From the NCBI GenBank assembly GCA_022764275.1, contig JALERH010000156.1, forward strand, positions 1 through 51,078: 51,078 nucleotides of DNA, written 5' to 3'. The stretch comes from Blautia sp. GTDB lineage: Bacteria > Bacillota > Clostridia > Lachnospirales > Lachnospiraceae. Position 1 is the stretch's first letter. Every line of letters starts with the position of its first letter. This document shows positions 1 through 51,078 of the stretch, in pieces. The notes beneath the pieces are model-generated. The model was not told the DNA's origin and made no database searches. It worked only from the letters and a program-made list of their open reading frames with translations. Position numbers and translations under genes: made by a program.

Positions 1-265
1 CATTCAGAGCCAAAAACACAAGCATTACATGAGCACCGATTCTTTTGTTCCCGTCTATCATTGAGTGGTTTTTTACCAGACCATAACATAATTGTGCCGC
101 TTTCGCCTGAATACTAGGATATAGTTCTTCCCCTCCAAAGGATTGAAACGGGTTAGCTAAAGCAGAATCAAGCAATCCTTCATCTCTTACTCCATTAATT
201 CCTCCTGTTGCAGCAATTAATTGTTCATGAAGCATTAACACCTGTTCTTTGCTAAGAATTATCAT
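1..265 (-). CDS. doc: Doc/Fic-family toxin (partial, C-terminus beyond window)
   Basis: Toxin half of a type II Phd/Doc module. Doc proteins are Fic-fold kinases that phosphorylate EF-Tu and arrest translation. The 88 visible residues start MIILSKEQVL and carry the Fic core H67-x3-D71-G-N-K-R75 (H-S-M-I-D-G-N-K-R), which is the catalytic and phosphate-binding loop. The ATG overlaps the antitoxin stop (ATGA), so the two are translationally coupled. The gene runs off the left edge, so the C-terminal part of the Fic fold cannot be checked. The function follows from the motif and from the neighbouring antitoxin. Confidence 0.9.
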   Translation of the reverse strand, partial: MIILSKEQVLMLHEQLIAATGGINGVRDEGLLDSALANPFQSFGGEELYPSIQAKAAQLCYGLVKNHSMIDGNKRIGAHVMLVFLALN

Positions 266-504
266 TTTGCAAGCTCCTTATAGGCTTTCATATTCTGATT
301 AATTAATCGTTCCGAAATTTCTGCCACATCTTCAGCTGATGCTATTTTCTGTTCTTCTGCTTTGCTGAAATCAATAACCAAATATCTTGGGACATTGTTT
401 TTTAAGATTACCGCAGTACCGTGTTTATCTACAACTCTGGTTACTTTTGAAAAATTCTGGTTTGCTTCTGTAATTGAAATCATGGTATTAGTATCTATTG
501 TCAT
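262..504 (-). CDS. phd: Phd/YefM-family antitoxin
   Basis: Antitoxin of about 80 residues that should bind and neutralise Doc through its C-terminus and repress its own operon through its N-terminal Phd fold. The family N-terminal pattern (ISITEANQNFSKVTR, then a short V-V-D-K-H-G hairpin and a V-I-L-K-N-N-V-P strand) is visible. A TTG 14 codons upstream would lengthen the frame, but the ATG at 504 has a GAGGAG ribosome site about 7 nt away and is preferred. It lies first in the operon and overlaps doc by 4 nt. Confidence 0.88.
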   Translation of the reverse strand: MTIDTNTMISITEANQNFSKVTRVVDKHGTAVILKNNVPRYLVIDFSKAEEQKIASAEDVAEISERLINQNMKAYKELAK

Positions 505-595
505 TTTGTATACTCCTCTCTTTCTTCTGATATTTGATATGCGCAAACTTAATATCAGTCTGAATGATTCTATAGACTGTGTCTCTACAATTTAT

Positions 596-624
596 AGTAT
601 ACGCATATTCTAGCTAGAATACAA
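596..624 (-). promoter_or_regulatory. phd-doc promoter with palindromic operator
   Basis: On the minus strand, -35 TTGTAT (619-624) and -10 TATACT (596-601) are 17 bp apart. A perfect 16-bp palindrome, TATTCTAGCTAGAATA (606-621), fills the spacer and enters the -35 box. That is where an autoregulating Phd dimer would block polymerase. A partial copy (ATATTCTA) lies further upstream near 674-683. Promoter and operator roles are inferred from position and symmetry. Confidence 0.65.
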
Positions 625-798
625 CCTATTTTATCGTTATCGGTTGCAATTTTCTAGTCAGTAACAAAATATACCATATGCCCATATTCTATAAATAATA
701 AGCCCCTTCAAAAGTTTTAAGTACCCCCCATTACGCTGCCGCCCCTCCCCCTCCCGTTCATATTAGTGATATACTCTTTATTGAAGAAATCGGTTTAA

Positions 799-951
799 TA
801 TCCTGCTGCCGCTTCAGATATAGCTAATTCATTTGAATCCGCCAAACGCTTCAAACACTGGGTAACCTCCGAAGTTCTCCCAACCATTCGCAAAACAGGC
901 GGCTATGTCCATAACGACGATATGTTTATCAAATACTTATCTTCCCTTTAA
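799..951 (+). pseudogene. BRO-N / phage antirepressor fragment
   Basis: An open stretch with no start codon encodes the end of a BRO-N domain. The recognisable core is F-K-H-W-V-T-S-E-V-L-P-T-I-R-K-T-G-G-Y, followed by about 15 residues to TAA. The frame is closed upstream by a stop at 796-798, and the rest of the domain is missing. BRO-N proteins are phage or mobile-element antirepressors, so this is most likely a remnant of a lost prophage or integrative element. It ends 29 bp before the IS. Confidence 0.75.
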
Positions 952-955
952 AAAA

Positions 956-979
956 GGACTGAACTTTATAGTTCAGCCC
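956..979. terminator. Hairpin after BRO fragment
   Basis: CTGAAC/GTTCAG (959-964 and 971-976) with a TTTATA loop, flanked by A6 on the left, so on the minus strand it is followed by a T run. It could be the old terminator of the truncated gene. The IS left end begins at its base (981). Confidence 0.4.
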
Positions 980-980
980 C

Positions 981-997
981 CAATGGTATTTAGATAA
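981..997 (+). repeat. IS terminal inverted repeat, left
   Basis: 17 bp, CAATGGTATTTAGATAA. It matches the complement of 2660-2676 at 16 of 17 positions (A994 versus G). Confidence 0.8.
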
Positions 998-1071
998 TGA
1001 CTTCAATTTAATATCAGTGGGGTCTAACAAAAAAATTATATATAACACTTGACATATAAGCCAAAATGTGC

Positions 1072-1117
1072 GGCCGCTCTCGCTACAGATCTGTTTTTAG
1101 AGGTAGCGAGAGCGGCC
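1072..1117 (+). promoter_or_regulatory. Long perfect hairpin in the IS leader
   Basis: GGCCGCTCTCGCTAC (1072-1086) pairs perfectly over 15 bp with 1103-1117 around a 16-nt loop. It lies inside the left end, 45 nt before the transposase ATG. IS elements often use such leader structures to stop outside transcripts from producing transposase. That role is an inference here. A TTGACA hexamer lies just upstream at 1049-1054, but I see no matching -10. Confidence 0.6.
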
Positions 1118-1161
1118 CTTGGATTAGATCTAAATTTATTCTAATTCAGGAGGCACTTTTT

Positions 1162-2499
1162 ATGTTCCACTTAAAACTCAAAGAAATTTTTAATGATTCT
1201 ATTTCCAAAGTCTGTTCTAATATCAACGAATTTGTTTACCATCCGGGTAAAGATTATTCCCGCGTGCGAAAGCTATCTTCCGATCAGGTTATCTCTTACC
1301 TTATTTCCCAGGGCGCTTCTTCAACCAAATGCAAATGGCTTGATTTTTTTCAGCTATCGCCTGAAATTCCAACTGTTTCTGCCTTAAATCAAAGGCGTTC
1401 ACAACTAAAGCCAGATGCATTTGAGGCAGTTTTTCATGAATTTACCACTTCTGCGTTGGAACTTGAAATGGAAAAACATGATTCACCGTATCAATATATT
1501 GCTGCTGATGGCTCTACAATATCATTTTCCAGTCTGCCTCGGTTTGCTTCAGATGAATACTATATTTCTGAAGGCCATTCGGCTTCCGGGTTTTACAGTA
1601 TGCACATCAATGCTTTCTATGATTTAAACAGGCATATCTACACCAATGCATTGATACAGCCTGCTCATCAAAAAGACGAATTTTCTGCTTTTTGTGAGCT
1701 TGTAGACAGCCATAGATCTATCTCTGATACAAATACCGTTTTCATTGGAGACAGAGGTTATTGCTCATACAACAACATGGCTCATGTCATAGAAAAAGGC
1801 CAATATTTTCTCTTTCGTACCAAAGACATAAACAGCAAAGGACTGATTGGCAACTTTGATTTCCCGGATACTGCTGAATTTGATATAACTGTTAACGTAA
1901 CCCTGACAAGATCTCATCGTAAATCAATAAAAATCCAAGACGGCTCCTATCGAAGATATGTTGATCAGGCAGCTTCCTTTGATTATATAAAATATGGATC
2001 AGACGATACCTATTATTTGGCATTTCGCATTGTAAGGTTCGCAATATCGGAAAATACCTATGAATGTATTGTAACCAATCTCCCGAAAGACTCTTTTTCA
2101 TCTGAAAAACTCAAAGATATTTATAATTCCAGATGGGGAATAGAGTCTTCTTTCAGAAAGCTTAAATATACAATCGGGTTAAGTTTTTATCACAGCTATA
2201 AACCAGATTTCATCAGACAGGAAATATGGGCAAAACTAATATCTTACAATGCTACTGAATTGTTAGTAAACAACGTTGTAATTTCCCAAGGTGAGCGCAG
2301 ATACAACTATGCAGTCAACTTTTCAATGGCAGCTCATATTTGCAGAATCTATCTCCGTCTGTTCACGGAGATAGATTCCATAGATGTGATGGCACTGCTA
2401 AAAAAGGAATTAATCCCTGTCCGCCCCGACAGACAATTCCCAAGACTTAAAACAGCTCATTTTAGAAAACCTAAATATCTAATATACCGAGCTGCATAA
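1162..2499 (+). CDS. IS4-family DDE transposase
   Basis: 445-residue cut-and-paste transposase. The signature Y-(2)-R-(3)-E-(6)-K of IS4 transposases is present exactly (Y-N-S-R-W-G-I-E-S-S-F-R-K-L-K). The first catalytic Asp is in A-A-D-G-S and the second in F-I-G-D-R-G-Y. The frame continues 32 codons upstream through the leader hairpin, but the ATG at 1162 has an AGGAGG site (spacing about 8) and gives the normal MFHLKLKEIF start. The frame is intact and the DDE residues are present, so the enzyme may be functional. Confidence 0.92.
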   Translation: MFHLKLKEIFNDSISKVCSNINEFVYHPGKDYSRVRKLSSDQVISYLISQGASSTKCKWLDFFQLSPEIPTVSALNQRRSQLKPDAFEAVFHEFTTSALELEMEKHDSPYQYIAADGSTISFSSLPRFASDEYYISEGHSASGFYSMHINAFYDLNRHIYTNALIQPAHQKDEFSAFCELVDSHRSISDTNTVFIGDRGYCSYNNMAHVIEKGQYFLFRTKDINSKGLIGNFDFPDTAEFDITVNVTLTRSHRKSIKIQDGSYRRYVDQAASFDYIKYGSDDTYYLAFRIVRFAISENTYECIVTNLPKDSFSSEKLKDIYNSRWGIESSFRKLKYTIGLSFYHSYKPDFIRQEIWAKLISYNATELLVNNVVISQGERRYNYAVNFSMAAHICRIYLRLFTEIDSIDVMALLKKELIPVRPDRQFPRLKTAHFRKPKYLIYRAA

Positions 2500-2659
2500 A
2501 CAGTATCACCAGTAATAGTATAGCATTTTTTGAAGCAGATGAAAATCTGCTTATTCGTCGTGGAACACACAAATTTTCTTAATCAATAATCAAGTCTTCG
2601 GCATCATTTGGAACATACAATATCATTTGGCATAGAATTTAATCAAATGCTGTTCTTGT

Positions 2660-2676
2660 TTACCTAAATACCATTG
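2660..2676 (-). repeat. IS terminal inverted repeat, right
   Basis: TTACCTAAATACCATTG, the inverted partner of 981-997. It defines the right boundary of the element. Confidence 0.8.
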
Positions 2677-2687
2677 ACCTGTGAACA

Positions 2688-2766
2688 GTAACGAATCTGG
2701 TTACACTTCTCACCTCGCCCCACGCATGCGAGGTGGGAAATGTAACAGAATCTCCTCTCCGGTTAC
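2688..2766. repeat. GTAAC/GTTAC inverted-repeat cluster
   Basis: Four alternating GTAAC and GTTAC pentamers (2688, 2700, 2742, 2762) surround a hairpin whose core is CACCTCGC (2711-2718) paired with GCGAGGTG (2728-2735). The outer GTTACA/TGTAAC pair (2700-2705 and 2741-2746) closes it. The last copy overlaps the stop codon of the minus-strand symporter. It may be the symporter's 3'-end structure, but no T run follows. It sits between the IS right end and native chromosome. Confidence 0.45.
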
Positions 2767-4118
2767 ACTGTGATTACGCCCATAGCCTCCATTATTGCAA
2801 AAATAAGGATAGCCACCAGGCAAACCGGAGCAATATATTTAATCATAACAGTATAGAACTTTTTGAATTTGAAAGCTCCGTTAATCTCCACTTCTTCAAT
2901 GATCGCTTTAGCCTTTACCACATACCCGACAAAGACACAGGTAAGGAAAGCCACGATGGGCATCAGGACACTATTGCTGATGAAATCGAAAAAGTCCAGA
3001 AGGCTCATGCCAAACGGCGCGATAAAGCTCCATACACCAAATCCCAGCGAAACCGGAATTCCCACTGCAACCAGGAATATCAGAATCACTGCACAGGATT
3101 TTTTCCTGGTCCAGCCGAATTTATCGCTTACAATGGATACCAACGTCTCAGTCAGTGAAATCGAAGATGTCAGTGCTGCAAACAGAACCAGCAGGAAGAA
3201 GACAGCGCCAACTACGGTACCAAATTTCATGCTGTCAAATACTTTTGGAAGTGTAATAAACATCAGGCTCGGGCCTTTCCCCAGGGCTTCCTCACTGCCC
3301 CCGGAAAAAGCAAATACAGCCGGGATGATCATCAGGCCAGCCATAAAAGCGATTCCGGTATCAAACAGCTCAATCTGACGTACAGACTGCTCCAGATTCG
3401 CCTCCTTCTTCATATATGAACCATAAGTGATCATAATTCCCATGGCCAGAGACATGGAATAAAACAGCTGTCCCATGGCAGCCAGTACGGTGGTCGCATT
3501 AAACCTGCTAAAATCAGGCATCAGGTAATATTTCACTCCTTCCATCGCTCCGGGCTGCATCATGCTGAAAATGGCAATAAAAACAGTCATTACAATGAGG
3601 ATCGGCATCATAATACGGCTGGCCTTTTCGATTCCTTTTTCCACGCCAAAGCGGACAACCACAACGCCCAGGAGCACATAAATAAGGAAAAACACCACCG
3701 GTGCACCTGGCTGTGTAATAAAATTGGTAAAGAAATCATCTGCTGCCGCCTCGCTTACCTGATTGGTCACAAAAACAGTGAGATATTTCAGTACCCAGCC
3801 ACCGATCACACAGTAATACGGCGTAATGATAAAAGGTACCACGCAGGAAAGATATCCAAGAAAACGGAATTTTCTGTTCAGTGCCTCGTATGCCCCGATC
3901 GCACTCAGACGGGTTTTCCTTCCCAATGCAATCTCCGTGATCATCAGTGCAAAGCCAAAGCTCACGGCCAGTATCAGATAAACAAGTAAAAAAATACCGC
4001 CCCCGTATTTGGCTGCCAGATACGGAAATCTCCAGAGATTCCCCAAGCCTACAGCGGAGCCGGCAGCGGCCAGGACAAATCCGAGCTTACCGGTAAAACT
4101 GCCTCTTTGCTGTTCCAT
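2763..4118 (-). CDS. Sodium:neurotransmitter symporter family transporter
   Basis: 451-residue NSS/SNF-family secondary transporter that should use the sodium gradient to import an amino acid; the substrate cannot be read from sequence. The TM1 signature is clear near residues 18-30 (G-S-A-V-G-L-G-N-L-W-R-F-P-Y), where the unwound helix binds Na+ and substrate. About 11-12 hydrophobic helices follow, as in bacterial MhsT-type members. The start MEQQRG at 4118 has a GGGGG ribosome site about 9 nt upstream. The longer frame to 4280 lacks one and overlaps the divergent gene at 4255. Monocistronic, divergent from the DUF1540 gene. Confidence 0.92.
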   Translation of the reverse strand: MEQQRGSFTGKLGFVLAAAGSAVGLGNLWRFPYLAAKYGGGIFLLVYLILAVSFGFALMITEIALGRKTRLSAIGAYEALNRKFRFLGYLSCVVPFIITPYYCVIGGWVLKYLTVFVTNQVSEAAADDFFTNFITQPGAPVVFFLIYVLLGVVVVRFGVEKGIEKASRIMMPILIVMTVFIAIFSMMQPGAMEGVKYYLMPDFSRFNATTVLAAMGQLFYSMSLAMGIMITYGSYMKKEANLEQSVRQIELFDTGIAFMAGLMIIPAVFAFSGGSEEALGKGPSLMFITLPKVFDSMKFGTVVGAVFFLLVLFAALTSSISLTETLVSIVSDKFGWTRKKSCAVILIFLVAVGIPVSLGFGVWSFIAPFGMSLLDFFDFISNSVLMPIVAFLTCVFVGYVVKAKAIIEEVEINGAFKFKKFYTVMIKYIAPVCLVAILIFAIMEAMGVITV

Positions 4119-4254
4119 AAATAAATTTCCCCCTTCAGTTTCTTTTGTTTTTTTGTTCTTATTCATTGTATCATCTTTTTTCATTTTCGTATATGCATAT
4201 TCTTGTGTTTTCTGGGCAGAATATTTCCATGCTGAATAAAAAGGAGGAAAAACC

Positions 4255-4572
4255 ATGACAATTTTGAAATGTTCAGCCACAACCTGTGTTTACAATGAAG
4301 ACTATCTCTGTTCCAGAGGAGAAATCGATGTAATGGGTCAAAATGCAAAACACGCAGATGAGACGAGCTGCGGAAGCTTCCGCGAAAAAAACAGTTCTGC
4401 CATGAACAGTGCCAAAGACAGCTGTGGCTGTGAAAAAATCCAAATTGACTGTAAAGCACAGAACTGTACCTATAATGAACAATGCAAATGTACGGCGGCA
4501 GCTATTGATGTGACCGGTCCCGGCGCAGAAACAAGCCAGGAAACCAAATGTGATACCTTTGCATGTAAATAG
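4255..4572 (+). CDS. Protein with two DUF1540 domains
   Basis: 105-residue cysteine-rich protein made of two tandem DUF1540 units (about residues 5-42 and 62-104). Each has the pattern C-x-A-x2-C-x-Y-N-x4-C-x11-G followed by a T-x-C-x-x-F end. The regular cysteines suggest metal binding, but the function is unknown and the family name says no more. It has a strong AAAGGAGG site. No signal peptide or membrane segment, so it is probably cytoplasmic. It is transcribed alone, divergently from the symporter. Confidence 0.85.
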   Translation: MTILKCSATTCVYNEDYLCSRGEIDVMGQNAKHADETSCGSFREKNSSAMNSAKDSCGCEKIQIDCKAQNCTYNEQCKCTAAAIDVTGPGAETSQETKCDTFACK

Positions 4573-4583
4573 CTTTTCACAAA

Positions 4584-4621
4584 AAGATGTCACCTCGTCA
4601 TTTCTGGCGAAGTGACATCTT
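4584..4621 (-). terminator. Terminator of Rpn gene, shared with DUF1540 gene
   Basis: AAGATGTCAC (4584-4593) pairs with GTGACATCTT (4612-4621). On the minus strand it is followed by CTTTTTG, a usable T run for the gene ending at 4628. For the plus-strand gene the T run is poor. Confidence 0.7.
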
Positions 4622-4627
4622 CATCTC

Positions 4628-5485
4628 TCATTTATAGTATGCTTCTACAAAATTTTCAGCTTCATTTCCTGTTATCTGAAATTGTTCTACGATTTTTCTT
4701 ATTACCTCCTGTTTTGGCATTTTCCAGTCGTAGGCTACTTTTACAAGCGCTGTTATACCTTCTTTTCGACCTTCTCTTTCTCCTCTTTTTCGTCCTTCTT
4801 CAATATCCTCTGCGAATAATCGTTTTAATGCTTCACACATCTTTCGTTCCACCTCCGCTTCTTTCCAATTTGCCTGCATGATGACTTCCATCACAGCCTG
4901 ATATAACGGCTGTGTTTTCTTTTCCTCATATGTTTCTATCAGCTCCTGTATCTCTCCGCCTGACCGCAGGTCGTTTCTCAGGCTTTGCATCCAGTAATTT
5001 TTCTCTTTCGTAAGTTCATGCGTGATAATCAGCTGCATGGGAATCGCATCCCCTGTCAGTTCATAGATTCCTCTTTCGCACTTTTTTACAGTGATTCCCC
5101 TCACATCCTGAATATGTTTGAGCATTTTCCGTGGATAATGATTGCAGACAAAAGTAATTCCCAGATTCTCTGGTGAAATTTCCATCACCCTTTCCGTATC
5201 TGACTGGTAGAAACATGCATAGCCATATGCTTTATAGAAATCGTTGATGCTTAAGCTTTCCTCGGGAGATTTGTACTCTATTATATTATACTTCCGAAAA
5301 AGCTTGCCGATATTTTTATGTATTTTCTGTTTTTTATCAACTTTGACCACCAGAAAATCCACCTGCATCGGCTTGCTGCCAAGCAAATGTTCCTCTTCAA
5401 TCTGCACTTTTCCAAGCTCATCGCCCAGTTCAATCCGCAAAACTGCTCCAAACGCCGGATGCCACTGTACTCTTCCATCCTTCAT
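4628..5485 (-). CDS. Rpn-family PD-(D/E)XK nuclease-like protein
   Basis: 285 residues, related to Rpn/YhgA-type proteins (former transposase_31 group), whose studied members are recombination-promoting nucleases. The metal site is visible as M-Q-V-D43-F-L-V-V-K followed by I-I-E-Y-K, a D...ExK arrangement. The C-terminal third is helical and very charged (E-G-R-K-R-G-E-R-E-G-R-K-E-G), the usual Rpn tail. An AAGGAGAG site precedes the ATG at 5485. No transposon ends are visible around it. Such genes are highly multiplied in Lachnospiraceae. The role in this cell is unknown. Confidence 0.8.
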   Translation of the reverse strand: MKDGRVQWHPAFGAVLRIELGDELGKVQIEEEHLLGSKPMQVDFLVVKVDKKQKIHKNIGKLFRKYNIIEYKSPEESLSINDFYKAYGYACFYQSDTERVMEISPENLGITFVCNHYPRKMLKHIQDVRGITVKKCERGIYELTGDAIPMQLIITHELTKEKNYWMQSLRNDLRSGGEIQELIETYEEKKTQPLYQAVMEVIMQANWKEAEVERKMCEALKRLFAEDIEEGRKRGEREGRKEGITALVKVAYDWKMPKQEVIRKIVEQFQITGNEAENFVEAYYK

Positions 5486-5595
5486 TCATCTCTCCTTCCA
5501 TTATAGTACATAGAAACAAGGCATCGCAATATAAAAATGTAAAGTAACCTGTGAATTCTCTGGCTGAAATAGCCGTGAAAAGAATCCAGAATTTT

Positions 5596-5622
5596 CAAAA
5601 GAACAGTCAGGAAAACTGTTCT
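5596..5622 (-). terminator. Terminator of AraC-family gene
   Basis: AGAACAGT (5600-5607) and ACTGTTCT (5615-5622) form a stem, followed on the minus strand by TTTTG. It lies 54 nt past the AraC stop. Confidence 0.6.
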
Positions 5623-5676
5623 GATTTGATGTTCTCAGAGTAACATATTTCCTTCCGGAAAGCAACCACGAAATAA

Positions 5677-6552
5677 CTATACCATCTTTTTTCGTTCACC
5701 TCTGTAGCTTCCAGGAGTCTGACCACACTCCCGGCGAAATATTTTACTAAAATAGGCGCCATTTGAAAACCCTGTTTCAAGAGCAATCTCTGTAACAGAT
5801 ATGTCGGTGGATTCCAGAAGTTTTTTTGCCCGTTCGATACGATAGTTAATCAGATATTCAAAGGGAGATTCATGCACACCGTTTTGAAAACAACGCAGAC
5901 ATTCTCTTTTACTGACAGATGCCGACTGTGCGATTTCTTCCAAAGTAAGCTTCCTTGCATAATTTTCGTGAATATAAGACAGCATAGTCAGAAGGCGCTC
6001 CTGATGCAGGGGATTTGATGATATACTTTTTTCATCCAGATTCTGGATCTCTTCCAGTAAAAGAAGCCAAATCACAGAAAGAAGATTTCTTGTCTGAAAC
6101 TCAACGTCCTTCTTATTCTGCAGAATTCCCAGCTGCCGCAGATTTTTAACTGTCTTTCTTTGAGTTTCTGTCTCTCCCCGAAAAGCAACCACCTCAATCT
6201 TTTTATTCTGCAAAACCGGATTTAAATATTTCGTTTCAAAAATACTTTTAAAATGTCCTCCCAAAAAAATCGCATCAAACAAGTGGGATTCCACACTGCA
6301 GTGACAGACATTTTCAAGGCAGCAAAGAACATTTGCATTCATAAAAAAAGCCTCTCCCTCATGAAAAGCATACGACTCTGCGGATGTATGAAGACGCAAT
6401 TCTCCTTCTGTGACATAGATAAATTCCAATTCTTCATGCCAGTGCCAGGGAATACTGGTATAATCAAGATTTACCCGATGAAGGGTATATGGGTATTCTG
6501 ATTGCAGTCCCTGTATCTCTTCCATTTGATTGCTGGCTATTTTTATCTTCAT
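5677..6552 (-). CDS. AraC-family transcriptional regulator with cupin sensor
   Basis: 291 residues. The N-terminal half is a cupin-type ligand domain (H-W-H-E-E-L-E-F near residue 40, then a G-E-A-F-F-M strand). The last ~100 residues hold the two AraC helix-turn-helix motifs: L-T-L-E-E-I-A-Q-S-A-S-V-S-K-R, then D-I-S-V-T-E-I-A-L-E-T-G-F-S-N-G-A-Y-F-S-K-I-F-R-R, ending in the P-G-S-Y-R family tail. Such proteins usually sense a sugar. No sugar operon adjoins it and the ligand is unknown. The track-length frame begins at a TTG at 6570; the ATG at 6552 is preferred, with a GGAG about 12 nt away. Confidence 0.88.
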   Translation of the reverse strand: MKIKIASNQMEEIQGLQSEYPYTLHRVNLDYTSIPWHWHEELEFIYVTEGELRLHTSAESYAFHEGEAFFMNANVLCCLENVCHCSVESHLFDAIFLGGHFKSIFETKYLNPVLQNKKIEVVAFRGETETQRKTVKNLRQLGILQNKKDVEFQTRNLLSVIWLLLLEEIQNLDEKSISSNPLHQERLLTMLSYIHENYARKLTLEEIAQSASVSKRECLRCFQNGVHESPFEYLINYRIERAKKLLESTDISVTEIALETGFSNGAYFSKIFRRECGQTPGSYRGERKKMV

Positions 6553-6608
6553 CTTAATCTTACACTCCAAATTTTAATAATAATATCCATTTATGGCGTT
6601 ATTGTTAT

Positions 6609-6637
6609 ATTATATGACGATACTATTATTTTTTCAA
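6609..6637 (-). promoter_or_regulatory. Promoter of AraC-family gene
   Basis: Minus strand: -35 TTGAAA (6632-6637), 17-bp spacer, -10 TATAAT (6609-6614), about 60 nt before the start. Close to sigma-A consensus. Confidence 0.7.
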
Positions 6638-6669
6638 TATTCTTATGGCTTTATAATGATTATATAAAA

Positions 6670-6677
6670 CAGAAATG
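6670..6677. repeat. Target-site duplication, left copy
   Basis: CAGAAATG, identical to 7159-7166. The two copies exactly bracket the inverted-repeat element. Confidence 0.75.
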
Positions 6678-7158
6678 GATACTATTCACAGCTTAGCCGA
6701 ATAAGTATTTTTAACATTGCTCCATTGAATGGGTGTTGCACAAGAGAGTGAGCCACCAACGGACAGGCCGCCTGTTGGGGAATGGACCGCCCGGGGGTCT
6801 ATGCAGAAAAAATTTATGGACAGAGCCCATTTTCCAGGATATTCGAGCAAAAAACTGCAGATTCGTATGCCAAAAGTATCTATACGGAAAAATTGTGTCC
6901 TCAGACCCCGGAGATTTTAAGAAGCGGGGTCTCAGAAGATGATTTTTCTGTATAGAGAAAATTTGACATGAAAAGTTATGATTTTCCCCTCATTTTTGCG
7001 GAAAATGAGGTCTGGCGGCGTAAAAATTCCGCATAGACCCCACCTTGATTTTTGACAGATATTCTATGAAAGGATGGGTGCTCACACCACCCCTGTGTAA
7101 CACACATTCAATCGAGCACTATTGAAAAAGCTTATTCGGCTAAGCCGTAAATAGTAAC
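6678..7158. mobile_element. MITE-like non-coding element (481 bp)
   Basis: No credible coding frame. The ends are long imperfect inverted repeats of about 80 bp. The outermost 28 bp (GATACTATTCAC at the left, GTTACTATTTAC at the right read inward) differ at only 3 positions and share the run GCTTAGCCGAATAAG. Similarity continues inward through GTGTT-CACA and GTGAGC blocks. Interior copies of GGGGTCTATGC occur in both orientations (near 6793 and 7035), and a GACCCCG/CGGGGTC hairpin marks the centre (about 6904-6931). A perfect 8-bp duplication flanks it. This is the anatomy of a miniature element mobilised by a transposase elsewhere; the parent family is not identified. Confidence 0.75.
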
Positions 7159-7166
7159 CAGAAATG
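7159..7166. repeat. Target-site duplication, right copy
   Basis: CAGAAATG, the second copy of the 8-bp target of the element at 6678-7158. Confidence 0.75.
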
Positions 7167-7185
7167 CACGGAGGAACATAGGAAA

Positions 7186-7365
7186 ATGATTAACGAAATT
7201 TTTCATAATCTTCAGAGGCTTAAAGCTATGTATCCCGACATGGACCTCTCGACTTTGTCACCTGCCCAACTAAATAAACTTATTTCACAAGAAAAGGAGG
7301 AGAACTATGGGAATCTTACTATTTATCATGCTGATCATCCTTGTCACCGGACTGAGCATATTTGA
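7186..7365 (+). CDS. Small hypothetical protein, 59 aa
   Basis: ATG at 7186 with a GGAGG site about 10 nt upstream. The product is short and soluble-looking: MINEIFHNLQRLKAMYPD, then a hydrophilic middle and a Cys/His-containing C-terminus. I do not recognise a family. Its second half overlaps, in another frame, the hydrophobic peptide gene at 7307, so the last third may not be under selection. The MITE-like element ends 27 nt before its start codon and separates it from the AT-rich promoter region around 6652 (TATAAT). It may be a real small protein or only a leader that couples translation to the peptide. Confidence 0.45.
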   Translation: MINEIFHNLQRLKAMYPDMDLSTLSPAQLNKLISQEKEENYGNLTIYHADHPCHRTEHI

Positions 7366-7378
7366 AAATTCACTGTAG
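7307..7378 (+). CDS. Hydrophobic 23-residue membrane peptide
   Basis: ATG at 7307 is preceded by AAAGGAGGAG (7293-7302), the best ribosome site in the locus. The peptide is MGILLFIMLIILVTGLSIF plus ENSL, one transmembrane helix with almost no charge. It lies in the +2 frame relative to the 59-codon ORF, whose codons contain its ribosome site, so translation could be coupled. Size and composition recall small membrane-active peptides or type I toxins, but no family match is claimed. A strong terminator follows at 7446. Confidence 0.5.
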   Translation: MGILLFIMLIILVTGLSIFENSL

Positions 7379-7445
7379 AAATTTTCCCCTAATCCAAAAC
7401 AAGGGGCTGTCGGTTAATGCCGATTATTAAGCTCTCTCTTTATCG

Positions 7446-7510
7446 AAAAGAATATCCCGTAATAATCTGTGTGTTTCGGCACATGATCTTTTACGGGATA
7501 TTCTTTTTTA
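7446..7510 (+). terminator. Rho-independent terminator of small-ORF transcript
   Basis: AAAAGAATATCCCGTAA (7446-7462) pairs fully with 7491-7507 and runs into a T-rich tract. The loop is about 28 nt. It ends the plus-strand transcript that carries the small ORFs. Confidence 0.8.
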
Positions 7511-7541
7511 CTTTTACAGTAATCCTGGTAGATAATAAATG

Positions 7542-7594
7542 AAAAAATACCTTCCGCAATCCATGCTCAATGAATATCGATTACGAAAGGTATT
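7542..7594 (-). terminator. Terminator of dcw cluster after ftsZ
   Basis: AATACCTTCCG (7546-7556) pairs with CGAAAGGTATT (7584-7594), and TTTTTTC follows on the minus strand. It lies about 45 nt past the ftsZ stop. Confidence 0.75.
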
Positions 7595-7636
7595 ACAAAT
7601 TACTTCTTTACGATTTTCCCAGAATCATTCCGAAAC

Positions 7637-8794
7637 CTATCTGTTCTTTAAGAAATCCGGAATCTGGATGTCTTTTTTCTGTACTGTGCTGGATGGTGTC
7701 TTCGCCGTAAACGGAGTTGCATTCATAGTTGGCATGCTGAAGCTTGGCATATTCAGGTTCAGACTGCCTGTATTAGCTGCAGGTCTCTTGTTTGCGAAGG
7801 AAGCATTGCTGCTTCTGCTGCCGAATGGACTTGCAGACTGTGCCGCATCACTTAATCCGGTAGCAATGACAGTGATTCTTGCGTAATCTGCTACAGAATC
7901 GTCGTACATTGCACCGAAGATGATGTTGGCATCCTCTCCTGTCAGTTCCTGTACATAGCTTGCTGCATCGTTTGCATCCATAAGGGAAATGTCACCGGAA
8001 ATATTGATAATGACATGCGTAGCACCCTTGATGGTTGTCTCCAGAAGCGGTGAGGATACAGCCTGCTGAACAGCTTCCATAGCCTTGTCATCGCCTCTCG
8101 CCTCGCCGATGCCGATGTGGGCAATACCCTTGTCTGTCATAACCGTCTGCACATCTGCAAAGTCAAGGTTGATCAGTGCCGGCAGGTTGATCAGGTCTGT
8201 AATACCCTGTACGGCCTGCTGCAGAACCTCGTCTGCTTTTCTCAGAGCCTCCGGCATGGTTGTCCGGCGGTCAACAATCTCCAATAACTTATCATTCGGG
8301 ATTACAATTAATGTATCCACAGCTTTCTTCAGATTCTCAATACCTGCAAGGGCATTGTTCATACGGGTCTTTGCTTCGAAACGGAAAGGCTTAGTCACAA
8401 CGCCAACTGTCAGGATACCCATCTCTTTCGCTGCTGCAGCGATAACAGGTGCAGCACCGGTTCCGGTTCCGCCGCCCATACCACAGGTAACGAATACCAT
8501 GTCTGCGCCTTCCATGATCTGCTTTACTTCTTCTATACTCTCTTCTGCTGCCTTCTGTCCAACCTCCGGCTGTGCACCCGCACCGAGACCTTTTGTAATT
8601 TTCTCACCAATCTGAAGTACAGTTGGAGCTTTGCACAGAGTTAAAGCCTGCTTATCAGTATTGACGCCTACAAACTCCACTCCGCCAATGGCTTCTTCCA
8701 CCATTCTGTTTACTGCGTTATTTCCGGCTCCACCTACGCCGATCACGATAATCTTTGCAGATGATTCTGCCTCGTTTGACATTATCTCTAACAA
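7637..8794 (-). CDS. ftsZ: Cell division protein FtsZ
   Basis: Tubulin-like GTPase, 385 residues, that forms the division ring at mid-cell. The tubulin signature G-G-G-T-G-T-G is at about residues 107-113, and the synergy loop N-L-D-F-A-D-V near 208. A variable S/N/T/P-rich linker leads to the conserved tail I-P-D-F-L-K-N-R, which docks membrane anchors. The TTG start is chosen because GGAGG lies 7 nt upstream and the MLEI N-terminus fits clostridial FtsZ; the next ATG is 12 nt further in. It is last in the cluster, with its own promoter. No ftsA is adjacent, so another anchor such as SepF must act from elsewhere. Confidence 0.97.
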
Positions 8795-8869
8795 TGTACT
8801 TCCTCCTTTATTTCTACCTGATATCCAATTTCAGTATTATCCAGAATGTATCAAGCTACATATAGATAT

Positions 8870-8898
8870 ATCATATATTTTTTTTGGGAATTTATCAA
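8870..8898 (-). promoter_or_regulatory. ftsZ promoter
   Basis: Minus strand: -35 TTGATA (8893-8898), 17-bp spacer, -10 TATGAT (8870-8875). It lies in the 150-bp ftsQ-ftsZ gap, so ftsZ can be transcribed apart from the upstream cluster. Confidence 0.65.
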
Positions 8899-8944
8899 CT
8901 ACTAATTTCGTTTTTTTATACTTTTTTCTCGAAATTTCGCCCAA

Positions 8945-10120
8945 TTATTCCCCGTAACTGTCATCATAGCCGTCATCATAATCACTGTAGTCCTCTTCAT
9001 AGTATTCCCAATCATCCTCATAACCGCCTTCCCCGTCTGTCTCGTTGGGATTCGGGCCTACATAATTCCCCTCACGGTCAAGCTCCCCGTAACCGGTGTA
9101 GCTTCCATCTTCCATATAACCGCCATGCCAGTCTCCGTTCGCATCGATGCTTTCCTGAGTCGGCTTCGGCCCCACATAATTCCAGTTGGCATCGTACTCA
9201 CCTTCTCCTGTATAGTCTCCTTCCTCATCGTAACCACCGTGCCAGTTCTCAAGAGCATAGTCAAGCTCTGTCATAGGCTTTTTGCCCACATACTTTCCAT
9301 TTTCATCGTATTCGCCGTCACCGGTATAATCCCCATTTTCGTCATAGCCGCCGGTCCAGTTTTCTGCGGTAACCTCCGCTGCTTCTCTCTCAAAGGTGAT
9401 GGTCTTTGACGTATCTGTCACATTTTCCATGTGCAGGATTCCCGTTTCCCCGGAAAGCTTGGGGAGGATCGCAGCGACACGGTTCATCTTGTCCTCCAGA
9501 TATTTATCATCCCCCAGTATCACTGTAATATTTCCATATACAAGGCTGATCTGATAATTCTCGTCAAATTCAATATGGTCAGGCAGCATCTGGTTTTTCT
9601 GGAAAATCGTTGCAAGGGATACTGCGGTATTCAGTACGGTTGTCCCCTTGATAGGCAGCTTTTCATCCTTAATGACCCTGCTTACCTGAATGCCGCCAAA
9701 ATATGGCACGCTTTCATCCCGCGTCCTGGAGCTTTCTATAAAGATGCCATTCCGGTCAAAATAAATATAACTGTCCAGATAAGGAATACAGCCAACTGCC
9801 TTCTTTTCCTTTACACTGACACAGATCGTGTTTCGATTGAGCCGTGTAATGGAAAATCCCTCCACAAATGGGACATCTTCCACGGTAACAGGAGAATGAA
9901 GCAGAACTGCCAGAATGGAATTACCCGCAAACGGACTATCCAGCGCCATCTCTTTGATCTCCCCATCGGAATAATGGGTAGAACCCATAATCTCCACGTT
10001 TGTGACACGGAAATAGGAGAAAAAAAAGATTACGCCTGCCAGCAGAACTGCCGCCAGGATTCCCCCGATGATTTTCTTTGTCTTTTTTGATAGCTTCTTT
10101 GTGTAATTGGATTTTCTCAT
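8945..10120 (-). CDS. ftsQ: Cell division protein FtsQ/DivIB with repeat tail
   Basis: 391 residues, bitopic divisome protein. A basic cytoplasmic N-terminus, one membrane helix (about 17-37) and a POTRA-like domain (V-T-N-V-E-I-M-G..., about 38-105) are followed by the FtsQ beta domain to about 245. Beyond the normal length is an acidic extracytoplasmic tail of ~140 residues with three 28-residue repeats at 255-282, 293-320 and 331-358 (period 38). Each follows W-x-G-G-Y-x-E-x-G-x-Y-T-G, then Y-V-G-x-x-P. A D/E/Y-rich end follows (G-Y-E-D-D-W-E-Y-Y-E-E-D). FtsQ recruits FtsL/FtsB-type partners. The tail function is unknown. Confidence 0.88.
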   Translation of the reverse strand: MRKSNYTKKLSKKTKKIIGGILAAVLLAGVIFFFSYFRVTNVEIMGSTHYSDGEIKEMALDSPFAGNSILAVLLHSPVTVEDVPFVEGFSITRLNRNTICVSVKEKKAVGCIPYLDSYIYFDRNGIFIESSRTRDESVPYFGGIQVSRVIKDEKLPIKGTTVLNTAVSLATIFQKNQMLPDHIEFDENYQISLVYGNITVILGDDKYLEDKMNRVAAILPKLSGETGILHMENVTDTSKTITFEREAAEVTAENWTGGYDENGDYTGDGEYDENGKYVGKKPMTELDYALENWHGGYDEEGDYTGEGEYDANWNYVGPKPTQESIDANGDWHGGYMEDGSYTGYGELDREGNYVGPNPNETDGEGGYEDDWEYYEEDYSDYDDGYDDSYGE

Positions 10121-10194
10121 AAACTTTCGATCCTGTATTCTTTTCCAGTCAGGAACTCATGTCTTCCTTCTGATATTATGAATTTCAGCAGCCA

Positions 10195-11442
10195 CTAACT
10201 GCTGCACAGCGACAGATCCTCACATATATGCTCATATCCCCGCCGGATATAGGAGTATCCCTCCACACAGGTGATTCCTTCTGCTGCCATCGCAGCCAGC
10301 ACCAGTGCAGCTCCTCCCCGAAGCTCCTGCGCCTGCACCGTACATCCCTGAAGAGGATATCCTCCATCAATCACAGCCTCCCTTCCCTCCACACGAATGT
10401 GAGCGCCCATACGCACCAGCTCTTCTGCTGTTTTAAAACGAGCTTCGAAAATCTGTTCGCGAATGCGGCTCTGTCCCGGTATTGTAGTAAGAACTGCCAT
10501 CATCGGCGACTGCAGATCCGTGGGAAATCCGGGATACACTTCTGTCTTCAGAAACGGAACCGGATACCGGATGCCATTTCCGTTGACTATTAGTTTACCA
10601 CTCTTCCCTTTATATTGTCCACCCATTTTCCGATATACTTCCAGAAATGCGTCCAGTTCACCCTCAGGCGGGTTTTCCAGGACCAGCCTGCCCCGGGTGA
10701 TAGCCGCAGCGCAGATGTAGGTACCTGCCACAATACGATCCGGAGGCACCTTCATACATCCTCCATTCAGCTCTTTTACACCGGTAATGTGTATGAGACT
10801 GCTCCCCTCACCCTGAATCAAAGCTCCCATAGTTTTCAGATAGCGGCAAAGCCACTTGATTTCCGGTTCACAGGCGCAATTGAGCAGTTCCGTCTCTCCG
10901 GAGGCCATCACAGCAGCCAAAATCGCCTGCTGGGTAGCTCCGACACTTCTTTTAGGAAATTCAATCGCTTTGCCCCTCAGACTGTCGCAGGAAGCCATAA
11001 TCAGTTCTGTTCCCTCCTCTACCTTGGCTCCCAACTGTCTCAGGGCATAAAGATGAAGGTCAATGGGTCTTTTTCCTATCACACAGCCGCCCGGATATCC
11101 CAGACATCCCTTTTTGTTTCTGGAAAGCATTACGGCCAGCAAAATTACAGAGGAACGCATTTTTCCTGTATATGCAGCAGGTATTTCCGTCTTATCCGCA
11201 TTGGTACAATCCATATATAGATCGTGGTCCTCCCACCAGGTCACAGCACCAAGTTCCCGAAGAATTTCTTCCATGCAAAATACATCGGCGATCCTTGGAC
11301 AGCCCTTCAGCACACTGACTCCTTTGTGCAAAAGGGAAGCCGCCATCATGGGCAGTGCTGCATTTTTGGAGCCCTGTATGGAAACAGTCCCTTCAAGGGG
11401 CTTTCCCCCTGCAATACGAATGTAGTCCTCCAAACCTTTCAC
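10195..11442 (-). CDS. murA: UDP-N-acetylglucosamine 1-carboxyvinyltransferase
   Basis: 415-residue MurA. It transfers enolpyruvate from PEP to UDP-GlcNAc, the first committed step of peptidoglycan synthesis in the cytoplasm. The substrate lysine lies in G-S-K26-N-A-A-L-P. The catalytic loop P-G-G-C120-V-I-G-K-R-P-I-D-L-H keeps the PEP-reactive (fosfomycin target) cysteine. The GTG at 11442 lies 14 nt after the ftsW stop and has AAGAGG about 10 nt upstream. Firmicutes often carry two MurA copies; which paralogue this is cannot be decided here. It occupies the place where murG usually stands. Confidence 0.93.
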   Translation of the reverse strand: MKGLEDYIRIAGGKPLEGTVSIQGSKNAALPMMAASLLHKGVSVLKGCPRIADVFCMEEILRELGAVTWWEDHDLYMDCTNADKTEIPAAYTGKMRSSVILLAVMLSRNKKGCLGYPGGCVIGKRPIDLHLYALRQLGAKVEEGTELIMASCDSLRGKAIEFPKRSVGATQQAILAAVMASGETELLNCACEPEIKWLCRYLKTMGALIQGEGSSLIHITGVKELNGGCMKVPPDRIVAGTYICAAAITRGRLVLENPPEGELDAFLEVYRKMGGQYKGKSGKLIVNGNGIRYPVPFLKTEVYPGFPTDLQSPMMAVLTTIPGQSRIREQIFEARFKTAEELVRMGAHIRVEGREAVIDGGYPLQGCTVQAQELRGGAALVLAAMAAEGITCVEGYSYIRRGYEHICEDLSLCSS

Positions 11443-11456
11443 TCCTAAAGGGCCTC

Positions 11457-12572
11457 TTACTCTCTATCATATGCAGAGATCTGCTGATTGTGATTGCTCA
11501 CACTCAGAGCCAGCCCCATCTCCCCCAGAAGGAACACCACAGAAGTGCCTCCATAGCTGATAAATGGCAGAGTGATGCCGGTATTGGGAATGGTGTTTGT
11601 CACTACTGCAATATTTAAGATAACCTGAATTGCCATATGTCCCATAATTCCCGCACAGATGAGGGTTCCCGGCAAGTCCCTGCTGTGCAGGGCGATCACA
11701 CAGAGCCGCCACAGCAGAAGTCCAAAAATTATGATCAGCACCGAAGCTCCCACAAGCCCCAGCTCTTCACAGATAATTGAAAAAATCATATCGTTCTGTG
11801 CCTCCGGTACAAATCCCAGCTTCTGCAGGCTGCTTCCAAGCCCTCTCCCAAACAGTCCGCCGCTTCCGATCGCATACAGCCCCTGGATAGTCTGAAAACC
11901 TTTTTCGTATTTTTCCGGATTTCTCCAGATGGCGATTCTTTCCAGACGGTAGCTCTCCGCGGCCAGAAAAACTGCCACAAAACTGATTCCCGCCGCTCCC
12001 AGCCCGATAAACTGGGCATACTTTGGATTTGAAATAAAAATCAGGATTACACCGATACCCAGAATGATAATGGCTGTGCTTAAATTATTGGAACCCACCA
12101 ATCCTACAATAGGCAGAAGAGTCAGCATGGTTCTGCACATAAACCAGAAACCCGTCGTGCTTTTTTTTGTTCTGCCAATCTGCCATGCCAGAAACAGAAT
12201 GACTGCTGCCTTTGCAAACTCTGATGGCTGAAAGGACAACGGTCCAAGATTCAGCCACCGTTTGGAACCGTTAATTTCCTGTCCAAACAAAAGTACTGCC
12301 GTAGACAGCACCATTGCCAGCAGATAAGCAGCAGGAGCCAGCTTTACAAAAAAATGATAGTCCATCTGCGACACCACATACATGGCAAGAAGTCCCAGGG
12401 CTGTTGCAAACAGCTGCTTTTTAAAATAATAGGCAGAGTCGTGAAAACGTACTCTGCCATTATATTCACTGGTAGAAAACAGCATAACCAGCCCGAACAC
12501 CACCAGAAGCAGCACGAGTGCCAGTAATGTCATATCTGTTTTCCATGTCTTTATATTTTTTTCCTGCGCCAT
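11457..12572 (-). CDS. ftsW: SEDS peptidoglycan polymerase FtsW/SpoVE type
   Basis: 371-residue multipass SEDS protein (about 10 helices) that polymerises lipid II with a class B PBP partner. Family landmarks are P-S-E-F-A-K near residue 130 and P-E-A-Q-N-D-M-I-F-S-I-I-C-E-E-L-G-L near 265, and the last helix contains G-G-T-S. The ATG at 12572 has GGGAG 7 nt upstream; the GTG two codons earlier is less likely. In spore formers this position may hold SpoVE rather than the vegetative FtsW, and the sequence alone does not separate the two. Confidence 0.9.
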   Translation of the reverse strand: MAQEKNIKTWKTDMTLLALVLLLVVFGLVMLFSTSEYNGRVRFHDSAYYFKKQLFATALGLLAMYVVSQMDYHFFVKLAPAAYLLAMVLSTAVLLFGQEINGSKRWLNLGPLSFQPSEFAKAAVILFLAWQIGRTKKSTTGFWFMCRTMLTLLPIVGLVGSNNLSTAIIILGIGVILIFISNPKYAQFIGLGAAGISFVAVFLAAESYRLERIAIWRNPEKYEKGFQTIQGLYAIGSGGLFGRGLGSSLQKLGFVPEAQNDMIFSIICEELGLVGASVLIIIFGLLLWRLCVIALHSRDLPGTLICAGIMGHMAIQVILNIAVVTNTIPNTGITLPFISYGGTSVVFLLGEMGLALSVSNHNQQISAYDRE

Positions 12573-12690
12573 GGACACGCTCCCGGTTGCTGCCTTATTT
12601 AAAGATATGAAAGCTTTGCCCGGACATATGCCACAAATCTGAGGTACGCAGATCTGCCCTGATGCAGGCCAGAAAACGTACTTCTTTTTC

Positions 12691-14046
12691 TTACAGGTTT
12701 CTCACATATTCCTTGAACATATCACCACGCTGCTCGTAATTGTCAAACTGTCCCCAGCTTGCACAGGCAGGCGAAAGAAGTACCGCGTCCCCTGGATTGG
12801 CTTTTTGGGCGCATACCTGCACTGCTTCTTTTAAATCCTCGCACAGAATGATGTCGTAAAAACCGTTCTTCTCCGCAGCTGCTTTGATCTTTTCTTTTGT
12901 CTGGCCTATCAGTACCAGATAACGTACCTTGCCGTCAAAAGCCTGAATCCACTCATCATAGCTGGATTCCTTGTCGTAACCTCCTCCGATCAGCAGAGTG
13001 GGACGATTCATGGCCTGAATTCCCTTAATCGCCGCATCCGGATTGGTTCCTTTGGAATCATTATAATATACCACACCGTTTTTCTCGGTTACATATTCGA
13101 TTCTGTGCTCAACTGCCGTGAATTCACAAATGCTTTTTCGGATGCTCTCCATATCCACGCCTGCATAGTACGCCATGGCAACAGCCGCCATCACATTTTC
13201 AAAATTGTGCTGTCCCAGAAGCTTTAATTCTCCGGTTTTTACTACCGGAATCTCCTCTTTTTCCGTTTTCAGAATAATCTGATCTCCATCCAGATAAATT
13301 CCTTCCTCAAGCTTACGTACACTTGAGAAATAAACCACCTTCGGTACGGCTTTTTTGCCAAACTCCCGCAGAACCTCATCTTCATAATTCAGCACGCATA
13401 CATCGTCAGACGTCTGGTTTTTCGTGATCAGCTCTTTTACGCGGATGTATTCCTCCATTGTATGATGGCGGTTCAGATGATCCTCCGTAATATTCAGGAT
13501 CGCACTTACCTTCGGTGCAAAGGTTTCAATCGTCTCAAGCTGAAAACTGCTGATTTCCGCTACTGTAATCGTATCCTCTGTCATCTCCGGTGCTTTGGAG
13601 GTGTAAGGAGTTCCAATATTTCCTACTACAAATACAGACGGTCGGGCATCCTTCATGATTTTACCAAGAAGTGCTGTGGTAGTGGTTTTTCCGTTTGTAC
13701 CGGTAATCGCCAGAACCTCACCCTTTCCAGTCTGATAGGCCAGCTCCACCTCGCCCCACACAGGCAGGCCCTGTGCATAAAAGCTCTTTACCAGGGGCAG
13801 ATCCGTAGGAACACCGGGACTTAACACGACAAGGTCCAGACTCTCCTGCACCTCTGCCGGCAATTCTCCTGCATAGACAGATACTTCATAGTTTCCGTTT
13901 ATTTTATGTAACACAGCCTCTTTATCCAGATCTGCCTTTCCATCAAAAAGGATCGGACAGGCACCTTCCAGGCCCAAAAGGTCGGCTGCACCGATGCCGC
14001 TTTTTCCCGTACCAAAAACAAGGACTTTTTTTCCTCTTAATTCCAT
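12691..14046 (-). CDS. murD: UDP-MurNAc-L-alanine:D-glutamate ligase
   Basis: 451 residues. It adds D-Glu to UDP-MurNAc-L-Ala in the cytoplasm with ATP. The N-terminal Rossmann-like domain begins V-L-V-F-G-T-G-K-S-G; the Mur ligase P-loop G-T-N-G-K-T-T-T-T is at 116-124; and a C-terminal ligase domain carries E-H-R-I-E and N-D-S-K-G-T-N-P-D. The longer frame to 14145 is a read-back into mraY. The ATG at 14046 has GTAGGAGG just downstream of the mraY stop, so the two are coupled. A 118-nt gap to ftsW follows, in which I see no feature. Confidence 0.96.
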   Translation of the reverse strand: MELRGKKVLVFGTGKSGIGAADLLGLEGACPILFDGKADLDKEAVLHKINGNYEVSVYAGELPAEVQESLDLVVLSPGVPTDLPLVKSFYAQGLPVWGEVELAYQTGKGEVLAITGTNGKTTTTALLGKIMKDARPSVFVVGNIGTPYTSKAPEMTEDTITVAEISSFQLETIETFAPKVSAILNITEDHLNRHHTMEEYIRVKELITKNQTSDDVCVLNYEDEVLREFGKKAVPKVVYFSSVRKLEEGIYLDGDQIILKTEKEEIPVVKTGELKLLGQHNFENVMAAVAMAYYAGVDMESIRKSICEFTAVEHRIEYVTEKNGVVYYNDSKGTNPDAAIKGIQAMNRPTLLIGGGYDKESSYDEWIQAFDGKVRYLVLIGQTKEKIKAAAEKNGFYDIILCEDLKEAVQVCAQKANPGDAVLLSPACASWGQFDNYEQRGDMFKEYVRNL

Positions 14047-14060
14047 AATGCTCTTTCCTC

Positions 14061-15017
14061 CTACAGTGCCAGAAGACCAATGAGGCACATAATGGCAGTC
14101 ACCACTGAAAAGACGGCAACCACACGAGTCTCTGACCACCCACACAGCTCAAAATGATGATGAATCGGAGCCATCTTAAAAATTCTCTTTCCATGGGTCA
14201 TCTTAAAATAAGTTACCTGAATGATCACGGACAGTACCTCTACCAGATAAATCAGTCCCACGATCAGAATGAACAACGGCATCTGCATGACATAGGCTGC
14301 CCCTGCCACAAATCCTCCCAGTGCAAGGGAACCGGTGTCGCCCATAAAAACCTTCGCCGGATACACATTATACAGGAGAAAGCCCATCAGACCGCCCACA
14401 ACAGCACAGGTAATCGGCTCAATACCGGATTCCAGCCCAATGGATACCACAGTAAAGAAAACTGCCACGATCAGAGTAACACTGGAAGCAAGACCATCCA
14501 GTCCATCAGTGAAATTCACTCCGTTTACCGTACCGATGACTGCAAAGAACAGTACCGGTATTGCAAGCCAGCCAAGATTGAGATAGTGACCGCTCCAGAA
14601 CGGAATGCGCATGGTAAGGGAAATGTCCGTGTACCGCACAATATAAAAAGTAAAGATCGCTGTTACCACGATCTGAAGCAGAAATTTCTGCCATGCCAGA
14701 AGTCCGTCAGAACGGCGCAGCACTACTTTCAGATAATCATCCAGAAATCCGATGATTCCGAAGCCCAGAGTCAGAAACAGTACCGGAATGATCTTCGGAT
14801 AATCCTTTACATAAAATAACGACGTGATGACTGTGGAAATCAGAAAAATCACGCCTCCCATGGTCGGAGTTCCTGCTTTTTTCAAGTGGGACTGCACACC
14901 TTCCACACGCTCTGTCTGTCCCATTTTCAGCTTTCGCAGAAAAGGGATAATGATTGGGCCTAATACAGCACTGATTGCAAAAGATATCAGTACAGGGATC
15001 ACAATTTGAAATTCCAT
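14061..15017 (-). CDS. mraY: Phospho-MurNAc-pentapeptide transferase
   Basis: 318-residue polytopic membrane enzyme that transfers phospho-MurNAc-pentapeptide to undecaprenyl phosphate, giving lipid I. Family motifs are all present: G-F-L-D-D-Y-L-K (Mg/catalytic aspartates), N-F-T-D-G-L-D-G-L, G-D-T-G-S-L-A-L-G-G, and the H-H-H-F-E loop near the end. The open frame extends to 15320, but MEFQIVIP at 15017 with GAGGTG about 7 nt upstream is the normal N-terminus. The 88-nt gap to the upstream PBP is AT-rich and contains no clear promoter. Confidence 0.96.
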   Translation of the reverse strand: MEFQIVIPVLISFAISAVLGPIIIPFLRKLKMGQTERVEGVQSHLKKAGTPTMGGVIFLISTVITSLFYVKDYPKIIPVLFLTLGFGIIGFLDDYLKVVLRRSDGLLAWQKFLLQIVVTAIFTFYIVRYTDISLTMRIPFWSGHYLNLGWLAIPVLFFAVIGTVNGVNFTDGLDGLASSVTLIVAVFFTVVSIGLESGIEPITCAVVGGLMGFLLYNVYPAKVFMGDTGSLALGGFVAGAAYVMQMPLFILIVGLIYLVEVLSVIIQVTYFKMTHGKRIFKMAPIHHHFELCGWSETRVVAVFSVVTAIMCLIGLLAL

Positions 15018-15105
15018 CCTCACACCTCTTTTAATTCTTTCGTTTTTTGTTTTTACCGCTTTTGGTTGAAAGCAACTTCTAGTATAAGTCTTTTTTTCCC
15101 AATTA

Positions 15106-16830
15106 TCAACCCTCGATTCCCAGATAGGGGAGCACGTTTTCAAAAATACTCCGGATAACAGGCGCCGCCACAGTTCCTCCGTAATAAACTCCCTGAGGAT
15201 CATGTATGATGCACAAGCCCAGTATCTGCGGATTTTCTGCCGGGGCAAATCCGATAAAAGAGGAGATATACCGGTTTGCACTCCTGGGCAGCGTCTGAGA
15301 AGTTGCCGTTTTTCCGCCAATAGAGTACCCTTCTATCTTTGCATTGCGCCCTGAACCTTCGGAAACTACTTTTTCCAGAATATAACGTACAGTTTCCGAT
15401 GTTTTTTCCGAAACAATCCCCTCTTCCACAGGATACTCCAGTTTTTTTGCATAAGTACCGTCCGGACTCAAAACCGTGACCCCGAAATGTGGTGTGATCC
15501 GTCTTCCTCCGTTGATCAGGGAGCTGACCGTAGTGGCGAGCTGAATCGGTGTAATCTGGAAAGACTGGCCAAAGGAAACTGTGGCAAGCTCCACATTTCC
15601 CATATTCTCTTTCTTGTGCATGATCGTTCCCGCTTCTCCCGGCAGGTCTATGCCTGTTTTCTTCAGCAGACCGAACTGCTGAAAATATTTATAATAATTA
15701 TCAACGCCAAGGCGAAGGCCCACTTCAATAAAGACCGGATTGCAGGAATTTTCCGCGCCCTCTACAAAATTCTGTGACCCGTGTCCATTGCGGTTTGCAC
15801 AGTGGATTCGCCGGTCATCCACCACTTTATAGCCCGGACAGTAAAAACGGTCATCCAGTGATACCACGCCTTCCTCCAGCCCGGCTGACATGGTAATGAT
15901 CTTAAAAGTGGAGCCTGGCTCGTAAGTATCATTCAGGCATGGATTCCGCCACATCTGATTCAAAAGATCCTGTTTTTCCTCCTGGCTCATTCCTGTTGTA
16001 TCCACATCTGTGTTCAATTCAAATGGATGGTTTAAGTCAAATTCCGGCACATTGACACAGGCATAGATTTCCCCGTTCTGAGGATTCAAAAGAAGGATGG
16101 ACACCCGGTCGGCCTGTTTTTCTTCCATTACCTTTTTGGCTGCCTGCTGGGCAAATTCCTGGATATTCGCATCCAGACTGATCTGGAGATCATCCCCTGC
16201 CACAGGGTCGACCCGGCTTTCCCCGATCTCATCGATTTCCACGCCTCTTGCATCAGTGGTTGTAAGAATTTTTCCCGGCGTTCCTTTCAGAACTTCCTCA
16301 TATTTTACTTCCAGTCCAATGATTCCCTGATTGTCTGCTCCCGTAAAGCCCAGTACTTTGGAGGCAAGGGTACTGTAGGGATAATAGCGTTTGTAATCCT
16401 CGTCCACTTTCACTCCTTCAAGGCCATAATTTCGGATGGTATCGCCCACGGACTTTTCTACATTTGTCTTAATCCGTTCGATAGAAGACACTTTTTCCAC
16501 ACGTTTTCGAATATCTTCTTCATCCATAGACAGCTCCTTCGCCAGAACGGATATCACCTTTTCCGGATTCTTTATCTGGCTGTGAATGACAGAAATGGTA
16601 CAAACGGTTTTATTATCAGCCAGGACTTTTCCTGCAGCATCCAGGATCTTTCCTCTCGCTGCCTTGATATCTCTTTCACGTTCGTGAAGATCCTGTGCCT
16701 TTTCATAATAATAATCGGACCGGAACCCCATAAGCCAGATCAGTCTTCCCACCAGTCCCAGCATCATGGCAGCGCACAAAAGAAAAACCAGCCACACCTT
16801 TTTTCTGTGGAATGTCATATTTTTTTTCAT
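15106..16830 (-). CDS. Class B penicillin-binding protein, SpoVD/FtsI type
   Basis: 574-residue bitopic transpeptidase: a membrane helix at 11-34, a PBP dimerisation domain to about 210, then the transpeptidase domain. Active-site motifs are S307-T-F-K310, S362-C-N364 and K507-T-A509. The third motif is KTA instead of the usual KTG. No PASTA domain is seen, unlike B. subtilis SpoVD. It follows another class B PBP, as pbpB-spoVD do in Bacillus, so a sporulation role (cortex synthesis with SpoVE) is the likeliest reading. Its ribosome site GGGGG is buried in the hairpin at 16831-16884. Confidence 0.88.
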   Translation of the reverse strand: MKKNMTFHRKKVWLVFLLCAAMMLGLVGRLIWLMGFRSDYYYEKAQDLHERERDIKAARGKILDAAGKVLADNKTVCTISVIHSQIKNPEKVISVLAKELSMDEEDIRKRVEKVSSIERIKTNVEKSVGDTIRNYGLEGVKVDEDYKRYYPYSTLASKVLGFTGADNQGIIGLEVKYEEVLKGTPGKILTTTDARGVEIDEIGESRVDPVAGDDLQISLDANIQEFAQQAAKKVMEEKQADRVSILLLNPQNGEIYACVNVPEFDLNHPFELNTDVDTTGMSQEEKQDLLNQMWRNPCLNDTYEPGSTFKIITMSAGLEEGVVSLDDRFYCPGYKVVDDRRIHCANRNGHGSQNFVEGAENSCNPVFIEVGLRLGVDNYYKYFQQFGLLKKTGIDLPGEAGTIMHKKENMGNVELATVSFGQSFQITPIQLATTVSSLINGGRRITPHFGVTVLSPDGTYAKKLEYPVEEGIVSEKTSETVRYILEKVVSEGSGRNAKIEGYSIGGKTATSQTLPRSANRYISSFIGFAPAENPQILGLCIIHDPQGVYYGGTVAAPVIRSIFENVLPYLGIEG

Positions 16831-16884
16831 AAAAATCCCCCGCAGGAATGTGTCAGAATAATATATGACACGCCCCTGCGGGGG
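16831..16884 (-). promoter_or_regulatory. Terminator/attenuator hairpin covering a ribosome site
   Basis: Between the two PBP genes, CCTGCGGGGG (16875-16884) pairs perfectly with CCCCCGCAGG (16837-16846). An inner TGACAC/GTGTCA pair (16866-16871 and 16850-16855) extends the stem. On the minus strand the 3' arm is G-rich, and A-TTTTT then runs straight into the ATG at 16830. The structure therefore looks like an intrinsic terminator and also holds the only SD of the next gene. It should lower expression of the second PBP and of mraY-murD-ftsW behind it unless opened. Confidence 0.75.
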
Positions 16885-16896
16885 TATTCACCTGTG

Positions 16897-19143
16897 TTAT
16901 TCCAGTCCGGCCTCCTCATTGGTCAGACCTTCGCTTTCCATGTCGTTTCCCTGTATCGGATCACTGTCATCCTCAAGAGGTCCCGGTACACTGGTATCGG
17001 AGATTGCCTCAGGAAGTCCCTGTCCGCCTGAGGCGGTACCCACACCTTCCAGATTGGAAGACTTGATATGCTCCCCATTTTCGTTCAGCTGATAGGTTCC
17101 ATCATCATTGAGAAGATATCCATTTTCATCAATGCGCTTTCCATCCCAGTCGATAAGATTTCCGTCTGCGTCCACAAGGTTTCCGTTTTCATCCATCTGT
17201 CCGTCCGTGAAGTTTTCCAGCACACCGTCAAAGCCTTCCCACAATTCCGTCTCTGATACATAACCATCTTCTCCCGCTTCATCCGGCTCCACATTCAGAT
17301 AAGGCAGAAGCTCGGATAAAATTCCCTGGGCAATATACTGTGCATACGTACTGGACGCCTGATCCTCCACATTCGGTTCATCTACAACCACATAAATGAC
17401 CACTGCAGGATCATCTACCGGGGCAAACCCGATAAAGGATACCAGATACTTGTTGTTTCCTCGCGGAAATTTTTCAGCTGTACCGGTCTTACCGCCGGAG
17501 CTGTAGCCCTGCACCTTGGATGTCTGGCTGGTACCATGATCCACACTGGCCTGCATATAACTGCGGATGTCTGCAGAAATATTGGAAGATATGGTCTGCT
17601 TCAGCAACGTTGGGTTGATTGTTTTGATCACAGCACCACTGGAATTCTTAATCTTTTTCACCAGATGTGGCTGATAATAGTAACCGCCGTTTACAACTGA
17701 GCACATGGCATTGATTTCCTGTATCATCGTACAGGTAAAGCCCTGTCCAAAAGCAGAGCAGGCAAGCTCGGTCTCTCCCATCGTCTCCGTAGTATGGATA
17801 ATACCGGTTCCTTCATTTGGCAGGTCGATTCCGGTTCTGCTTCCAAAGTTAAACACACTCTGGAATTCGATAAATTCCTCCGCTCCCATGGAAGATGCGA
17901 TCTGCATCATACCATCATTGCAGGAATTTGCGATGACATCTGCCAGGGTCTCCGTACCGTGAGCATCCGGCCAGACAGCACATTTGATGGTGGTCATATT
18001 GCCCGGAACACCAAAGTTCTGGGAACCGTCGCACACAAAGGTATCTGTTTCGGAAATGTGCCCGCTTTCCAGTGCCGCAGACATTACAATAGGTTTCACA
18101 ACCGATCCCGGCTCATAGGCGTCCGTAATACAGAAATTACTCCACATGGCATTTAAGGCATTTACCGTCTCCTCATCGTTCATTGCCTTGATTTCTTCTT
18201 CTGAATATATATAGGACATATCTCTGGGATTGTTCAGATCGTAGCGGTCTCCGCCGTCCATTGCGAGAATTTCTCCGGTGGATGGGTCTTCTACGACCAC
18301 ACCTACATTTTTTGCACCCATTCGTTCGTTAAAAGCATTGACATATTTTTCTACGATCTGCTGAACACCGATATCGATCGTCGTCTCGATGCTGTTTCCG
18401 TTTACCGCCTCCACAATGGTCTGTTCCACATCGGAGTTGCTGTTAAAATACCCGTACTGTCTTCCATCGGTTCCTGTGAGAGTACTGTTATAATAGCTCT
18501 CCAGTCCGATATCTGCCACGTCACGGCTCAAAGTAAAGCCAATCGTATCACACGCGGTCTCGTTATAGGGGTAAACCCGCAGATAATCCTCTTCAAACCA
18601 GACCCCTTTTACGTTATTTTTTTCCCGGATCTGTTCTTTTGTCATGTTGGAATCTTCCGGAACCTCTGTGTACTCCTCAAAGGCCTTTTTGTCATCCATG
18701 GAAATCTGTTTTTTCAGAATCTGATACTGGCTGTTTTTCGTACTTTCTGCAGTAAGGCGGGAGCGGATGGTGTCCTCATCCAGCCCCAGCACCGTCGTCA
18801 GGGCACGGATGGTCGGCTCCATATAATCCTCATTGCTGTTCACAGCTTTACAATCCAGAATCACATTATATACCTTATTGCTGGTAGCCAGAAGATTTCC
18901 GTTCCGGTCATAAATATCGCCCCTCTTTGCGGGCATGACACGGCTTTCGTATTTCTGCTGCGCCTGGCTCAGCACCTGTTTTTTATATTTATCCCCGCTG
19001 GTCGCATTGATATATGTGATTCTTCCCACCAAACCGACTAAAGCCAGTAACACTACTGCAAATAGCATTACCAGCTTTTTCTTCATGGCATAATTTATTT
19101 TTCTCTCTGGTTTTCTCTTATTTTTTTTACTGATCGTGCTCAA
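16897..19143 (-). CDS. Class B PBP (FtsI/PBP2B type) with acidic repeat tail
   Basis: 748-residue septal transpeptidase candidate. Membrane helix about 23-43, dimerisation domain, and transpeptidase motifs S347-V-V-K350, S407-C-N409 and K552-T-G554. Past residue 620 it carries an unusual 130-residue acidic tail with D-E-N-G-N-L-V-D-A-D-G-N-L-I-D type repeats (about 649-690) and a Ser/Gly/Glu end. A TTG start is used, with GTAGGTGA about 5 nt upstream; the alternative ATG at residue 20 would remove basic cytoplasmic residues. It follows ftsL by 8 nt. Together with FtsW, FtsL and FtsQ it should form the septal synthase complex. Confidence 0.9.
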   Translation of the reverse strand: MSTISKKNKRKPERKINYAMKKKLVMLFAVVLLALVGLVGRITYINATSGDKYKKQVLSQAQQKYESRVMPAKRGDIYDRNGNLLATSNKVYNVILDCKAVNSNEDYMEPTIRALTTVLGLDEDTIRSRLTAESTKNSQYQILKKQISMDDKKAFEEYTEVPEDSNMTKEQIREKNNVKGVWFEEDYLRVYPYNETACDTIGFTLSRDVADIGLESYYNSTLTGTDGRQYGYFNSNSDVEQTIVEAVNGNSIETTIDIGVQQIVEKYVNAFNERMGAKNVGVVVEDPSTGEILAMDGGDRYDLNNPRDMSYIYSEEEIKAMNDEETVNALNAMWSNFCITDAYEPGSVVKPIVMSAALESGHISETDTFVCDGSQNFGVPGNMTTIKCAVWPDAHGTETLADVIANSCNDGMMQIASSMGAEEFIEFQSVFNFGSRTGIDLPNEGTGIIHTTETMGETELACSAFGQGFTCTMIQEINAMCSVVNGGYYYQPHLVKKIKNSSGAVIKTINPTLLKQTISSNISADIRSYMQASVDHGTSQTSKVQGYSSGGKTGTAEKFPRGNNKYLVSFIGFAPVDDPAVVIYVVVDEPNVEDQASSTYAQYIAQGILSELLPYLNVEPDEAGEDGYVSETELWEGFDGVLENFTDGQMDENGNLVDADGNLIDWDGKRIDENGYLLNDDGTYQLNENGEHIKSSNLEGVGTASGGQGLPEAISDTSVPGPLEDDSDPIQGNDMESEGLTNEEAGLE

Positions 19144-19151
19144 TCAATCAC

Positions 19152-19724
19152 CTACTTTGAATCAGGAATATCCTGGTACTGTCTTACGTAGCTGCCTCCC
19201 TCAGTGGTATATGTCATGGTCTGATCCTTTGAAGGGTATTTCATACCCAGACGGCCAATTGCGATTTTTTTAATCCTGCTCAAGTCCACATTGGATGTGA
19301 CCTGGCTTTCATATGCATCGTTATCCTCCCGAAGCTGTGCCAACTCGGATTCCAGTGCTGCCACCTCATTGATCCTACTGGTGTACTGAGATTTCAACTG
19401 GAGATAATTGATACAGCAAAACAAAACCGCAGCCGAAACCACAGCAATAAAAATAACAAATCCACGGCTCATGCTCATGGCCTTTGCCCTGTTTTTCTGT
19501 GCCTCTTTACTCAGGGCTCTTGCTCCCGGACGAATCAGCTCCTGGCTTGGTCCCTTCTGAGGTTTCGCCTGTTTTCTGACAGATGTCTGTCTGGATGGTG
19601 CATACCTTCTGTCCGGTATCTCCTGGAGCCTTCTGGCGGTACTTCCCTCTACGTATATTTCACTGGCGTTTCTGACGCTGCCTCTGTTTCTTCTTGCTGT
19701 TGCCGGTCTATTTGAATTCGCCAT
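19152..19724 (-). CDS. ftsL: FtsL-like cell division protein
   Basis: 190 residues. A long basic, Pro/Arg-rich cytoplasmic N-terminus (about 85 residues, longer than in Bacillus), one membrane helix (about 87-106), then a coiled coil (Y-T-S-R-I-N-E-V-A-A-L-E-S-E-L-A-Q-L). The C-terminal I-A-I-G-R-L-G-M-K-Y-P is the typical FtsL end. It would bridge FtsQ and the FtsW-PBP pair at the septum. FtsL proteins diverge strongly, so the call rests on topology, the G-M-x-Y-P motif and position between rsmH and the PBP. Confidence 0.82.
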   Translation of the reverse strand: MANSNRPATARRNRGSVRNASEIYVEGSTARRLQEIPDRRYAPSRQTSVRKQAKPQKGPSQELIRPGARALSKEAQKNRAKAMSMSRGFVIFIAVVSAAVLFCCINYLQLKSQYTSRINEVAALESELAQLREDNDAYESQVTSNVDLSRIKKIAIGRLGMKYPSKDQTMTYTTEGGSYVRQYQDIPDSK

Positions 19725-19750
19725 TCCATACCCCTTCTGAATCTAAAAAA

Positions 19751-20692
19751 TCATTCCAGGATCTTTCTCTCAAAAATCCTGAGTTTTGCACTCTTCGAAC
19801 GAGAGTTTTCTTCCATTTCCTCATCACTGGGAAGGATTGGTTTCCTGGTGATGACTCTCCCCCTGGACTTCTTCCCACATACACATACCGGAAAATCCGG
19901 CGGACAGGTGCAGGGATTCTCGTTTTTACGAAAAATCGTCTTTACGATCCGGTCTTCCAGCGAATGGAAGGTAATGATGCAGATCCTGCCTCCGTCATTT
20001 AAAATATCTATCATCCCGTCAAGGGACTCCCGAAGCACATCAAGCTCTCTGTTCAGTTCTATCCGGATAGCCTGAAAGGTCCGTTTGGCAGGATGTCCTC
20101 CGGATGCCTGCATTTTCATAGGAATTGCTCCCCGGATAATTTCAGTCAGCTCACCGGTAGTCGTGATAGGGGATTCCTTTCTGGCTGCCACAATATGCTT
20201 CGCAATGTTTTTCGCAAATTTATCTTCTCCGTAATCACGAATGATACGGTATAATTCCTGTTCCTCATAGCCGTTGACAATGTCACTGGCGGTCTGGCTC
20301 TGCCTCTGATCCATACGCATATCCAGCGGCGCGTCGACGCGGTAAGTAAAACCGCGCTCCTCATTGTCAAGCTGATAGGAAGACACTCCCAGATCCAGGA
20401 GAATTCCGTCCACCTTGTGTATCCCGCGGGCAGCAAGCTCATTCACCATGTAACAATAATTGCTGCGAATGATTGTCACCTGTTTATAGGCGGCCAGCCG
20501 TTCACTCGCAGCAATTATCGCATCTTGGTCTTGATCTATGCCAATAAATCTCCCCTTGGCAGAAAGTCTCCTGCATACCTCCAGGGCATGTCCCGCGCCT
20601 CCTAAAGTGCCATCCACATAGATTCCATCCGGTTTTACCCTTAAACCGTCAATGGTCTCTTCCAGTAATACAGATTTGTGTTTAAATTCCAT
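19751..20692 (-). CDS. rsmH: 16S rRNA m4C1402 N4-methyltransferase
   Basis: 313-residue SAM-dependent methyltransferase (MraW) that modifies C1402 in the ribosomal P site. Motifs are H-K-S-V-L-L-E-E-T near the start, the SAM site [21 protein letters not shown] and the late [10 protein letters not shown]. The ATG at 20692 has AGGAG about 7 nt upstream; eight additional upstream codons lack support. It is second in the cluster after mraZ, as in most Firmicutes. The C-terminal [12 protein letters not shown] segment is the family's normal cysteine cluster. Confidence 0.96.
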
Positions 20693-20726
20693 TTCCGTCT
20701 CCTGTTGGACTCCCAAAGATTTTCAA

Positions 20727-21158
20727 TTAAATGACAATACCCATCTTCTCCATACTTTCGGCGATGCTGTCCATATCGTCATAATTGCAATTCTCGCTCC
20801 ACTTTTCTTTGCTCCAGACCTCAACCCGGTTTAAATTACCTGTGAGCACCACATCCTTATCCAGACCAGCGAATTCACGTAACGTCTGCGGTACGAGAAT
20901 TCTCCCCTGCTTGTCCAGTTCACATGTGGTAGCGCCTGCTACAAAAAATCGTGAGAAGGCTCTTGCGTCTTTATTCGTAAGTGGTAATGCTCTGAGCTTC
21001 TCTTCAAAGGCTTCCCATTCATCCATCGGATAAATAAAAAGACAACCATCAAGTCCCTTGGTCAGGACGAACTCTTCCCCTAAGGGTTCCCTGAACTTGG
21101 AAGGGATAATCAAACGCCCCTTCGCGTCGATTGTATGATTGTACTCACCCATGAACAT
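20727..21158 (-). CDS. mraZ: Transcriptional regulator MraZ
   Basis: 143 residues, two SpoVT/AbrB-like halves. The family start [15 protein letters not shown] and the second D-x-x-G-R motif ([10 protein letters not shown]) are clear. MraZ forms ring oligomers that bind spaced repeats ahead of its own operon and tune dcw expression. The ATG at 21158 has GTAGGTGA about 5 nt upstream, better than the GTG three codons earlier. Its predicted operator lies at 21226-21272. Confidence 0.96.
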
Positions 21159-21225
21159 GTAACTCACCTACTCTCAGGAAATACGAGTCTCCCCCTCGTA
21201 CTTCAGGGTGTAAATGGTTTTCTCT

Positions 21226-21272
21226 GCCACTTCTCCTCCATTTGCCACCACTATTCTCCACTTTCTACCACT
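21226..21272 (-). promoter_or_regulatory. MraZ-box array
   Basis: On the minus strand, TGG triplets recur at exact 10-bp spacing (268-270, 258-260, 248-250, 238-240 in the 21,000s) with a fifth 11 bp on (227-229), in contexts AAGTGGTAGA, AAGTGGAGAA, TAGTGGTGGC, AAATGGAGGA and AAGTGGCAG. This matches the evenly spaced repeats bound by MraZ oligomers. The array begins about 10 nt downstream of the -10 box, so binding should block the transcript start. Confidence 0.75.
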
Positions 21273-21281
21273 TATGTGATT

Positions 21282-21310
21282 ATTCTAAACCATTTGTATG
21301 GAAATTACAA
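21282..21310 (-). promoter_or_regulatory. Promoter of the dcw cluster (mraZ)
   Basis: Minus strand: -35 TTGTAA (21305-21310), 17-bp spacer, -10 TAGAAT (21282-21287). The mraZ start lies about 120 nt downstream. Confidence 0.7.
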
Positions 21311-21356
21311 GTGGCAAACGAATTTTTTTTCTATGGAAAAGTTAATTCCTGAAAAG

Positions 21357-21390
21357 AAGAGCTCTGCCTTCCGTAGAAAGCAGAGCTCTT
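21357..21390. terminator. Bidirectional terminator after lgt
   Basis: AAGAGCTCTGC (21357-21367) pairs fully with GCAGAGCTCTT (21380-21390). It has a TTTTT tail on the plus strand and TCTTTT on the minus strand. It separates the ychF-lgt transcript from the mraZ promoter. Confidence 0.8.
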
Positions 21391-21392
21391 TT

Positions 21393-21587
21393 TCATGTCA
21401 TATTCTGATATTCGCTGATCAGTTCATCAAGTTTCCGGCTGATCTTCATGTTCTTCTGCAGATCCTCCCGGCTGTTGATCCGGTGATCCAGCTTTTTCTG
21501 AAGCTTCATTATTTTTCGGAACAGCTTCTGTTCCACCGTCATTATCCCGGACTTCTGCTTCCCGGGCAGCCCGTTCTTCTGCTTCAT
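21393..21587 (-). CDS. Spo0E-like aspartyl-phosphate phosphatase, overlapping lgt
   Basis: 64-codon frame whose C-terminus I-S-R-K-L-D-E-L-I-S-E-Y matches the Spo0E core (S-x-x-L-D-x-L-I). Spo0E proteins dephosphorylate Spo0A~P and delay sporulation. About 160 of its 195 bp lie inside lgt in another frame, and it ends just before the terminator. The start is uncertain: the ATG at 21587 has AGGAG 11 nt upstream, while an internal ATG at 21542 gives 49 residues. The overlap falls in the low-complexity lgt tail, which fits two genes sharing DNA. Confidence 0.6.
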   Translation of the reverse strand: MKQKNGLPGKQKSGIMTVEQKLFRKIMKLQKKLDHRINSREDLQKNMKISRKLDELISEYQNMT

Positions 21588-22476
21588 AATCCTGTTCTCT
21601 CCTGCGTTTTCTGAGTGCTGCCCTTTTTTTCGCCATGGTTCGCTTTACCGTGACCACGATGCCGCAGATAACAAACAATGCAGCAGAGATCGCCTGAGAA
21701 ATTCCAATGGATGTTCCCGGTATCAGAAGCTTGTCGGTACGAAGCCATTCAAAAAAGAACCGACCCAGACCATATCCGCTCAAATAACGAAGGAATATTT
21801 CCCCATGGAAACGCTTCTTTCTTTTCCAGACAAGAAGAAGTAAAAACAAAATCAGGCACCACAGGCTTTCATACAGAAATACCGGGTGTACCTGAATATA
21901 AGAGGTACCTCCCATGGTAATCAGATTTTCCCTCATGGCAGAGCTGACTTCTCCGGATCTCACGGCAGACAGCGGAAGCTGCATGGCAAGGACATTGTTC
22001 GTGTATTCGCCAAAGGACTCTCTGTTAAAGAGATCGCCCCACCTTCCTATTATCTGCCCAATGAGAATTCCCATACTGGCAGTATCTGCCATCTGCATAA
22101 AGGATAATTTTTTTATCCGGCAGAAAAGCGCAGCCCCAAGGGCGCCCCCCAGCAAACCGCCATAGAACGCCATACCACCGCTTCTGGCATTGAAAATCTG
22201 CATCACATTTCCCTTGTACTGATTCCAGGAAAAAGCCACATAAAACAGTCGGGCACCAATAAAACCAGTGACCAGTGCGATAATCGTCATGCTCAGATAA
22301 TTATCCTGATTCTCATTGCATCTTTTTGCCTCCAGTACCACGAAAGCAAGTCCGAGAATCATTCCCACCGCAATGAGCACGCCGTAAAAGGTTATCTCAA
22401 ACCCAAACACGCTGACAGATCTTCCCACATAATTGAAATTCAGTCCCAGATTGGGAAAACGAATCGACATATCCAT
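21427..22476 (-). CDS. lgt: Prolipoprotein diacylglyceryl transferase
   Basis: 349 residues. A membrane enzyme that moves diacylglycerol from phosphatidylglycerol to the lipobox cysteine of prolipoproteins. The family signature I-G-R-W-G-D-L-F-N-R-E-S-F-G is near residue 150, preceded by G-G-M-A-F-Y-G-G-L-L-G-G and followed by H-P-V-F-L-Y-E-S. About seven membrane helices end near residue 283. The remaining 65 residues are an acidic, Ala/Glu-rich tail not needed by the family, and this is the part shared with the Spo0E-like ORF. AAAGGTG precedes the ATG. It lies 12 nt after ychF. Confidence 0.94.
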   Translation of the reverse strand: MDMSIRFPNLGLNFNYVGRSVSVFGFEITFYGVLIAVGMILGLAFVVLEAKRCNENQDNYLSMTIIALVTGFIGARLFYVAFSWNQYKGNVMQIFNARSGGMAFYGGLLGGALGAALFCRIKKLSFMQMADTASMGILIGQIIGRWGDLFNRESFGEYTNNVLAMQLPLSAVRSGEVSSAMRENLITMGGTSYIQVHPVFLYESLWCLILFLLLLVWKRKKRFHGEIFLRYLSGYGLGRFFFEWLRTDKLLIPGTSIGISQAISAALFVICGIVVTVKRTMAKKRAALRKRRREQDYEAEERAAREAEVRDNDGGTEAVPKNNEASEKAGSPDQQPGGSAEEHEDQPET

Positions 22477-22488
22477 AAAACACCTTTA

Positions 22489-23586
22489 TTATACGTTGAA
22501 ACGGAACAGAATCACATCGCCATCCTGTACAACGTAATCTTTTCCTTCCATTCTTACCAGTCCCTTCTCTCTGGCCCCCGCATAGGAACCACAGTCCAGA
22601 AGATCCTGATAATTCACAACCTCTGCCTTAATAAATCCTCGTTCAAAATCAGAATGGATTTTTCCCGCTGCCTGAGGAGCCTTTGTACCGATCTTGATCG
22701 TCCATGCTCTTGTCTCATCTTCTCCGGAGGTCAGGAAACTCATCAGTCCAAGAAGATGGTAGCTTGCTTTTACCAGCTTTTCCAGACCGGATTCCTGAAG
22801 TCCCAGATCCTCCAGAAACATTTTTTTCTCATCCTCATCGAGTTCGGAAATCTCTTCCTCAATCTGGGCGCAGATTACAAAAATCTCACTGTTCTGCTCT
22901 GCTGCATATTTCCTTACTTCCTGCACATACTCATTGGAAGCGCCGTCATCTGCCAGGTCATCTTCGGAAACATTGGCTGCATAGATAACCGGTTTCCAGG
23001 TCAGCAGATTGTAAGTCGCCATCCATGCTTCCTCATCCTCTGTCTCCAGCTCCATGGTAATAGCCATTTTTCCATCTTCCAGATGGGCTTTGACCTTCTG
23101 AAGGAAATCCAGTTCCTTTGCAGCTTCCTTATCCATGCGCGCGGTCTTGGTCACTTTGGCAATTCTTCTCTCCAGAATTTCCAGGTCTGAGAAAATCAGT
23201 TCCAGATTGATCGTCTCAATATCTCTGAGCGGATCAATGCTGCCATCCACGTGGATAACATTCGAATCCTCAAAGCATCGAACCACATGAACGATTGCAT
23301 CCACCTCACGAATGTTCGCCAGGAACTGGTTACCAAGTCCTTCACCTTTGGATGCGCCTTTTACAAGTCCTGCGATATCTACAAATTCGATCACTGCCGG
23401 CGTCACCTTTTTGGAGTGGTAAAAATCCCCCAGAAGCGCCAGTCTCTCATCCGGCACAGTAACAACTCCCACATTCGGGTCAATGGTGCAGAATGGATAG
23501 TTCGCTGATTCCGCACCTGCCTTTGTAAGAGAATTAAACAGTGTACTTTTTCCAACATTCGGTAAACCTACAATACCAAGCTTCAT
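22489..23586 (-). CDS. ychF: YchF/OLA1-family ATPase
   Basis: 365-residue cytoplasmic P-loop NTPase of the Obg-related YchF group, which binds ribosomes and prefers ATP over GTP. It starts [16 protein letters not shown] (G1), then D-I-A-G-L-V-K-G-A (G3 region) and N-V-S-E in place of the usual NKxD, the family hallmark that changes nucleotide preference. The TGS-like end carries [19 protein letters not shown]. First gene of a two-gene transcript with lgt. Confidence 0.97.
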
Positions 23587-23658
23587 AGCAAGTCCCTTTC
23601 CTTTATCTTTTTTCTCCGAAAATCTATTTTTTGATTATTTTCCCAATTTTCTTCACAT

Positions 23659-23687
23659 ATTCTACCATAACGTTCTCTTCGAATCAA
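23659..23687 (-). promoter_or_regulatory. ychF promoter
   Basis: Minus strand: -35 TTGATT (23682-23687), 17-bp spacer, -10 TAGAAT (23659-23664), about 75 nt before ychF. Confidence 0.65.
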
Positions 23688-23709
23688 CCGGGTATTCTTG
23701 CGCCTCTCT

Positions 23710-24393
23710 TCAGTCGCGGGACATGATCATGAGGAGGCTCCCTTTTGTAAAGGTAACCCGCGCCATCGGTGAGATAATCTCATTGCTTACCGTCAGCCCA
23801 CTGTCTGCGACCGTAAGATGATGGTCATAAAGCGGATATTTAAATCCCTCCAGAGTCAGTCCTTCCACCTCTCCCCCCACAGGAAAAAAGGAGACAAACT
23901 GACCAAACTGATTTTCCCGTTCCAGAACCGTTCCGCTTTTAATAAGCGTAACATAGTTATTGGAGTCCGCCATAGTGACAGACACCCCTTTATTCTCTCC
24001 CATAGAAAGGAGTTCAAGATTTGCGATGATATGGTCAAGCCTGCTTCCTGTCGATCCCAGAAGAAGAATATTTGCCGAACCTTTCTGAATAGCCAGGTTT
24101 GTGGCAGATTGTGTATCCGAATCGTCTTTTTCCGGTTTCAGGCGGAGTATTTCCACATTTTGCAAAGTGTCCAGATATATTTTCCCCTTTTCGGACAGGC
24201 TGTCAAAATCTCCCACAATTACATCCGGCGCAAGGCCTGTTTCCATAAAAAATTCCAATCCCTTATCTGCTGCAATAAGACACAGCCCGCCATCCTGTCT
24301 TTCTTCTTTTATCCTTTTCAAAAAATCGAGGGCAAAACCTTTCTGGATATTGCCCCCGCTTACAATCACAGTATCAATCATGCTGTATCTCAT
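23710..24393 (-). CDS. thiN: Thiamine diphosphokinase
   Basis: 227 residues. Transfers pyrophosphate from ATP to thiamine to form the active cofactor. The family motif V-G-D-F-D-S-L is near residue 60, with I-A-A-D-K-G-L upstream, D-D-S-D-T in the metal site, and G-S-T-G-S-R-L-D-H downstream. The ATG overlaps the rpe stop by 4 nt (ATGA), and it is the last gene of the long operon. The rsgA-rpe-thiN order is common in Firmicutes. Confidence 0.94.
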   Translation of the reverse strand: MRYSMIDTVIVSGGNIQKGFALDFLKRIKEERQDGGLCLIAADKGLEFFMETGLAPDVIVGDFDSLSEKGKIYLDTLQNVEILRLKPEKDDSDTQSATNLAIQKGSANILLLGSTGSRLDHIIANLELLSMGENKGVSVTMADSNNYVTLIKSGTVLERENQFGQFVSFFPVGGEVEGLTLEGFKYPLYDHHLTVADSGLTVSNEIISPMARVTFTKGSLLMIMSRD

Positions 24394-25061
24394 TCAATCG
24401 TATCCCCGATTTCCTCAATCCTGTTTTGGATATGCCTTACATTTGCTGCGATGTCACCCTCGAACACCCAGGAGCCTGCCACAAAAAGATTGGCACCTGC
24501 TTTCATAACCGTCTCCAGTGTATCCTCATTAATTCCACCATCTACCTGTATATCCACATCCAGCCCCTCACGGTCGATCAGTTCCTTAAGCTCCTGAATC
24601 TTCTCTGTGCAGTCCTCAATATATTTCTGTCCTCCGAATCCCGGCTGTACGGTCATCACCAGAACGAAATCCACATCCTCCAGCATATGGCTGATGTCAT
24701 TTACCGGGGTAGCCGGTTTGATGGACAATCCCACTTTCACGCCGGCATCGCGGATACGCTCAATCGTTCTCTCCAAATCCTCACAGGCTTCTGCGTGGAC
24801 AGTAATAGAGTCTGCTCCACAGTCAACAAAGTCCTGAATATATCTTTCCGGCTCTGTTACCATAAGATGTACATCGAAAAACATCCTGGATTCCTTTCGG
24901 ATGGATTTAATCACAGGCATTCCGAACGAAATGCTGGGTACAAAGTCCCCATCCATAACATCGATATGAAGCCACTGAATTCCTTCTTTTTCCAAAATTC
25001 TGATCTGTTCGCCCAGGCGGTTAAAATCCGCAGATAATATAGAAGGGCACAACTGATACAT
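24390..25061 (-). CDS. rpe: Ribulose-phosphate 3-epimerase
   Basis: 223-residue TIM-barrel enzyme of the pentose phosphate pathway that interconverts ribulose 5-phosphate and xylulose 5-phosphate. Motifs in order: L-S-A-D-F near the start, W-L-H-I-D-V-M-D-G-D-F-V-P (catalytic Asp and metal His), F-D-V-H-L-M, and D-I-Q-V-D-G-G-I-N (second catalytic Asp). The length is normal. It begins 2 nt after rsgA and overlaps thiN. Confidence 0.97.
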   Translation of the reverse strand: MYQLCPSILSADFNRLGEQIRILEKEGIQWLHIDVMDGDFVPSISFGMPVIKSIRKESRMFFDVHLMVTEPERYIQDFVDCGADSITVHAEACEDLERTIERIRDAGVKVGLSIKPATPVNDISHMLEDVDFVLVMTVQPGFGGQKYIEDCTEKIQELKELIDREGLDVDIQVDGGINEDTLETVMKAGANLFVAGSWVFEGDIAANVRHIQNRIEEIGDTIE

Positions 25062-25063
25062 AA

Positions 25064-25942
25064 TTAGTATCTCCTTTTCTCTTTTAATTCCTGATATAGT
25101 TCTAAGTAATTCTCATAACGCAGGCTGCTGATTTCCCGCCTTGCAAGCGCTTCCTTCACCGCGCAGTCCGGCTCGTGGATATGACGGCAGCCCTGGAAGC
25201 GGCACTGATTTTCATATTTTCTGAATTCCGGAAAATACCCGCCAAGTTCATCCTCTTCCATATCGGTAAGATAAAGTGAGGAAAAACCCGGTGTATCCAC
25301 CAGAAACGTATCTTTTTCCACAGGTATCACCTGAGAATGCCGCGTGGTATGGCGGCCTCGTTTCAGCTTTCTGCTGATCTCACCTGTTTCCATCTGGATT
25401 TCTCCCTGCATGCAGTTCGTCAGGGACGATTTTCCCACTCCGGATGGTCCTGCCACAACTGTGGTTTTTCCCCGAAGGATGTCACGTACCTCCTCCAGTC
25501 CATCCCCGGTCAGAGTACTGGACAGTATCACGCGATACCCACAGCCTTCATAAGTGTCCAGAAGCTCCCGCTGCTCCTCTTCTGAAGCCAGATCTTTTTT
25601 GTTAAAGCAGATTACCGCAGGAATTCCCTGCTGCTCCATCATGATCAGGAACCGATCCAGAAGTAGAAAATTCGGCTTCGGATTTTCCATTGCAAAAATA
25701 ACAAAGGCCTGATCCACATTGGCAACTGCGGGACGGATCAGGGAATTTTTTCTGGGAAGGACAGCCGTTACGCTGCCCTCCTTTTCTTTTTCGTCCAGGA
25801 CATCAATCTCCACATTATCCCCCACAAGAGGCTTGAAATTATCTTTCCGGAAGATTCCTTTTGCCCTGCATTCGTAGATTTCTCCGTTTTCTGCAAAGAT
25901 GTAATAAAATCCTGCAATTCCTTTTATGATTTTCCCCTGCAT
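25064..25942 (-). CDS. rsgA: Ribosome assembly GTPase RsgA
   Basis: 292-residue circularly permuted GTPase that checks late 30S maturation. An OB fold (about 1-65) is followed by the permuted G domain: N-K-K-D at 114-117 before the P-loop G-P-S-G-V-G-K-S (165-172), then D-T-P-G (216-219). A C-terminal zinc site is formed by C247, C252, His254/256 and C260. It lies between prkC and rpe; this prkC-rsgA linkage is conserved in Firmicutes, where PrkC phosphorylates RsgA in B. subtilis. Confidence 0.97.
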   Translation of the reverse strand: MQGKIIKGIAGFYYIFAENGEIYECRAKGIFRKDNFKPLVGDNVEIDVLDEKEKEGSVTAVLPRKNSLIRPAVANVDQAFVIFAMENPKPNFLLLDRFLIMMEQQGIPAVICFNKKDLASEEEQRELLDTYEGCGYRVILSSTLTGDGLEEVRDILRGKTTVVAGPSGVGKSSLTNCMQGEIQMETGEISRKLKRGRHTTRHSQVIPVEKDTFLVDTPGFSSLYLTDMEEDELGGYFPEFRKYENQCRFQGCRHIHEPDCAVKEALARREISSLRYENYLELYQELKEKRRY

Positions 25943-25945
25943 GCA

Positions 25946-28135
25946 CTACTCAACTTTCTCAAAAGTGAGCGGGTAATGTCCAAGTTCCTGATAATTTCCG
26001 TCCACCATCTCAGACAGGTACAGGGTTCCTTCACTGATTCCCGGTGCTCCGGTAATATCAAGCTGATACGGGAAGGTAAGCTGCTGGCCTTCCACCACTA
26101 CGGAAGCAGTAGGCTGTCCATTCACATCCTGTACAAGTTCCAGGCGTACCTTTCCGCCACTATAGCCAGAAGGCGTATTCAGTCTCTGCGTACATTTCCA
26201 GACTTCTCCTGCCGCAACAGCTGCGGAATTATCTGTGCCGGCACCAGAAGCTCCCGGCTCCTGATCACCGGTGCTGACAGTGATCGTCATCGGCTGGTCA
26301 GGGTCTGCATAGGAATATCCTTCCGGACTCTGGGAAATGACTTCTCCGGCAGGAACATCCGGATTTCTCTCCTCATTTACCGTTATGGCAATGAATTTTC
26401 CAAGAGTTGTCAATGCCTGGTCTCTTTCCATACCTACTACATCCGGAACCTCAGCACTGTCCCCGTAGTCCACACCACGGCTGACAACCAGTGTCACAGT
26501 ATTACCGGATTTTACCGTATTTCCGGAAGACGGCTCCGTATAATAAGCGTAGCCCGGATCTACCAGAGGATATCCATTTTCATCCAGTTCACTGTATATT
26601 CTCTGAACTTCCACATTCAGTCCCAGATTTTCCAGAGCTGCCTGAGCTTCGATTCCGGTATATCCATCCACGTTTGGAATCGTCACATCCACTGCACCCT
26701 TGCTTACGTAATATTTAATCGTAGAATTTGGTTCCACCTGAGTTCCTCCCACAGGATCCTGGGAAGAAATTTTTCCTTTTTCCTGTGTGGATGCTTCTTC
26801 TCCCATAGACTGCATTCCGATATTGGAGGAAGCCAGCAGCTCGCGAGCCTCTTTCTCCGTATGTCCCACAAGATCCGGAACTGTCACCAGCCCATCGTCT
26901 TCGGGTGTCTGCTGAACCTGCTGTGTCTGCTGCGTCTGATTTTCCTTGTTTCCGCCGATAAGGCCGGATGCTTTTCCAATAACTACGATCAGAACCACAA
27001 GAAGTGCAGCTCCTGCGATCAGTGCAATGATCGTAAGTGCGATCCCGCTGCTTCTCTTTTTCTTTTTGCGCTGTTTTTCTCTTCTTGACCGTTCTCTTTC
27101 CCGCTCACGCTCGCGCTCTCTGCGGCTCACCCTCGGTTCTTCATCTTCATCGTAATCAAAATCATAATCCGTTTCATTCAGTTCTTTTTCAAGAGCCTCA
27201 ATGTCATTTTTTACATTTTGCTTGGGAGTATGTTTAATCTCTCCCAGCTCTTTATCTGAAATCACAACGGTTTTGGCATCGTTGTCCACAGAAGTCAGTT
27301 TTACAAAGTCACCCTGCGGATCGATCAGAGAATGCTTGAGGTCTGCGATGACCTCCTCCATCTTACCGTAACGGCGATCCACACTCTTTTGTGTACACTT
27401 ACAGATAATCTGCTCCAGGCTGTACGGAAGATCAGGCGCATAAACACTTGGAGGAACCATTTCCTCCTGAAGATGCTTGATCGCAATGGCAACCGTAGTA
27501 TCCCCTTCAAACGGAACCCTGCCTGTAACCATTTCATATAATGTGATACCCAGGGAATAAATATCGCTCTTTTCGTCGCTGTAGCCGCCGCGAACCTGTT
27601 CCGGAGAACTGTAATGCACGGAACCCATCACATTGGAACTGATGGTATTGGAAGATGCTGCTCTGGCAATACCGAAATCTGTCACCTTCACTTTTCCATC
27701 TGTGGAAATGATAATATTCTGAGGTTTTACGTCACGATGCACGATTCCATGGCTGTGTGCAGCCTCCAGTCCCATGGATACCTGAATGGCAATGCTTGTA
27801 GCTTCTTTGACGGAAAGCTTGCCTTTTTTGGAGATATATTCCTTCAGGGTGATTCCTTCGATCAGTTCCATCACGATATAATAGACGCCTTCATCATCCC
27901 CCACATCAAATACATTGACAATGTTCGGATGTGTCAGTCCCGCAGCAGCCTGAGCCTCGCTCCTGAATTTCTTGACAAAGGTTGCGTCTTCCCTGAATTC
28001 CGGCTTTAAAACCTTAACTGCCACAAAACGGTTCAGTTTATGGTCCATAGCCTTATATACGTCCGCCATTCCGCCGGTACCGATTTTTCCTACTATCTCA
28101 TAGCGTTCTGCTATAATCATACCCGTTTTCAACAT
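25946..28135 (-). CDS. prkC: Stk1/PrkC-family Ser/Thr kinase with PASTA domains
   Basis: 729 residues. Kinase domain about 12-270 with glycine loop G-T-G-G-M-A, K41, H-R-D135-V-K-P-Q-N and D-F-G (153-155). A charged juxtamembrane stretch contains an R-E-R-E-R-E-R run (339-350), then a membrane helix 364-387. Three extracellular PASTA units (about 414-480, 482-555, 559-624) bind muropeptides or lipid II. A further ~90 residues (640-729) form an extra beta-rich C-terminal region of unknown role. It senses the cell wall and regulates growth, division and germination. Its ATG sits inside the last codons of stp, so the pair is coupled. Confidence 0.96.
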   Translation of the reverse strand: MLKTGMIIAERYEIVGKIGTGGMADVYKAMDHKLNRFVAVKVLKPEFREDATFVKKFRSEAQAAAGLTHPNIVNVFDVGDDEGVYYIVMELIEGITLKEYISKKGKLSVKEATSIAIQVSMGLEAAHSHGIVHRDVKPQNIIISTDGKVKVTDFGIARAASSNTISSNVMGSVHYSSPEQVRGGYSDEKSDIYSLGITLYEMVTGRVPFEGDTTVAIAIKHLQEEMVPPSVYAPDLPYSLEQIICKCTQKSVDRRYGKMEEVIADLKHSLIDPQGDFVKLTSVDNDAKTVVISDKELGEIKHTPKQNVKNDIEALEKELNETDYDFDYDEDEEPRVSRRERERERERERSRREKQRKKKKRSSGIALTIIALIAGAALLVVLIVVIGKASGLIGGNKENQTQQTQQVQQTPEDDGLVTVPDLVGHTEKEARELLASSNIGMQSMGEEASTQEKGKISSQDPVGGTQVEPNSTIKYYVSKGAVDVTIPNVDGYTGIEAQAALENLGLNVEVQRIYSELDENGYPLVDPGYAYYTEPSSGNTVKSGNTVTLVVSRGVDYGDSAEVPDVVGMERDQALTTLGKFIAITVNEERNPDVPAGEVISQSPEGYSYADPDQPMTITVSTGDQEPGASGAGTDNSAAVAAGEVWKCTQRLNTPSGYSGGKVRLELVQDVNGQPTASVVVEGQQLTFPYQLDITGAPGISEGTLYLSEMVDGNYQELGHYPLTFEKVE

Positions 28136-28875
28136 GTTTCCACCTCATTCGTGAATGGTTCTATCAAAATAATTGCAATGTTATCTTTTCCGCCGTTCTG
28201 GTTGGCTTCCTGTACGAGGGTCTTTCCTTTCCAGACAATGTCCTCGTCAGGGTTCAATATGATTTCTTCCATCTTTTTATCCTCAACCATATTGCTAAGA
28301 CCGTCCGAGCACATCAAAATTGTGCTTCCCGGCTCAAGCTTCATGTCAAAGAAATCAATATCTACTGTTTCTTCCGCACCCAGCGCTCTTGTGATGATAT
28401 TTTTATCCGGATGATTTCTGGCCTCTTCGGCGCTTAATTCTCCCATCCTCACCATCTCCTGAACCAATGAGTGGTCTTTTGTCACCTGTTGGATCTGTTT
28501 CTGAATCACGTAAAGCCGGCTGTCACCTACATTGGCCACATATGCGTAATGTCCCACGACAGTAGCCACCACCATGGTGGTTCCCATGCCGCGAAGCTTC
28601 TCGTCTTTCTGTGCCTGATCTACTATTTCTGTATTGGCAGTCTCAATGGCATGACGAATGACCTTTACAGGATTATAATCTGCATCTCCCCGAATCTCAT
28701 CTACCAGGATCTGAACCGCATGGGAAGATGCAAAATCACCTGCATTATGTCCGCCCATACCATCCGCGACAGCAAAAAGATTGGGAAGATTTCCAACTGG
28801 GGTGCAGGAAGCGAACACATAATCCTGGTTCATCTTCCTCTTCTGCCCTATATCCGTAGCTGAATATATCCTCAT
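28129..28875 (-). CDS. stp: PP2C-type Ser/Thr phosphatase Stp/PrpC
   Basis: 248-residue metal-dependent phosphatase that reverses PrkC. PPM motifs: D-I-G-Q-K-R-K-M-N-Q-D near the start, V-A-D-G-M-G-G-H (metal Asp-Gly), G-T-T-M-V-V-A, N-V-G-D-S-R-L-Y, C-S-D-G-L-S-N and late G-G-K-D-N-I. It lacks a membrane helix, so it is cytosolic. It follows rlmN directly and overlaps prkC by 7 nt, the usual Firmicute order. Confidence 0.96.
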   Translation of the reverse strand: MRIYSATDIGQKRKMNQDYVFASCTPVGNLPNLFAVADGMGGHNAGDFASSHAVQILVDEIRGDADYNPVKVIRHAIETANTEIVDQAQKDEKLRGMGTTMVVATVVGHYAYVANVGDSRLYVIQKQIQQVTKDHSLVQEMVRMGELSAEEARNHPDKNIITRALGAEETVDIDFFDMKLEPGSTILMCSDGLSNMVEDKKMEEIILNPDEDIVWKGKTLVQEANQNGGKDNIAIILIEPFTNEVETC

Positions 28876-28876
28876 G

Positions 28877-29917
28877 TCACTTCTCGCTTTCTGTTTTTTC
28901 CATATAACTTTTTCTCAGCTGTCCACAGGCACCGTCAATATCGCTGCCCATTTCTCTTCTAATAGTAACATTAATTCCGCATTTTTCAAGTTTTATTTTA
29001 AAATTCTCAACCGCCTGGCGGGTAGAGCGCACATAGGAGCGCTCCTTAATGGGATTGACGGGAATGAGGTTTACATGGCAGTTCAGATCATGAATACGCC
29101 CCACCAGTTCCTTCGCATCCTCGTCACCATCATTCACTCCGGCCACCAGACTGTACTCAAACGTTATCCGACGTCCTGTCTTTTCAAAATAATTCCGGCA
29201 TGCCTCAAGGACTTCATCCATGGAATACCTCTGTGCAATGGGCATCAGTTCCCGGCGTTTCTCATCGTTTGGAGCATGAAGGGATAAAGCAAGCGTCATC
29301 TGAAGCTTTTCCTCTGCCAGGTCATAAATTCTGGGCACCAGGCCGCAGGTAGATACCGTCAGATTACGCTGGCTGATGTTTAATCCGCCTTCTCCTGTCA
29401 GAATGCGGATAAAGCGCAGCAGATTGTCATAGTTATCCAGAGGTTCCCCGGTTCCCATCACCACAACATTGGAAACGCGCTCCCCGGTAATCGCCTGAAT
29501 ACGGTATATCTGATCCAGCATCTCCGATGCCAGAAGATTTCTCGTCCATCCTCCAATGGTGGAAGCACAGAAACGGCATCCCATTTTGCATCCAACCTGG
29601 GAAGAAATGCATACAGAATTTCCATGCTTATAACGCATCAGCACACTTTCGATCACATTTCCGTCGCTGAGACGAAACAGATATTTTCTGGTGCCGTCTA
29701 TTCTGGAAATCTGCTCGTCTACCATCTCAAGGGCAGTCACAGGATAATCTGCAAGCTTTTTCTTCAGAGCTTTGGGAATGTTTTCCATTTCTCCGTAACC
29801 TGTCACAAGATGTTCATGGAGCCAGCTGTAAATCTGTTTTGCCCGAAATGGTTTTTCCCCGAGTTCTGCCATGAGAGCTTTCAGTTCCTCTATAAACATC
29901 GACTTAATGTCTGTCAT
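28877..29917 (-). CDS. rlmN: 23S rRNA A2503 / tRNA A37 C2-methyltransferase
   Basis: 346-residue radical SAM enzyme. The Fe-S motif is C110-x3-C114-x2-C117 (C-K-M-G-C-R-F-C). The G-G-W-T-R-N and G-T-G-E-P-L-D-N-Y segments follow. A cysteine in V-G-R-I-H-D-L-N-C, the conserved catalytic cysteines near G-A-C-G-Q-L and the S-L-H-A-P-N-D block fit the RlmN/Cfr group. Linkage to rsmB, stp and prkC marks it as the housekeeping RlmN rather than the resistance gene Cfr. Confidence 0.95.
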   Translation of the reverse strand: MTDIKSMFIEELKALMAELGEKPFRAKQIYSWLHEHLVTGYGEMENIPKALKKKLADYPVTALEMVDEQISRIDGTRKYLFRLSDGNVIESVLMRYKHGNSVCISSQVGCKMGCRFCASTIGGWTRNLLASEMLDQIYRIQAITGERVSNVVVMGTGEPLDNYDNLLRFIRILTGEGGLNISQRNLTVSTCGLVPRIYDLAEEKLQMTLALSLHAPNDEKRRELMPIAQRYSMDEVLEACRNYFEKTGRRITFEYSLVAGVNDGDEDAKELVGRIHDLNCHVNLIPVNPIKERSYVRSTRQAVENFKIKLEKCGINVTIRREMGSDIDGACGQLRKSYMEKTESEK

Positions 29918-29929
29918 TTTTTTCTTTTC

Positions 29930-31285
29930 CTATTTTCTTCTGAATTTCGCTATAAAAAAGCCATCGGTCTTATGTACTCCAGGCAAAAGCTGCAGATAAC
30001 CGAGGGCCGTGGTTTCACAATGGAGTTCCTCCGGCAGATAGGGGTCCAGACTCTCCAGACGGAAAGGATAATTGTTCAGAAACCACATCATGTTTTCTTC
30101 GTTTTCTTCTTTTGCAATGGTGCAGGTACTGAAAATCAGGGAGCCACGTGGTTTCACATAGTTTGACGCGCGGTCCAGGATTGTCCGCTGAAGAATGACA
30201 ATCTCATCCTGCTTCTGCGGAGTTACCCGGTACTTAATCTCCGGTTTTTTCCCAATTACACCATAGCCCGAGCAGGGCACATCTGCAAGGACAATGTCAG
30301 CCAGAAGTTCTGAATCCTGGTCAAACAGTGTAGCGTCCTGTACTCTTGCCTGAACATTGATGGAATTAATCCTTTGTATATTTTCCTCGATGAGATTAAC
30401 CTTGTACTGACTCACATCCCTGGCATCAACTGTTCCAAAGCCTTCCATTTTGTCGCCCACATGAAGGCTCTTTCCGCCCGGCGCCGCACAGACATCGATC
30501 ACATAATCCCCTTTCTGTGGATTTGCCACTTCCGCCACCAGCATAGAGCTCACATCCTGAACCAGAATCTTTCCTTTAATAAAGGCATCAAGAGCCAGAA
30601 TATGATTAAAACCGGATATATATCGTGCGTAGGGCAGATATGGAGCCGGCTGAACATGAACTCCCTGGTTTTCCAGGCTTCGGCAGGTGTCCTCCACAGA
30701 ATTCAGATACGTCCTGCAGCGCACAGTGACAGGCTTTTCCTCCAGAAAGTCTGCCAGGATTTTTTCTGTGATTTCTTCTCCATAAGCATCCAGCCAGCGG
30801 TTTACAAGCTGCTCCGGCATGGAATATTTTATGGAAAGATAGCGCACCACATTTTCCTCCCTTGCGGGGAAACGAACCTGATTCATTTCCCGTGCCACAG
30901 TACGCAGTACCCCGTTTACAAATGGTTTCAGATTATAAAAGCCTTTCCGCTGTGTGAGTTTCACTGCCTCATTGCAAACGGCACTGTCCGGTACGCTGTC
31001 CATATACTTCAGCTGATAAACCGCGCTTCTTAATATTTCCCGGATGGCCGGCTTCATTTTGTCCACCGTCACCTTGGAAAAAGAATCAATAATATAATCA
31101 ATCTGAATACGGTATTCCAGAGTTCCTTCGCAGACCCTGGTAATAAAAGCCCGTTCCTGTTTAGGCAGGAACTGGTATTTGGAAAGGGCATTCCGGATCG
31201 CGATATGGCTGTGCTCGCCCTCTTCCTCGATCTGAAGTAAAATCTCCAGTATCATTTCTCTGGAATTGATTCCATTAGTCGTCAC
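29930..31285 (-). CDS. rsmB: 16S rRNA m5C967 methyltransferase
   Basis: 451 residues. An N-terminal NusB-like RNA-binding domain (about 1-140) is fused to a SAM methyltransferase. Motifs: D-V-C-A-A-P-G-G-K-S (SAM), D-V-P-C-S-G-Y-G (catalytic Cys), and F-S-T-C-T-I (second Cys, needed for release). It starts 11 nt inside the end of the metallopeptidase gene. The fmt-rsmB linkage is common across bacteria, here with the peptidase gene between. Confidence 0.95.
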   Translation of the reverse strand: MTTNGINSREMILEILLQIEEEGEHSHIAIRNALSKYQFLPKQERAFITRVCEGTLEYRIQIDYIIDSFSKVTVDKMKPAIREILRSAVYQLKYMDSVPDSAVCNEAVKLTQRKGFYNLKPFVNGVLRTVAREMNQVRFPAREENVVRYLSIKYSMPEQLVNRWLDAYGEEITEKILADFLEEKPVTVRCRTYLNSVEDTCRSLENQGVHVQPAPYLPYARYISGFNHILALDAFIKGKILVQDVSSMLVAEVANPQKGDYVIDVCAAPGGKSLHVGDKMEGFGTVDARDVSQYKVNLIEENIQRINSINVQARVQDATLFDQDSELLADIVLADVPCSGYGVIGKKPEIKYRVTPQKQDEIVILQRTILDRASNYVKPRGSLIFSTCTIAKEENEENMMWFLNNYPFRLESLDPYLPEELHCETTALGYLQLLPGVHKTDGFFIAKFRRK

Positions 31286-31985
31286 GGTTTCTACCTCCGG
31301 CCAGAATAATCAGTCGTAAAAGCTGTAAAACAGAGGATGCCAGTGCTGCCACATAGGTCAGTGCAGCAGCCGTCAGTACCCTTTTTGCTCCTGCGTTCTC
31401 TTCTCTGCTCAGGATTCCCGTGGTCTCCAGCATACGGAGTGCCCTGGAAGAGGCATTGAACTCCACCGGCAGAGTCACAAGCTGAAAAAGGACTGCAAGG
31501 GAAAAGAGCACAATCCCCAGCGTTGTCAGGGACTTTACAGAAAAAAGCAGTCCCGCCAGAAAGATCGGCCAGGAAAGCGAAGACCCCAGATTAGCAATAG
31601 GGACAATGGCGGAACGCAGATTCAAAGGCGCATAGTTTGATGCATGCTGGATTGCATGTCCGCATTCATGGGCAGCCACACATACGGAGGCTACGGATGT
31701 CTGTCCGTACACATCCTGTGACAGTGCCAGCCTTTTCGTCCTGGGATCATAGTGGTCTGTCAGACTGCCGGAGATGGGAATGATCTCCACATCATAGATG
31801 CCCACTGCATGCAGGATTCTCTGCGCGGTCTGCGCTCCGGTCAGGCCGGAATCGCTGCGCACACGGCGGTATTTTGCAAAGGTACTTTTCATTTTTGCAG
31901 ATGCCGCCAGAGAAAAGATCATTCCAATGATCAGAATAAAATACGTCGGGTCAAAATAAAAACGAAAAGGATATCCGTAATACAT
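31275..31985 (-). CDS. Zinc metallopeptidase, YugP family
   Basis: 236-residue membrane protease (neutral zinc metallopeptidase, DUF2268/YugP-type). The zinc site is H106-E-C-G-H110 within A-A-H-E-C-G-H-A-I-Q-H. One membrane helix precedes it (about 14-30) and two to three follow (about 128-175 and 205-230). A polar stretch D-x-Y-D-P-R-T-K-R-L-A-L-S precedes the active site, as is typical. The physiological substrate is unknown. It sits between fmt and rsmB, an arrangement repeated in clostridia. Confidence 0.9.
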   Translation of the reverse strand: MYYGYPFRFYFDPTYFILIIGMIFSLAASAKMKSTFAKYRRVRSDSGLTGAQTAQRILHAVGIYDVEIIPISGSLTDHYDPRTKRLALSQDVYGQTSVASVCVAAHECGHAIQHASNYAPLNLRSAIVPIANLGSSLSWPIFLAGLLFSVKSLTTLGIVLFSLAVLFQLVTLPVEFNASSRALRMLETTGILSREENAGAKRVLTAAALTYVAALASSVLQLLRLIILAGGRNRDD

Positions 31986-31989
31986 ACCA

Positions 31990-32937
31990 TCACTCCTTGC
32001 TGTCCGTAAATCTGGTTCCTGTTTCTATCTCATATCCACGAAGAAAGGCATCTGCCTTCATCCGCTTCTTTCCTTCAAGCTGGACCTCTGTAAGCACCAG
32101 AACCCCTTCGCCACAAGCCACATGGATTCCTTTTTTATCCGTAAAGAGAACCGTTCCCGGCATTGCAGATTCCGCCTTTTTCTCCTCCACAAAGCTGCTC
32201 CAGACTTTCAATGTCTTCCCATGTAAAAAAGTATAGGCACTTGGCCATGGATTCATTCCCCTTACCAGACGTTCCAGCTCACAGGCACTTCTGGAAAAGT
32301 CAAGTTTTCCCATCTGCTTCGTAATCATGGCTGCATATGGCGTAGGACTTTCTTTGGGCTGCTTTTCATACACAGCTGTACCATCAAAAATGTGAGGAAG
32401 CGTCTCTACCAGTAAGTTTGCCCCGGCCTGCGCAAGTTTATCAAAAAGACTTCCTCCTGTCTCCTCATCTGTGATCGGCACTGCAACTTTCGCGATCATG
32501 TCGCCGGTGTCCAGCCCCTCTCCCATTTTCATGATGGTCACACCGGACTCTTTTTCCCCGTCGATCACTGCCTGCTGAATCGGCGCTGCCCCGCGGTACT
32601 TCGGAAGAAGGGACGCATGAATGTTGATACATCCATATTTGGGCATTTCCAGAATGCTTTTCGGGATGATCTGCCCAAACGCGGCCACCACAATAATGTC
32701 CGGATTGATTTCCTTAAGAACTGCCTGAAACTCCGGTTCCCTCACCCGGACAGGCTGATATACCGGAATCCCGTGTTTTAATGCTTCTTCTTTTACCGGA
32801 GTCGGCAGGAGTGTTTTTCCTCTGCCCTTCGGCTTATCAGGCTGTGTCACAACACCGACAACCTCATAATCCGCTTCTACCATGGCATGAAGAGGTGCCA
32901 CGGCAAAATCAGGAGTTCCCATATAAACAATCTTCAT
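31990..32937 (-). CDS. fmt: Methionyl-tRNA formyltransferase
   Basis: 315 residues. Formylates Met-tRNAfMet with 10-formyl-THF to start translation. The formyltransferase core I-N-I-H-A-S-L-L-P-K-Y-R-G-A-A-P (catalytic Asn, His) and G-L-D-T-G-D-M (Asp) are present, with a C-terminal OB-like domain. The ATG at 32937 has GAGG 6 nt upstream; an ATG four codons earlier overlaps the def stop but has its SD too close. It lies next to def, whose product removes the formyl group. Confidence 0.96.
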   Translation of the reverse strand: MKIVYMGTPDFAVAPLHAMVEADYEVVGVVTQPDKPKGRGKTLLPTPVKEEALKHGIPVYQPVRVREPEFQAVLKEINPDIIVVAAFGQIIPKSILEMPKYGCINIHASLLPKYRGAAPIQQAVIDGEKESGVTIMKMGEGLDTGDMIAKVAVPITDEETGGSLFDKLAQAGANLLVETLPHIFDGTAVYEKQPKESPTPYAAMITKQMGKLDFSRSACELERLVRGMNPWPSAYTFLHGKTLKVWSSFVEEKKAESAMPGTVLFTDKKGIHVACGEGVLVLTEVQLEGKKRMKADAFLRGYEIETGTRFTDSKE

Positions 32938-32945
32938 GCTTATCC

Positions 32946-33422
32946 TCATTCCTCCTCGTCATCGTAGGTTACATGATGAAGCTCGCCCTCTACCAGACGG
33001 GTGTACATTTTTCCATCCAGATGATCGATCTCATGACAGAAAGCACGGGCGAGAAGCTCTTCTCCTTCATACTCCGCTTCCTTCATATCCATATCCAGTG
33101 CTTTTACTTTTACGTAATTTGGCCTGGTGACCTGTCCGGACATACCCGGCACACTTAAGCATCCTTCTTCTCCTGTCTGTTCTCCGGAACTTTCCACAAT
33201 CTCCGGATTGATCAGAATAATCGGTCCTTCGCCAACGTCAATAACCACAATACGCTTCAGAATTCCCACCTGAGGTGCAGCAAGACCTACACCACATGCA
33301 TCATACATGGTTTCCAGCATGTCCGTAATTAATTCCCGGATACGCGGAGTAATTTCCTCTACCGGTCTGCATTTCTTGGACAATACCGGATCGCCTTCTG
33401 TTCTGATTGTTCTCAGTGCCAT
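32946..33422 (-). CDS. def: Peptide deformylase
   Basis: 158-residue metal-dependent deformylase acting on nascent proteins. The three motifs are [10 protein letters not shown] (44-53), E-G-C88-L-S-V-P (metal Cys) and H130-E-I-D-H134-L-D-G. The E[12 protein letters not shown] spacing suits the type 1 enzyme. The ATG at 33422 has GGGAG 10 nt upstream; a TTG three codons earlier is too close to it. It ends in an acidic D-D-E-E-E, overlapping the region just ahead of fmt. Confidence 0.96.
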
Positions 33423-33478
33423 TCTTATCAATCTCCCTTTCTTTTCGTATGTTATCTTAACAATAGTATGTGAAAATT

Positions 33479-35698
33479 CTATGAAAAATCAAACTGTATA
33501 TAAACCTTCCGGAACCCGGAATTGATTTCAATGTATTTTTCCAGCTTGTTTTTAAGAGAAACAAGACATCCATACTCATAATGCTTCACATAAATCACTT
33601 TTTTGTAAACATCTTTTATCTTTCCCACAGATGCAGCAGCGGGACCTATGATATGAAATTCAGGCTCCGTGCAGATCTTTTGGATAAAGACTCCAATGTA
33701 ATGCATCGCCTGCCCCAGAAGCTCCTCATCAGCACATGAACCCAGTATTGCCAGCATATGCGCAGCAGGCGGATAATCCAAAAGATTCCGATATCCCATT
33801 TCCTCTTCATAAAAAGCAGGATAATCCTGAACAGCAGCAGCCTGAATGCTGTAATGCTGGGGATTGTAGGTCTGGACGATCGCCCTCCCGGCCTTTTCCC
33901 CTCTTCCTGCCCTTCCCACAGCCTGGGTCAGAAGCTGAAAGGTTCTCTCCCCACAGCGGTAATCATCCGTATTCAGAGAAAGATCTGCTGCGATCACCCC
34001 CACAAGAGTGACATCAGGAAAATCATGCCCTTTTACGATCATCTGTGTACCAATGAGGACATCTGCCTCATGTGCTGAAAAAGAAGCCAGAATATCCTCG
34101 TAACTTCCCTTTGTCCTTGTGGTATCAAAGTCCATGCGAAGAGCACGGATACCCGGAAAACACTTCGTTACCACCTGTTCAATCTGCTGCGTTCCAGCCT
34201 TAAATCCTCCGATATATGGAGAGCCGCACACCGGGCATTTATCCGGCTTGGCAGTTTCGTATCCGCAATAATGGCATACCAGACGGCGATTGTTATGTTC
34301 GGATAAAGACACATCGCAATGCGGACATTTCATCACATGTCCGCAGGAACGACAGGATACAAATCCCGCATAGCCTCTGCGATTCAGAAAAAGCATGATC
34401 TGCTCTTTTTTCTCCAGACATTCTCCCATGGCAGACTTCAGTTCCCGGCTGAGTACCGAACGGTTGCCCGCTTTCAGTTCTTCCCTCATATCAACCACAG
34501 ATACGCATGGCAGAGGTCTTTTCTGAAAGCGCGCATCCAGTTTTACCAGTAAATACTCTCCGGTCAGAGCCCTGTTGTAAGCTTCCAGAGAGGGAGTTGC
34601 AGAGCCGAGTACCACACGGGCCCCTTCCATCTGTGCACGGTGGACTGCCGTCTCTCTTGCATGATATCTTGGACTGTTCTCACTTTTGTAAGTAGGCTCA
34701 TGCTCTTCATCCATCACAATAAGACCCAGATTTGGGAATGGAGTAAAGAGCGCTGACCGGGGACCTACCATCACCTGGATTTCTCCCCGTTTTGCCCGCC
34801 GAAACTGGTCGTAACGCTCCCCCTGAGAAAGCCGGGAATTCAGAACCGATACTTTTTCTCCAAATCTTCCATAAAAACGGCGCACGGTCTGATAAGTCAA
34901 AGCGATTTCAGGGATCAGAACGATTGCCTGTTTTCCCTGCTGTATAACCTTCTCAATCAGTTCCATATATACCTGCGTCTTGCCGCTTCCTGTCACTCCG
35001 TGAAGAAGGACGGGACGGGGTGACGTTTTCTCCCACTCCACAAGGATCTGCTCCACCGCCTCCTGCTGCGGCATACTAAGCGGCATCTTCGGCGTTCTTA
35101 CAATGTCTTTGCCTTCCAGCGGCATTCGGAAAATCTCATTCGACTCCAATTTTGCAATTTTGTTTTCTTCGAAATATTTCAGGACGGAAGCCGAAGCCCC
35201 CAGTTCCTTTGCCGCAGCAACAGCCTCAATCCTGCCATTTTCCAAAAGTGCCTCCAGAAGACGGATTCTCGCTTTAAATCTGGTCGTTTTCATCTCTTCC
35301 AGAAGCTTTTCCGCCTCTTCTTTCGGAATGTTTAATGTAATATATCGTTTTTCCTTTGCTTTTACTTTGTTCTGGATGGGGAGGACGGTTTTCAGAGCCT
35401 GTATCATGGTGGAACCATAATTTTCCTTCATCCAGGCGGCAAGGGCAATCAGTCTGGATTCTGTGGTTTCCTCATTGCTGCATAGTCCGGCCACTTCTTT
35501 CATGCGGCTGGTGTCATATTTTGCTTCATGGGAAAGCCCCATCACATACCCCTTCCGCATATGATTCCCATTTCCAAAGGGAATGGAAACCACCATTCCC
35601 ACCCTGATTTCTTCCTCTAATTCGGAAGGCACCAGGTACTGGAAGCTTTTATCCAGCTTCTCATGGGAAATGTCTATAATTATATCTGCATATGTCAT
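33479..35698 (-). CDS. priA: Primosomal replication restart helicase PriA
   Basis: 739 residues. Reloads the replisome at stalled forks. An N-terminal 3'-DNA-binding domain is followed by a DEAH-type helicase: G-V-T-G-S-G-K-T (Walker A), D-E-E-H (Walker B), G-S-A-T-P-S, and [12 protein letters not shown] and Q-A-V-G-R-A-G-R further on. The zinc-binding insert has four Cys pairs (C-R-S-C, C-P-H-C, C-H-Y-C, C-P-V-C). It begins 3 nt after murE and is followed by def-fmt, the classic Firmicute order. Confidence 0.97.
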
Positions 35699-35701
35699 GT
35701 T

Positions 35702-37159
35702 CTATCTTCCGGCAAGGATATCTGCGATCAGGACGCGTTCGTCCATGGGATATTTTTTCCCCTTGATTTCCTGGTAATCCTCATGGCCTTTTCCTGCAAG
35801 AATAATGATATCCCCAGGTTCTCCATGATGGATTGCGTAAGCGATCGCTTCTTTTCGATCTGGAATCTCCACATATTTTCCATCTGTTTTCGCCATTCCC
35901 ACCTTAATATCATCGATGATGGCCTGTGGTTCCTCATTACGGGGATTATCTGACGTAATGATCGTCAGATCGGCAAGACGCCCGGATACCTCACCCATTT
36001 CGTAACGGCGAAGTTTCGACCGGTTGCCTCCACACCCGAACAGGCACACCAGTCTGTGAGGATGGTACTCCCGCAGTGTGGTAAGCAGGCTCTCCAGTGC
36101 CATGGCATTGTGTGCGTAATCGATCATCAGGGTGAACTCATCAGAAACCTTCACCATCTCGATACGGCCTTTCACCTTTGCTACCTTCAGCGCCTTGATG
36201 ATATTTTCCTCAGACACCTGGAAATGGCGGCAGATGGCAATGGCTGTCAGGGAATTATAAATGCTGAATTTTCCCGGAATATCGATTTCCACAGGAAAAT
36301 CCATAAGCCCTTTCACGTGATAGGAAATTCCAAGGTATCCCTTTCCTCCCACCAGCTTCGCGTCCGCAGCACGCAGATCTGCTTCCGGGGAAAATCCGTA
36401 CGTTTCCAGTGTACAGGTGTGTCCCTCAATGATTCTGTCAAAATGTTCGTCATCGCGATTTACGATTCCCACACGACACTGCTTTAACAGCATGGCTTTG
36501 CAGGACAGATAATGTTCAAAATCCCGATGCTCATTCGGACCGATGTGATCCGGCTCAATGTTGGTAAAAATACCAAAATCAAAAACAAAACCCTGCGTAC
36601 GGTGCAGCATCAGTCCCTGTGAAGACACCTCCATCACCACACAGTCACAGCCCGCTTCCACCATTTCATGAAAATATTCCTGAATCACATAAGATTCCGG
36701 TGTCGTATTTGCAGCGGGAATCACCTTTTCCCCGATGATTGCCTCAATGGTGCCGATCAGACCCACCTTATATCCTGCATTTTCCAGGATGGATTTTACC
36801 ATATAAGTTGTCGTGGTTTTTCCTTTCGTTCCGGTAATACCGATAGTTTTCAGCTTTTCCGCCGGATATCCGAACCAGGCAGCCGAAATAAATGCCATCG
36901 CATAACGGGTATCTGCAACCTGAATCACTGTCACATTTTCCGGGACATTCACAGATTCCTCCACAACCAGTACTGTGGCGCCTTTTTCTGCAGCTTCATG
37001 GGCAAATTTGTGTCCATCCACCACGGCTCCCCGGATGCAGAGAAACAGGCAGCCCGGAGTCACTTTTCTGGAATCATAAACAACTGCTGCAATTTCCTGT
37101 TCCACATTGCCCTGAAGACATGTATACTCCAAACGTTCTAATAAGGATGATAATTTCAT
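35702..37159 (-). CDS. murE: UDP-MurNAc-tripeptide synthetase, meso-DAP type
   Basis: 485 residues. Adds the third residue of the stem peptide. P-loop G-T-K-G-K-T-T (110-116), N-T-T-P-E-S substrate segment, E-V-S-S-Q-G-L and H-x-x-F-E-H-Y. The specificity motif is D404-N-P-R407, the form that binds meso-diaminopimelate, in keeping with dapF in this window. AGGAGG lies 9 nt ahead of the ATG. It is first in the long operon, away from the other mur genes at 10-14 kb. Confidence 0.95.
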   Translation of the reverse strand: MKLSSLLERLEYTCLQGNVEQEIAAVVYDSRKVTPGCLFLCIRGAVVDGHKFAHEAAEKGATVLVVEESVNVPENVTVIQVADTRYAMAFISAAWFGYPAEKLKTIGITGTKGKTTTTYMVKSILENAGYKVGLIGTIEAIIGEKVIPAANTTPESYVIQEYFHEMVEAGCDCVVMEVSSQGLMLHRTQGFVFDFGIFTNIEPDHIGPNEHRDFEHYLSCKAMLLKQCRVGIVNRDDEHFDRIIEGHTCTLETYGFSPEADLRAADAKLVGGKGYLGISYHVKGLMDFPVEIDIPGKFSIYNSLTAIAICRHFQVSEENIIKALKVAKVKGRIEMVKVSDEFTLMIDYAHNAMALESLLTTLREYHPHRLVCLFGCGGNRSKLRRYEMGEVSGRLADLTIITSDNPRNEEPQAIIDDIKVGMAKTDGKYVEIPDRKEAIAYAIHHGEPGDIIILAGKGHEDYQEIKGKKYPMDERVLIADILAGR

Positions 37160-37186
37160 TATACACTCCTCCTGAAAGTGATATCT

Positions 37187-37217
37187 GTTCAGCTCTTTTT
37201 TCTATCATGTGCTGAAC
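37187..37217. promoter_or_regulatory. Hairpin in the murE leader
   Basis: GTTCAGC (37187-37193) and GCTGAAC (37211-37217) around a 17-nt loop, about 30 nt before murE. On the plus strand the loop holds a T6 run. It may end the surface-protein transcript or shape the murE leader. Weak call. Confidence 0.35.
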
Positions 37218-37243
37218 ATTCACAAATAATGATACTCCTTAAT

Positions 37244-37272
37244 AGGATAACACACCAAAGGCTCCTTTTCAA
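37244..37272 (-). promoter_or_regulatory. Probable murE operon promoter
   Basis: Minus strand: -35 TTGAAA (37267-37272), 17-bp spacer, -10 TATCCT (37244-37249). The -35 box overlaps the end of the upstream surface-protein gene. Confidence 0.5.
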
Positions 37273-38873
37273 TCTTTGCTTTTTTCTTTCTTACGCAGAA
37301 GCATTCTCCCGGCAGAGATGACAGACACCAGAACTGACACCATAATAAGGATTTCAAATAGCTCTCTTCCAGATGAATCTCCTGTTTTGGGGGCGCTGTC
37401 CCTGGAGCTGTTCTGTATTTCGGCCTTATTTTTTCCGGTTGCCGAAGCCATTGATTTATCCGCATGCACTTTCACTTCCGCCTGCGATCGTATAGGTTCA
37501 CTTTCCCCTGTTTCATCTGTCACCACAATAACCTGATTGACCAGCTTTTCATCGATCAGGTCCTCCGGCAGAGTCACAAAGGCTTTCAGCTTCACACAGT
37601 CTCCCGGAGCAATCTGCGGAATCCGCGCCTGGGTTTTCGTACTATTCAGTTCTACTCCTTCCTTCTCCTCAAATTGTGCCCGGATATTGGAATGAAGAAA
37701 CCGCTCTGTACTGATCACGGAATGCAGGGTTCGCTCTCCGGTATTATGGATACTGATCTGATAGGTAATAGTATCACCCGGCCGCGCTTCCTTACAGTCC
37801 GCGGTTTTGTTTACGGTAAATGCTGCGGTAAGAGGCTGTGCCACGACTGGCAGAGACGCCTCATGCACGAGGTTTTCCCCATTCATGCTTCCTCTGCTGC
37901 CAGGGTATTGTACTGCAGCAGTAACCTTCGGAATCAGCACACCACTTTGCCCCTCGGACAGTTTTGCAGAAAAACAGACTTCCTTTGTCTCTCCTTCCGA
38001 CAAACGTGTCAACACGGCTTCCTCATCCTGTATGAACAGTTTTGAGTCAGGCTCCCACTCTCCCGGAATATCCGCCCCGTCAGAATTTTCCGTAACAAAT
38101 TCTGCTTTCAGATGAATATCTGTCAATGGAATTTCCCCGGTATTGGTAACAAAAACACTGTAAGTAAGCCTCTGTCCGGCTTTCGCTGTCTCTTCCTGTG
38201 CCTGCATGGAAAGAGAAAAATCCACCTGTGCTGCTTCTGTTTTCAGCATGGCAGACGGTGCCTGTGCAAGAATTTTTATTCCTTCTTCTGATTTTTCCTG
38301 TAAGAAAGTCCCGGACGAACAGATTTCCCTTCCTTCGTCCCAACTCTTTTTCAAAGGTGCGTCCTGACTTACCGGATAAACGGCAAAATCCGGCAAAAAA
38401 CGGTACTCCTGCCGCAATACAACTGGAATCGTCACCTGCCATGTATCTGAATTTCCCACATACTCGGGGAGCTTGCAGGAAATACGACTTATGGTGATAT
38501 CCCGCCCTTCCTGATTACATACCGGTATCTCATCTGTCAGGAAGCCTTCCGGAAGCAGTTCATATGGATTGTCCAAAAGAAAGTATTCTGACAGGTACAT
38601 CACAAAGGTAATCCTTCTGTCACACAGAGCAATGCTTTCTTCCGTCTGCGGATTTTCCTCAGGGCAATTTGCCCCTCTTATCGTCATAGTAACCGTACCG
38701 CGGCGGCTTTCCCAGTCACTCCAGGACGCCTCCTGCGTAATTGTCAGATTCCCTTTTTCCGCAGATTCTCCTGCTTTCACAGGCTGGCTCATACTGCCTC
38801 CAATGACTCCTGCCAGTAACATTGTACACATACCGGCACAAATCCCCTTCCGCCATATTCTGTTTTTTCTCAT
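37269..38873 (-). CDS. Sortase-anchored surface protein with DUF11-like repeats
   Basis: 534 residues. A signal peptide (M-R-K-N-R-I-W-R-K, then a hydrophobic stretch ending M-S-Q-P-V-K-A) leads to an extracellular region with at least two Ig-like units of the DUF11/CARDB kind. Each begins near T-A-K-A-G-Q-R-L-T-Y-S-V-F-V-T-N-T-G-E-I-P and E-A-R-P-G-D-T-I-T-Y-Q-I-S-I-H-N-T-G-E. The C-terminus has S-A-P-K-T-G (493-498), a membrane helix and R-K-K-E-K-S-K-D, a sortase signal of the clostridial x-P-x-T-G form. The ATG at 38873 has AAAGGAG about 8 nt upstream. The ligand or role is unknown, and no sortase gene is nearby. Confidence 0.85.
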   Translation of the reverse strand: MRKNRIWRKGICAGMCTMLLAGVIGGSMSQPVKAGESAEKGNLTITQEASWSDWESRRGTVTMTIRGANCPEENPQTEESIALCDRRITFVMYLSEYFLLDNPYELLPEGFLTDEIPVCNQEGRDITISRISCKLPEYVGNSDTWQVTIPVVLRQEYRFLPDFAVYPVSQDAPLKKSWDEGREICSSGTFLQEKSEEGIKILAQAPSAMLKTEAAQVDFSLSMQAQEETAKAGQRLTYSVFVTNTGEIPLTDIHLKAEFVTENSDGADIPGEWEPDSKLFIQDEEAVLTRLSEGETKEVCFSAKLSEGQSGVLIPKVTAAVQYPGSRGSMNGENLVHEASLPVVAQPLTAAFTVNKTADCKEARPGDTITYQISIHNTGERTLHSVISTERFLHSNIRAQFEEKEGVELNSTKTQARIPQIAPGDCVKLKAFVTLPEDLIDEKLVNQVIVVTDETGESEPIRSQAEVKVHADKSMASATGKNKAEIQNSSRDSAPKTGDSSGRELFEILIMVSVLVSVISAGRMLLRKKEKSKD

Positions 38874-38922
38874 AGCAGTTCTCCTTTCCAATTTCAAATT
38901 GATTAAAAAAAGATGGATTTTC

Positions 38923-38970
38923 GCGCCGACATGGCGCAGAAGAAATTTATGTCTCTGCAGAATGCAGAGA
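38923..38970 (-). promoter_or_regulatory. Two leader hairpins of the surface-protein mRNA
   Basis: TCTCTGCA/TGCAGAGA (38952-38959 and 38963-38970, 3-nt loop) and GCGCC/GGCGC (38923-38927 and 38933-38937). Both lie between the predicted transcript start (about 38976) and the SD. They could stabilise the 5' end or be a regulator site. Confidence 0.4.
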
Positions 38971-38982
38971 TAAGATGTATTT

Positions 38983-39011
38983 ACTATATGGCAAGTCTGT
39001 TTTAAATGCAA
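38983..39011 (-). promoter_or_regulatory. Surface-protein promoter
   Basis: Minus strand: -35 TTGCAT (39006-39011), 17-bp spacer, -10 TATAGT (38983-38988). Confidence 0.6.
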
Positions 39012-39153
39012 GAGCATATTGTAATTATAAAATTTCTTTTAGATTTCCTTTATAAATTTTCTTTTTCTTTTAGAAACGTGACACACTTTGCACACATTTT
39101 CCCGATATAATAAATCTCGGATAGATGAAAAACCACTCTCTATCTCCCCCCTC

Positions 39154-39200
39154 AAAAAAACAGAAACAGGCCGCTCCGAAAACGGGGTGGCTTTTCTGTT
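39154..39200. terminator. Strong hairpin between two divergent promoters
   Basis: GCCGCTCCG (39170-39178) pairs with CGGGGTGGC (39183-39191, G-U pairs allowed) around AAAA. The outer AACAGAAA/TTTCTGTT arms (39159-39166 and 39193-39200) extend the stem. A7 on the left gives a T7 tail on the minus strand; TTTTCTGTT follows on the plus strand. It looks like a bidirectional terminator, yet no gene ends here. A TATAAT at about 39105 could start an ~85-nt plus-strand RNA that ends here (speculative). Confidence 0.55.
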
Positions 39201-39216
39201 GCCTGCAAATAATCTA

Positions 39217-39245
39217 TTGCAATTCCGGGCATGGTCTTTTATAAT
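39217..39245 (+). promoter_or_regulatory. Carbamate kinase promoter
   Basis: -35 TTGCAA (39217-39222), 17-bp spacer, -10 TATAAT (39240-39245). Near consensus, about 45 nt ahead of the start codon. Confidence 0.75.
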
Positions 39246-39291
39246 AAAGGATATTCTAATCACATTATCTGAGAGAAATGAGGTATCTCCT

Positions 39292-40224
39292 ATGAGTGAA
39301 AAAATCGTAGTAATTGCATTAGGACACAGAGCACTGGGAACTACTCTTCCGGAACAGAAAGTTGCTACCAGACAGGCTGCCAAAGCCATTGCAGACCTTG
39401 TAGAAGAGGGCGTACGTGTCGTAATTTCCCACAGCAACGGTCCGCAGATTGGTATGATCCATACCGCTATGAACGAATTTGGAAAGGCACATCCTGATTA
39501 TACATTTGCCCCGATGTCCGTATGCTCCGCCATGAGCCAGGGCTATATCGGATATGACCTGCAGAATGCTATCCGTGCAGAATTTTTAAACCGTGGAATC
39601 TATAAACCGGTGAGTACCGTCCTCACCCAGACCGTCATCGACCCTTATGATGACGCTTTTGCAGAGCCGGAAAAGATCATCGGCCGCGTTCTTACTGCTG
39701 AGGAGGCAGAGGCAGAGGAAGAAAAAGGCAACTTTGTCACAGAGCTTCCGGAAGGCGGATTCCGACGTATCGTAGCAGCTCCTGCTCCACAGCGAATCGT
39801 TGAAATTGAGACCATCCGTACTCTCGTAAACGCAGATCAGGTGGTCATTGCAGCAGGTGGCGGCGGTATTCCTGTTATGGAGCAGGGAATTGACCTGCAC
39901 GGTGCCAGCGCTATTATTGAAAAGGATCTGGCAAGCGGGCTGATGGCAGAAGAGTTAAATGCAGATACCCTGATGATCCTTACCAGCGTAGAAAAAGTCA
40001 GCCTGAACCTTGGCCAGGACAACGAAAAATACCTGGACACCATCACAGTGGAGGACGCCAGAAAATACATGGATGACAACCAGTTTGCACCAGGTTCCAT
40101 GCTTCCAAAATTCGAGGCAGGCATCTCCTTTATTACCAAAGGCGAAGGACGTCGTACTATTATCACGGATATGGCGCACGCAAAGGACGGTTATCGCGAA
40201 AAAACCGGAACCATCATCAAATAA
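39292..40224 (+). CDS. arcC: Carbamate kinase
   Basis: 310 residues. Interconverts carbamoyl phosphate plus ADP and carbamate plus ATP, the energy-yielding end of arginine, citrulline or ureide breakdown. Carbamate kinase blocks visible: S-H-S-N-G-P-Q-I-G, A-M-S-Q-G-Y-I-G-Y, V-I-A-A-G-G-G-G-I-P-V, V-I/E-K-D-L-A-S, and the C-terminal F-I-T-K-G-E-G-R-R-T. The N-terminal nucleotide loop reads A-L-G-H-R-A-L-G in place of A-L-G-G-N-A-L. The ATG at 39292 has GAGG about 9 nt upstream; a long frame extending back is non-coding. It stands alone, without arcA or arcB. Confidence 0.9.
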   Translation: MSEKIVVIALGHRALGTTLPEQKVATRQAAKAIADLVEEGVRVVISHSNGPQIGMIHTAMNEFGKAHPDYTFAPMSVCSAMSQGYIGYDLQNAIRAEFLNRGIYKPVSTVLTQTVIDPYDDAFAEPEKIIGRVLTAEEAEAEEEKGNFVTELPEGGFRRIVAAPAPQRIVEIETIRTLVNADQVVIAAGGGGIPVMEQGIDLHGASAIIEKDLASGLMAEELNADTLMILTSVEKVSLNLGQDNEKYLDTITVEDARKYMDDNQFAPGSMLPKFEAGISFITKGEGRRTIITDMAHAKDGYREKTGTIIK

Positions 40225-40250
40225 GTCTGCTTTTAAAATAAGTGACTGCT

Positions 40251-40286
40251 AAAAAGCGTCTGGTAAGAAACACCAGACGCTTTTTT
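40251..40286. terminator. Terminator of carbamate kinase gene
   Basis: GCGTCTGGT (40256-40264) pairs perfectly with ACCAGACGC (40272-40280), flanked by A5 and T6. It acts for both strands and also serves the convergent gene ending at 40306. Confidence 0.9.
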
Positions 40287-40305
40287 CAGTCTCTCCCATC
40301 GATTT

Positions 40306-40755
40306 TTATTCTCTCCGATAGCGCTCTTTTCTTTTACCAATCCGGACTTTTCCATAAAACCACCACAAAAGCCAGACCACTCCATAGCACATGGAAAACT
40401 GAATGACATAGATAAAAAACATTGCCGGAAGAGATGTATTTTCCCGGGTCAGCATAATCTCTCCCTCCTGTGCGATTTTTTCCACCGTCTCATCCAGATT
40501 TTCATCACCATTTCCCGAAATCCGAACCCAGGCGACTCCTTTTTCTTTTTCTGCAAGAGCAATATAGGAGCCATTCACACAGTCAATCTCTGAAATACTT
40601 CCATCTTTTACCCCTGTTTCAAATTCCTTCAGCGTAATTTCTTCCTTCGGGTGTATAGATGACCAGGACAGCCCTGTAAATACCAGTGCGATTACCAGAA
40701 TTGTTCCGACGATCAGAGGCCATTTTTTTCTTTTTTCTTTCGTCGTTTCTCCCAT
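40306..40755 (-). CDS. Small membrane protein resembling the FtsH N-terminal domain
   Basis: 149 residues: helix 12-29, an extracytoplasmic domain of about 75 residues, helix 112-134, and a basic cytoplasmic end (K-V-R-I-G-K-R-K-E-R-Y-R-R-E). The middle domain (I-T-L-K-E-F-E-T-G-V-K-D-G-S-I-S-E-I-D then strands and E-N-L-D-E-T-V-E-K-I) follows the pattern of the FtsH periplasmic/extracellular domain between its two helices. There is no AAA or protease part. The ATG at 40755 has GAGGG about 9 nt upstream; the ten codons before it overlap the amidohydrolase. The likeness is by eye only. Confidence 0.6.
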   Translation of the reverse strand: MGETTKEKRKKWPLIVGTILVIALVFTGLSWSSIHPKEEITLKEFETGVKDGSISEIDCVNGSYIALAEKEKGVAWVRISGNGDENLDETVEKIAQEGEIMLTRENTSLPAMFFIYVIQFSMCYGVVWLLWWFYGKVRIGKRKERYRRE

Positions 40756-40760
40756 AGGCA

Positions 40761-41981
40761 CTACCCTCTGTGATTTCTGAGCCACATAATGGCACTGTAG
40801 GTATGAAGCACAGCTCCTTCTTTTAAGATAGCTTCATTGAAGAATACCTTTTCATTATGCATCGGCATACCGTAGAGAGGATTTTCTTCTTTGCTTCCGG
40901 CGCCGATCAGCATATAGGAGCACGGAATTTCATAGGTATAAGAGGAAAAATCCTCCGAACCCATTCCGCCGCCTTCGTAAACATATACTGCCTTTTCGCC
41001 CACCAGATCTTTCGCATATCCGGTTACCTCGTCCACCATCTCCCTGTCATTGATAAGCGGCGGTGCGGACGCAATCTCTGTCACCTGTGCCTCACCGCGG
41101 AAGGTCTTTGCCACCGCCTGGGAAATCTCACAGATTCTGCCAAATACAGTCTCCCCAACCTTCCGGTCCAGGGTTCGTATTGTCCCTTCCATAACCGCTT
41201 CTCCCGGAATGACGTTTGGAACATCTCCTGCATTAAATTTACCGATGGTTACTACTGCCGGGACCTGGGCCCCCAGCTCTCTTGCCGTAATTTCCTGGAG
41301 AGAGAGATAAATATGGGCCGCAATATTAACCGGATCGACACCGGTCTCCGGCATAGCACCGTGACAGCCTTTTCCTTTCACCACAATCCTGAAAAGCGTA
41401 CAGCCTGCCATACAGGTTCCTTTGCCGCACAGGATCATTCCGGATGGCGTTCCTGAATTTACATGAAGAGCAATTCCTGCATCTACCTTTGGGTTTTCCA
41501 ATGCACCTGCCGCGATCATACTCTTCGCTCCGGTAAATCCCTCTTCGTCAGGCTGGAACACCAGCTTCACGGTTCCCTCCAGCAGATTCTGATTCTGCTT
41601 CAGAAGCTTTGCCGCTCCCAGAAGCATCGCCGCATGCATATCATGGCCACAGGCGTGCATCCTGCCGTTTGTGGATTTAAACTCACAGTCCGTCTGCTCC
41701 AGAACCGGAAGTGCATCCATATCCGCACGAAGCAGAAGGGTTTTCCCCCCATTTTCTGAATTCGGTCCGCTTATCTCAGCCACGATTCCGCTTTCACAGA
41801 TTTCCCGTGGTTCATAGCCAAATTCCCTGAGCTTTTTCATTACAAATTCTTTTGTCCTCGGAAGGCTTTTCCCGGTCTCCGGATTTTCGTGGATTTCCCG
41901 GCGGAAACCAATGATTTCCTGCTCCAGTTCCTCTCCCTGTTTCAAAAGTAATTCTTTTACCTGTTCTGCTGTCTGTTCCAT
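40761..41981 (-). CDS. M20-family metal-dependent amidohydrolase
   Basis: 406-residue M20D-type peptidase of the N-acyl-amino-acid / hippurate hydrolase group. Metal ligands: H-A-C-G-H-D-M-H (about residue 103), Q-P-D-E-E-G (catalytic Glu pair), A-L-H-V and a late M-G-S-E-D-F-S-S-Y. The dimerisation insert carries G-C-H-G-A-M-P-E-T-G-V-D-P. It probably removes an acyl group from an amino acid in the cytoplasm; the exact substrate is not readable. The ATG at 41981 has AAAGGGATG upstream. It is co-transcribed with the small membrane protein, whose ATG follows 5 nt after the stop. Confidence 0.9.
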   Translation of the reverse strand: MEQTAEQVKELLLKQGEELEQEIIGFRREIHENPETGKSLPRTKEFVMKKLREFGYEPREICESGIVAEISGPNSENGGKTLLLRADMDALPVLEQTDCEFKSTNGRMHACGHDMHAAMLLGAAKLLKQNQNLLEGTVKLVFQPDEEGFTGAKSMIAAGALENPKVDAGIALHVNSGTPSGMILCGKGTCMAGCTLFRIVVKGKGCHGAMPETGVDPVNIAAHIYLSLQEITARELGAQVPAVVTIGKFNAGDVPNVIPGEAVMEGTIRTLDRKVGETVFGRICEISQAVAKTFRGEAQVTEIASAPPLINDREMVDEVTGYAKDLVGEKAVYVYEGGGMGSEDFSSYTYEIPCSYMLIGAGSKEENPLYGMPMHNEKVFFNEAILKEGAVLHTYSAIMWLRNHRG

Positions 41982-42104
41982 AATATACATCCCTTTCTGT
42001 CTTTTCTGTTTCGAATTATGATGCAGCACTTCACATTTTCCGGAAATTTCATAAAAATATCATAATTATTGTAGCCATTTTATAGAATTCTTTCAAGGTC
42101 TAAA

Positions 42105-42133
42105 TTGCCAATCCTGAATTTTCCTGCTATAAT
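42105..42133 (+). promoter_or_regulatory. asnA promoter
   Basis: -35 TTGCCA (42105-42110), 17-bp spacer, -10 TATAAT (42128-42133). The leader to the asnA start is about 70 nt; no riboswitch or T-box structure is evident in it. Confidence 0.75.
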
Positions 42134-42211
42134 GATAGCGAACTTGGATCTGTTCGTGATTTTACCTGCCGGACAGTTACAAGAGAGTTCATATTAACAA
42201 GGAGGATTCCC

Positions 42212-43219
42212 ATGGAACAAATTAAAATTCCTATGGGCTATCATGCAGATCTGAATCTTCATGATACTCAGGTAGCAATAAAAACAGTAAAAGACTTTTT
42301 TCAGCAGACACTGGCTCAGAAGCTGAATCTTCTCCGTGTCTCCGCCCCTATATTTGTAGACCCGCGTTCCGGCTTAAACGATAATCTGAATGGCGTGGAA
42401 CGCCCGGTAAGCTTTGACATCAAAGGACAGGAGGGCGATGCGGAAATCGTACATTCCCTTGCAAAATGGAAACGTTATGCTCTGAAAAAATACGGTTTTT
42501 CCCATGGTGAGGGCCTGTATACAGATATGGTGGCCATCCGCCGCGATGAAGATCTGGATAACATCCATTCCATCTATGTAGACCAGTGGGACTGGGAAAA
42601 AATTATTTCAAAAGAAGAGCGTAACATGGATACTCTGATCAGTACCGTACGTTCCATCTACAGCGTTCTTCGAAAAACGGAAAAATACATGGCTGTTCAG
42701 TATGACTACATAGAGGAAATTCTTCCAAGGGAAATTGCCTTCGTAACCACTCAGGAGCTTGTGGATATGTATCCGGACTGCACTCCGAAAGAGCGTGAAT
42801 ACAAGATTGTAAAAGAAAAAGGAGCCGTCTTCCTCATGCAGGTAGGCAAAACCTTATCAAACGGCGAGCGTCATGACGGACGTGCACCGGACTATGATGA
42901 CTGGGAATTAAACGGCGATATTTTAGTTTACTATCCTGTACTTGATATTGCCCTGGAGCTTTCCTCCATGGGTATCCGCGTAGATGAAGAATCTCTGGAC
43001 CGACAGCTTACACTTGCCGGCTGCGATGCCCGCAGAGAACTGGATTTCCAGAAAGCGATTCTGAACAGAGAACTTCCTTATACCATCGGCGGTGGTATCG
43101 GACAGTCCCGTATCTGTATGTTTTTCCTACGCAAGGCTCATATCGGAGAGGTTCACGTTTCTCTGTGGCCAAAAGAAGTTCAGGAAGAAGCAGCCGCACA
43201 CGGTATCCAACTGCTCTAA
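42212..43219 (+). CDS. asnA: Aspartate-ammonia ligase
   Basis: 335-residue class II synthetase-like enzyme that makes asparagine from aspartate, ammonia and ATP. Family segments: V-S-A-P-I-F-V-D-P-R-S-G-L-N-D-N-L-N-G near the start, H-S-L-A-K-W-K-R, G-L-Y-T-D-M-V-A-I-R-R-D-E-D-L-D, H-S-I-Y-V-D-Q-W-D-W-E, and G-G-G-I-G-Q-S-R at the end. AAGGAGG precedes the ATG. The length is normal. Confidence 0.97.
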   Translation: MEQIKIPMGYHADLNLHDTQVAIKTVKDFFQQTLAQKLNLLRVSAPIFVDPRSGLNDNLNGVERPVSFDIKGQEGDAEIVHSLAKWKRYALKKYGFSHGEGLYTDMVAIRRDEDLDNIHSIYVDQWDWEKIISKEERNMDTLISTVRSIYSVLRKTEKYMAVQYDYIEEILPREIAFVTTQELVDMYPDCTPKEREYKIVKEKGAVFLMQVGKTLSNGERHDGRAPDYDDWELNGDILVYYPVLDIALELSSMGIRVDEESLDRQLTLAGCDARRELDFQKAILNRELPYTIGGGIGQSRICMFFLRKAHIGEVHVSLWPKEVQEEAAAHGIQLL

Positions 43220-43286
43220 AACAAAAAGCAGCAATAGATGCGCTGTCAGGAGCTCTGGACAGCGCAGTTGAAATGAGGGATCATCA

Positions 43287-43703
43287 TTGAACATATTATT
43301 TTTCCTGACGCCCAAAAGCGAAGTGGCGTACATTTTTGAAAACGAAACCCTGAGACAGACACTGGAAAAAATGGAGCACAGAAAATTTTCCTGTATCCCT
43401 ATCCTCAGTCCGGATGGAAAATATACAGGTACGATTTCCGAGGGGGATCTTCTTTGGGGTCTGAAGCGTCTGAATATCATAGATCAGAAGGACGCTGAGG
43501 GAGTACCCATTATGGCAGTTCCACGCCGTGCCACCTACAAACCGGTACACATTAATTCCAATATGGAGGATCTCCTGGATCGTGCCATCAACCAGAATTA
43601 TGTGCCTGTGGTGGATGACCAGGGTTATTTCATCGGTATCATCACCCGAAAGGCCATCATCAAATACTGCTATAATGAACTGAAAAAAACAGCCGGGGAG
43701 TAA
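43287..43703 (+). CDS. CBS-domain pair protein
   Basis: 138 residues made of two CBS domains, a module that usually binds adenosine ligands and regulates partner proteins. Domain 1 about 8-65 (L-R-Q-T-L-E-K-M...I-P-I-L-S-P-D-G-K-Y-T-G-T-I-S-E-G-D-L-L), domain 2 about 85-132 (V-P-V-V-D-D-Q-G-Y-F-I-G-I-I-T-R-K-A-I-I). A TTG start is used with GAGGG 7 nt upstream. It follows asnA by 67 nt and is probably co-transcribed; a regulatory link to asparagine synthesis is only a guess. Its stop lies inside the shared terminator. Confidence 0.85.
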   Translation: MNILFFLTPKSEVAYIFENETLRQTLEKMEHRKFSCIPILSPDGKYTGTISEGDLLWGLKRLNIIDQKDAEGVPIMAVPRRATYKPVHINSNMEDLLDRAINQNYVPVVDDQGYFIGIITRKAIIKYCYNELKKTAGE

Positions 43704-43722
43704 AAACTCCCGGCTGTTTTTT
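43684..43722. terminator. Shared terminator overlapping two convergent stop codons
   Basis: AAAAAACAGCCGGGGAGT pairs with ACTCCCGGCTGTTTTTT (one bulged G). The stop of the CBS gene (43701-43703) is in the hairpin, and the stop of the minus-strand ATPase gene (43721-43723) is in its T run, so one element serves both. Confidence 0.9.
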
Positions 43723-44467
43723 AAAGCACCTTGGAAAGAAAGTCCCGAAGTCTCGGATTTTTCGGGTTTGCGAAAAATTCTTCCGGCGCGTTTTCTTCCT
43801 GAATGATCCCGTCATCAATAAATAATACACGGGTGGCAACCTCTCTGGCAAATCCCATCTCATGGGTAACCACCACCATGGTCATGCCGGACTGCGCCAG
43901 TTCTTTCATCAGCTCCAGAACCTCTCCTACCATCTCCGGATCCAGTGCGGAGGTTGGTTCGTCAAACAGCATTACATCCGGATTCATCGCCAGAGAACGT
44001 GCAATGGCAATACGCTGCTTCTGCCCTCCGGACAGCATATCCGGATAGGTGTCCGCTTTCTCCGGAAGACCTACACGTGCCAGAAGCTCATCTGCCTTCC
44101 TGGATGCTTCTTCTTTTGTCATCAGCTTTAAGTGTACCGGTGCCAGCATAATGTTTTCCTTTACCGTCTTATGCGGAAACAGATTAAACTGCTGGAACAC
44201 CATACCAATCTTCTGGCGATGACGGTTAATGTCCACCTTCGGATCTGTAATATCCGTTCCTTCAAAAAGGATTCTTCCTCCGGTCGGCTCCTCCAGAAGA
44301 TTCAGAGAACGCAGGAAAGTGGATTTACCGGACCCGGAAGGACCGATAATGGCAACCACTTCTCCCTGGCAGATATCTGTGGAGATTCCGTTCAGAACCT
44401 GGTTGGTTCCAAAAGATTTTTTCAGTCCCTGTACCTGAATCAATACTTTACTTTTATCAACGCTCAC
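43721..44467 (-). CDS. Polar amino acid ABC transporter ATPase (GlnQ/HisP type)
   Basis: 248-residue ATPase. Walker [11 protein letters not shown]-loop [12 protein letters not shown], signature L-S-G-G-Q-K-Q-R, Walker [15 protein letters not shown]-loop V-V-T-H-E-M-G-F. The Q-F-N-L-F-P-H-x-T and E-M-G-F-A-R-E-V segments are typical of the polar amino acid group. It overlaps the permease gene by 11 nt. Confidence 0.95.
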
Positions 44468-45149
44468 TGGTTCTTAACCTCCTCTCCAGCTTGTTCATGA
44501 AAAAGGTCAGTGTCATAACAATTACAAGATAAATCGCAGCCGCAGCCATCAATGGCCAGAATGCGTTATAGGTACGGCTCTGAATCAGCATCGCGCCCTT
44601 TGTCAGATCCATCATACCGATATAACCAATGATGGAGGTTTCCTTAATCAGTACGATGAATTCATTTACCAGAGCCGGAAGGACATTTTTAAATGCCTGG
44701 GGAATGATAATGAGGCGCATGGTCTGTGAATAATTCAGGCCAAGACTCCTGCCGGCCTCGGTCTGCCCCTGGTCAATGGACATGATACCGGAACGGACAA
44801 TTTCTGCCACATAAGCGCCGGAATTGATTCCGAAAGAAAGCCCTCCCACGATGATCTTATTCATACTCACAGAACCAAAAATTACAAAGTTCATGATCAG
44901 AAGCTGGATCATACTCGGCGTACCGCGGATCACTGTCAGGTATACCCGGCAGATGGCATTTAAAATCTTAAATTTCCCGGATTTATCATGAGCAGTCCGG
45001 ACAATCGCCACCAGAAAACCGATCACAATGCCCACGATTACCGCAAAGACCGTAATGATCAGAGTAGTCTTCAAACCATCCAGCAGCCAGAGGTAGCGAT
45101 CTTCTTTGATAAAATTAACATAAAAACCGTGTTTGATATTTTCCCACAT
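44457..45149 (-). CDS. Polar amino acid ABC transporter permease
   Basis: 230-residue HisM/GlnP-type inner-membrane permease with about five helices. It begins with a helix near 22-48 ([13 protein letters not shown]) and carries the family loop [23 protein letters not shown] (the EAA coupling motif). The R-G-T-P-S-M-I-Q-L segment is also typical. It probably works as a homodimer. The ribosome site is weak (GGT about 8 nt before the ATG). Confidence 0.94.
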
Positions 45150-45234
45150 AATTTACCAACTTTTTCCCTTGAAAAGAGCTGTTGGCGAAAAGGTCAACAG
45201 CTCTGTCGATAGTATTTGAGTTTACGGTACCGGA

Positions 45235-46023
45235 TTATTCTTTTACGATAATAACCTGGCTTGCATTTGCGTATGTGTCTGTGAAGTTTACGCTTTCTTT
45301 TCTGTCTTCTGTAACGGTCATGCCTGCTGCGCCGAAGTCTGCTTTACCGGACTGTACAGCTGCCAGAATCGCATCAAATTCCATATCTTCGATCTTCAGC
45401 TCATATCCAAGCTTATCACAGATTGCCTGTGCGATATCCACATCGATACCTACGATCGCATCACCTTCGTGATATTCATATGGCTCGAACTCAGCGTTGG
45501 TTGCCATAACCAGTGTTCCGTTGGAGCGGTCAGTATCTTCCGGGGACTCATATGGAGTCTGACCTATTTCATCGCCGATGTAGTTGGACATAATGGAATC
45601 AATGGTTCCGTCCTCTTTTAATTCCTTTAATGCGCCGTTCATTTTATCCAGAAGCTCTTCGTTGTCTTTCTTTAAGCAGATTGCATATTCTTCCTCTACA
45701 AACGGGTCATCCAGAATCTTAAGTCCTTCTGCATTCTCTACAAATTTGGCTGCCGGCTGGGAATCGATGATCACACAGTCAACCTGACCTGCCAGAAGGG
45801 CCTGAATGGCTTCGCTGCCTTTATTGTAACGTTCAACGGTAGCTCCTTCTGCCTCATAGTCACTTGCTGCAAGGTCTCCTGTAGTTCCAAGCTGAACACC
45901 GATGGTTGCTCCTGCAAGGTCATCAATGGATTTTACCTCTTTTGCAGCGGAAACGCTGGATACCATAGATACTGTCATAACTGCACCCAAAGTGAGGGCT
46001 GCCAGCTTCTTTGTATTTTTCAT
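45235..46023 (-). CDS. Amino acid-binding protein, circularly permuted and non-lipidated
   Basis: 262 residues of the SBP_bac_3 fold, but with its halves in swapped order. After a signal peptide (residues 1-26, cut near V-S-A/A-K) it opens with V-K-S-I-D-D-L-A-G-A-T-I-G-V-Q-L-G-T-T-G, normally the middle of the family. It reaches the usual end A-L-K-E-L-K-E-D-G-T-I-D-S-I, crosses a polar linker, and only then gives L-V-M-A-T-N-A-E-F-E-P-Y-E-Y, normally the mature N-terminus. It ends at N-A-S-Q-V-I-I-V-K-E. There is no lipobox Cys, unlike most Gram-positive binding proteins. GAGGAGG precedes the ATG. First gene of the transporter operon. Confidence 0.9.
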   Translation of the reverse strand: MKNTKKLAALTLGAVMTVSMVSSVSAAKEVKSIDDLAGATIGVQLGTTGDLAASDYEAEGATVERYNKGSEAIQALLAGQVDCVIIDSQPAAKFVENAEGLKILDDPFVEEEYAICLKKDNEELLDKMNGALKELKEDGTIDSIMSNYIGDEIGQTPYESPEDTDRSNGTLVMATNAEFEPYEYHEGDAIVGIDVDIAQAICDKLGYELKIEDMEFDAILAAVQSGKADFGAAGMTVTEDRKESVNFTDTYANASQVIIVKE

Positions 46024-46104
46024 AACTCTTTTCCTCCTCTTCGTTTTCCATTGTACAGGAATAATTATGCACCTTTCCTGTATATTTTTCACTTTATTTT
46101 AATA

Positions 46105-46132
46105 ATTTTATCATGTTTTTTTCAAAATGCAA
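46105..46132 (-). promoter_or_regulatory. Amino-acid ABC operon promoter
   Basis: Minus strand: -35 TTGCAT (46127-46132), 16-bp spacer, -10 TAAAAT (46105-46110), about 80 nt before the binding-protein gene. Confidence 0.55.
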
Positions 46133-46140
46133 GAGTATAC

Positions 46141-46169
46141 TTGAATAATAATTATTTATTTTTTATAAT
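46141..46169 (+). promoter_or_regulatory. dapF promoter
   Basis: -35 TTGAAT (46141-46146), 17-bp spacer, -10 TATAAT (46164-46169), in a very AT-rich stretch, about 55 nt before dapF. Confidence 0.7.
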
Positions 46170-46226
46170 TATCAGGACAAAATATACAAGGAACGTATTC
46201 ATTATGAAATCGAGGAGGATATTATT

Positions 46227-47081
46227 ATGAAATTTACTAAAATGCATGGCATTGGTAATGATTATGTATATGTAAATTGTTTTCAGGAAACGGTAAAAGA
46301 CCCATGTGCAGTGGCAAAGTTTGTCAGTGACCGGCACTTCGGCATCGGCTCGGACGGTCTGATTCTCATCAAACCATCCGACATTGCAGACTGCGAGATG
46401 GATATGTATAATCTGGACGGTTCCCAGGGCGCTATGTGCGGAAACGGAATCCGCTGTGTGGCAAAATACGTATATGACTACGGAATCGTAAACAAAACCA
46501 GCATCAGCGTGGCTACCAAAAGTGGAATCAAGTATCTGGATCTGACTGTAAAAGACGGCAAAGTTTCTACGGTAAAGGTAAACATGGGCTCCCCCATCCT
46601 TACTGCAAAACAGATTCCCGTTGTTTCCGAAACCGAGGAGGTTCTGGATGCACCAATTGAGGTGAACGGAGATGTCTACCGGTTCACTGCCGTTTCCATG
46701 GGAAATCCCCACGCCATTGTATATATGGACGATGTGGAGCATCTGGAAATCGAAAAAATCGGTCCGGCTTTTGAGAGTCATGTGTTTTTCCCGGACAGAG
46801 TAAACACAGAGTTTGTGAAAGTAATCGACAATCATACGGTTCAGATGCGTGTATGGGAACGGGGCTCCGGAGAAACGCTGGCCTGCGGAACCGGTGCCTG
46901 TGCCGTCGCGGTGGCATCGATCCTGAACGGCCATGTCGATGGTACGCAGCCTGTAACCGTAAAGCTTCTGGGCGGCGATCTGGAAATCTTCTGGGATCGT
47001 GACGACAACCTCGTATACATGACAGGCCCTGCTGCTACTGTCTTTGACGGGGAGATCGACCTTGCTTTTCTGGGAGAGTAA
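46227..47081 (+). CDS. dapF: Diaminopimelate epimerase
   Basis: 284 residues. Converts LL-DAP to meso-DAP for lysine and for the peptidoglycan stem that MurE builds. The two catalytic cysteines are in G-A-M-C-G-N-G-I-R-C and T-L-A-C-G-T-G-A-C, with G-I-G-N-D-Y at the start and G-N-P-H-A and R-V-N-T-E-F in between. GAGGAGG lies about 8 nt upstream of the ATG. An equally long frame on the opposite strand is an antisense shadow. Confidence 0.97.
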   Translation: MKFTKMHGIGNDYVYVNCFQETVKDPCAVAKFVSDRHFGIGSDGLILIKPSDIADCEMDMYNLDGSQGAMCGNGIRCVAKYVYDYGIVNKTSISVATKSGIKYLDLTVKDGKVSTVKVNMGSPILTAKQIPVVSETEEVLDAPIEVNGDVYRFTAVSMGNPHAIVYMDDVEHLEIEKIGPAFESHVFFPDRVNTEFVKVIDNHTVQMRVWERGSGETLACGTGACAVAVASILNGHVDGTQPVTVKLLGGDLEIFWDRDDNLVYMTGPAATVFDGEIDLAFLGE

Positions 47082-47110
47082 AAAATCATAATCTGATAAA
47101 TCAACGTACA

Positions 47111-47154
47111 TAAAAACGGGAATGATGTGCTTTTGGAGCATCGTCATTCCCGTT
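47111..47154 (-). terminator. Terminator of the PTS operon, shared with dapF
   Basis: AACGGGAATGA (47115-47125) pairs with TCATTCCCGTT (47144-47154). The minus strand ends in TTTTTATG, giving a terminator for ptsI; the plus-strand T run is weak. Confidence 0.75.
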
Positions 47155-47164
47155 CTGTTAAATA

Positions 47165-48793
47165 TCAATCTTCCGTTTTCATTTCTCTGACAGCTTTCCG
47201 AAGTCTCAGCACCATAGACGGCGCCACAGAAAGTTCATCCACACCCATGCGCACAAACTCCCGCGTAAGCTCCGGGTCTGCACCCAGCTCTCCGCAGATT
47301 CCCGCCCATTTTCCTGCTTTATGTGCATTTTCAACGGTCATCCGGATCATCCTCAGAATCGCTTTATGATGAGCATTATAAAACTCATCCAGTTTCTCAT
47401 TCTGGCGGTCGATCGCAAGTGTATACTGTGTCAGATCATTCGTTCCAATACTGAAGAAATCCACAAGCTCTGCCAGTTCATCGCTGATCATAACGGCTGC
47501 CGGTGTCTCAATCATAATTCCCTGTTCCGGAACCTTATATGGCACACCATCGCCATCCAGCTCTGCTTTTACAGAATCCACAATCTCATAAATCTTCTGA
47601 ACCTCTTCCACAGATGTGATCATCGGATACATCACAGAAAGATTTCCAAAAACAGCAGCCCGAAACAAAGCACGAAGCTGTGTGCGGAAAATCTCCGACT
47701 GTTTTAAGCAGATACGAATCGCACGATAACCCATGGCAGGATTATCCTCTTTTCCCAGATTGAAATACTCCACCTGCTTGTCTGCTCCAATATCCAGTGT
47801 ACGGATAATGACCTTTTTCCCTGCCATCATCTGGACAACCTGTTTGTAAGCCTGGAACTGTTCTTCCTCTGCAGGAAAACTGTCTCTCCCAAGATAAAGG
47901 AATTCACTCCGGAAAAGTCCAATGCCTCCCGCATCGTTTTCCAGCACATATCCCACATCGCCGACACTTCCGATGTTTGCAAAAATATTAATCTTCTTTC
48001 CATCCAGTGTGATATTTTCTTTTCCTTTTAAGCTCTGAAGCAGCTGAAGCTTTTCCTGCTCCTCTTCCATCCTTTTCTTCGCAGCTTCACATTCCCGCTC
48101 ATCCGGTTCAAAGATGACCTCACCTTTAAATCCGTCAACGACAGCAGTCATACCGCTCTGAATCGCATCCAGATCCATTGGTACGCCAATCAGAGCCGGA
48201 ATGTTCATCATGCGGGCAAGAATGGCTGTATGGGAATTGGAAGAACCATGAACGGTCACAAAGGCAAGGATTTTTTCCTTGTCCATCTGCACGGTTTCGC
48301 TGGGACTCAGGTCTTCTGCCACGATAATCGCAGGTTCGGAAGAATTCAGATCAATGTCTTCCTTTCCCTGCAGATTCTGTACCAGTCGGTTGGAAATATC
48401 CCTGATATCTGCTGCCCTTGCCTTCATGTAATCGTCATCCATACCTGCAAACATTTCAGAAAAGTTATCCCCGGTCACGGCAACTGCATATTCAGCATTG
48501 ACCATCTCAGTGCGGATCATATTGTGTATGGCATCCAGATAGTCCTCATCCTCCAGCATCATCTGATGCACTTCAAATATAGCGGCACTGGTCTCGCCAA
48601 CCTCTTTCACAGCCTTATCATACAGTTTTTTCAGCTGCTGCTGCGCTTTTTCCACCGCATGACCGACCCTCTCCACCTCTGCATCTGCATCCTGGATCTT
48701 ATCTCTTTTTACCTGGGAATCGTTCCCTTTCAATACCAGTACAGGACCCATCTGAATCCCTTTGTATACTGTTTTTCCCGAAAATCGCATCAT
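47165..48793 (-). CDS. ptsI: PTS enzyme I
   Basis: 542 residues. Takes phosphate from PEP and passes it to HPr. The phosphorylated histidine is H188 in V-H-G-S-S-N-S-H-T-A-I-L-A-R. The PEP-binding barrel carries G-I-G-L-F-R-S-E-F-L-Y and M-I-E-T-P-A-A, and the C-terminal block G-T-N-D-L-T-Q-Y. The start is one of two adjacent ATGs (48793 or 48790), 10 nt after GGAGG; the frame extending to 48823 lacks a site. Last gene of the operon. Confidence 0.96.
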   Translation of the reverse strand: MMRFSGKTVYKGIQMGPVLVLKGNDSQVKRDKIQDADAEVERVGHAVEKAQQQLKKLYDKAVKEVGETSAAIFEVHQMMLEDEDYLDAIHNMIRTEMVNAEYAVAVTGDNFSEMFAGMDDDYMKARAADIRDISNRLVQNLQGKEDIDLNSSEPAIIVAEDLSPSETVQMDKEKILAFVTVHGSSNSHTAILARMMNIPALIGVPMDLDAIQSGMTAVVDGFKGEVIFEPDERECEAAKKRMEEEQEKLQLLQSLKGKENITLDGKKINIFANIGSVGDVGYVLENDAGGIGLFRSEFLYLGRDSFPAEEEQFQAYKQVVQMMAGKKVIIRTLDIGADKQVEYFNLGKEDNPAMGYRAIRICLKQSEIFRTQLRALFRAAVFGNLSVMYPMITSVEEVQKIYEIVDSVKAELDGDGVPYKVPEQGIMIETPAAVMISDELAELVDFFSIGTNDLTQYTLAIDRQNEKLDEFYNAHHKAILRMIRMTVENAHKAGKWAGICGELGADPELTREFVRMGVDELSVAPSMVLRLRKAVREMKTED

Positions 48794-48822
48794 TTTCGCT
48801 GCACCTCCACAGGCATTTTTCA

Positions 48823-49080
48823 TTATAAATTCTCTTCGAAAAAGGCTTTCATTCCTTCGAATGCGGTCTCCTCGTCATCTCCTGTAATTTCTACCTCGAC
48901 AGTCTGTCCGCACTTTACACCCATTCCCATAACTGCCATCAGTCTGGTAGCTTCTGCTGATTTACCGTTCGCCCTGATCACTACCTTACTGGCATATTTC
49001 TTTGCTTCTTTTACAAGAAGTCCTGCCGGTCTTGCGTGGATACCGATTTCGTCTTTGATTACATAGCTGAAGTTTTTCAT
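48823..49080 (-). CDS. ptsH: Phosphocarrier protein HPr, without Ser46
   Basis: 85 residues. The phosphotransfer histidine is kept (G-I-H15-A-R-P-A-G). The regulatory site is not: aligned from the N-terminus without gaps, the position of B. subtilis Ser46 (L-K-S-I-M-G) is Arg46 here (A-T-R-L-M-A). HPr kinase could therefore not modify it at the usual place. It lies between the antiterminator and ptsI genes, so it is the general HPr of this cell rather than a Crh-type protein. Confidence 0.95.
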   Translation of the reverse strand: MKNFSYVIKDEIGIHARPAGLLVKEAKKYASKVVIRANGKSAEATRLMAVMGMGVKCGQTVEVEITGDDEETAFEGMKAFFEENL

Positions 49081-49095
49081 TTTAAATTTCTCCTT

Positions 49096-49935
49096 TCATT
49101 TTGCTTCCTGCTCATCACTGGCCACACGTTCAATGTGCATTGCAAGATATCCGACTTCCGCATCGCTCAGTTTACATTTCAGATTACGCTCGATATGTCT
49201 GCACACCGTTTCCGCCATCTCAAATGCCTGGGGGAATTTCACTCTCATATAGTCATTCATATTGACCTTCAGTGTCTCCCCGCTCATTGTGCGGGCAACC
49301 ATATAGCGGATATGGTTCATCAGACGATTATAGGACAGGGACATAACATCGATGGGCTTTCCCACTTCCTGTTCCACATAGGAAATACATTCACGGACAG
49401 CCCGCGCCATCTGCATTGCATGGGAAACCTTTTCATCTTCGATGGCAGAATGGATATGGAGGGCAATATATCCAACCTCATCATCATCTATCAGAATTCC
49501 CATTTTCTGCATTAATATTTCCCTGATGCATCCCGCTGTTTTGTATTCCATATGAAACAGAATACGGATATCTTCCGTGAGAGGATTGCTGATCTGCTCA
49601 TTATTTCTCACACGTTTTACTGCATATTCAATATGATCTGCCATGGGGAAAAGTATGTTCCGGTCGATTTTTCCGAATACCTCTTCTACTTTGTCAAGCA
49701 CTTCACTGGCAATCTCCAGGTACACTGCCGGAATGGTTTCTGCCATTTCACGGGCATCTCCCCGGTCGTTTGCCTTTTTCAGGGAATAGATGGCAGCCCT
49801 GCCTCCCGGCTGGACCACATCTCCTGTCTTCCTGCCAAATCCGATTCCCTTATCCATGATCAGATAGTCTGACCAACTCTCTGAATCATACCCGATCACC
49901 ACATTATGATTCAGTACTTTTTTTATATTATACAT
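49096..49935 (-). CDS. BglG/LicT-family transcriptional antiterminator (GlcT-like)
   Basis: 279 residues. An RNA-binding CAT domain (about 1-58, M-Y-N-I-K-K-V-L-N-H-N-V-V) plus two PTS regulation domains: PRD1 about 65-165 (with L-H-I-H-S-A), PRD2 about 170-275 (with N-H-I-R-Y-M and L-A-M-H-I-E-R). EII and HPr phosphorylate the PRD histidines, so antitermination follows sugar supply. Sitting directly after a glucose-type EIICBA gene suggests GlcT function, but its RNA target would lie outside the window. Confidence 0.92.
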   Translation of the reverse strand: MYNIKKVLNHNVVIGYDSESWSDYLIMDKGIGFGRKTGDVVQPGGRAAIYSLKKANDRGDAREMAETIPAVYLEIASEVLDKVEEVFGKIDRNILFPMADHIEYAVKRVRNNEQISNPLTEDIRILFHMEYKTAGCIREILMQKMGILIDDDEVGYIALHIHSAIEDEKVSHAMQMARAVRECISYVEQEVGKPIDVMSLSYNRLMNHIRYMVARTMSGETLKVNMNDYMRVKFPQAFEMAETVCRHIERNLKCKLSDAEVGYLAMHIERVASDEQEAK

Positions 49936-49976
49936 ACTTTCCCCATCCTCATCAAATACCAGCCATACGGCTGTGT

Positions 49977-51078
49977 TTATTCATAAATATCTACTGCAAA
50001 GAGCGGTTCTCCTGCCTGAATAGTTCCATCCCCGAGAAGACGGATCTTCTGATTATCTTCCAACTCTGTACACAATACAGGCGATACGATGGAAGGTGCA
50101 TTGGCTTTCAGATATTCGATATCAAGCTTCAGCATCGGGTCGCCTTTTTTCACCTTCTGTCCGTTTTCTACCAGAACCTCAAAGCCTTTTCCATTTAACT
50201 TCACAGTGTCAATGCCCATATGGATCAGAAGGCTGATTCCTGTATCTGTCTGGAATCCAATGGCATGCTTTGTCTCAAATACGAAGCATACCTCTCCGTC
50301 TTCAGGCGCTTTTACAACCGGGTCAACAGGTGTTACCACAGCTCCGTCCCCCATCATTCTGCCTGCAAATGCTTCATCCGGTGCAGTAGAAAGATCCGCA
50401 GCCACACCTGTTACGGGGCTTGAGATGGTAATTGTTTTTACGACCTTTCCTTCTGCCTTTTCTGTTGCTTTTTCCTCTTCCACAGGAGCTTCCTTCTGTG
50501 CGATATATTCTTCCTCTGGTGCTGTCTCAAGGTAATCCTCAAGATTGGATTTTATTACCGTGACTCTTGGTCCGTAAATGATCTGAACACCATTTCCTTT
50601 ATGAACAACACCGGATGCGCCTGTCGCTTTCAGCATTGCATCATTTACCAGCTCTGCTTTGTATACGGTACATCTCAGTCTTGTTGCACAGCAGTCTACG
50701 TCAGAAATGTTTTTCTTTCCTCCAAGACCATTGCAGATGGACTGCGAAAGCTGATCCTCATCACTTCCCTGCGCACCTGCGGAAACGCCGCCGTTCTTGC
50801 GTGCTTCCACATCACTTCTTCTGTACAGCTTTACCTCCTCACTGTCATCACGGCCAGGTGTCTTCAGATCCAGTTTTTTGATCAGGAAGCCAAACAGAAA
50901 GTAGTAAACGACGAAATAGCCAATTCCTACGATTACGATCCATATCCAGTTTGTCTTGGCATTTCCCTGAAGAACACCAAACAGGAACATATCGATCAGT
51001 CCGCCGGAAAAGGTCATTCCCACACCAACGTTAAACACATGCATGAGCATATAGGCAAGTCCTGCAAATACGCAGTGA
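49977..51078 (-). CDS. PTS glucose-family EIICBA component (partial, N-terminus beyond window)
   Basis: C-terminal 366 residues of a permease that imports and phosphorylates glucose or a related sugar. The end of EIIC is visible (V-F-A-G-L-A-Y-M...F-T-F/S-G-G-L-I-D-M-F-L-F-G, with a last helix about 40 residues on), then EIIB with its phospho-cysteine motif D-C-C-A-T-R-L-R, a linker rich in E/A/K, and EIIA with K-H-A-I-G-F-Q-T-D and the phospho-histidine L-L-I-H-M-G-I-D-T-V. Domain order C-B-A equals that of B. subtilis PtsG. The frame is open to the right edge. First visible gene of the operon with the antiterminator, ptsH and ptsI. Confidence 0.93.
   Translation of the reverse strand, partial: HCVFAGLAYMLMHVFNVGVGMTFSGGLIDMFLFGVLQGNAKTNWIWIVIVGIGYFVVYYFLFGFLIKKLDLKTPGRDDSEEVKLYRRSDVEARKNGGVSAGAQGSDEDQLSQSICNGLGGKKNISDVDCCATRLRCTVYKAELVNDAMLKATGASGVVHKGNGVQIIYGPRVTVIKSNLEDYLETAPEEEYIAQKEAPVEEEKATEKAEGKVVKTITISSPVTGVAADLSTAPDEAFAGRMMGDGAVVTPVDPVVKAPEDGEVCFVFETKHAIGFQTDTGISLLIHMGIDTVKLNGKGFEVLVENGQKVKKGDPMLKLDIEYLKANAPSIVSPVLCTELEDNQKIRLLGDGTIQAGEPLFAVDIYE

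Follow-up and report, generated by a model that had tools for sequence, protein, structure and literature searches.

Does the open reading frame at positions 45235..46023 (minus strand) of a 51,078-nucleotide stretch of a Blautia genome, the whole of which is hereafter called the window, encode a complete binding protein whose two halves stand in reversed order, and if so, what does such a protein do and how did it arise? The frame is single and open, starts with an ATG at 46023 and encodes 262 aa, which we describe as a circularly permuted SBP_bac_3 substrate-binding protein. Naming N and C the first and second halves of the SBP_bac_3 family, the window protein is C-N, with all its parts on the minus strand. 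Half C (residues 29-150, 45574..45939), the usual second half of the fold, contains the pocket residue Asp87 and is followed by a linker of 13 residues (residues 151-163, 45535..45573, DEIGQTPYESPED) running from the ancestral C-terminus to the ancestral N-terminus, then by half N (residues 164-262, 45238..45534), the usual first half, which contains the pocket residue Arg241 and carries a hinge strand at its end.

The family's N-then-C order is not found in the window protein, whose halves match the second, then the first half of PDB homologues. In a phmmer search against the PDB, residues 168-261 aligned with positions 9-103 of the AncQR chain 4zv1 (81.0 bits) and residues 29-150 with positions 108-232 of the same chain (80.9 bits), and 6svf shows the same swapped two-part match. 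The Pfam profile SBP_bac_3 (PF00497) also matched in two stretches, scoring 123.8 bits against a gathering cut-off of 26.4, the best stretch placing residues 171-261 on profile positions 1-91, and the NCBIfam model NF008426 placed residues 18-153 on positions 129-264 of 266. Since the two phmmer stretches cover both halves of the homologue, the protein is complete and its order reversed. The initial annotation, which had proposed reversed SBP_bac_3 halves and a permutation rather than a truncation, is borne out on both counts by these searches, by the recurrence of the order at independent loci and by the structure model. The window protein scored below the cut-off of all 13 curated full-length NCBIfam models of amino-acid binding proteins listed (145.7 bits against 256.35 for TIGR01096), and the permuted order by itself would depress such scores; full-length profile models and sequential structure searches under-score permuted proteins of this kind.

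An assembly or annotation artefact, in which tandem pieces or two genes had been misjoined, deserved consideration because the window comes from a draft genome of 205 contigs and a canonical tandem array is known in the family (locus L044). An independent contig scan found 36 loci with a relative, 34 of which show the C-N order in one frame (L024, cut by a contig end, included), so the order is not artefactual; the two canonical loci are L042 and L043, the latter with two canonical genes in tandem. The single frame recurs in isolate assemblies, such as those of Blautia wexlerae (L008) and Fusicatenibacter saccharivorans (L029), and in the one-contig genomes G001 and G037. The gene is also under purifying selection: dN and dS were 0.119 and 1.20 against L008, 0.101 and 1.55 against L009, and 0.270 and 2.36 against L029, the other four of the seven codon comparisons run being saturated. 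With the same order present in independent genomes, a fusion of frames or a faulty assembly is ruled out, and we consider its probability practically negligible.

Seen through wider samples, the protein is no isolated case but one member of a large and conserved family, which has close relatives in canonical order. An orthologue was found in 33 of the 41 genomes of the genus sample (own genome included), the match crossing the C-to-N junction in 32 and covering a part only in G025. The search for the same order in other Lachnospiraceae, recommended with the initial annotation, returned at least 64 of 299 family genomes (own genome included) with a permuted gene whose match spans the junction, a hand count that includes the partial gene of G207 and the divergent fusion of G120 and excludes G235, whose match comes from a canonical tandem. 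Half-profiles run on fetched DNA confirmed 43 of the 64, and the remaining 21 are each supported by a single junction-spanning match, the ORFs being 265-302 aa long. Beyond the family, permuted genes were found in G340, G344, G345, G433 and G447 of the order sample (246), and outside the order G647 alone passed 1e-42 in the phylum sample (398).

What the rearrangement does to the fold was addressed with a structure model, the check initially suggested for the permutation, and the outcome was favourable: the model is of high confidence (pLDDT 95.9, pTM 0.90) and keeps the hinge strand on which the chain ends. The candidate hinge strands are residues 83-92 and 226-235, the second being this final strand, which in a canonical chain would lead on into half C. 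The chain would start in the second lobe, right after the first hinge strand, traverse what remains of the old C-terminal half, cross the short linker built from the old C- and N-termini, and finish on the hinge strand. The cut would take away just a surface loop behind the first hinge strand, the linker spanning the old termini, and the two lobes and the amino-acid pocket would re-form as in a canonical protein, which should then close on its ligand and dock on a permease as usual. In canonical SBP_bac_3 proteins the termini lie on the first lobe. Judging the lobes from topology, the permuted chain would have both termini leaving from the second lobe, so that whatever is attached there, be it the signal or lipid anchor or, in relatives, a fused permease, would be tied to lobe 2 instead of lobe 1. 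The pocket Arg column is conserved at 0.97 in 38 canonical units, 0.99 in 89 permuted units and 1.0 in 19 units of a further layout (type E, below), and the pocket Asp column at 1.0 in all three groups; we take these two residues to serve the alpha-amino-acid pocket, as in GlnBP-type structures. A polar amino acid is the probable ligand, and the window protein most likely functions as the Venus-flytrap receptor of an ABC importer for amino acids, produced by tandem duplication and trimming. It might alternatively exchange its halves between two chains, in a dimer combining half N of one with half C of the other: swapped elements have been reported in circularly permuted ribose-binding protein constructs (PMC10601554), and a linker of 14-26 residues, as found across the permuted units, could permit the swap. 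Against this stands the confident monomer model, albeit one still compatible with a swapped dimer, and we regard the exchange as quite improbable.

The neighbouring genes agree with a receptor acting in an importer. Directly downstream of the binding-protein gene lie an amino-acid ABC permease gene (44457..45149, minus strand; BPD_transp_1, with HEQRo_perm_3TM above its cut-off) and, overlapping it, an ABC ATPase gene with an ABC_tran domain (43721..44467, minus strand), whose best NCBIfam match is GlnQ, below the equivalog cut-off; this is the arrangement of a cognate operon. A stem-loop lies between the binding-protein and permease genes (45175..45204, minus strand); the fold of region 45150-45240 reaches -19.7 kcal/mol with a z of only -2.1, 5 of 200 shuffles being equally stable, and the stem-loop, which is not among the calls of a terminator scan, may favour the binding-protein portion of the message. 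Permease and ATPase genes also follow downstream at most permuted loci with sufficient flank; within the fetched flanks no permease was found at L055, L056 or L058, and no ATPase at L064 or L086. The ORFs at +1993 in L055 and at -2063 in L056 encode divergent permuted binding proteins. At L050, two differing permuted binding-protein genes stand in tandem before a single permease and ATPase.

The initial annotation had also noted an A-x-A type signal peptide without lipobox cysteine, in a window that contains lgt, and this reading holds. The signal peptide (residues 1-26, 45946..46023, minus strand), read from the sequence by eye, ends in VSSVSA-A and has no Cys, and hence no lipobox of the Gram-positive binding-lipoprotein type; lgt lies at 21652-22413. 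A connection between the permutation and the missing anchor is not supported: a lipobox is present in 50 of 66 free permuted units (49 of them recognised by pattern, L090 by eye) and in all 19 units of type E, and four canonical-order SBP_bac_3 binding proteins of the window's genome, encoded beside permeases (L002, L003, L005 and L006), also lack it. Since most permuted units carry the box and four canonical paralogues do not, the loss of the anchor is a lineage trait and not an effect of permutation. The 16 permuted units without the box (L001, which is the window, L008-L021 and L038) all fall in the Blautia part of the operon tree, as one 15-row branch plus L019, adjoining the box-bearing L022 and L023, and the cysteine would have been lost later, in the window's lineage. 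Among the SBP_bac_1 matches of the same genome, a box is present in L163, L169 and L171 and not clear in L162, L164, L165, L166 and L168, while L167 and L170 could not be judged and stand outside this tally. The missing anchor of the window protein and of its 15 relatives, together with divergent permuted genes lacking a permease in the fetched flank (L055, L056), could instead indicate a free secreted scavenger or a signalling decoy outside any transporter. We hold this to be very improbable: the permease and ATPase operon is conserved with the binding-protein gene, and the four canonical binding proteins just mentioned adjoin permeases and are equally devoid of lipobox. In the importer receptor that we favour, an uncleaved signal peptide could serve as membrane anchor.

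Natural permutation is already known in other classes of binding proteins, and what is new here is the SBP_bac_3 amino-acid case. Relations by circular permutation among glycine-betaine binding proteins, including OpuAC (2B4L), were reported with CPSARST, the proteins of that group being less than 24% identical to one another (PMC2395249), whereas canonical and permuted forms are here about 55-81% identical per half. OpuAC of Bacillus subtilis is the best sequential structural match of our model (201 aligned residues, rmsd 4.5); it differs in ligand class and is 15% identical to the window protein, and no OpuAC-family match appeared among the Pfam matches at E 0.001. The crystal structure of the glucose-binding TpMglB-2 (Tp0684, 'cluster Bc') likewise shows a natural circular permutation with ligand binding and closure retained, at 13% identity over the permuted part, and homologues also occur in Gram-positive gut bacteria (PMC4990184); its fold is that of the type I, cluster B sugar-binding proteins, cut at another place and with a fourth cross-over, whereas the window protein is of the SBP_bac_3 family. 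The canonical SBP_bac_3 proteins AncQR, TmArgBP, GlnH and ArtJ share sequence family and pocket residues with the window protein, but not its order. Close in layout are the tandem domains fused to a permease of GlnPQ type (PDB 6h30), whose SBD1 and SBD2 meet in this C-to-N junction too; each GlnPQ domain is canonical, while the permuted chain is equivalent to the last half of SBD1 followed by the first half of SBD2. Among the best 60 of 482 PDB matches of the permuted profile, 6h30 alone was matched in one nearly full stretch (3-234 on 100-327), and it is also the first Foldseek row for the model, in a sequential search where the query TM does not exceed 0.53 in the 50 rows listed. Permuted pairs number in the thousands in a recent structural survey (PMC12667903), and a term search of its main text returned neither 'periplasmic' nor 'solute'. 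Among the literature matches listed, which cover few subscription papers, none describes a naturally permuted amino-acid-binding SBP_bac_3 protein, in line with the initial annotation, to which no described protein of this type was known.

Close canonical relatives offer a view on the origin of the reversed order. Six of them (L045, L059-L063) share the operon, and their identity to the window protein is 70-81% over half N and 56-62% over half C, with 81% and 56% for L059, 80% and 62% for L060, and 78% and 61% for L045; the canonical L042 reaches 72% and 55%, and the Anaerococcus pair L043 47-56% and 44-47%. Locus L044 (minus strand) carries a 973-aa ORF in which three near-identical canonical binding domains in tandem are fused to a permease, 202-204 of their 217-220 residues being identical (about 93% at the protein level, 85-87% in DNA). 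Most likely the binding domain was duplicated head to tail and then lost its first N half and its last C half, and an array of the L044 type deprived of these two halves does yield the C-N order. Two main models of circular permutation have been published, duplication and fission-fusion (PMC3320104). In favour of the latter, with fission into two genes re-fused in the other order, L099 (G249) has its halves in separate frames, an example of split halves at least as a sequence state. Except at that locus, no separate C and N genes appear in the ORF listings of the fetched loci, and tandem forms are at hand in the permease-fused array of L044, the tandem canonical genes of L043 and a C-N-C-N-permease array (L071), which makes fission-fusion an unlikely, although still serious, contender against tandem duplication. 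Linkers of permuted units measure 14-26 residues (median 16) and fit the 14-residue natural linker of the GlnP tandem (PMC8025302), consistent with a tandem origin. In 75 of 89 permuted units the linker contains a PY or Y-x-S/T-P motif, which suggests that most of these units share an ancestor; the 14 units without the motif include the divergent L057, L058, L064, L065, L071 and L072, which may have arisen separately. Overall, we have high confidence in a permuted type II binding protein of a polar-amino-acid ABC importer, with duplication as its likely origin.

The half-profiles delineated several layouts in the fetched loci: 67 C-N ORFs (counting that of the window and the partial one of L095), 32 N-C ORFs (including the paralogues of the window's genome, two fetched twice), 22 C-N-permease fusions, 19 C2-N-C1 ORFs, one N-C-N-C-N-C-permease (L044), one C-N-C-N-permease (L071) and two incomplete forms (L024, L099), counts that are not frequencies since the loci were chosen largely with a permuted query. 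The fusions, of 501-556 aa, are found in L046-L049, L054, L057, L072, L074-L080, L082-L086, L088, L089 and L114. The array of L071 (minus strand, 806-aa ORF) could represent two permuted domains or one canonical domain flanked by two halves. The C2-N-C1 ORFs, type E (L070, L096, L097, L101-L103 and L124-L136), represent a distinct circular permutation of the same binding-protein family, cut inside half C. A type E query matched 20 of 200 family genomes at 1e-60 and, in a phylum sample at 1e-40, 1 of 299 genomes, itself belonging to the family; the layout also occurs in L070 (G448), from another family of the order.

Whether these orders arose once or repeatedly was considered with four AU tests on quick trees, with uncorrected p values, groups defined by layout and row subsets chosen after earlier trees. 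A single origin of the main C-N set was not rejected (44 of 74 rows, p 0.609), nor was one clade of type E forms (10 of 45 rows, p 0.593); the C-N forms including the divergent L065 gave p 0.078 (16 of 45 rows). A joint clade of C-N and E was rejected (26 of 45 rows, p 0.023, uncorrected), and the two permutations are for this reason best taken as separate events. On free quick trees, the canonical, C-N and E labels require 8, 7 and 6 changes of order in three trees, which, at such poor resolution, leaves a single origin unproven; these trees are too weak for counting permutation events. The first tree (8 changes) was built without L004 and L007 (duplicates), L003 and L005 (own paralogues) and L024, L095, L099 and L115 (partial or no unit). 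The operon tree (7 changes) kept 126 of 140 rows after the removal of 11 more named rows and of three that did not have both permease and ATPase, and when rooted on divergent permuted rows it nests the canonical rows inside the permuted ones. In the third tree (6 changes, 104 of 146 rows), the canonical outgroup is not one side of a branch and 6 rows are misplaced.

On a broader reading, whose chances we put as even, the binding protein of this importer family was re-cut on more than one occasion in Lachnospiraceae and related bacteria. At least two permutations (C-N and C2-N-C1) would have resulted, alongside several fusion layouts and close relatives in canonical order, and the new ends of both permutations would fall on the same lobe, so that the anchor or permease would have moved there repeatedly. 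If true, it would constitute a natural experiment on how the position of the tether shapes an ABC importer, with tandem intermediates still extant. The earlier examples that we found among binding proteins link distant sequences; in the present case a single bacterial family contains both canonical and permuted forms of one importer. With about 55-81% identity per half, a second permutation, tandem arrays and fusions, the duplication model, the consequences for folding and the role of the tether become testable on natural proteins.

At L099, half C is encoded in a different frame from N-permease and the gene appears broken or split, and in the 458-aa ORF of L058 the permuted pair begins at residue 217, after about 200 residues. 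In Blautia-type loci the operon is adjoined by asnA, a CBS-domain gene and dapF (42212-43703 and 46227-47081 in the window), names assigned by reading the sequences; among the loci compared, these neighbours were found in 10, 13 and 15 loci, respectively, the count for dapF including the window.
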